Source of the DNA: a virus
Length of the DNA stretch: 31,220 nucleotides
Reading direction: 5' to 3' (one strand)
IMG/VR virus record: IMGVR_UViG_3300020125_000101
Span: 1-31,220 of that record
Positions 1 to 31,220 of this stretch are shown here, piece after piece. Numbering within the stretch: the stretch's first letter is position 1; each line of letters starts with the position of its first letter. Both the position numbers and the translations under genes were made by a program. Under the pieces are notes generated by a model. That model ran no database searches and had not been told where the DNA came from. It saw nothing but the letters and a program-made list of their open reading frames with translations.

Positions 1-515
1 AGTTCGAGAAAATCATCTTGATGTTTAGATTTTTTCATTTCATTGCAGCGCCAACAAGCGGGCACACAATTTTCATAATCATGCCCCTTAGAGTTATCAA
101 TTCTATCCAACCCATTGTAGGTGAAGCTGTGTTTGACTCGGGCACGATTTGGAGATGACATGGTATTGGAGGGCGCATCTCCACAATAGACACACGGCTT
201 CTGGCACAAATCAAGAAATTGTTCGAAGGTCAGATTGCTGCCGTCTTCTATGTAGTGTAGATAGACCCTATAAGCGATAGCCTGTGGCCCGAAGTTCTTC
301 TTTGTTTTATGCCAGCAACCGCAGGACTGCTTGGCATTGCGATGATCTTTGTATTTGACATGACGAGCTTGGGCGGTGATTTTATTACCGCAATCACATT
401 GCCATTCCCAGATGGCCTCACTGCGACCATCACCAGTCTTCTTGGTGCCAATACACCTGATAGCAGTTAGCTTATTGAATTTCTGACCTGTAATGTCTTT
501 CACTTTACCAGTCAT
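1..515 (-). CDS. HNH endonuclease with N-terminal zinc-binding domain (C-terminus cut by window edge)
   Basis: The frame reads leftward from an ATG at 515 and is still open at position 1, giving 171 codons. The N-terminal part has the form 'D-I-T-G-Q-K-F-N-K-L-T' followed by W-x-C-x-C-G (Cys40, Cys42) and S-C-G-C (Cys65, Cys67), a putative zinc-binding module common in front of phage HNH nucleases. The second half carries C-x2-C (Cys108, Cys111), G-L-D-R-I-D-N, an Asn-Cys pair near 149-150 and C-x2-C-N (Cys154, Cys157), the HNH/McrA-type pattern. It is probably a free-standing homing-type endonuclease. Its ATG directly follows the stop codon of the coiled-coil gene upstream, so it is likely co-transcribed. 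The family is clear; the biological role is inferred. The complete length cannot be seen. Confidence 0.85.
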   Translation of the reverse strand, partial: MTGKVKDITGQKFNKLTAIRCIGTKKTGDGRSEAIWEWQCDCGNKITAQARHVKYKDHRNAKQSCGCWHKTKKNFGPQAIAYRVYLHYIEDGSNLTFEQFLDLCQKPCVYCGDAPSNTMSSPNRARVKHSFTYNGLDRIDNSKGHDYENCVPACWRCNEMKKSKHQDDFLE

Positions 516-827
516 TTAGTTGGCCTTCTTGATTAAATCCATTAGGCAACCATCAGTTTCCAACTCTGCCTTCAACTCAGAGTTTCCCTTAATCTCCCAA
601 GCATCTTCTGCTTCTACTGCCTGATTATATTCGGCCTGCATTTCTACAGTGATTAGAGATTGAACTTTCTGGGATCGTTTCAATAACTGATTAGACTCAA
701 TCTTAGCGTCGTGATATTCTTGCTTAGCCACCTTTAGCTTCTCTTCGGCCGGCTTGAGAACCTCTTCTGCTTTTTGTTTGAGCAAATCTCGTAGAACGAT
801 AAGTGATGATGTGATGTCTTTATTCAT
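516..827 (-). CDS. Small coiled-coil protein of unknown function
   Basis: This is a 103-residue, Lys/Glu-rich, almost wholly helical protein. Heptad-like spacing across about residues 10-65 suggests a coiled coil. An ATG at 863 would give 12 more residues, but the ATG at 827 has a strong GGGAGGGG Shine-Dalgarno sequence a few bases upstream and is preferred. The gene overlaps the end of the ribbon-helix-helix-like gene by 8 bp and is followed without a gap by the HNH gene, so it sits in the same leftward operon. No enzyme motif or signal peptide is visible. It may be a structural or regulatory partner, but no function can be assigned. Confidence 0.7.
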   Translation of the reverse strand: MNKDITSSLIVLRDLLKQKAEEVLKPAEEKLKVAKQEYHDAKIESNQLLKRSQKVQSLITVEMQAEYNQAVEAEDAWEIKGNSELKAELETDGCLMDLIKKAN

Positions 828-1050
828 TGCCCCTCCCACAGGTATGAACTTCAATGCAAGCACACTCGGACTCTTCTTTTGGCATCAATTTCTTCAAACG
901 AGCCTTGACTGCCTTATCTAAGATGTCTCGAAGCAAATCTCCCATAGTTGGGAACTCGTTTCGGGGGCTTAAAGTTAGCAGATTGTCAATGGCCGCCTTC
1001 AAAGAAGGATCAACTTTAATGTTGATTTGTGCTGTATAACTTGGTTTCAT
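820..1050 (-). CDS. Small ribbon-helix-helix-like protein
   Basis: The protein has 76 residues. A short beta-like stretch (about residues 6-12, alternating Q-I-N-I-K-V) is followed by two predicted helices (about 15-25 and 35-53). This order matches ribbon-helix-helix (Arc/MetJ/CopG-type) DNA-binding proteins. The tail is basic (K-A-R-L-K-K) and then Cys-rich (C-A-C...C-G). It lies in a leftward operon and overlaps the next gene by 8 bp. A transcriptional or copy-control role is possible but inferred from the fold pattern only. The start at 1050 is the only ATG that includes the strand; its Shine-Dalgarno sequence is weak. Confidence 0.6.
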   Translation of the reverse strand: MKPSYTAQINIKVDPSLKAAIDNLLTLSPRNEFPTMGDLLRDILDKAVKARLKKLMPKEESECACIEVHTCGRGNE

Positions 1051-1076
1051 GTTATCTTATATAACAGGTTATCCAC

Positions 1077-1409
1077 TTATGATTTGTCTTTTTTCGTGGA
1101 AAGTGTTTCCAAGAACTCTCGTGGTTCTCCCACAGTTTTATTGGTAACCACCCCATTTTCCACTTCATGAACGACATGAATGAACTTTTTCAGTCCCATG
1201 ATACGAGCAAAATACTCTTCGGGCGTTTTAGAATCTACAGCAGTAGTCCAAACATACTCCCCAATCAAATCATCAATGACATAACTACCGTCATCTTGCT
1301 GAACGGCTTTTAGTTCTTTGGTGAAGATTTCAAGATATCTCTCCCAAGTCTGCTCTCGGGGGCGGCGGTCATAAACTTCCCTAACCTGGGCGACAGTTAT
1401 TCTAATCAT
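1077..1409 (-). CDS. Hypothetical protein, 110 aa
   Basis: I do not recognise this protein. It is soluble, charged, predicted mixed alpha/beta, with no Cys and a lysine-rich C-terminus (T-K-K-D-K-S). Its ATG overlaps the stop codon of the upstream gene in an ATGA (1406-1409), so the two are probably translationally coupled and belong to one leftward operon. No catalytic motif, signal peptide or membrane segment is apparent. A small early-type phage protein is the likeliest context-based description. Confidence 0.65.
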   Translation of the reverse strand: MIRITVAQVREVYDRRPREQTWERYLEIFTKELKAVQQDDGSYVIDDLIGEYVWTTAVDSKTPEEYFARIMGLKKFIHVVHEVENGVVTNKTVGEPREFLETLSTKKDKS

Positions 1410-1735
1410 TTGGCGTCCCTAATGGCTCGTAGAAATGGCAACAATTGCAAACCAATCTTGGGCTCATATGGCTGAGTTGGGTGATTGCATAGCTGGTTAA
1501 TCTTAGCCCAAACATCATCATCTAACTGTAAGTCATCTCCCGGCTTGGCCGTCTTCAGGACATCAATTAGTTGCTGACATTTCTCCAGCTCATCCAAACT
1601 ACCTCCGAAGGCATTGGAGGCCAGTGGGTTATTGATGAGATAGGTGGGGAAATCGAAATCTACATCTTTCACTTGATCGCCCACTTGGACATTCTTTAAT
1701 GTAACGCTTGGTGGGATAGTAATTGTTTTGCTCAT
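1406..1735 (-). CDS. Hypothetical acidic protein, 109 aa
   Basis: I do not recognise this protein. It starts with a Thr/Ile-rich beta-like segment (residues 2-14), then an acidic D-F-D-F-P-T segment and a helical second half containing a 'GDDLQLDDDVW' acidic patch. The ATG at 1735 has an AGAAGAG Shine-Dalgarno-like sequence upstream. It overlaps the following leftward gene by 4 bp (ATGA). The gene pair could encode interacting proteins, which is inference from coupling alone. Confidence 0.65.
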   Translation of the reverse strand: MSKTITIPPSVTLKNVQVGDQVKDVDFDFPTYLINNPLASNAFGGSLDELEKCQQLIDVLKTAKPGDDLQLDDDVWAKINQLCNHPTQPYEPKIGLQLLPFLRAIRDAK

Positions 1736-1773
1736 TTAACTCTTCTTTCGTAGGTTATTGTTTAGAGATGCGA

Positions 1774-2361
1774 TTATAGTATCGTCTCCAGTATTCTCAC
1801 ATTCAAACCAAGTTGAATATATGGTTCGAAATCAAAATCTTCCATGTGGCGGCAATGTGCCAAATCTCCATAGGTCATTACATATGGTGTGATGTTCTGC
1901 ATTGGTTCTGGCAGTTCTGTGCTTCGGTCAATAACCAGATTCTTGTTGAGGTATCTGTGGAATGCTGCCAACATATGTTCGTTGTTCCAATATTTGATTG
2001 AGAAGATTTGATTAGTCTGGTTTTTGATACAGTAGTCGATGAATTGTTTCACTCTTTGACGATCCCATTCGGTAGGTTTCGGCATTCCGGGCATTTTGTG
2101 TAGGGCACCAATCAATCTTCTGAGATTCTGTAGGTGTGGGTGGCGAGATGGTGAAGTTGCTTTGCTAAACTGATAGCCGGAGTCTTCATTAGATTCCACC
2201 GGCACGACCTCTAATCCAGTCTTAGAAATTATGTAGCCTAAGAACTGATACTCTGTCCAGCTTTCAACATCCAATGTATCAAATTGATTGCACTTGTCCA
2301 TAAATTTCAACCATGTCTTCCAGTAAGGCCCTCGTGATGCCTTGTTTTCTTGTATTGTCAC
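1774..2361 (-). CDS. Hypothetical protein, about 195 aa, probable GTG start
   Basis: I do not recognise this protein. It is rich in aromatic and basic residues (several Trp, Tyr and His) with a central 'SRHPHLQNLRRLIGALHKMP' stretch that is probably helical. The reading frame can begin at a TTG at 2373, but a GGAG Shine-Dalgarno sequence lies inside that extension, six bases before a GTG at 2361, so the GTG is preferred. The upstream leader (2374-2440) forms a long hairpin on the leftward transcript, listed separately. The gene has a 38 bp gap to the next leftward gene. No domain suggests an activity. Confidence 0.6.
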   Translation of the reverse strand: MTIQENKASRGPYWKTWLKFMDKCNQFDTLDVESWTEYQFLGYIISKTGLEVVPVESNEDSGYQFSKATSPSRHPHLQNLRRLIGALHKMPGMPKPTEWDRQRVKQFIDYCIKNQTNQIFSIKYWNNEHMLAAFHRYLNKNLVIDRSTELPEPMQNITPYVMTYGDLAHCRHMEDFDFEPYIQLGLNVRILETIL

Positions 2362-2382
2362 AGTATTCTCCAAATTAGCTAA

Positions 2383-2437
2383 TTTGGAGGCATGGTATAT
2401 AGTTGTTGGGAAACAACGGAGTTACAGTGCCTCCAAA
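2383..2437 (-). ncRNA. Structured leader: nested hairpin in intergenic RNA
   Basis: Positions 2383-2392 (TTTGGAGGCA) and 2428-2437 (TGCCTCCAAA) are perfect 10-bp inverted repeats. Inside them 2402-2407 (GTTGTT) and 2412-2417 (AACAAC) pair around a 4-nt loop. On the leftward strand this sits between the terminator of the upstream gene and the start of the 195-aa gene, so it is probably a structured 5' leader. The tandem TTTGGAG at the gene's own ribosome-binding site resembles one arm of the stem, so the structure could compete with ribosome access. That regulatory role is inferred. Confidence 0.4.
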
Positions 2438-2440
2438 ACG

Positions 2441-2473
2441 AAAAGCAGTCGGTGTCCAGCCGGCTGCTTTTTT
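2441..2473 (-). terminator. Intrinsic terminator, possibly bidirectional
   Basis: Arms 2441-2452 and 2460-2471 pair over 12 bp with one G-T, around a 7-nt loop. Read leftward, the hairpin follows directly on the stop codon at 2473-2475 and is followed by TTTTCGTTTT, a good U-tract. Read rightward it also ends in a T run, so it could stop transcription in both directions. Confidence 0.7.
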
Positions 2474-2757
2474 CATTCTGTGGGTGGTAGTTTTGGTGAT
2501 AGATTAGCGAAGTCTTGCATTTCGATTTGCCCAGTCTCTTTCAGCATAATCACAGACTCTGTATTGATCTTATATTCTTCTGTCAGTGATTTGATGCCGC
2601 GTTTAAGAATCAATGAAACAATGTCTTGCTTGGTGGCAGAGACATCATGCACATCTTCAAATGCCATCATTATTAGGCGTATGCCTTCCGCCTGTTCTTT
2701 GGTAATTCGAACATGCAATTGTTTGACTTCCGCCACCTCTTCATGGAAATTCTTCAT
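2473..2757 (-). CDS. Small ribbon-helix-helix-like protein, 94 aa
   Basis: Residues about 11-50 run 'Q-L-H-V-R-I-T-K-E-Q' (beta strand then helix), a long helix, and a second helix ending 'I-V-S-L-I-L-K-R-G-I-K-S-L'. This is the strand-helix-helix layout of ribbon-helix-helix DNA-binding proteins and resembles the smaller protein encoded at 820-1050. The gene is first in the leftward cluster beyond the repeat-rich intergenic region, and has its own terminator right after the stop codon. A role as repressor acting at the adjacent repeats is plausible but inferred. The start ATG at 2757 has a modest AGG ribosome site 6 bases upstream. Confidence 0.6.
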   Translation of the reverse strand: MKNFHEEVAEVKQLHVRITKEQAEGIRLIMMAFEDVHDVSATKQDIVSLILKRGIKSLTEEYKINTESVIMLKETGQIEMQDFANLSPKLPPTE

Positions 2758-2840
2758 AATACCTAAGCCTCGTGTTTATGTTGTATAGGCTTCTATATCA
2801 TGAATTTAGAAATTGTAATTGCGAAGAATTTGGCCGCATC

Positions 2841-2957
2841 GAAAGTGCATCTGAAAGTGCTACTGATCTTATAATACAACTCTCGTTGAGTTGATCAGAT
2901 AAACTATACGTTAGTATTTCTGCAGTTAATAAGTAGCACTTTCGAGAGCACTTTCAG
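2841..2957. repeat. Four GAAAGTGC repeats in mirror-symmetric pairs
   Basis: GAAAGTGC occurs at 2841-2848 and 2853-2860. Its complement GCACTTTC occurs at 2936-2943 and 2948-2955. Within each pair the copies are 12 bp apart, and the outer and inner flanks also match: CTGAAAGTGCT (2851-2861) is the exact reverse complement of 2947-2957, and CGAAAGTGC (2840-2848) of 2936-2944. The 73 bp between the pairs is AT-rich and contains CTGATC (2863-2868) with GATCAG (2893-2898) and an AACTC/GAGTT hairpin. Such spacing is typical of repeated protein-binding sites. Confidence 0.65.
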
Positions 2958-3026
2958 AAAGACCACTCAAATGTAGAAAATATAAACAGAGGTCAAGGCG
3001 ACTAACTTGCCCAATATACAAAAGAA

Positions 3027-3064
3027 CTCTCTAATTAGGAGAGCGCGAGAACCTAAGGTTCTCG
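3027..3064 (-). terminator. Tandem hairpins, probable terminator of the sigma-like gene
   Basis: CGAGAACC (3046-3053) and GGTTCTCG (3057-3064) form a perfect 8-bp stem with a 3-nt loop. Next to it CTCTC (3027-3031) pairs with GAGAG (3039-3043). Read leftward, the second hairpin is followed by TTCTTTTG. The pair lies about 40 bp past the stop codon of the sigma-like gene, the expected place for its terminator. The U-tract is imperfect. Confidence 0.5.
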
Positions 3065-3104
3065 TCTATACACATTTGTAAGAGTAGTACGACAGTAGCC
3101 AGTA

Positions 3105-3584
3105 TTATTGGCGCTCTTCCCTCAACCCAGATATTTTCTGTAATATCTCTTGTATTCGCTTGTTGCCGGCCACTAACTTCTGAATTTTGTGAATGGTTCC
3201 ACCATATCTTTTCTTCTGAACATACCCAAATTCTTTTTTGACATCCAAATTACCCATAATGGATTTATGAACAGAACTCTGGTGAATACCCAATAACTTT
3301 GCTATCTCTGTTTGAGTATAGCCATCCAGTCTCATTAGCATTATATTCTTCTGGTTCTCTGTTAGGTTATTATTAACAATTTTCATCACTTCCATTAGTA
3401 ATTCATCTTCTAACAACTCAATCTCTTCACTATACTGGAAGGGATTAAGAGCGTGGAATAGTCCATTCTGATTGGAGAATGAGTTCAGGTGGTCGTCACT
3501 AACAGCCACCTCCAATAAAACCCATTGGTATTTGTCTGAGCGCACATTTTTACGCTCAACATCTCGATTCTTTTTGTAATTCAT
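3105..3584 (-). CDS. Sigma-70 region 4-like helix-turn-helix protein
   Basis: The 159-residue protein has a helix-turn-helix at about residues 74-112: L-T-E-N-Q-K-N-I-M-L-M-R-L-x-G-Y-T-Q-T-E-I-A-K-L-L-G-I then H-Q-S-S-V-H-K-S-I. This is the pattern of sigma-70 region 4 or LuxR-type DNA-binding domains. No region 2 is visible, so it is more likely a stand-alone regulator than a full sigma factor. An ATG at 3614 gives 10 extra residues, but the ATG at 3584 has a GGAGGGA ribosome site immediately upstream and is preferred. It is divergent from the structural genes, so it is well placed to control the switch between leftward and rightward transcription, which is inference. Confidence 0.7.
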   Translation of the reverse strand: MNYKKNRDVERKNVRSDKYQWVLLEVAVSDDHLNSFSNQNGLFHALNPFQYSEEIELLEDELLMEVMKIVNNNLTENQKNIMLMRLDGYTQTEIAKLLGIHQSSVHKSIMGNLDVKKEFGYVQKKRYGGTIHKIQKLVAGNKRIQEILQKISGLREERQ

Positions 3585-3619
3585 ATTCCCTCCATATGGC
3601 TTACTCGGTATCATTATGA

Positions 3620-3662
3620 GATTTCGATGAGAGATGGAGCAGATATAGATACATCTGAAATC
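3620..3662. promoter_or_regulatory. Inverted repeat in divergent intergenic region, candidate operator
   Basis: GATTTCGATG (3620-3629) is matched on the opposite strand by CATCTGAAATC (3652-3662), an inverted repeat with one extra base. It lies between the leftward sigma-like gene and the first rightward gene. A weak -10-like TATAGA (3644-3649) lies between the arms for rightward transcription. Binding by the neighbouring helix-turn-helix protein is a guess. Confidence 0.3.
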
Positions 3663-3682
3663 GAACCCCCATAGGAGCCAAT

Positions 3683-3811
3683 ATGACCGATAACAAATAC
3701 GCTACTGATATCCGTGAAGTAAAAAGACAAGAGGCTGAACAATCCGCCAAAGATAAGGCGGCTCAAGATGAAGCTGCCAAGGTAGCCGAACAAGAAAAAG
3801 CAGGCAAATAA
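3683..3811 (+). CDS. Small Ala/Lys/Glu-rich helical protein, 42 aa
   Basis: The frame runs from ATG 3683, preceded by AGGAG, to a TAA that shares one base with the ATG of the next gene (TAATG at 3809-3813). The product is highly charged and Ala/Gln-rich, predicted to be one long helix. It is the first gene of the rightward operon. No function can be assigned. The ribosome site and the overlap with the next gene support it as a real gene despite its length. Confidence 0.65.
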   Translation: MTDNKYATDIREVKRQEAEQSAKDKAAQDEAAKVAEQEKAGK

Positions 3812-4083
3812 TGAAGACTGATTACGCGAAAGTCAAGAAGCTAACCGCCCAAGTCAATACACTGGGTGAGGTCATTGCCCAAATGACCAAAGAAATGGAA
3901 ATACTACGAAACAACATTGCCCTATTGGCCAAGGTAGCTCATTTCCATGGAGAACCAGAAGTGGCGGAAAAGGTGAAAGAAGCCTTTGCCCAAGCTAATG
4001 AAGAACCAAACTGGGTAAAGAAGGAGTTCAATGATGGCGAGACCCAAGAAGAATCCGTTACCACCGCAGCCACCGAGCAGTGA
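3811..4083 (+). CDS. Small coiled-coil protein, 90 aa
   Basis: Residues about 5-45 have a heptad pattern of Leu, Ile, Val and Met (V-K-K-L-T-A-Q-V-N-T-L-G-E-V-I-A-Q-M), so a coiled coil is likely. The C-terminal third is acidic and less ordered (E-E-S-V-T-T-A-A-T-E-Q). The start overlaps the previous stop codon by one base. The last 50 bp overlap the start of the next gene in another frame. I do not recognise the family. Confidence 0.65.
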   Translation: MKTDYAKVKKLTAQVNTLGEVIAQMTKEMEILRNNIALLAKVAHFHGEPEVAEKVKEAFAQANEEPNWVKKEFNDGETQEESVTTAATEQ

Positions 4084-4285
4084 GATGCCAGCCACTCACC
4101 CCTCCCAGGTAGAACTGCCCGTTGCCACGCAGAGGTCAATCTTAGAAGAACTTCTGGCCCACACCCGCACCAGGCGCCTCAAGCTGCAAGGCAAGGCGTT
4201 TAAAGACAACGACGACAAGCTAAAGCTATTGGCCTTAGATGTCACCATTGGTCAATTGCTTCTTGAGATAGAAGACCTCCCTTAA
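4034..4285 (+). CDS. Small hypothetical protein, 83 aa, overlapping start
   Basis: The N-terminus is basic and proline-rich (M-A-R-P-K-K-N-P-L-P-P-Q-P-P) and the rest is helical, with an R-T-R-R-L-K-L-Q basic stretch. Two ATGs are adjacent at 4031 and 4034. The AAGGAG at 4021-4026 is better spaced for 4034, so that start is used. The first 50 bp overlap the end of the coiled-coil gene in a different frame. The stop codon overlaps the ATG of the next gene by one base. Function is unknown. Confidence 0.6.
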   Translation: MARPKKNPLPPQPPSSEMPATHPSQVELPVATQRSILEELLAHTRTRRLKLQGKAFKDNDDKLKLLALDVTIGQLLLEIEDLP

Positions 4286-4800
4286 TGGCAATTAGCGAAC
4301 GCAAGGCATACAAAGAACTCATTTGGTATTACTGCAGCTCTTCCGCCGATTTAGGCATTAGTTCCAGTTTTGGGTCTATCATTGCGTCCGCATTTGGCTT
4401 TTCACCATCCAATTCAGTCAATCATGTAGAGAATAAGATGGTCGGACTCATCTCCCAACCGAAAGGCTCTCCTGTCAAAAAGCTGAGAAAGATTGAAAAA
4501 GCCCTGGCTTCTATCCCAAGACAACAACGCCGCATTCTTGATGCCATCTATGGCAATTACATCTTCCCACCCCAATTGACCTCAGTATTTGGCCAAAAGA
4601 CAGGCGCGGCCCTATTCAATAACCTCATCACAGAATTACCAAAATTAATTCAACTTTGCACGAAAAAATTGTCCAAAAATAAGCTAACCTCAGAAGACGT
4701 CAATTTACTACAACAAATAGAAGAGCAGAAAGAGCTACTATTTGTCCAAGCCCACCAAGTATATTTAAGGGAAAGAGCCAAACATGACCTCCAACCTTAA
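4285..4800 (+). CDS. Hypothetical protein, 171 aa
   Basis: I do not recognise this protein with confidence. It begins with a helical, aromatic segment (Y-K-E-L-I-W-Y-Y), has a Ser/Phe-rich linker, and then a basic helical region near residues 72-95 (L-A-S-I-P-R-Q-Q-R-R-I-L-D-A-I-Y-G). The last third is a long Lys/Leu/Glu-rich helix. The middle region faintly recalls helix-turn-helix late-gene activators of phages, and its place upstream of the terminase genes would suit that, but this is weak. The end overlaps the next gene by 17 bp. Confidence 0.6.
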   Translation: MAISERKAYKELIWYYCSSSADLGISSSFGSIIASAFGFSPSNSVNHVENKMVGLISQPKGSPVKKLRKIEKALASIPRQQRRILDAIYGNYIFPPQLTSVFGQKTGAALFNNLITELPKLIQLCTKKLSKNKLTSEDVNLLQQIEEQKELLFVQAHQVYLRERAKHDLQP

Positions 4801-5161
4801 AGATCAATATACTGTCAAAGAGTTAGCCGCCATATTTAAGATGTCACATAAGGCAACTATACGCCATTTAAGACATTTCAATGTCCCCCTGCAAACTAAA
4901 GAGAGATTCAAATCTCACATACCCACGCTCATTATTAGGGACAATAACCCAGAACTGTTTCATTCCATAGAGTTAGCGGTAGCAGGAAAGGTCAAGAAAC
5001 CATTCTTCACCATCAAAGACCTGATGCCATTGTTCTATAAAACACAGTCAGGCATGTATAGATGGATTAAGCGCCATCAAATCCCAACCAGAGTTTGTGG
5101 CAATAAAATTGTTCTGTTGGCATCAGTTTTACTACAGTTGGAGAAACAATCTGCGCCATAA
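4784..5161 (+). CDS. Protein with two helix-turn-helix-like segments, 125 aa
   Basis: Residues 9-35 (Y-T-V-K-E-L-A-A-I-F-K-M-S-H-K-A-T-I-R-H-L) and about 75-108 (F-T-I-K-D-L-M-P-L-F-Y-K-T-Q-S-G-M-Y-R-W-I-K-R-H) both follow the excisionase/MerR-like winged helix-turn-helix pattern, including a 'G-N-K-I-V-L-L' wing-like strand after the second. The gene probably arose by domain duplication. It is likely a DNA-binding protein, perhaps a regulator or a packaging-site recognition factor next to the terminase genes. The first 17 bp overlap the previous gene. Confidence 0.6.
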   Translation: MTSNLKDQYTVKELAAIFKMSHKATIRHLRHFNVPLQTKERFKSHIPTLIIRDNNPELFHSIELAVAGKVKKPFFTIKDLMPLFYKTQSGMYRWIKRHQIPTRVCGNKIVLLASVLLQLEKQSAP

Positions 5162-5197
5162 TAAAACATTTATGAGCTATCTATAGAGAGAACAACC

Positions 5198-5641
5198 ATG
5201 GCCAGAACCAATACTATCCCAGACACTTTAGTCCCAGCTATCATGAAGATGCTTCACGATGGTGCCAATGCCCAGAAGGTAGTAGATTGGCTTAAAGCAG
5301 AGCACGACATCAATGCCACTGTGCGTATGGTCAATTTCCGCACGCAAGAACTTCGTAAATTGGAGCAAGAATCCAAGAAGTTAGCTATCGCCGAGGCCGC
5401 CGCCCAATCCGCACTCGACTGCATTGGAATCATCGACAGTGGCATCATGCTTCTCAATCAGGAAGCTATCAAACTACTCAAAGCCACTGACACCGAATCT
5501 AAGTTAGCCGGTCGCCAAATAGCTGAAACTGCTCTGAAATACATCGACAAGAAGATGAATCTTACCGGTATGGACAAAGATGAAATCACCGAGTCAGATG
5601 AAGAGCTTCTCAATAGCTTACTGAAGAAGTTAGGCGAATGA
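5198..5641 (+). CDS. Probable terminase small subunit
   Basis: The 147-residue protein has an N-terminal helical region (about residues 1-55) that could form a helix-turn-helix, then a long helical stretch (60-125) suited to oligomerisation, and an acidic C-terminus (E-S-D-E-E-L-L-N-S-L-L-K-K-L). Small terminases recognise the packaging site and regulate the large subunit. The assignment rests on this layout, on the size and on the ATGA overlap (5638-5641) with the large terminase gene. The amino acid sequence alone does not prove it. A 36-bp gap with no clear terminator separates it from the upstream gene. Confidence 0.65.
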   Translation: MARTNTIPDTLVPAIMKMLHDGANAQKVVDWLKAEHDINATVRMVNFRTQELRKLEQESKKLAIAEAAAQSALDCIGIIDSGIMLLNQEAIKLLKATDTESKLAGRQIAETALKYIDKKMNLTGMDKDEITESDEELLNSLLKKLGE

Positions 5642-7047
5642 ACGAAACTACATCAATTCTACCAGAAAACGATGGATTTAGCACCAATATTGACCAATTT
5701 CGTGCAAAATTCCAGCAAATCCCACTTTCTGATAGGCCAAAATATCTGAAAAAGATGTCTCCAGGGGAGCTTCGCTTTCTCTTTCAAAATCCCCAAATCT
5801 TTCTCTTCGATAAACAAATACCCCCTTCAACCAATTGGAGATATCATTGGTATCGTGGCGGAAGAGGGATTGGCAAAACTTTCGCCTCCACTTCTTGGCT
5901 CTATGAGAAGATTATCAATGGCGCCAGAGAAGTTGCCATCGTTGGCCCCGACTATTCTACTCTCATCAAAGAAATACTACCAATCTTTGAATCCCATTTC
6001 CCACCTGACCAAATACCTAAATTTAATGGCAAAGACAATATGTATAAATGTCATAATGGATGTATTGTAAAGGTGTATTCAAGTGAGACAGAGATTCGTG
6101 GATTGAATGCTGAGTATGGAATTGCAGAAGAAATCTGCAAATGGTGCGACGGTATTCCCGATAAAATCAAAGACAGATTCCGCCTATTCAATTTGGGAGT
6201 TAGAAGCCGCCGAGCCAAACCCAATCCACAAATCTTCATTGCCTCTACCCCAAAACCATTCCCTATCTTCATCGAGTTCGAGAAAGAGTTCTTAGCCGGC
6301 AACCCAGACTACTCCATGGTCATCGCTGAGACCAAAGAGAACATCTATCTATCTGAGGCAACCAAACGAGCCTACTATGCTGAATACGGCAATACCAGAT
6401 TCGGTCGCCAAGAGCTATATGGTGATTTGTTGGTGGATAACCCAGATGCATTGTGGAAAGCTGACATATTGGAGAAATGTCATATCACTCAGCAGGTATT
6501 CGATAAGCTATTGAGAGATGGCGTATTGAAGGTTATCAAAGCGGTCGTTGCTGCTGATCCGGCTGTGACAACCAATAAATTCTCTGATGAGACCGGTTTG
6601 ATAGCTGCCTGCCTGTGTAGCGACAACAAAGTCTATATATTGGAAGACGCTTCTGGTAAATTGACTCCCGAGCAGTGGGCCAGCAAGGCAGTCGAGCTAT
6701 ACAAGAAATACAATGCCGCCCACATCATCATGGAATCTAATCAAGGTGGAAACCTATTAGAGCAAGCCATTAAGACAGTGGATAGGTATGTCAGAACCCA
6801 ACTCATTCATGCTTCAGTGGGTAAGCAGACCAGATTCGAGCCAGTCGTAATGGCTTATGAACGAGGGGAAGTCTATCATGTGGGAAACCTACTTGGCCTT
6901 GAAAGCCAAATGTTGTCATATAATCCATATTTGGGCAATCAATCATCACCAGACAGAGCAGATGCTGCGGCTTATTGCGTATATTATCTACTGCTGGGTC
7001 AAGCCGCTCCAGTTCAACGATCCACTAAGAATTTCGGTTCTTGGTAA
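5638..7047 (+). CDS. terL: Terminase large subunit (packaging ATPase and nuclease)
   Basis: The 469-residue protein has the two domains of the phage packaging motor. The Walker A loop is R-G-G-R-G-I-G-K-T (residues 73-81). A Walker B-like strand with acidic pair is at 158-166 (A-E-Y-G-I-A-E-E-I), and the coupling motif is I-F-I-A-S-T-P (199-205). The phage-type 'G-N-T-R-F-G-R-Q-E-L-Y-G-D-L' linker is at 251-264. The RNase H-like nuclease domain shows A-D-P-A with Asp307, Glu366 in I-I-M-E-S-N-Q-G-G, and Asp439/Asp442 in S-P-D-R-A-D-A. All key acidic residues are present, so the enzyme looks active. It translocates and cuts DNA at the portal. It overlaps the small subunit gene by 4 bp. Confidence 0.95.
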   Translation: MNETTSILPENDGFSTNIDQFRAKFQQIPLSDRPKYLKKMSPGELRFLFQNPQIFLFDKQIPPSTNWRYHWYRGGRGIGKTFASTSWLYEKIINGAREVAIVGPDYSTLIKEILPIFESHFPPDQIPKFNGKDNMYKCHNGCIVKVYSSETEIRGLNAEYGIAEEICKWCDGIPDKIKDRFRLFNLGVRSRRAKPNPQIFIASTPKPFPIFIEFEKEFLAGNPDYSMVIAETKENIYLSEATKRAYYAEYGNTRFGRQELYGDLLVDNPDALWKADILEKCHITQQVFDKLLRDGVLKVIKAVVAADPAVTTNKFSDETGLIAACLCSDNKVYILEDASGKLTPEQWASKAVELYKKYNAAHIIMESNQGGNLLEQAIKTVDRYVRTQLIHASVGKQTRFEPVVMAYERGEVYHVGNLLGLESQMLSYNPYLGNQSSPDRADAAAYCVYYLLLGQAAPVQRSTKNFGSW

Positions 7048-7063
7048 TATAAGGTAAAACACA

Positions 7064-9220
7064 ATGGTTACTTTTAAAACACTTGACTCCAAAAACTCAG
7101 CCTTCAACCCAGGACTATTACAGCGCCTCCATGTTCTGTATAAAGGTGGATATGATGTTTGGAACAATGCAGACCTATTTCTACACCAATTAGCATCTGA
7201 AACCACCGCTTCATTCGAAGATCGTAAGCAATGTGCGGCCTATCTACCATTGATGTCTGATACCATCGATTACTATGCAGCTATGTTATTCTCTGGCGAA
7301 ATGTCAGTGACCGAAGCTGCCGATGCTGATGATGAAGGCACTTTGGGCGATGAAGCAGATGATGAATCTGTGTATAAACTATTCTTGGCTTGTGCTAATC
7401 TAAGAGGTAATTCATTAGAAGAAGTAATGCGCCATACCACTACTGACGCCCTAATGTATGGTTATGCTTTTGTGGGAGTTGATTTCCCCCGTTCTGATGA
7501 ATTGCCAACCACTCTATTGGAAGAAGAAGTTCTTCAAGTAGCTCGCCCTTACTTATGTGATATTGATCCAGATTGTGTTATTAATTGGTCATGTAATGAG
7601 GCCGATAAGTTCAATTGGGTAGTTATTAAGTCAGACAATGTAGTTCAGCCTGATCCATTGCAACCTCCAATGCACCAAGTAGAGTTCAAGATTTGGAAGA
7701 TGGAGAATGGATTTGCTAAATGGCAACTATACCAAACTGACCTATTGAAGATGGGTAAGCAGCCAAATCCAAATGACGATGTAGCATTGGTAGAAGAGGG
7801 AACCACTTCATTCAAAGAGATTCCAGTTCTTAAGCTATGTTTGCCAACTGGATTATCATTAGGGCCAAAGATTGCTCCAATGTGTGAAAATATCTTCCAA
7901 AGAACTTCTATTCTATTCAATGGTGAAAACAAATCACTCAATGCAATGAGAGTTGTATTTCTTGGAGACGAATCTAATGCTCCAGGTGGGCCAACTCCAG
8001 CTATGGTTCAAGAGAATCCATTTCGTCATTTGACATTGCAGACTGATTGGGAATCTAAGGGATTTGGTGTGTTAGGCGCTAATGACAAAATGGATATCAT
8101 TGAATCCCAAGGCCACGCCTTTAAGATTGTTGATGAACAGATTGATCGTCAGATTGAGAAGGTTAAAGAGACCGTTCATCAGATGTCTAATACTGCTGCC
8201 GCTTCTAAGGGTTCTAAGAGCCAAGGTCGTTCGGCTGCTGCTCAACAAGAATCAAGACATGCCACTGAGATTCTATTAACGGCTTATGGTAATATCGTTA
8301 GAGATTACATCAAATCTATTATGAATTGTATCTCTACAGCTCGTAATGAATCAATTGTATGGACAGTTGATGGATTTGAGAACTTCACTATTATGGATCG
8401 CTCTCAATTGACTGAAGAGGCTAAGAATTTCCCTCAGGTTATTCAGGATAGCAAAAGTCAGACATTCAGTAGGCTCTATACTGAGAAGTTCTATTTGGGA
8501 TTGTTAGATGGCGCTTCTCATGAAGAAGCTAAGCAGATTCGTCGTGAGATCTTGGACGCTATCGACAAAGCAGCGATGGCACCAGATATGCAGGGAGCAA
8601 CAGCCGTGCCCCAGCTCAATCAGGCAGCTAAACCCGATTCTGGTCAATCTGATGAAACTATGGCCCTTGGCCCAGCAGGACAACCTCTATTGCCAGAAGG
8701 TTCTCATCTACAAACTGGCGAACACATTGATCCACAAGAAGTATTTGATCATTTAGCACAAGACTATAATGAGAAAGACATTGATTGGGTATTGCATATT
8801 CCATGGATTGGCCCAGTAGAAGTTCCACTTAACTCAATTGATTTCTCCAATAAAGATAACTGGCAAGCTACTCAAGATGAAGATCATGTAGAGATGTTTG
8901 CTGATAAGATGTCTAATGACAACATGACTAAGCCAATTGTATTGGTTAATGCGCCAGCTCAGGACGGCAAGATGATGATTGTCGATGGACATCATAGGGC
9001 ATTGGCCGCATTGCAAAATGGACAGCCAGTTCCAGCTTATGTTGGACAGGTAGGTCGTTTGCAAGGCCCATGGAGCAAACTGCATTCCAAGCAAGTTGGC
9101 AAGAAACAAGGTTCTGGTTTATTGGCCAGTTCTCAGCAAGTTAATGCCACTTCACTTCAGAAAGACATCTCCAATCAGGTCAATCAGTCTGAAAGGGCTA
9201 AGGGCGGAAAGACAAAGTAA
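7064..9220 (+). CDS. Portal protein with C-terminal ParB-like domain
   Basis: The first 500 or so residues have the composition, length and gene position of a phage portal: it directly follows the large terminase and precedes scaffold and capsid genes. An acidic stretch lies at about 82-105. A long helix near 352-425 would fit the portal stem and wing. After a Pro/Gly/Gln-rich linker (about 505-560) comes a separate domain (about 570-675) with the pattern V-P-L-N-S-I, K-P-I-V-L-V, and I-V-D-G-H-H-R-A-L-A-A-L (His643, His644, Arg645), which matches ParB/sulfiredoxin-like nuclease-fold domains seen in some phage head proteins. Portal assignment is by context and general features; the ParB-like motif is visible in the sequence. 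The stop codon overlaps the next start (TAATG). Confidence 0.85.
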   Translation: MVTFKTLDSKNSAFNPGLLQRLHVLYKGGYDVWNNADLFLHQLASETTASFEDRKQCAAYLPLMSDTIDYYAAMLFSGEMSVTEAADADDEGTLGDEADDESVYKLFLACANLRGNSLEEVMRHTTTDALMYGYAFVGVDFPRSDELPTTLLEEEVLQVARPYLCDIDPDCVINWSCNEADKFNWVVIKSDNVVQPDPLQPPMHQVEFKIWKMENGFAKWQLYQTDLLKMGKQPNPNDDVALVEEGTTSFKEIPVLKLCLPTGLSLGPKIAPMCENIFQRTSILFNGENKSLNAMRVVFLGDESNAPGGPTPAMVQENPFRHLTLQTDWESKGFGVLGANDKMDIIESQGHAFKIVDEQIDRQIEKVKETVHQMSNTAAASKGSKSQGRSAAAQQESRHATEILLTAYGNIVRDYIKSIMNCISTARNESIVWTVDGFENFTIMDRSQLTEEAKNFPQVIQDSKSQTFSRLYTEKFYLGLLDGASHEEAKQIRREILDAIDKAAMAPDMQGATAVPQLNQAAKPDSGQSDETMALGPAGQPLLPEGSHLQTGEHIDPQEVFDHLAQDYNEKDIDWVLHIPWIGPVEVPLNSIDFSNKDNWQATQDEDHVEMFADKMSNDNMTKPIVLVNAPAQDGKMMIVDGHHRALAALQNGQPVPAYVGQVGRLQGPWSKLHSKQVGKKQGSGLLASSQQVNATSLQKDISNQVNQSERAKGGKTK

Positions 9221-9384
9221 TGGCCCGCACTTATCGTAGCGGTCAATGTAGAAAAGTCGTTTATCATACCAAAGAGTCTGCCTACAAAGGCATTATCAAG
9301 CGTAATACCACCACTATTCTCCGTATCTATTGGTGCAATTCATGTAATGGATTCCATCTAACACACAAGAAGAGAAAACCATGA
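9220..9384 (+). CDS. Small putative zinc-binding protein, 54 aa
   Basis: The frame from ATG 9220 to TGA 9384 encodes a basic protein with Cys10 and a Y-W-C-N-S-C-N-G-F-H-L-T motif (Cys39, Cys42, His45). This C-x2-C-x2-[FW]-H-L pattern recurs in small phage and bacterial zinc-ribbon-like proteins. The ATG overlaps the portal stop codon (TAATG) and the TGA overlaps the next ATG (ATGA), so it is embedded in the head operon. Function is unknown; nucleic acid binding is a reasonable guess from its charge. Confidence 0.7.
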   Translation: MARTYRSGQCRKVVYHTKESAYKGIIKRNTTTILRIYWCNSCNGFHLTHKKRKP

Positions 9385-9551
9385 TTTTCACACCTTATGA
9401 ACAAAAAGTTATTATAGAGCAATTGGGAGAAGATGGTTTGACCGACTATTACTTAGAAATCGGTGCGGAAGGTTTAATCATTACCACTCGAAAGGGTATA
9501 GTAGAGTTCAATGCAACTGGGTTTAAGGTGAAAATCAATGATAATCCATAA
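9381..9551 (+). CDS. Small hypothetical protein, 56 aa
   Basis: This frame starts at ATG 9381, inside the ATGA at the end of the zinc-binding gene, and ends at TAA 9551. The product is acidic at the start and beta-rich in its second half (L-I-I-T-T-R-K-G-I-V-E-F), suggesting a compact alpha/beta fold. Translational coupling to the previous gene supports it. I do not recognise a family. A hairpin lies just after the stop codon. Confidence 0.6.
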   Translation: MIFTPYEQKVIIEQLGEDGLTDYYLEIGAEGLIITTRKGIVEFNATGFKVKINDNP

Positions 9552-9575
9552 TTTTCTATCTTACTATCTGATACC

Positions 9576-9603
9576 AGGCAGAAACCTATTCTATAGGCTG
9601 CCT
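9576..9603 (+). terminator. Hairpin in head operon, possible weak terminator or processing site
   Basis: AGGCAG (9576-9581) pairs with CTGCCT (9598-9603), and CCTAT (9585-9589) pairs with ATAGG (9593-9597) around a TCT loop, with a 3-nt bulge on the left arm. Only a short T-containing stretch (ACTTTC) follows, so termination would be weak. It may instead protect or process the mRNA between portal and scaffold genes. Confidence 0.4.
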
Positions 9604-9640
9604 ACTTTCAAGAAGCGCAAGAGAACCCAGGGAGCAAGAA

Positions 9641-9772
9641 ATGATCCGCAAAGTTGGTAATAAATATCGTATTTATTCTCGAAAGACGGGTAAGAACTTG
9701 GGCACTTTTAGCTCAAAAGCCGCTGCTTTGAATCATGAACGACAGATTCAATATTTCAAACATCGAAAGTAA
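9641..9772 (+). CDS. Small conserved-type phage protein, 43 aa
   Basis: The frame begins at ATG 9641 after a good GGGAG ribosome site and ends at TAA 9772. The basic product reads G-K-N-L-G-T-F-S-S-K-A-A-A-L-N-H-E-R-Q-I then Q-Y-F-K-H. The 'G-K-x-L-G-x-[FH]-x-S-K-x-x-A-x-x-x-E-R-Q-x-x-[YE]-F-K-H' form is common in short phage head-module proteins and at the C-termini of some larger ones. Its function is not known to me. Position between portal and scaffold genes suggests a head-assembly link. Confidence 0.7.
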   Translation: MIRKVGNKYRIYSRKTGKNLGTFSSKAAALNHERQIQYFKHRK

Positions 9773-9881
9773 ATCTGCTCCAAATCTCACAATAATAAAA
9801 CAATCTATATAGGGAGCAATCCCTAACACCCACTATTGGCACATGTCTCGCCAAACCAAAATGACATTAAAGGGAAACAAC

Positions 9882-10592
9882 ATGCCAGACAATAACGACA
9901 ATCAGGACAACCAAAACGATTCTTCCAATACTGTTGATTCAGAAGATAAACCAATGTCTTCTAAACAATTTAACCAAGCACTCTCGGCTCGTGAAAAGGC
10001 TTTCGAGAAAAGATTGGCTAAGCAGCAAGAAGAATTTACTAAGCTTATTGAGCGATTGGCCCCTCCAGCAAAGGAAGAGCCACAACTATCAAGAACATCA
10101 GAGTTAGAAAGAACGGTTAAAGACCTTTCTAAACAACTCCAAGAGCGTGATAGTCGCGAAAAGGCCAGTAATCTCCGCAAATTAGCAGAGCAATCACTTC
10201 GTGCTCACGGTATTGATGCCGAATTCACGGAGCATGCACTTGCTTACTTAGTTGATGCAAAACAAGCAATTAAGTATGACGAAGATGGTAATGTGGTCAT
10301 GGTATTAAATGGTATGCCTTATGAAAACCTTGACGAGGGTATGGCAGTTTGGGCACAATCCCGTGATGCTAAACTGTATAAGAAGCCAACCGGTGCCGCA
10401 GGCAGCGGAGATGGTAATCGTCGTAGCGGCTCTTCCACATTAGATCAGATGCAAAAGTCTGGTAAATTGGATTTGAAGCATAGAGAAGATTCAGACAAGT
10501 CATTCAATGCGCAAGACCCCAAACTAACTCTTGAGCGTTCTTCCAAAGTGGCTCTAAGTCAGCTTCTCGCACAAAAACTCTCAAAACACTAA
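9882..10592 (+). CDS. Capsid scaffold protein
   Basis: The 236-residue protein has an acidic Asn/Asp/Gln-rich start (residues 1-25), a long charged coiled coil (about 28-105) and a Gly/Ser/Arg-rich low-complexity stretch near 170-190, ending in a basic helix (L-A-Q-K-L-S-K-H). Acidic front, central coil and basic capsid-binding tail are typical of phage scaffolds, and the gene lies just upstream of the major capsid gene. An in-frame ATG at 9843 exists, but 9882 is preceded by AAGGGA at suitable spacing, so it is preferred. No protease domain is visible. Confidence 0.75.
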   Translation: MPDNNDNQDNQNDSSNTVDSEDKPMSSKQFNQALSAREKAFEKRLAKQQEEFTKLIERLAPPAKEEPQLSRTSELERTVKDLSKQLQERDSREKASNLRKLAEQSLRAHGIDAEFTEHALAYLVDAKQAIKYDEDGNVVMVLNGMPYENLDEGMAVWAQSRDAKLYKKPTGAAGSGDGNRRSGSSTLDQMQKSGKLDLKHREDSDKSFNAQDPKLTLERSSKVALSQLLAQKLSKH

Positions 10593-10602
10593 GTAATATT
10601 TT

Positions 10603-10618
10603 GGAATATCATTATTCC
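10603..10618 (+). promoter_or_regulatory. Short hairpin in leader of capsid gene
   Basis: GGAATA (10603-10608) and TATTCC (10613-10618) pair around TCAT, about 28 bp before the capsid ATG. The capsid ribosome site (AAAAGGA) lies beyond it and stays free. It could stabilise a processed capsid mRNA. There is no U-tract, so a terminator is unlikely. Confidence 0.3.
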
Positions 10619-10646
10619 GAACTTCTTCTAATAAAAGGAATCTCAC

Positions 10647-11756
10647 ATGGCAATCAGCTTAACATCAGACATCTCAGCGGTTCTAACTACTGCTTTTGGC
10701 CCGGACTTAGTTCGTTTGTGGAACCGTAGAGCTAATCTATTGGCTAACTGCGTGCAAATTGAAGAAGGCGACTTCAAGCAAGTCTTCTGGGCAGCTTCCA
10801 CCGCAGGCGGCACAGCTAAGGCTGTTGCTGAAGGCTATCAGGTTCAGTCTTCGGATTTCAACCTCGATACAATGGTAAATCTCTCTCTAACCAGAGCGCA
10901 ATACCTTGATCCATTCTCTCTATCGGATACTGAAATTGCAGTAGCCATGAGATCACCACTCTCTCCAACCAAGTTGATTGACATGATTGCAGAGCGTGTG
11001 TTTGAATCCACTACTCGTATCACCGACAAGATCAACCAAGACATGTTCTCCGGCAACGGAACTGACTCCGTCACTGGCGCTCAGAACATTGTTGGTTTGG
11101 ATACAGCTCTTAACACTGCTGGAACCTACGCAGGTCAAACCTCCGTTTCTGGCCTTGCTTCCAATGTCTCTGGTTCCGATGCTTCTGCAACTGGAACTGC
11201 ACTAACTCTTCTACAGATGCAGCAAGACTTGACTTCTATCAAGCTTCGTTCCGACGAAAAGCCTGAGTTCATTGTCATGCACCCATATGTTGGAACTGCT
11301 CTTCAGACTTTGTTTGAAACTGAGCGTAGAATCGTTAATTTGGACTCCCCAATTAGCCGTTACAACTCCGGCCCAGCCTTGGCCTTCAATGGCGCAGACT
11401 CTGGTATGACCTTCATGGGCGTTCCAGTTCTCTACGACAAGGACGGTTATACTTCTGGTGTTCCAGGAGCTGGCAAAGGTAACATCTACTATGTTTCCAA
11501 GAGACACTTAGTTGCCGATGTTATGCCCCACCACAATCCATTTGATGGTTCTACTTGGCAGCAAGAGTCTTTCTTGTCTTCCGGCGGTGCGCAATCTGAC
11601 TCTGGTTCCCCAGACGAAATGGTCTGCCCACCAATCGTTAGCATCGTCTCTTTGGCACGCCTCGGTTTGGCAGCTTCGTTTGCAGTAAACGTTGAACTAC
11701 AACTCAAAGTTAAGCGCCCATTGGCTCTTGGACGTAGAGTTGGCGTCTCCATCTAA
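10647..11756 (+). CDS. Major capsid protein (HK97-fold type)
   Basis: The 369-residue protein lies after the scaffold gene and is of the usual capsid length. It begins with a helical N-terminus, has an extended-loop-like region (about 45-75), a long helix near 107-132 (L-I-D-M-I-A-E-R-V-F-E-S) and a Gly/Ser/Thr-rich insertion at about 140-185. It continues with 'P-E-F-I-V-M-H-P-Y-V-G-T-A-L' and a V-P-V-L-Y-D-K-D segment typical of HK97-fold capsid proteins (H-P-x... then G-V-P-V). Many codons end in C, as is common for highly expressed genes. A good AAGGA ribosome site precedes it. The insertion may form a surface domain. Confidence 0.85.
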   Translation: MAISLTSDISAVLTTAFGPDLVRLWNRRANLLANCVQIEEGDFKQVFWAASTAGGTAKAVAEGYQVQSSDFNLDTMVNLSLTRAQYLDPFSLSDTEIAVAMRSPLSPTKLIDMIAERVFESTTRITDKINQDMFSGNGTDSVTGAQNIVGLDTALNTAGTYAGQTSVSGLASNVSGSDASATGTALTLLQMQQDLTSIKLRSDEKPEFIVMHPYVGTALQTLFETERRIVNLDSPISRYNSGPALAFNGADSGMTFMGVPVLYDKDGYTSGVPGAGKGNIYYVSKRHLVADVMPHHNPFDGSTWQQESFLSSGGAQSDSGSPDEMVCPPIVSIVSLARLGLAASFAVNVELQLKVKRPLALGRRVGVSI

Positions 11757-11788
11757 GGGTTTCTGATATATGGTATTCGGAAAACCCG

Positions 11789-12208
11789 ATGCCATATAAA
11801 GACCCACAGAAACGAGCTGAATTTCACAAAAGATACGGAGCTGATTGGCGCAAAGCCAATCAAGAGCGTATCAAAAAGAATAGTGAAGCTTATTATGAGC
11901 GCACTAAAACTGACCTACACATTAGATACCTTCATTGTATAACGACGGCACGAAAGAGAAATCTTGAGTGGTCGATTAGCGAAGAAGATTATCAAAAGCT
12001 AGTGTCAATACCTTGTGATTATTGCAATGGACAATTTGGTCAAGTTACTACTGGAGTAGGTCTTGATCGAAAAGATAACACGAAAGGTTATACTTTAGAA
12101 AATAGCGTATCTTGTTGTGGTTGGTGCAATAAACTTAAGAGTGATCAGTTATCTTATACTGAGATGAAGTCGGTTGTGGGACTAATAATAGAAATGAGAA
12201 CTGAATGA
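11789..12208 (+). CDS. HNH endonuclease inserted after the capsid gene
   Basis: The 139-residue protein has a basic helical N-terminus (about 1-60) and an HNH domain with C-D-Y-C (Cys76, Cys79), G-L-D-R-K-D-N (91-97), G-Y-T-x-E-N (100-105) and S-C-C-x-W-C-N (to Cys113). This is the same HNH type as the partial gene at the window start, but without its N-terminal zinc module. It is likely a free-standing homing endonuclease. It interrupts the otherwise typical capsid-to-connector order. Its codons are more A/T-rich than those of the flanking genes. Its TGA overlaps the next ATG (12205-12208). The ribosome site at 11789 is weak. Confidence 0.85.
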   Translation: MPYKDPQKRAEFHKRYGADWRKANQERIKKNSEAYYERTKTDLHIRYLHCITTARKRNLEWSISEEDYQKLVSIPCDYCNGQFGQVTTGVGLDRKDNTKGYTLENSVSCCGWCNKLKSDQLSYTEMKSVVGLIIEMRTE

Positions 12209-12648
12209 CTTTTAGCGAACTTGAAAGGGATGAGATTAGAACCTACTTAGGTTTCCCTCGTCTTTACATAAGCGCCAACCCATTCTTAGAACAAGCCATC
12301 ACTACTATTCAACCCATTAGTGAAGGCGGTTCGGCTCCCGATTCCAGCATTGAAGATGCTGTTCGTGCAGCTTTACAAGCCATTGCTGCTATTGATGGAT
12401 ACATAACACAACTCGGACAACAGACTATTAACTTAGCTGTTTATGAAGTTCCAGTATCATTGTCTAATGGTGCTACTCTCAAACAAGATTATAGATTAGC
12501 TCTATCTACATTGCGTAGAGAGGGAACTAATCAAATCATGAAGGTAGCTATTAGATTGGGTGTTCAACCACTTCGACCTTATTTCTACTCCGATGGACTT
12601 GGTTCTGGCAGTCAATATGCTAATCCCAAGTTTTTCGGGAGACCATGA
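12205..12648 (+). CDS. Probable head-tail connector (adaptor), 147 aa
   Basis: The protein is helical at both ends with a short Gly/Ser linker (E-G-G-S-A-P-D-S) near residue 40. It starts 'L-E-R-D-E-I-R-T-Y-L-G-F-P', a form common in head completion proteins that bind under the portal. Size and position directly after the capsid region support an adaptor (HK97 gp6-like) role. It is an assignment by context more than by motif. The start overlaps the HNH gene stop codon, so translation is coupled to the inserted gene. Confidence 0.6.
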   Translation: MTFSELERDEIRTYLGFPRLYISANPFLEQAITTIQPISEGGSAPDSSIEDAVRAALQAIAAIDGYITQLGQQTINLAVYEVPVSLSNGATLKQDYRLALSTLRREGTNQIMKVAIRLGVQPLRPYFYSDGLGSGSQYANPKFFGRP

Positions 12649-12657
12649 GGTAAGTAA

Positions 12658-13176
12658 ATGGCAACCTTCATTGATACAATCAGGGCGGCTCAGGATAACG
12701 GATTCGGGATAGTTGCTTACAAAGAACTATCCAACTTCCAAGTTTATCTTGTCAATGTGGTCAATGATGCAGTCAATTTCGACGATTCTCCCGCAGGGAG
12801 GCAGAGAACCGATACTCGCATTACTGTTGGAGCAGCAATCGCTCCCAATCTTAATCCACATGTTCAGTATCTAACTAAAATGGATACCAATCAAGTTTCA
12901 GTCTTAGCTGGAGCGGCATTGACGGACATGGAATTGATGCTTGGCCCATTAGCCTATCCATATGATACTGGTTATCAAACTGGTGGATATGATCCAGCCA
13001 GTTTCCAACCTGGCCCAACAGCAGCACAGAATACACAAATCTATGTCTTAGTTAAAGGCCAAGGTTTGAACCAAGCTAACGGTAATTACTTCAAGGTTAA
13101 AGAAGTGGTTCTTAATGGAATGGACAATATTTTCTATTATGTCAGGCTGACCGCCATTCAGGATGTCATACCGTGA
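12658..13176 (+). CDS. Probable head completion or stopper protein, 172 aa
   Basis: The protein is rich in beta-type residues, Gln, Asn and Pro, with a disordered Gly/Pro/Thr-rich stretch near 112-128. It has no recognisable catalytic motif. In phages of this layout the gene between adaptor and gp10-like protein encodes the stopper or another neck component, so that role is proposed from order. The stop codon overlaps the next gene by 4 bp. The ribosome site (GAGGTAAGTAA) lies in the 9-bp gap and preceding gene end. Confidence 0.5.
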   Translation: MATFIDTIRAAQDNGFGIVAYKELSNFQVYLVNVVNDAVNFDDSPAGRQRTDTRITVGAAIAPNLNPHVQYLTKMDTNQVSVLAGAALTDMELMLGPLAYPYDTGYQTGGYDPASFQPGPTAAQNTQIYVLVKGQGLNQANGNYFKVKEVVLNGMDNIFYYVRLTAIQDVIP

Positions 13177-13592
13177 AAGAATTAGAGAAATTGTTAGAAC
13201 AACTACCAGCCCAGATAGAGGCGACTGCCCATCAGACGCTTCTCGATGCTGGTAAATTGGGTGAAGAGGCAGCCCGCAACACCAAGCTGTTCAAGAACCA
13301 CGGCGCTCTCAGAGCTGCCACCAACTTCCATACCACTGGACAGTTATCTGGTTTTGTATTAGCTGATAAGCCATATGCTGGTTATTTGGAAGACGGAAAC
13401 CCATATAAGGGCTTCAAGATTGTTCCAAAGCAGGCTAAGGTTTTGCACTTCAAAATTGACGGAAAAGATATCTTCGTCAAATCATCGACTGCTCATGGGC
13501 CATTGCCATTCATGCAACAAGCTCAAGACAAAGTAGAGGGAGAAATAGAGAATATCTTTAATCACAATTTCGACAAGTATGTAGGGAGGTAA
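13173..13592 (+). CDS. Tail completion/neck protein, HK97 gp10-like
   Basis: The 139-residue protein has an N-terminal helix and then the gp10-like core: K-P-Y-A-G-Y-L-E-D-G-N-P (residues 66-77), I-V-P-K-Q-A-K-V-L-H-F-K (83-94), and a P-F-M-x-x-A segment at 112-117 followed by a C-terminal helix. This series (Y-A-x-Y-x-E-x-G, P-K-x-x-K-x-L-x-F, P-F-M) is the recognisable signature of HK97-gp10-like proteins, which join head and tail. It overlaps the previous gene by 4 bp. Confidence 0.75.
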   Translation: MKELEKLLEQLPAQIEATAHQTLLDAGKLGEEAARNTKLFKNHGALRAATNFHTTGQLSGFVLADKPYAGYLEDGNPYKGFKIVPKQAKVLHFKIDGKDIFVKSSTAHGPLPFMQQAQDKVEGEIENIFNHNFDKYVGR

Positions 13593-13595
13593 CAA

Positions 13596-14612
13596 ATGGT
13601 ATTAGGCCAAGACCAAAATTTCTCATTTGACTCCAATGTATATCCGCCACAAACTGGCACTGGAAATACAACCCTCAAAGACACCGATATTGTCAGCCAA
13701 AAAATTCTCGAATTCTTCCGAGGTATTCTGCAAACTAATATGTCGTCTCGCTGGAATGAAGCGTGCTTGTCCTGCGGACTGGTCAATAGCAAACTGCAGA
13801 ATATGAAAGATGGATACACTGTTGGTGATGCTCTGTGCTTCCCACTACCATCTACTCTACAACAAACTGACTATCACTTCCCAATTCTCTCCGTTTATAG
13901 AGAAAAAGAGCAATATCGCCAGCTTAGCACCAATCACATCGTCATTGAGAGTGATTTTATCATCAACTGGGTACTTCCACCGCTTGCCAATGTCAATCAG
14001 CGCAACACGCTGTATCCATTTTTGCAAGAAGTATCTAAGACTTTGCTCTTCTATACTTTCCAGGGCAGCGACCCTAAATACAACCATGGTGAATTGGTTT
14101 GGAAAGAGGCTGGATTTGCCTTTGCCTTAATGGAAGGCGCCGAATATGGCTCTTTCTTAGGTCAAGATGGTAAAACAGAGTTCCCAAGTGTGCAAATCAA
14201 GTTCAAGGTATTTGAACGAGATCAATTCGTTAGAGATAACTTCGAATCACTGACTGGTTTCGATGGATACATTGACGAGTTGGATGGGTATAACATTAAT
14301 GACCCAATTGTGGATTTCATTGAGTTTCACACCAATCCAGGACTTAGAGTTAGTTCTTTCTCACCAAATTCTGGGCCATTATCGGGCAATACTCTGGTAG
14401 TTATATACGGCACTGGTTTTGAGGCGGCTGGACTATCACAACAATCTCAAGTTACCCTTGCTGGAAATGCAGTATTGAGGTTTTTGGTGAAATCTGATAC
14501 AGTAATGATTGTCATTACGGGATATGCGCCTTCCGGGACTTCAGGCCCAGTGGTAATTACCGATCAATATGGTAATGTTGCAACATCTACTCAGAATTTC
14601 ACATATAGTTAA
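13596..14612 (+). CDS. Neck/tail protein with C-terminal IPT/TIG (Ig-like) domain
   Basis: The 338-residue protein has an N-terminal part (about 1-250) of unknown family. By gene order it is the tail terminator or another neck protein. Residues 252-338 form an IPT/TIG domain: V-S-S-F-S-P-N-S-G-P-L-S-G-N-T, V-V-I-Y-G-T-G-F, V-T-L-A-G-N-A, and a final V-I-T-D-Q-Y-G-N-V-A-T-S strand. Ig-like domains on phage structural proteins often sit on the virion surface and are thought to bind sugars on cells. Here it would decorate the neck or tail top. Three Cys-containing residues lie in the first 70 residues region (C-L-S-C). Confidence 0.65.
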   Translation: MVLGQDQNFSFDSNVYPPQTGTGNTTLKDTDIVSQKILEFFRGILQTNMSSRWNEACLSCGLVNSKLQNMKDGYTVGDALCFPLPSTLQQTDYHFPILSVYREKEQYRQLSTNHIVIESDFIINWVLPPLANVNQRNTLYPFLQEVSKTLLFYTFQGSDPKYNHGELVWKEAGFAFALMEGAEYGSFLGQDGKTEFPSVQIKFKVFERDQFVRDNFESLTGFDGYIDELDGYNINDPIVDFIEFHTNPGLRVSSFSPNSGPLSGNTLVVIYGTGFEAAGLSQQSQVTLAGNAVLRFLVKSDTVMIVITGYAPSGTSGPVVITDQYGNVATSTQNFTYS

Positions 14613-14645
14613 GAGGCTTTTTATAGCTGACGCATCAGGAGCGAT

Positions 14646-14933
14646 ATGACCAAGAAAAATAAAAACAAACTATTCGTAATAGCTGTCCCAGAAGCCAGTG
14701 TTCATGAACTATCGTCAGACGGTAATTTTGTGACTGGACACGGACAGGCTCGCAGGGTAGTTGGGAAAACCTACAATGTTGCAACGGATGAGTGGGAAAT
14801 TGCTGTCAAAGGCGTTCAAGTTCCATATCACCCAGAATACATTAGGCACCTGAAAGAAAAATCACTTTTACCAGCTAATCTCGAAACAGCACAAGCTGCT
14901 GGAGTAGTTTGCAAATCTTCGGACAAGGGATAA
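14646..14933 (+). CDS. Small protein upstream of the sheath gene, 95 aa
   Basis: After a Lys/Asn-rich start the protein is beta-rich and ends in 'V-P-Y-H-P-E-Y-I-R-H-L-K-E-K-S-L-L-P-A' and 'E-T-A-Q-A-A-G-V'. Mu-like phages often carry a short protein of similar size right before the sheath gene (DUF2635-type), ending in residues that say a residue must be followed by 'R-x-L-x-x-G'. The positional match is good and the sequence match weak. A TCAGGAG ribosome site precedes the start. Confidence 0.55.
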   Translation: MTKKNKNKLFVIAVPEASVHELSSDGNFVTGHGQARRVVGKTYNVATDEWEIAVKGVQVPYHPEYIRHLKEKSLLPANLETAQAAGVVCKSSDKG

Positions 14934-14937
14934 TTAA

Positions 14938-16479
14938 ATGAGCTTACAACCAATTAACATCATCGGATTAGGGCCAAATGACCCGCCTGGCGTTTATCTA
15001 CAGGTTCAATTTGCCCAAGGGCAACCGAGCCTTGGTAATACCAAATACGCGGCACTCATTTTGGCAAATCTTGGCCCTGGCGCGACCGCAGGTGTTGATG
15101 GCTATGTTTATGGCCCTGACACCCAAGTAGGTATGTCCAGTAGCCAAGACGCTATCAACCTGTTCGGAGCTGGTTCTCCAGCCGCTCGTATGGTAGCTGC
15201 CTTCATGAAGGTCAATCCAAACACTCCACTCTATGTAGCACCAGTTGCTGCTGCTTCTGGGGCTGCTGCCACTATGGTTATTACCTTCACTGGCACTGCA
15301 ACTCTCTCAGGAACTATCCGTTGCCCAATCGTAGGTGATACTCCAGTTGATACTGGATTCTTAACTGGCGATAACGCAACCGCCGTTGCTGCTGCCGTTG
15401 CTGCTAACATCAATAGCCAAGTCAATTTGCCTGTCACTGCATTGGCATCTTCTGGCACACTTACCCTAACCGCTAAGGTCGTGGGTGCTCGTGGAAACTG
15501 GATTAGAGGTTCAGCCCGAGTTCTAACGGGTTCAGGTATTACTTCCAGCGTCCCAAGCCAGAGATTCTTCTCCGGTGGAAGCGGTGGCGACTCTTATACC
15601 AATGTTCTTAACTTCTTAGCTACTAACGGTATTAGATACTACTACTACATCACTGAAGCAGGATGTGATGCTGTCGATGCTTCTCAATTTGAAGCAGTTC
15701 AGGCACAGATTGATGTTCTATCTCAACCAACTATTGGTTTGCGTCAGCGTGCATTCGCTGGTTCTTCTGACACCTTGGCTCATACTGAAGCAACTACTGC
15801 TACAGTCAATGATGCAAGATGTGAGTGTATCTGGCTACAGAACTCTGACACCGTTCCATCTGAGTTGGCCGCTAACGCTGCTGCTGTTTATTCTCTCTTC
15901 GAAGTCCCACCTCTATCGGCTGGTGGCGTCAATTTCGACGGCTTCGGAAATGATCCAAACTCTGCACCATTTTGGAATGCAGTTGCTGCTCCGCTCGATG
16001 GCTCAGCGCCATCTACCGCTTCTATCAGAAGCGCAGTTCTTTCAGGCATCACTGCTTTGAAGGTTCAGCAAGGTGGTAGAACCAGCATCGTCAAGAGAAT
16101 TACCACTCATTATCTCAACGGTTCAGTCAATGACTACCGTATCACGGATTCTGGTAAGGTAACTATCTGCGACTTCTTTGGTGATGACTTGATTAGCCTT
16201 TTGGTTCTTCGTTATCCGCGTAAATTGATTGGCACCGATCCAGTTCAGGGTCAGCCACCTCCAGGAGCAAATGTAGTTACTCCAAGCCAGGTTAGAAACA
16301 CCGTAATCGAATTGATTAATACCTATTCGGCTACTGGTTTAGTTGATGGCCCGTCTGTCATTAACTCTTTGGTAGTTCAGAGAGAAACTTCTCCAACAAG
16401 CAGAATTGGAATTCGAGTACCTCTATTCACTGCTGATCCACTACACACTTTCGGCGTCTCTGTCGATCAGGTTTCTTAA
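14938..16479 (+). CDS. Contractile tail sheath protein
   Basis: The 513-residue protein fits Mu/P2-type sheath proteins in length, position and layout. The N-terminus 'D-P-P-G-V-Y-L-Q-V' resembles the P-G-V-Y/E start of sheath proteins. A variable Ala/Thr/Gly-rich insertion occupies about 100-210. The C-terminal core has 'G-I-T-A-L-K-V-Q-Q-G-G-R-T-S-I-V-K-R-I-T-T' and 'S-R-I-G-I-R-V-P-L-F-T-A-D-P-L-H', the conserved assembly domain pattern. Its presence shows that the phage has a contractile tail. It is followed 16 bp later by the tube gene. Confidence 0.9.
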   Translation: MSLQPINIIGLGPNDPPGVYLQVQFAQGQPSLGNTKYAALILANLGPGATAGVDGYVYGPDTQVGMSSSQDAINLFGAGSPAARMVAAFMKVNPNTPLYVAPVAAASGAAATMVITFTGTATLSGTIRCPIVGDTPVDTGFLTGDNATAVAAAVAANINSQVNLPVTALASSGTLTLTAKVVGARGNWIRGSARVLTGSGITSSVPSQRFFSGGSGGDSYTNVLNFLATNGIRYYYYITEAGCDAVDASQFEAVQAQIDVLSQPTIGLRQRAFAGSSDTLAHTEATTATVNDARCECIWLQNSDTVPSELAANAAAVYSLFEVPPLSAGGVNFDGFGNDPNSAPFWNAVAAPLDGSAPSTASIRSAVLSGITALKVQQGGRTSIVKRITTHYLNGSVNDYRITDSGKVTICDFFGDDLISLLVLRYPRKLIGTDPVQGQPPPGANVVTPSQVRNTVIELINTYSATGLVDGPSVINSLVVQRETSPTSRIGIRVPLFTADPLHTFGVSVDQVS

Positions 16480-16495
16480 TAAGGACAAATAACAA

Positions 16496-16966
16496 ATGCC
16501 AAGCTTACCAACTACATCTCCATTCACTCCACAAGAGTATAGCCCACTATTTGTATCAATTAATGATACTCCACAAGATCAGGTTCAGTCTGTCACTCTT
16601 GACCAAATGAGCGGAGCGGCAGATGTCGAAACCATCATGAGAGAATGGGCAGGCGTCGTTAAAGGCGCTGCTCGCACAGAATGCACTATCAAATCTGTTG
16701 TTCCATACATCGACACTGACACTGGCGGTGTAGGTTTCAACACTGGTGGTGATACGGCTGCCGGCACTCAACTTGCTGCAACTATGATCACTTCGCTTAA
16801 CCAAAATCTTAACCAGCCTGTTAAGTTCATCATTGCCGTTGGCTCCCCAGCCGTTCAGCAATATGTCTTCAAGGGCTTCGTTAAAGATGTCACTGTTGAT
16901 TATGCCATTGGCAAGCAGGTAGATGTTACCTACAAATGCACTGGCCAACTTTCTCTTTTCCAATAA
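16496..16966 (+). CDS. Tail tube protein
   Basis: The 156-residue, beta-rich protein follows the sheath gene, as the tube does in myoviruses. Gly/Thr-rich loops (about 73-90) and a hydrophobic terminal strand 'D-V-T-Y-K-C-T-G-Q-L-S-L-F' suit the tube fold. It should stack in hexameric rings inside the sheath around the tape measure. No diagnostic motif is present, so position carries most weight. It is followed by a long untranslated region with hairpins. Confidence 0.8.
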   Translation: MPSLPTTSPFTPQEYSPLFVSINDTPQDQVQSVTLDQMSGAADVETIMREWAGVVKGAARTECTIKSVVPYIDTDTGGVGFNTGGDTAAGTQLAATMITSLNQNLNQPVKFIIAVGSPAVQQYVFKGFVKDVTVDYAIGKQVDVTYKCTGQLSLFQ

Positions 16967-16996
16967 TCCAATAAACAAAAGCGATAATATCAAATA

Positions 16997-17045
16997 GCCT
17001 CCCAACATTATGAATCAGGCGTAATGTTGAGCAAAATAACGAGGC
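16997..17045 (+). promoter_or_regulatory. Hairpin downstream of the tube gene
   Basis: CAACATTA (17003-17010) and TAATGTTG (17022-17029) are perfect inverted repeats with an 11-nt loop. GCCTC (16997-17001) can pair with GAGGC (17041-17045) outside them. There is no T tract. It may protect the 3' end of the abundant tube/sheath mRNA against exonucleases. Confidence 0.45.
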
Positions 17046-17069
17046 GACCTTTCAGAATATACTGATAGG

Positions 17070-17146
17070 GGCCAAAAGTGGCCGGGATTTTTACACACGA
17101 ACTACCTGATGGTTCAAATGTAGATTTCCCGGCCATTTTACTTTTT
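17070..17146 (+). terminator. Terminator with competing upstream hairpin (attenuator-like)
   Basis: TGGCCGGGA (17079-17087) and TCCCGGCCA (17127-17135) form a perfect GC-rich 9-bp stem with a 39-nt loop, followed by TTTTACTTTTT. The first arm's TGGCC can instead pair with GGCCA at 17070-17074 across a 4-nt loop. The two structures exclude each other. This would limit read-through from tube into chaperone and tape measure genes. A conflicting GTG start at 17078 is discussed at the chaperone gene. Confidence 0.5.
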
Positions 17147-17161
17147 CATCAGGACAAACAC

Positions 17162-17767
17162 ATGACAGACAACAACGATAACCTTTACGCACAGCTAACT
17201 CAGAGATGGCATATGATGGTAGAAATGCCATTCAAAACCAAAGAGGGACAAGTCATTACTCTTCCAATGGCAGTTCTATCAGGTAGGGAACTATTCGAAG
17301 CCAAGCAAAAAGCAGAGGCTGATACCCGCGCTTCTTATGGCAAAGACATTCCCAAGAAAGATGAAGCCTCCGAGTGGGATACTAAATACTCTGACCATCT
17401 TGCCTATTGGACTATCTTCTTCTCAGTTAGACAACCTCATGATATGAACAAGAGACTGTTTCCAACTAAAGAAGCGGTTATGGAGGCTTTGACCCCTGAC
17501 CAAGCTGGTATTCTATCTAACCATTACATGACTGTTCAATTGAACCAGCCATGGCTGACCAACCTATCTAACGATGATCCAGATAAGGTGGAGGCTTTGA
17601 TCCAAAGGCTCATTCAGGATGGCAAAGACCCACATTTTTTTTTGAATTCTCTTACCTCGCACGCACAGAACATATTGATCAATTCTATGGCTGCAAAATT
17701 AGCGAAATTACAGATGGACAATGGATCGCCTACAATGCTGCCAGACGATGGTATGACGAGCAAATAA
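17162..17767 (+). CDS. Tail assembly chaperone, short form (0 frame)
   Basis: The 201-residue helical protein lies between tube and tape measure, where tail assembly chaperones are encoded. In Mu, P2 and lambda-type tails this gene produces a short form and, by -1 frameshifting, a long form. Both the position and a slippery T run at 17635-17643 fit that here. The frame is also open from a GTG at 17078, which has an AGGGG ribosome site and would add 28 residues (start M-A-G-I-F-T-H-E-L-P-D-G). The ATG at 17162 has AGGA at good spacing and avoids translating the terminator stem, so it is preferred, but not firmly. Confidence 0.75.
   Translation: MTDNNDNLYAQLTQRWHMMVEMPFKTKEGQVITLPMAVLSGRELFEAKQKAEADTRASYGKDIPKKDEASEWDTKYSDHLAYWTIFFSVRQPHDMNKRLFPTKEAVMEALTPDQAGILSNHYMTVQLNQPWLTNLSNDDPDKVEALIQRLIQDGKDPHFFLNSLTSHAQNILINSMAAKLAKLQMDNGSPTMLPDDGMTSK
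17635..17641 (+). promoter_or_regulatory. Slippery heptamer T-TTT-TTT for -1 frameshifting
   Basis: Nine T residues run from 17635 to 17643 in the reading context CAT-TTT-TTT-TTG. The heptamer T-TTT-TTT fits the X-XXY-YYZ rule. After a -1 slip the next codons are TTT-GAA-TTC and the frame stays open to 17871. No strong downstream pseudoknot was seen by eye. Confidence 0.75.
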
Positions 17768-17871
17768 ACCCAGACAAGTATAGACGCAGAGCAACCCTCA
17801 AAGAGCAGAAAACCAACAAGGTCAATTGGACTATTGATTCTGTTCTACACTTCCAAAACATAGTGATCTAA
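17641..17871 (+). CDS. Tail assembly chaperone, -1 frame extension (long form)
   Basis: In the -1 frame the sequence reads 76 codons without a stop from 17641 to a TAA at 17869-17871, one base before the tape measure ATG. The extension is protein-like: F-E-F-S-Y-L-A-R-T-E-H, a W-I-A-Y-N-A-A-R-R-W-Y-D-E-Q helix, then a basic Arg/Lys-rich stretch and a hydrophobic end. It has no start codon with ribosome site of its own, so it should be made only as a fusion of about 236 residues with the upstream frame. In lambda the matching T domain recruits the tape measure; that role is inferred here. Confidence 0.75.
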   Translation, partial: FEFSYLARTEHIDQFYGCKISEITDGQWIAYNAARRWYDEQINPDKYRRRATLKEQKTNKVNWTIDSVLHFQNIVI

Positions 17872-17872
17872 A

Positions 17873-20020
17873 ATGGTAGATAAAAAAGTTCAATTCAATG
17901 TAGTCGTAGGTGGAATTCCACAGCTCAAGAACTCCCTCAAAGGGGTGACTGAATCCGCTCGTGCTATGAATTTATCAGTTCAGCAAATGGGCGAACGCAC
18001 TGCTCAGCGTCTCATTGAATTAGAACGCAATAAATTGTCTGCTATCAAGAGAATTAACGATAGCCAGGTGGCTGACGAAGAGGCCAAGGCCCGTCGTATT
18101 GTCCAAATCGAAGAGAATGCTTCTCGCCAAATCACCTCCATCAAAGAGCGTGAGGTATTGAGAATCAAACACATGAATGAGAAATACATTCTTGATTCTC
18201 AATCTCAAGCGGGACAGAAGCTTAATCTTGGTCAAATTGGACAGATAGCATCTGCCAGTGGATTTAGTAAGACTGGTCATATACTACGAATCGCTAATCA
18301 ACTTGGTATTGGTAGTAAGATCAGTGGTGGCGGAGGTTCGGGCGGTGGTGGATTAGCTGCTGGTGCCGAAGGTGCAGGAGCAGAAGGCGCTGCGGCTGGT
18401 GGTGCAGAGGCGGGTGGAGCGGCAGCAGGAGCAGCCGGATTAGGTGCAGTTGCAGCAGTTGCCATTCCATTGGTCATTGCTCTTGGCGCCCTTTATGTAG
18501 AAGCTAAATTAGTTGAACTTGGTTTTGAATCTGTCAGCGAACAAGCTAAGTTCTTGGCCACCTCTTTCATTGGGGCCATTGCGCAAATCGGTGGAGCTAA
18601 GAACCTACAAGAGACTCTTGTTCATGCCGCCGAATCTGAGAAGGCTACTAAGACACTTCGTATGGCTGTTCTACCAGAAGAAAGGGCTTCTGAAAAAGAA
18701 CTCAGTGATATGACTGCTAAATTGGCAGCTAATCCCAAGTTGGGTGCTTTCGATTCCAATGAATGGAAGAAGGCTATCGACATCTTGGGAGTTGGAACTG
18801 GCGAACAGAAGTCTTTCTTGAAAGACCCATCTACATTAGAATTCATTGGAAATATGGCACATTTGAGAAATATGCCTCTTGACCAGATGGCTAATCTATA
18901 TGGTGAAATCAAACAACAGAACCCAACATTCAGCCATAGTGATGTCCAACAAACTCTATTGCGTGGAACCGCATTGGGCAGAAAGACCTCTTTCGATATT
19001 TCTGATATCCCACAAGCTAAAACTCTAATGACACAGTCTGTAAGATTATCAGGTGATCGTGGAGATAATATCCAAAAGCTATTGGGTATTGGAGCCATTC
19101 TAAAACCATATGCTGATGGTGGTATGTTAGGCGCTGGCATTGAAACTCAAGCTATTCTTGGCCAGGCTTACAAGTCCCATAGACAGGGCAATGATTTCGG
19201 GTTCAAATACGATAAGGCTGGTAGAGTAACTAATCTTCGTGAGGGCTTAGCTTTCAGCGTAGCCCATCACAATGATTTGGGTGCTCCAAAAACAGAAGAT
19301 GAAATCAAGGCCAATAAGGCTCTGATGCATCTCTCAGCCGCCGCTGGTGTTACTGAAAAAGATACCACTCAGCAACAGTATGATAAGGTTATGAAGTTGC
19401 TTGAGGCTAATGATGGACTAACTATGTCACTAAAACAGTTGAATGATGAATCAACTGAAACCATTAGCACCCAGGACAAACTAAAAGCAGAGTTCAACAA
19501 ACTAACTGACCAAATGGGCACTGCCTTGCTTCCAGTATTGAAAGACATGGTTCCATATGTTGAGACATTTGGTAAGACACTTGTTGATAATAAAGACCTA
19601 ATCACCGAGACTGTTAAGTTGATGATCAATGCTATGATTGAGCTGGTTCCAACCTCCATTCTCGTAGGTGGAGCATTGGCCAGATTGGGCATCGTTTTTG
19701 GTATTGTCATGCAGGCTCTTGGATACTGGGCAGATTCCATCACGGGTGGATTGTTCCATGATTCACTACAACCAATCATTGATGCTGGCAATGAAGTAGC
19801 CAAGTCTCAGGCCAATTTGGCATTGGTTCTTGATAACCTGGGAGACAACTTCAAAGAATTGAAGAAGAAACTGGCAGAAGTCAAAGTGCCAGAACCTGGA
19901 AGTGGAGTTATCACTATCCCAGAAGTTAAGATTGTCGGAGATGCTCATAACAAAGAAGTTGTTAGGGCTATTCAGGACATGCACCATGACCTTAAGACCA
20001 TCAATAAGCAACCACTATGA
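17873..20020 (+). CDS. Tape measure protein
   Basis: The 715-residue protein is mainly helical. A charged coiled coil covers about residues 35-110. A Gly/Ala-rich low-complexity stretch (151-195) leads into a hydrophobic segment (about 189-218). A second hydrophobic segment lies at about 582-619. Long helix plus membrane-like segments directly after the chaperone gene is the standard picture of a tape measure, which sets tail length and is ejected on infection. At about 1.5 angstrom per residue the tail would be near 100 nm, an inference. It overlaps the next gene by 4 bp. Confidence 0.9.
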   Translation: MVDKKVQFNVVVGGIPQLKNSLKGVTESARAMNLSVQQMGERTAQRLIELERNKLSAIKRINDSQVADEEAKARRIVQIEENASRQITSIKEREVLRIKHMNEKYILDSQSQAGQKLNLGQIGQIASASGFSKTGHILRIANQLGIGSKISGGGGSGGGGLAAGAEGAGAEGAAAGGAEAGGAAAGAAGLGAVAAVAIPLVIALGALYVEAKLVELGFESVSEQAKFLATSFIGAIAQIGGAKNLQETLVHAAESEKATKTLRMAVLPEERASEKELSDMTAKLAANPKLGAFDSNEWKKAIDILGVGTGEQKSFLKDPSTLEFIGNMAHLRNMPLDQMANLYGEIKQQNPTFSHSDVQQTLLRGTALGRKTSFDISDIPQAKTLMTQSVRLSGDRGDNIQKLLGIGAILKPYADGGMLGAGIETQAILGQAYKSHRQGNDFGFKYDKAGRVTNLREGLAFSVAHHNDLGAPKTEDEIKANKALMHLSAAAGVTEKDTTQQQYDKVMKLLEANDGLTMSLKQLNDESTETISTQDKLKAEFNKLTDQMGTALLPVLKDMVPYVETFGKTLVDNKDLITETVKLMINAMIELVPTSILVGGALARLGIVFGIVMQALGYWADSITGGLFHDSLQPIIDAGNEVAKSQANLALVLDNLGDNFKELKKKLAEVKVPEPGSGVITIPEVKIVGDAHNKEVVRAIQDMHHDLKTINKQPL

Positions 20021-21342
20021 CAATTACTCAACCAGTTTCTAACTTACCAGGCATTCAGAGCGCCACCGGAGGCAGCAGCCCTATTACTTTGCCTACTCAA
20101 GGTAATGCGCCAGCAAACTTCCCTGATAACCCACAAACTAATACGACTGACCCAGATCAGCTTAGCCATCTATTAGAGTTGAAGTTTGCTGGTATTCCAT
20201 TCCCAGCTACCAATTTCACCGAGAATAGCAGCCAAGATGTGGCCATTCACAAGTATCCAAATGTCGATAGCGCCAGAGTTGAATTAACTGGTCGTAATCC
20301 ATCTATCTATACTTTTAGAGCTTGTCTTACCAACAACATTTATCCAAGCACCAAAGAAAGTTGGAAGCAGGGCGATTTGTTCCCAAGGGTATTTGAGTTA
20401 CTCTTGAATGAACTCTATGACTCTACTGATTTCCATACTTTCCAACACCCATTTCTTGGGATTAGAAATGTGGTTCCAGTTACTTGGAGCTATAGTTTCA
20501 TTGGTGATGGGCCAAGAGATGGCGTCTATTTGGATGTTACCCTAACTGAGACTATTGGAGATGGTGATATCAAGACTACCATTTCTGCACCTTCTACTTT
20601 GGCTGATATGCAAAGCACCGCTGGTTCTATCGATACTGAACTCTCCAGCACCAAACTCAAGGCAATGAATCCGCCTAACCTCACTCTTGGTGAGTTCTTT
20701 AGCAAAATCAATGGATTTGTTAGAAATGTTGTCTCGTTCCCACAACAAACTATTGGCGCCTTGAATGCTCAAATTGTTCAGGTTAGTTCTTCTGTTCAAG
20801 GTGCTGGCGCTGCATTAGCTACTTCACCATTCCAATTATTCCAATCTGGTAAGGCCATTGTCAATCAGAACAAGGGACTAATTCTACATGGCCCAGTTTC
20901 CAATGCTTACTACTATGACAAGGCGGCTGCCACCCAAATCTTCCATTTGGATCAGGATGCTTTGAATAATGTATATGCTCGTGCTGGAGCTTTGAACAGC
21001 AACGCTAATAACAATGCAGCTCAGGCTATTGAGAATGCAATTGCATTTACTGAAGCTATGATTGTCTATTATCAATCATTGCACAGAGTAGAAACGGCAA
21101 CTATCGTCTTCTTCTTGTTCCAGTTTCTTGGTCAATTACAGACTGCTCTAATCTCTCTTTTCAATAACAACAGAAGCTACAAAATCAATACATATGTAGT
21201 TAGAGTTCCATCTACTTTGTTCGCCCTATCTAAGATACTCAATAACTCTATCCAGCAGCTTTTGCAACTAAACTCTGGTTTGAACAAGCTATATATTATC
21301 CCAGAAGGCACCGTCATTAGGTATTATCAGGCTTCACAATGA
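20017..21342 (+). CDS. Mu gp43/DNA circularisation-like baseplate protein
   Basis: The 441-residue protein follows the tape measure gene, as Mu gene 43 does. Its N-terminal domain (about 55-185) carries 'V-A-I-H-K-Y-P-N-V-D-S-A-R-V-E-L-T-G-R-N' and 'F-x-A-C-L', comparable with the 'H-x-Y-P... G-R-x-x-x-x-x-F' start of the family called DNA circularisation proteins. The middle is Ser/Gln/Ala-rich and helical. The C-terminus reads 'L-Y-I-I-P-E-G-T-V-I-R-Y', possibly a LysM-like edge. It probably belongs to the hub end of the tail. The old family name does not imply a proven role in DNA circularisation. Confidence 0.6.
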   Translation: MTITQPVSNLPGIQSATGGSSPITLPTQGNAPANFPDNPQTNTTDPDQLSHLLELKFAGIPFPATNFTENSSQDVAIHKYPNVDSARVELTGRNPSIYTFRACLTNNIYPSTKESWKQGDLFPRVFELLLNELYDSTDFHTFQHPFLGIRNVVPVTWSYSFIGDGPRDGVYLDVTLTETIGDGDIKTTISAPSTLADMQSTAGSIDTELSSTKLKAMNPPNLTLGEFFSKINGFVRNVVSFPQQTIGALNAQIVQVSSSVQGAGAALATSPFQLFQSGKAIVNQNKGLILHGPVSNAYYYDKAAATQIFHLDQDALNNVYARAGALNSNANNNAAQAIENAIAFTEAMIVYYQSLHRVETATIVFFLFQFLGQLQTALISLFNNNRSYKINTYVVRVPSTLFALSKILNNSIQQLLQLNSGLNKLYIIPEGTVIRYYQASQ

Positions 21343-22760
21343 CTAACAACACGCTCACTCTCCAAGATGCAGTCAATAATGGATCGCAAGATGTCATTAT
21401 TGCCAAGTTTGACCCCAGCTTAGGAACAGGTCATGGGGCGTCATCTTATTGGGGTGATGATCTTGTTGCCACCTCTTATAGAATCACCAAAGACTTTTTC
21501 GGTGGCCCAGATACTTTCTCTATAGATTTTGAAGACGATAGAGCTGACCAACTACTTGACACTATTGCAGTAGGTATGAAGGTTTCATTCGAAGCCCAGC
21601 AATCTGGCCAACAGATTCTATTGGGCTTCGTGGATACCATCAACATTACCCCAAAACGCTCTGGTGGCAAAAGAATGACTGTGACTGGCCGAGATATCCT
21701 GGGGCTGTTAGAAGATTCCAGCCTATATCCCAATTTGGGAGATAACTCAGTTACTCAAACCTACCAGTTCAAACCAACTGATACTTTGGAGAAGGTAGTT
21801 AAGACCATCTTTCAGTCAGCTCCAGGTATTACTGATTTCATCATCAATGACGATAGAAAAGGTTTAACAGCCGCTACAGGATTTGGTGTTGGTATTAGAC
21901 AGAAGGGCAAGACCGGTCGTGGTCAAGCCAGAAACTTCAAGAACAATCTTGATCATTTGCTGAAACCAGAAAAAGGTGAAACATATCTTGGTTATGCCAA
22001 GAGAATCTGCACCAGAGCCGGATGCCAAATCAAGATGTTGCCAGGTAGTTACACTACCATTTTCATCGGGCCACCAACTTATGACAGAGATAATAACCCT
22101 CCATTTTTCATCAAGAGATTTGCTATCAGCAGTTTAGATAGCAATGTTCTTGATTCAAGAATGACCATTAACTACAAAGACCAACCTTCTATTATCATTG
22201 CAGAAGGCAGCCATGGCGGCCCTACTTTCAAGAAATCAACGCAGAAGGTTATGGTTATCAACGAATTCACTGGATACAAAAGAACACCTGGCATTCAATT
22301 GTCTCTTGCTTCAGCTATCCCTAATGTCAAGAATGCTGTTGATAATCTAACCAGTGGAACTACTGGCTATATTCTTTTACCACCAAACCAAGACCTATAC
22401 AATGTGGTTCCGCAAACTATTGCAGATATGCAAACCAATGTGTCGAGACCAAAATATGTAGTTGATTACAACGCACAAACTACTGATGAGTTGAAGTTCT
22501 ATACGGCTGAACTGATGGCTCATTACCAAGACCAATACTTCGTGTTGGAATATGAGGTGCAGGGACATAGTCAGCAGGGAGCTTATTGGGCGCCTAATCT
22601 AATGGTGCAAGTCCAAGACGAGTCTTTTCACCCAGAGAAAAGTATCAATGGTAAGTTTTGGATTCGTAAAGTGGAGATGATGAGAGATAGACATGGTGGA
22701 TGTAGAACTAAACTAACATTGAATCTGCCCTATATTCATGTTTACGATATTACAGGATAA
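21339..22760 (+). CDS. Baseplate hub protein, Mu gp44/P2 gpD-like
   Basis: The 473-residue protein starts with a hub-type domain: S-Y-R-I-T-K-D, F-S-I-D-F-E-D-D, I-L-L-G-F-V-D-T, and V-T-G-R-D-I-L-G-L-L-E-D (about 108-120). The 'G-R-[SD]-x-x-x-D-L/L-E-D' strand-helix is typical of gp27/gpD-like hubs. A Lys/Arg-rich loop lies near 195-215, and a second beta domain follows to the end. It should form the ring from which the spike hangs. It overlaps the previous gene by 4 bp. Confidence 0.8.
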   Translation: MTNNTLTLQDAVNNGSQDVIIAKFDPSLGTGHGASSYWGDDLVATSYRITKDFFGGPDTFSIDFEDDRADQLLDTIAVGMKVSFEAQQSGQQILLGFVDTINITPKRSGGKRMTVTGRDILGLLEDSSLYPNLGDNSVTQTYQFKPTDTLEKVVKTIFQSAPGITDFIINDDRKGLTAATGFGVGIRQKGKTGRGQARNFKNNLDHLLKPEKGETYLGYAKRICTRAGCQIKMLPGSYTTIFIGPPTYDRDNNPPFFIKRFAISSLDSNVLDSRMTINYKDQPSIIIAEGSHGGPTFKKSTQKVMVINEFTGYKRTPGIQLSLASAIPNVKNAVDNLTSGTTGYILLPPNQDLYNVVPQTIADMQTNVSRPKYVVDYNAQTTDELKFYTAELMAHYQDQYFVLEYEVQGHSQQGAYWAPNLMVQVQDESFHPEKSINGKFWIRKVEMMRDRHGGCRTKLTLNLPYIHVYDITG

Positions 22761-22763
22761 CCA

Positions 22764-23546
22764 ATGCCCAATAATCAAATACTAAATGCTATCGGAGAAA
22801 TTATTGGAGTTGCAGATGTTGTCTTTGCTGAAACAGCAGCCAACAGTAATTCACCAAGCCAATTGAATGGTAGTATCACTGTCAATTTAGGTTTTGCCGA
22901 GAGTGGAGAAGTCCAAAGCTCTCAGGCCGAAGTATGGGGGACTCCAGGTATCATTTCAGTTCCGGCTCTACCAGATAAAACGGCTAACAATACTGACGCA
23001 GCACAATGCCTCTATTTCAGTCGTAATGACCAGAATATCGCCTTTGCTTTCAGAGATACTCGTTCTCAAGCCCAAGCCGGCAATATCAATCCGGGTGAAA
23101 CGGCCATCTACGCTCAGACTGGACATGGCAGAGTTATTCTGAAGAACGACAATTCAGTGACTTTAGTTACCACTGACACTGATGGTAACAATATGGAAAT
23201 GACCCTATCACCAACTGGCTGGTATTTCAAAGCACCATTTGGGAAGATTACTTTCGATGCTACTGGATTCCATGTTTCCAATGCCACCGGAGGTAGAATT
23301 GACCTCAATGCTACAGCGGCTCCAGGCCCATTGGCAGCGGTAGTGGGTAGCTCAGTTACTATCACAACTGGTTCATTCACAGTCAATAGCGGCTCCATTA
23401 TGTTGGGGCCAACCACTGGAGTCAATTTGCCAGCAGTCTATGGAGTTCTTCCAGTAGCCGCCCCCGGTATCCCAATTCTTGGAGCTGGAGTTGGATTAGT
23501 CACAGTAGCGGCGGCAGCTTCTACTCATGTTTTCATAGCGGTGTAA
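22764..23546 (+). CDS. Baseplate spike protein, Mu gp45-like
   Basis: The 260-residue protein is beta-rich. Residues 109-135 read 'P-G-E-T-A-I-Y-A-Q-T-G-H-G-R-V-I-L-K-N-D' and continue into short repeating strands (about 135-215, with M-T-L-S-P-T-G-W and I-T-F-D-A-T-G-F) that would form a triple-stranded beta-helix. The G-E-x-A-[IL]-Y pattern is common in Mu gp45 and P2 gpV-type membrane-piercing spikes. It lies directly after the hub gene. The C-terminus is hydrophobic and Ala/Val/Gly-rich. No obvious iron-binding H-x-H tip is present. Confidence 0.8.
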   Translation: MPNNQILNAIGEIIGVADVVFAETAANSNSPSQLNGSITVNLGFAESGEVQSSQAEVWGTPGIISVPALPDKTANNTDAAQCLYFSRNDQNIAFAFRDTRSQAQAGNINPGETAIYAQTGHGRVILKNDNSVTLVTTDTDGNNMEMTLSPTGWYFKAPFGKITFDATGFHVSNATGGRIDLNATAAPGPLAAVVGSSVTITTGSFTVNSGSIMLGPTTGVNLPAVYGVLPVAAPGIPILGAGVGLVTVAAAASTHVFIAV

Positions 23547-23550
23547 CAAA

Positions 23551-23826
23551 ATGTCTTGTCTTAACCTTGCCTTACCAACACCACCACAAATACCACCTAT
23601 CTTTCTACCAAGTTTGGCATTTACATTGCAGCTAAGCTTCGGGCAAGTTGGAATTACCTGTTGTGCTATTAAGCTTCCAGCTTTCCAAGTGCCAATCAGC
23701 ATTCCAATTCCACCGGCCCTGCTAATCCCTGTAATTACCGCGCTGAACGCCCTCATACTTGCCGCTATGCCGGTATTAGATGAGATAGATATCCCTAACT
23801 GCCCAATGAATGGAACTCAACTCTAA
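23551..23826 (+). CDS. Hydrophobic proline-rich small protein, 91 aa
   Basis: The protein contains many Pro, Leu, Ile and Ala residues, only one Lys (41), no Arg, and four Cys (3, 37, 38, 84). A hydrophobic helix is likely at about 56-73. It has no clear signal peptide. It lies between the spike and a MORN-like protein and starts after a 4-bp gap, so it belongs to the baseplate operon. It could cap the spike or insert in the host envelope. Both are guesses; I do not recognise a family. Confidence 0.65.
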   Translation: MSCLNLALPTPPQIPPIFLPSLAFTLQLSFGQVGITCCAIKLPAFQVPISIPIPPALLIPVITALNALILAAMPVLDEIDIPNCPMNGTQL

Positions 23827-24131
23827 TGTATCTTGACCTAACTCAATTAGAAAAACCACAAGTTTATGATGATGGAAATGGAGTCCAAATCCATACCTTC
23901 AAGGGAGTTCTACATCGTGAAGATGGGCCAGCCGTTATTTTCCCAACTCACCAAGAATGGTATTGTCATGGCAAACTACATCGCACTGATGGGCCTGCCA
24001 GGATGTTCCATGTAGCACCCGATGGACAAGAGAAGGTAGCTGAATGGTGGATGGAAGGTAAATATCATGGTGGGGCTTGTTTAGATCATGAAACTTTCCA
24101 CAAACACTTACACAAATGTGAGGTTAAATAA
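23826..24131 (+). CDS. MORN-like repeat protein, 101 aa
   Basis: Two copies of an H-R-x-D-G-P-A repeat are present: L-H-R-E-D-G-P-A-V-I-F and L-H-R-T-D-G-P-A-R-M-F, with W-Y-C-H-G-K and W-W-M-E-G-K-Y-H segments between and after them. This spacing (W-[YW]-x-x-G-K-x-H-R-x-D-G-P-A) matches a MORN-type repeat found in phages and other viruses. Its role is not established. Here it sits among baseplate genes, with TAATG overlaps at both ends, so co-production with the baseplate is likely. Confidence 0.7.
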   Translation: MYLDLTQLEKPQVYDDGNGVQIHTFKGVLHREDGPAVIFPTHQEWYCHGKLHRTDGPARMFHVAPDGQEKVAEWWMEGKYHGGACLDHETFHKHLHKCEVK

Positions 24132-24481
24132 TGCCATTAGACGCATCAGGGGTAACTCCGGGCACCCTAATCGCCCAAGCTTTAGCTTTACCACCATTAC
24201 CAGACAACCCATCGCCAGCTCAGTTGGCACAATATCTACAATCAGTAGAAAAGAACAAAGAGACTTGGATCACTATTATGAGTGTTCTAATCCCTTATCT
24301 AATAACAAATACTGTTGTCAATACGACCGATACCATCAATACGGTTAATACCAATGTTACATTGCCTGTTTCTGGCGTTGCAACTATCATTGCTCCACCA
24401 GGCGGAGGCCCTTGCACTGGAACTGGAACCGGAACTGGCACAGGCACAGGTTCAGGCACCGGAGTTGGAACTATCAAATGA
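24131..24481 (+). CDS. Small baseplate-operon protein with Gly-Thr tract, 116 aa
   Basis: A helical first half (Q-L-A-Q-Y-L-Q-S-V-E-K-N-K-E-T-W) is followed by a hydrophobic segment (about 46-62), a Thr/Asn/Val-rich stretch and then a Gly-Thr tract (residues 96-114). The tract is encoded by 6-bp near repeats. Function is unknown. One-base stop-start overlaps (TAATG before, ATGA after) bind it into the operon. The hydrophobic segment could insert in a membrane or pack inside the baseplate. Confidence 0.6.
   Translation: MPLDASGVTPGTLIAQALALPPLPDNPSPAQLAQYLQSVEKNKETWITIMSVLIPYLITNTVVNTTDTINTVNTNVTLPVSGVATIIAPPGGGPCTGTGTGTGTGTGSGTGVGTIK
24416..24472 (+). repeat. Tandem 6-bp repeats encoding Thr-Gly dipeptides
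   Basis: The 57 bp read as ACTGGA/ACAGGC-type hexamers and encode alternating Thr and Gly with one Ser and one Val. Because the unit is a multiple of three, gain or loss of units keeps the frame. It lies at the very end of the 116-aa gene. Confidence 0.75.
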
Positions 24482-24945
24482 CTTTACCACTACCTTATGG
24501 GCTATCTTTAGTGACGCCACCATTTCCACAACCACCTGACCGCAGAGAGTATGTCGATCAGAACAACCAGATTCAATCATCTCGATTGATTGACGCTGTC
24601 ACTCGTGATTTCGTGTTGGCTGATAATGGACACTTTGTGGGGCAAGATGTTGTCAAACAGCAGGTTTATCTCTCACTACTTACCTATTTTGATAGTAGCG
24701 CCCAGAAGGGATTGGGCAACCAATTCTTCACTATCAAATTGGTAACTCCCAATATCGTCAATCAATGTAATGCGGCAGTCAAGCTGGCTCTTGCCAACCT
24801 CATTAACAATAAGAGCATTACGCTTAATGGAGTTGATGTTCATCTCAATGGCCCAGGACAGGTTATTATCCAAGTCTTTTGGACAGAGAATACTACACAA
24901 ACTCAGCAAACCACTAACCTACCAGTTCAACCACAAGGCACTTAA
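24478..24945 (+). CDS. Baseplate wedge protein, gp25/Mu gp46-like
   Basis: The 155-residue protein has 'D-A-V-T-R-D-F-V-L-A-D-N-G-H-F' and 'V-V-K-Q-Q-V-Y-L-S-L-L-T-Y-F-D-S-S' (about residues 38-75), followed by a mixed helix-strand region and an 'I-I-Q-V-F-W' end strand. The form 'D...x-x-D-G-x-[FL]...x-V-x-x-x-L-x-T' matches Mu gp46/gp25-type wedge proteins, and the gene precedes the J-like gene as in Mu. A frame open upstream to 24412 reads through the Gly-Thr repeat region of the previous gene, but the ATG at 24478 overlapping the stop codon is the credible start. Confidence 0.7.
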   Translation: MTLPLPYGLSLVTPPFPQPPDRREYVDQNNQIQSSRLIDAVTRDFVLADNGHFVGQDVVKQQVYLSLLTYFDSSAQKGLGNQFFTIKLVTPNIVNQCNAAVKLALANLINNKSITLNGVDVHLNGPGQVIIQVFWTENTTQTQQTTNLPVQPQGT

Positions 24946-24947
24946 CA

Positions 24948-26582
24948 ATGGCAGTCTCATCATTCGTCATACCAAGCGCAGAAACCATTCTTCAGGGCCT
25001 GCTAAGTCATTATAAGGCTTTGGCGGCAGCTAATGGCTATCCAAACATTTCTGCTGACCCTAACTCTGAAGTCTATATTAGATTCTCGGCTGTTTCTCAG
25101 CAATTAGCTGTAATGTATAACATCATGCAGCAACAGATGGATGCTCGTATGGTAGATACAGCAACAGGGGATGACCTTGACCGTGTGCTCAACCAATACG
25201 GACTTGTTAGAAAACCCGCTACCTCAGCAGAGGGTTTCTTCCAGTTCATCACGGCAGCCCCACAGACTTTGAATGCGGGTATGACTCTCACTGGACAAAA
25301 CAGTCTAACCTATATGGTTTCTGTCTCTGGCGTTTATTTCAATGGACAGAATGTTCCAGTTATCGCAGTAGATCAGGGACAGAATACAGATTTGGGAATC
25401 GGAGCTACCCTCACTTGGGTATCCCCTCCACCATTGTCCCAGAACACCGTTCCAATCAGCGTAGCTTGCACAGGCGGTTCCGATTTGGAAACAGATGCTC
25501 AAGCTCGCGCCAGACTCTATTCCACTATTCAGAATCCACCAGGTTCCGGTAACTTCCAGCAACTCATCAATCTATCTTCCAGCGTTGATCCAATTGTGGA
25601 AGCTGGATTCGTATATTCTAACTTCAATGGAGCTGGAACTCAGCTAATTGCATTGGTCGGATATCAGAGTGATGGTTATTATATTGGAAGAGATATTCCA
25701 CATCTTCTAACTGACAACACTTCATTGAATGGTGGATTCTCGCCCTACAATGCACTCAGCCAGAACTTCGGAAATAACCTATCCAATGATGCTTCTGTTA
25801 TCTATGGACAGGTAGCGGCTGGTGTTTCTAATCCATTTGCTACATACATCACTACCGTCAATAATGTGTCGGCTGATGTTTCTTTCTTACTTACCTTACC
25901 ATTCCCAATCGGTTCTCCATCTAACGGAACTGGTGGTGGATGGGTCAATTTCCAAGGTTTCACCTGGCCTAACCCAGATGGCACCTTCGTTACCAACAAC
26001 TGTCAAGTGACAGCGGTAACTTCCAGCACATCATTCACAGTGCAGGCGGCATCTGCCTCTCACTCAACCACTATCCCTACTCCAGGATTGACTTTCATTA
26101 GCTGGATTAATCGAAGTGGTATTGCTGGTAATGGATGGCAGGTAGTTCAAGCTAAGGTTCTATCGGCCACTGATAATCATAATGACACCTGGACTATTAC
26201 TATTGATACTCCATTCACAGAAGGTGGATTGGATTATTATGGAAATACTCAAGTAGCAGTTGGGGACTACATCTTCCCAGCTTCTGTCAATGCTCAGAAC
26301 TATTTGGACACCGTGATGGGCTCATTCTCGGCTCTTGGCCCAGGACAAGTTACTGATGTTCTTGGACTTCTACAGATTGGTGCTAACAGACAGCCATCGG
26401 CTTCTTCTAACTACTCACCATATGTTGGCTCTCAGTTCTTGCAGAACCTAACAGCTATCAATGCTGAAATCTTCAGTGCGCAGTTCTTATACAACAGCAC
26501 TGGACAGGCTACGCCACCAACGGCTGCCCCACCTAAAATTTGGATACCACGCAATTTGGCTTTCTACAATAGCCAACCATAA
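24948..26582 (+). CDS. Baseplate assembly protein J-like (gpJ/Mu gp47 family)
   Basis: The 544-residue protein starts with helical 'I-L-Q-G-L-L-S-H-Y' and 'A-T-G-D-D-L-D-R-V-L-N-Q-Y-G-L-V-R' (about 73-88), the marker of J-like baseplate proteins (A-x-G-x-x-L-D-x-x-x-x-x-x-G-[LI]-x-R). Next come 'G-G-S-D-L-E-T-D-A-Q-A-R-A-R' (about 176-189) and a long beta-rich insertion. The usual J family has about 300-400 residues, so this one is long, with added Ser/Thr/Gly-rich domains at about 280-450. It should form the outer wedge of the baseplate. Confidence 0.85.
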   Translation: MAVSSFVIPSAETILQGLLSHYKALAAANGYPNISADPNSEVYIRFSAVSQQLAVMYNIMQQQMDARMVDTATGDDLDRVLNQYGLVRKPATSAEGFFQFITAAPQTLNAGMTLTGQNSLTYMVSVSGVYFNGQNVPVIAVDQGQNTDLGIGATLTWVSPPPLSQNTVPISVACTGGSDLETDAQARARLYSTIQNPPGSGNFQQLINLSSSVDPIVEAGFVYSNFNGAGTQLIALVGYQSDGYYIGRDIPHLLTDNTSLNGGFSPYNALSQNFGNNLSNDASVIYGQVAAGVSNPFATYITTVNNVSADVSFLLTLPFPIGSPSNGTGGGWVNFQGFTWPNPDGTFVTNNCQVTAVTSSTSFTVQAASASHSTTIPTPGLTFISWINRSGIAGNGWQVVQAKVLSATDNHNDTWTITIDTPFTEGGLDYYGNTQVAVGDYIFPASVNAQNYLDTVMGSFSALGPGQVTDVLGLLQIGANRQPSASSNYSPYVGSQFLQNLTAINAEIFSAQFLYNSTGQATPPTAAPPKIWIPRNLAFYNSQP

Positions 26583-26593
26583 CGGAGAAATAA

Positions 26594-27106
26594 ATGACTT
26601 TACCTGACAAAGATTCGGGCTCTACTTATGGAGCTTTATCAAAAGTAGATTATCAGAATCTACCACCTGCTGACCCAACTACAGATTGGTCGAACCCACT
26701 TATTGCTCCCGCTTTCTGCAACATTGCTGGAATCACTCAAACTATTCAAAGGGCGGTTCTAACGGTGACCCTTAACCCTTCCGATGTTTCTATGGTTTTG
26801 GTTAGCTATGGTTCCGTTTGGGGCAATATCACAACCACAGCTCCAGTTTGCCATCATGTCAGCACGGGAATTTATACCTTTACTTGGCCCACAGTGGTTA
26901 GCGATGAGTATAATGCTTCGTTTGGCAATTTTAACACTCACTCAGTCAATTTTGCAAGAGGGTTTGCTAACCTTCATAACCCTGGCGGGTTAGCTTCGGG
27001 GCATGTCACGGCTTCTGCCAATGTTTTGACTTTGAAACTCTATGACAACACCAATGCCTTGAATGATTTCTCTGGTGTAACAGTAGATGTTTGGGGAGCT
27101 TATTAA
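26594..27106 (+). CDS. Hypothetical baseplate/fibre-associated protein, 170 aa
   Basis: I do not recognise this protein. It is beta-rich with low charge and many Asn, Thr and Val residues, which suits a virion surface or baseplate protein. It ends 'G-V-T-V-D-V-W-G-A-Y'. It lies between the J-like gene and the next baseplate gene; the stop codon overlaps the following ATG (TAATG). The first segment is Pro/Asp/Ser-rich and may be disordered. A fibre adaptor is possible. Confidence 0.55.
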   Translation: MTLPDKDSGSTYGALSKVDYQNLPPADPTTDWSNPLIAPAFCNIAGITQTIQRAVLTVTLNPSDVSMVLVSYGSVWGNITTTAPVCHHVSTGIYTFTWPTVVSDEYNASFGNFNTHSVNFARGFANLHNPGGLASGHVTASANVLTLKLYDNTNALNDFSGVTVDVWGAY

Positions 27107-28053
27107 TGAGCACACTTTATCTAAGCGGCTCGGCCGAGCACAATAGCAATTTGGAATTATTTCTAACAGATCAACTGTTGGGAATGGGTTCCGCTATTTC
27201 GGCAGAACCAGGGAGTTTAGCTTGGATTGAGGCGTTTGCTATCGCAAAGGCATTCAACGCTGCTTTTAACTTTGTAGAACTAATGGGTAATCAATTAAGC
27301 CCAACCAGTCTAAGCATCTTTGCTGATAGGTTTGGTGCTATCTATGGAATTGCAACTCAGGGTAATGGAATTATTCCAACTAACCTACCTCAAATTCAAA
27401 CCTATGTTGGATTGAAAGAAGCTGTATTCGGCACTCTACCAAACGAAGCGGCGGTAGGACGATACATCTCTATTCTATTGGGACAAGTATTTATTGATTT
27501 AGAGTATGTTGATCCACAGATTCAGTCTTTGGCCACCCATGCTCCAGTGCCAGCCACCAGTTTCTGGTTCAGCCCACTATCTACATTGCTGGTTAGAGTG
27601 TGGCGTCCAAGAGATAATCAAGACAACTATTTGATGTCGGAATCTGATTTTTTCAACATTTCTAATAGCTACAAGAACTTCGTGTTGCCCTGGATGCCGG
27701 CTGACATTGCCACCAGAAACTTAGAACTACTCTATCCAGGCAATGACGGGTATGGTGGGTTTGCCTTAGCCAAGAATGTTATTAATTCTACTGCGGGCTC
27801 TACTACCATCACTGGTATCTTCACCGCCTTTACTACTGACCTGGCCAATGTAGCTTTAGGGTTTCATATGCCGATTGAGGTAGTGGATGATACCAACGCA
27901 GTTCATACTTATCATGTAATTGATGTCATTGATGATTTCACTGTAACAATTTTGGAACCAATTGTTAATAACATCACCAACCGCACATATAGATTACTTG
28001 GCATTCAGATGGATGCACCGCTGGCGCTCGACAATATGTGTTTCAATGTATAA
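27106..28053 (+). CDS. Probable baseplate protein in the gpI/Mu gp48 position, 315 aa
   Basis: The first 200 residues are helical (about 15-70 and 90-135), followed by a beta-rich end (from about 225). The gene follows the J-like gene after one small gene and precedes the fibre genes, where P2 gpI or Mu gp48-type proteins lie. Those proteins link wedge and fibre. No signature was seen, so this is by order. An ATG at 27091 would extend it by five residues, but 27106 has GGGAG upstream and overlaps the stop codon of the gene before, so it is chosen. Confidence 0.55.
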   Translation: MSTLYLSGSAEHNSNLELFLTDQLLGMGSAISAEPGSLAWIEAFAIAKAFNAAFNFVELMGNQLSPTSLSIFADRFGAIYGIATQGNGIIPTNLPQIQTYVGLKEAVFGTLPNEAAVGRYISILLGQVFIDLEYVDPQIQSLATHAPVPATSFWFSPLSTLLVRVWRPRDNQDNYLMSESDFFNISNSYKNFVLPWMPADIATRNLELLYPGNDGYGGFALAKNVINSTAGSTTITGIFTAFTTDLANVALGFHMPIEVVDDTNAVHTYHVIDVIDDFTVTILEPIVNNITNRTYRLLGIQMDAPLALDNMCFNV

Positions 28054-28065
28054 AGGTAATAGACA

Positions 28066-29256
28066 ATGACTTTTTCAAAACCATACCCAGGAACATTCGC
28101 TTATGAGGGAACTATCCCATCTCAAGCAATGAACTACATCAATGACAATTTTACCCATATTCTTGATAAAACTGGAGATAACGCCACCAATGGTGGAGGT
28201 ATCTCTGGTCGAGTAGATGTATTGAGTGGAGCTAATCTACAAATCCAGTCAGGTGGAGTGATTACTCTAAATGGTGGAACTATCAATTATAGTTCTGGCA
28301 CTTTAGTCTTCAATGGTTCATCTGCCATTGCCTTTAATGATACTTCTGGTTTTACATTTAACGGTTCTGGTAATGCTATCTTTGGTTCATCTGCCAGTTT
28401 ATTGATGGCCGGAACTCTAAACATTACTTCTGGCGCTACACTGGGTATCAACTCCGGTGGCACTATGCATGTCAAAAGTGGAGCTACTGCCACGGTAGAT
28501 AACGGTGGTCATTTAGCTATTGCTGGAGGCGGTGAAATCGCGGTAGCCTCGGGTGGTCAAGTCAATCTCAATGCGGGTTCGTTCTTAAACCTAACCAGTC
28601 AAACTACGGTTATTACTGGAAGTTTGGTAGAAGTCACTGGAGCCAGCACGGTCATTTTCAACAACAGCGGTGCCAGCTTCTTGACCATTGGAACTGGTAA
28701 TACTTTCAATGTCCATGGAACTCACAAAACTGATGTATGGCCATCTTGGAACTCTCCAATTACCAGACAGGTTATTGAATCAACTACTTCCGGTATTGCT
28801 GCTTCTGGCACTTGGGGCGGTGGTTTGCAGTTCGTTTATGATACTGGCGTTGGTGGAGTCTGGGTAATGCAACTACAGAGAAGCCACAACAAAGCAACTC
28901 TTAACCAAATCTTCGTTGGACTTTCTGTTGGAGGCAGCCACTCTGCTGTTCCAGCTAACAGACCATCTCTTTCTTTGATTAGATATCGTTGGGATGGTAT
29001 GTTCAACCCACAGGCCCTTTCCACAGTTGATCCACAAGTCTTCCCTAACCCAGGTTCGGGAGCCGCTTACTATAATAGCGGAAACCAACAGTTCATGAAC
29101 TATGTATGTAATCAAAATAATGTAATTGATAATGAGAATTACATCTATGTATTGAGTATCACGGACGAATCCGGTGCTAACTCAGTTGCTAATAACGCAT
29201 TTGGTTTGGTCACAATGGAATATCAAGTAATTCCCGACCTCTCTTGGAACATCTAA
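28066..29256 (+). CDS. Tail fibre or spike with beta-helix repeats, 396 aa
   Basis: Residues about 45-205 contain many short repeats of the form S-G-[AG]-x-[LIV]-x-[IV]-x-S-G-G, for example 'V-L-S-G-A-N-L-Q-I-Q-S-G-G-V-I' and 'H-V-K-S-G-A-T-A-T-V', suited to a beta-helix shaft. The remaining C-terminal half (about 220-396) is a different, aromatic-rich domain with 'T-W-G-G-G-L-Q-F-V-Y-D' and 'R-Y-R-W-D-G-M-F-N', probably the receptor-binding tip. The N-terminus presumably binds the baseplate. No chaperone or peptidase domain is visible. Confidence 0.75.
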   Translation: MTFSKPYPGTFAYEGTIPSQAMNYINDNFTHILDKTGDNATNGGGISGRVDVLSGANLQIQSGGVITLNGGTINYSSGTLVFNGSSAIAFNDTSGFTFNGSGNAIFGSSASLLMAGTLNITSGATLGINSGGTMHVKSGATATVDNGGHLAIAGGGEIAVASGGQVNLNAGSFLNLTSQTTVITGSLVEVTGASTVIFNNSGASFLTIGTGNTFNVHGTHKTDVWPSWNSPITRQVIESTTSGIAASGTWGGGLQFVYDTGVGGVWVMQLQRSHNKATLNQIFVGLSVGGSHSAVPANRPSLSLIRYRWDGMFNPQALSTVDPQVFPNPGSGAAYYNSGNQQFMNYVCNQNNVIDNENYIYVLSITDESGANSVANNAFGLVTMEYQVIPDLSWNI

Positions 29257-29263
29257 GGTATAA

Positions 29264-31220
29264 ATGCCCCCACCAATCCCATCTCCATCAGCTATCTGCA
29301 CAGTCAATGGTTTTGTCATCTCTGATGTCAATACCTCAGGCATTGATGTGGCCCCTGGAAGCACTATCACTATTGCTTTGGCTTCCAGCGCTGGCGTCAA
29401 TAGATGGTTTATTGAAGCATCACAGTCAGATGATATCACTCAAATCAATGGTAATTTAGTTGCCGTTAATAACAGCAAAATCCAAACTGGATTTGTGGCA
29501 ACCTTCGTAGTCCCACCAATGGTGGATGCTGTTCCACTCAATCCACATGGGCCACATCTATCTCGTGGAAACTCTCTACAATTCACCTCTACCGTTAATG
29601 GTGGCGAACCCAATGAACACCTTATCACATTTGGTGTTTTCGTTCGCAACACCTTTAACAACAGACTATTCTTCGGTAGTGAGTCTTTTGAAAGCAATGC
29701 CACGGTAGGCAATGCGGCTGATCTAAATGCTATGCTGACTTCTTTGCCATACATTATGGGTGGAGACCTATGTGGTTTGACACCAGATGGCTACATCAAA
29801 AGCATTAGTGGATGTCCGCTTGGCACTCCGGTAAATGTTTATACTTCCGAATTTTTTAGCTTAGACCCACTTAAGATTACGGCGGGTGGTAGTGCTGGTG
29901 CAGCCCTTGATTTACATACTGGCAGCCATTTCTTATTGAGCCCAAATGAACTCGATTGGACTCCGATAAATTCAAATACTCTGACTATAAATGCAGCAAG
30001 TCAGGCCCTTCAATTACCAACTGGCACTAATCTAATTATCAATTCAGGTTCTGGTAGCACTGCCAATGCTCCCGGTGGTGGTGTCAGCATTAATACTGGT
30101 GGTGGATTTGGGGCTGGTAACGGCGGAGACTTTAATGTAACTACTGGTAGTGGTGGATTTTCTGGTGCTTTCGGCAGCATGAATTTCAGTCTGCACAACA
30201 ACAGCTTCTTAAACGCTTCTGTAGCTGGCGGCATCGTTCTATCTTCATATCCACTCACATTTAATGGCACCACATTTACCATTAATGGAACTGGTTTAGG
30301 CGTTAATGCTACGGCAGAATTCTTCTCCACAACAAAATTCTATAATCCGGTTACTTTTGAGCCGAGTGCAAGTATTGGGTGGGCTGGAGGTATGCAGCCG
30401 ACATTTAACCAGGCCACTGTCTCAATGCCGGCGGATGCTAATTACACCCTTTCATCAACACAATATAATTTTCTTGAGTTAGTTATTACGAGCGCTGTGC
30501 CCTTGACAAATACTCGTGATTTGATTTTCCCATTGGGCGGTTTATACACCATTCACAATGCCACATCTGGTAGCCAAGCTATCAGAATTAGGGGAACTAC
30601 GGGAGCCGCATTTACCATCAACACAGGCTTTACTGCTGTTGTTTGGAGCGACGGTGTCAATTTCTATGGAACAGGTGGCAACTCTGGTGTCAATTGGGCT
30701 AATGACTTAGCCGGATCGACCGATTTTAGTCAGACCGTTGTTGCTTTGAGTGGTGTTGGAGTAAGCGGCGGCATAGATGTTTTCAGCGATCTAACCTGGC
30801 AGAATGTTGCAGCCAGCCCAGTCATTAAACAAGGTGGCACTGGCTCCAGCTCTGGTCATACTTTTACTATTCATGCTCAAGATGTAAATAGCAGCTCATC
30901 TTTCGTAGGCGGTTATCTCAATCTATCTTCTGGTCACTCACAACTCGGACCAGATGGTTATGTCAATCTTCAAACGGGCGGAATTGATAGGCTTGTTGTA
31001 TCTCCAAGCTACATTACTATTCCAGCATTTTCTACTGCCGGTGTTGTTCATAATGATTCTTCTGGCAATCTATATAGTGGATTGATTATAGTTGGTTCTG
31101 ACATTACGCCAGGATCAAATGGTGATGTTCTCAAAACCGTTGGTGGTGTGGCTACTTGGTCAAGCGGCGGCAGCGTCACTTGGGCTGCTGATTTGACTGG
31201 CTCTACAGATACTAATCAAT
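29264..31220 (+). CDS. Large modular tail fibre protein (C-terminus cut by window edge)
   Basis: The frame from ATG 29264 (AAGGT ribosome site) is open to the window end, so at least 652 residues. The first 200 residues are Ig- or jelly-roll-like and beta-rich. A Gly/Asn/Thr-rich region (about 260-310) follows. From residue 476 a module begins with 'V-N-W-A-N-D-L-A-G-S-T-D-F-S-Q', and a second copy of this start, 'V-T-W-A-A-D-L-T-G-S-T-D-T-N-Q', appears at residue 638, so modules are about 162 residues long. Each seems to end in 'D-I-T-P-G-S-N-G-D-V-L-K-T-V-G-G-V-A-T-W'. This is a repeat-built fibre that should reach beyond the window. Confidence 0.8.
   Translation, partial: MPPPIPSPSAICTVNGFVISDVNTSGIDVAPGSTITIALASSAGVNRWFIEASQSDDITQINGNLVAVNNSKIQTGFVATFVVPPMVDAVPLNPHGPHLSRGNSLQFTSTVNGGEPNEHLITFGVFVRNTFNNRLFFGSESFESNATVGNAADLNAMLTSLPYIMGGDLCGLTPDGYIKSISGCPLGTPVNVYTSEFFSLDPLKITAGGSAGAALDLHTGSHFLLSPNELDWTPINSNTLTINAASQALQLPTGTNLIINSGSGSTANAPGGGVSINTGGGFGAGNGGDFNVTTGSGGFSGAFGSMNFSLHNNSFLNASVAGGIVLSSYPLTFNGTTFTINGTGLGVNATAEFFSTTKFYNPVTFEPSASIGWAGGMQPTFNQATVSMPADANYTLSSTQYNFLELVITSAVPLTNTRDLIFPLGGLYTIHNATSGSQAIRIRGTTGAAFTINTGFTAVVWSDGVNFYGTGGNSGVNWANDLAGSTDFSQTVVALSGVGVSGGIDVFSDLTWQNVAASPVIKQGGTGSSSGHTFTIHAQDVNSSSSFVGGYLNLSSGHSQLGPDGYVNLQTGGIDRLVVSPSYITIPAFSTAGVVHNDSSGNLYSGLIIVGSDITPGSNGDVLKTVGGVATWSSGGSVTWAADLTGSTDTNQ

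Follow-up and report, generated by a model that had tools for sequence, protein, structure and literature searches.

The 31,220-base window analysed here is a virus contig from an uncultured contractile-tailed phage, in which the tail genes lie on the + strand in the order sheath, tube, chaperone, tape measure and baseplate hub. The tail sheath protein (14938..16479, 513 aa) was recognised with PHROG 165 (E 2.5e-62), and two baseplate hub proteins with PHROG 184 (20017..21342, E 7e-18) and PHROG 177 (21339..22760, E 2.6e-21). Tube and tape measure were named from their position and because they match their counterparts in related contigs. The probable tail tube gene (16496..16966), for which no PHROG or Pfam match was found, follows the sheath gene and matches the post-sheath gene of relatives (e.g. 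L010, E 3e-13); the probable tape measure protein (17873..20020, 715 aa) was named from its position and length and matches, in L012 (E 3e-12) and in L018, the gene that lies 3' of the chaperone. The placing of the chaperone between tube and tape measure in the preliminary description was therefore upheld, by PHROG on the outer sides (sheath and hub) and by position and relatives' matches on the inner ones. Elsewhere in the window, a 718-aa ORF (7064-9220) encodes a portal protein, with PHROG 145 matched at residues 20-255 and a C-terminal ParB-like domain (PHROG 1033) at residues 587-652. A prophage scan of genome contigs with a sheath alignment found none.

The chaperone gene starts with the ATG at 17162, preceded by a Shine-Dalgarno-like AGGA (17151..17154), and its 0-frame product of 201 aa ends with the stop at 17767 (17162..17767). 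By inspection of the sequence, a run of nine Ts (T9, 17635..17643) is read from this ATG as CAT TTT TTT TTG, so that it contains two overlapping in-frame heptamers, TTTTTTT (17635-17641) and TTTTTTG (17638-17644). The -1 frame is open from the run onwards (17641..17871) and encodes a C-terminal segment of 76 aa followed by a TAA at 17869-17871, which ends one base 5' of the tape measure ATG (17873). The predicted frameshift product is 236 aa long and has its first 160 residues in common with the 201-aa product. The preliminary description, which had proposed a -1 frameshift at the T-TTT-TTT heptamer of this run, had given the run, its codons, the 76-codon -1 frame, the 0-frame stop and the neighbouring tape measure ATG correctly.

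It had also described the -1 segment as lacking a start of its own, and this was borne out: the frame holds no ORF of at least 50 aa with an ATG, GTG or TTG start, and the segment is free of methionine. Both observations count against reading the segment as an independent small gene translated from a start codon of its own, and so does the conserved motif of the relatives (below), which sets in directly at the slip site. Such extensions are sometimes annotated separately, a possible case being the hypothetical protein upstream of the tape measure gene in Klebsiella phage ST405-OXA48phi1.1. For the present locus, a separate gene is highly improbable.

The T run alone is no evidence for frameshifting, since 0.95 T9 runs are expected in shuffled sequence, which is not above chance. 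In the other genes of the window, the -1 frame stays open for at least 76 codons from 1.5% of in-frame positions. As judged from sequence comparison, it is conservation in relatives that puts the arrangement of T9 and open -1 frame far above chance.

Comparison with close relatives

Two contigs with close relatives (L002 and L003) have chaperones 100% and 93% identical to that of the window, and both keep T9 and the open -1 frame. A scan in which the T count was allowed to vary found no contig beyond these two. A T count other than nine, which would alter the frames and had been named beforehand as grounds for rejecting the frameshift, was thus looked for, and the same count was present in both contigs, so an assembly error in the T count is unlikely.

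Selection on the -1 frame was visible in the differences between L003 and the window. Before the slip site, 45 of 58 differences fell at frame-0 third positions; after it, 10 of 16 fell at -1-frame third positions (p 0.016), and most differences inside the overlap of the two frames were amino acid changes when read in frame 0. A block of 86 bases around the site (17615-17700) was identical despite an overall identity of 89% (permutation p 0.0008). The 0-frame stop is TAA in the window and TGA in L003, so that the stop itself is kept.

The tape measure ATG (17873) lacks a clear Shine-Dalgarno sequence and is separated by one base from the stop of the -1 frame upstream (17869-17873). Translation of the tape measure gene might therefore depend on shifted ribosomes; a 20-base insertion at this place in L003 (about 4700-4735) indicates that tight coupling is not conserved.

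Comparison with distant relatives

A sheath-based search yielded 15 more distant contigs, with sheath proteins about 37-45% identical to that of the window. All 15 have, before the tape measure gene, a gene that is homologous over its N-terminal part and continues in a -1 extension, which starts at the homologous site and carries a shared motif (RF..lG..edp..fyGvp...LlDGh.l.W.AAR). A canonical slippery heptamer is present at the site in 13 of them, namely CCCTTTC in nine, CCCTTTA in two, and CCCTTTG and TTTTTTA in one each. In the remaining two the site is non-canonical (TTTCCCT in L011; CTCCTTTTTAT in L016, 8055-8066) and the -1 extension is nevertheless kept. Rare codons occur at the site: CCT makes up 4-14% of Pro codons in most of the GC-rich relatives, and TTA 0-1% of Leu codons in L015 and L018. 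A GenBank record, MW202476.1 (Caudoviricetes sp.), also encodes a chaperone homologue; its slippery site is CCCTTTA, and its -1 extension is homologous too.

The 15 extensions, with the window left out, were made into a profile, which among 669 six-frame segments matched only the -1 frame of the window (E 4.3e-10; next 0.8). The extension is thus kept open in related phages (two close and 15 distant contigs, and MW202476.1), and alignment to their long forms, as had been suggested for a check, gave homologous extensions with the same start point, nearly all at a slippery heptamer. A tblastn search of 50,697 phage records with the 0-frame protein, the fusion and a family-like consensus gave no match.

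These relatives bear on whether the split could stem from faulty assembly or from a recent frameshift mutation in what was one uninterrupted gene. Indel errors do arise in runs such as T9. Its count, however, recurs in two other contigs, the split has one and the same position in all 15 distant relatives, mostly on different slippery bases, and the 0-frame tail is stop-free and conserved, with its stop maintained as TGA in L003. With these observations the idea of an error or mutation is barely conceivable.

The same comparison helps to separate two kinds of slippage. The preliminary description had mentioned slippage during transcription as an alternative; in the phage of the window, RNA polymerase would add one base (T10) or lose two (T7) on T9, and ribosomes would read the shifted message normally. 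In many bacterial genomes, selection against slippage begins to show once runs of A or T reach nine, and sites of 9A or 9T were examined there for a use in gene expression (PMC1088944); T9 is the only A/T run of at least eight in the window. Against this, the relatives make the switch on CCCTTTC, CCCTTTA, CCCTTTG or TTTTTTA, where no homopolymer reaches seven bases, loss of a single base (T8) would lead straight to a TGA and cut the product short, and T9 holds two perfect heptamers for -1 slippage of ribosomes. A homopolymer of about nine or more A or T was found in the lineage of the window only and is not conserved across the family, which argues against transcript slippage as the family mechanism and does not argue against some slippage on T9 here. 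For the window's own phage, transcript slippage as the source of the shift is unlikely. Because most relatives are without a long homopolymer, ribosomal slippage is favoured for the family on this sequence comparison.

Chaperone identity and structure prediction

Searches of the chaperone and its relatives against Pfam and PHROG gave no match with a useful score, and the 0-frame protein had no match by sequence to solved structures; low sequence similarity is usual among tail assembly chaperones (PMC5009743). The structure of the 0-frame protein was predicted from an alignment of the 17-member family (pLDDT 74.8, pTM 0.62). With VIA-align, the model matched the tail assembly chaperone of HK97 best (2ob9; Z 9.3, 2.8 A, 104 of 107 residues), followed by YqbN (3klu; Z 7.2) and then by chains with Z of at most 5.1, so that the HK97 score stands clearly apart from those of unrelated structures. 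Foldseek ranked 2ob9 and 3klu at the top too, with weak E-values of 0.2-0.3 (2ob9: E 0.3, probability 0.93). Many BFVD matches carried the name tail assembly chaperone, their E-values being weak as well. The 0-frame protein is thus predicted to fold like the HK97 tail assembly chaperone, in agreement with the identity first proposed for it, and it belongs to an unnamed family without a Pfam or PHROG model.

Overlapping C-termini

After the slip site, the last 41 codons of frame 0 and the stop (17642..17767) overlap the -1 extension, and in 16 genomes both frames are conserved and free of stops. Over the 32 codons that follow the site, the mean pairwise BLOSUM score per column was 2.13 in the -1 frame and 1.23 in frame 0, both without stops, versus 0.51 in the third frame, which served as control and contained 27 stops. 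Since both frames exceed the control, both products seem to carry a constrained C-terminus on this sequence measure; the conservation of frame 0 may in part be a by-product of that of the -1 frame.

The C-termini overlap by about 40 codons, the 0-frame tail being 41 codons long in the window and 40-86 in relatives, and the shifted product is shorter than the 0-frame product in 9 of the 15 genomes measured. With two conserved, overlapping C-termini and a shifted form that is often the shorter one, the site would swap tails. The -1 frameshift of the preliminary description stands, and its reading of the -1 segment as a plain extension needs amending, the arrangement being more a swap of overlapping C-termini. 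That the slip trades one working C-terminus for a second one, with about 35-40 codons selected in two frames and the 0-frame tail doing a tail-assembly job of its own, is an idea to which we give slightly less than even chances. If true, the 0-frame tail would have its own role and would not be a leftover of the short form.

Possible stimulators

The region 3' of T9 in the window contains no stable RNA structure (z +1.5 and +2.1, less structured than shuffled sequences). Among the relatives, only L010 differed, the 75 bases 3' of its CCCTTTG (from 7941) folding far better than shuffles (z -6.6). On the 5' side of the slippery site of the window, a weak Shine-Dalgarno-like AGGATGG (17616..17622) is a possible stimulator, with an anti-Shine-Dalgarno pairing energy of -6.5 kcal/mol that is in the best 10% of local windows. 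Stronger motifs of the GGAGG type are found upstream of the sites in many relatives, and the enrichment of Shine-Dalgarno-like motifs over the relatives (Fisher p 4e-9) is confounded by a conserved Glu-Gly-Gly-Ser peptide encoded there, which may explain these motifs.

Discussion

The slippery site, the conserved extension, the profile match and the predicted fold together point to a programmed -1 frameshift of the lambda G/GT or P2 E/E' type. We are highly confident that the tail chaperone gene at 17162 of this contractile-tailed phage gives two products by a -1 slip on T-TTT-TTT, presumably with a division of labour like that of lambda gpG and gpGT. Most ribosomes would stay in frame 0 and make the 201-aa protein, and a minority would slip back one base on the heptamer and make the 236-aa protein with its different C-terminus. 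The analysis shows the sequence features, their conservation, selection on the -1 frame and a predicted chaperone fold; we infer the frameshifting itself, its rate and its ribosomal nature. The roles of the two products follow the model of lambda, where the tape measure is the partner of the short form and the tube protein that of the -1 domain (PMC5009743). By this analogy, many copies of the short form would coat the tape measure protein, the few copies of the shifted form would bring in tube subunits by way of the domain encoded in the -1 frame, and both forms would leave the finished tail.

Among known systems, gene E of P2 (E and E+E', -1 at TTTTTTG) is alike in its contractile tail, its position just before the tape measure gene, its T-rich heptamer and its two products with a common N-terminus. 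P2 and the window also have in common that there is no downstream hairpin, and the P2 frameshift has been described without one (PMC3091744). P2 differs in that its 0-frame stop follows the slip after about 20 bases (19685 to 19705), whereas the window has a tail of 41 codons, and no sequence match of the window chaperone to P2 E was found. The chaperones of lambda (gpG/gpGT) and of the HK97 type occupy the same genomic place and follow the same logic, and the 0-frame model resembles HK97 2ob9; they differ in their slippery bases, and no sequence similarity to them was found. The window family is set apart from them by its long dual-coding overlap and by a shifted product that is the shorter one in many relatives. 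As far as the systems compared here go, this long overlap is the only feature by which the family deviates from the textbook arrangement. The likeness to lambda and P2 drawn in the preliminary description thus holds, and that to Mu does not, as -2 frameshifting has been reported for Mu (PMC5009743) and the shift here is -1.

UOF77310.1, the protein of MW202476.1, is a chaperone homologue (E 1.7e-24) with a homologous -1 extension (E 1.7e-5) that differs from the window in having CCCTTTA in place of T9 and an insertion in the extension, and it is annotated as hypothetical, without a frameshift. Salmonella phage ST64B, which is Mu-like, has a sheath about 26% identical to that of the window, and its sb15 carries an in-frame TTTTTTT; neither family profile, however, matches the sb15 region. 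In that record (L028, 6448), the TTTTTTT and a -1 frame of 52 codons lie before the tape measure gene, and no frameshift is annotated. Klebsiella phage ST405-OXA48phi1.1 (L026, 6420-6632) has AAAAAAG and a -1 frame of 68 codons before the tape measure gene, and the small hypothetical protein annotated separately at 6516-6632 is in this same -1 frame.

On sequence grounds, the locus is very probably a well-supported new example of a frameshift trick already known from lambda and P2. With it, the frameshifting tail chaperones of contractile phages would gain a family that neither Pfam nor PHROG recognises. The shifted product is of a kind that gene finders miss, as seen in the GenBank relative MW202476.1, which lacks its annotation. 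The family also lends itself to clean comparison: a single slippery site has been rebuilt from different bases (CCCTTTC, CCCTTTA, CCCTTTG, TTTTTTA and T9) without a change of position or the loss of either reading frame.
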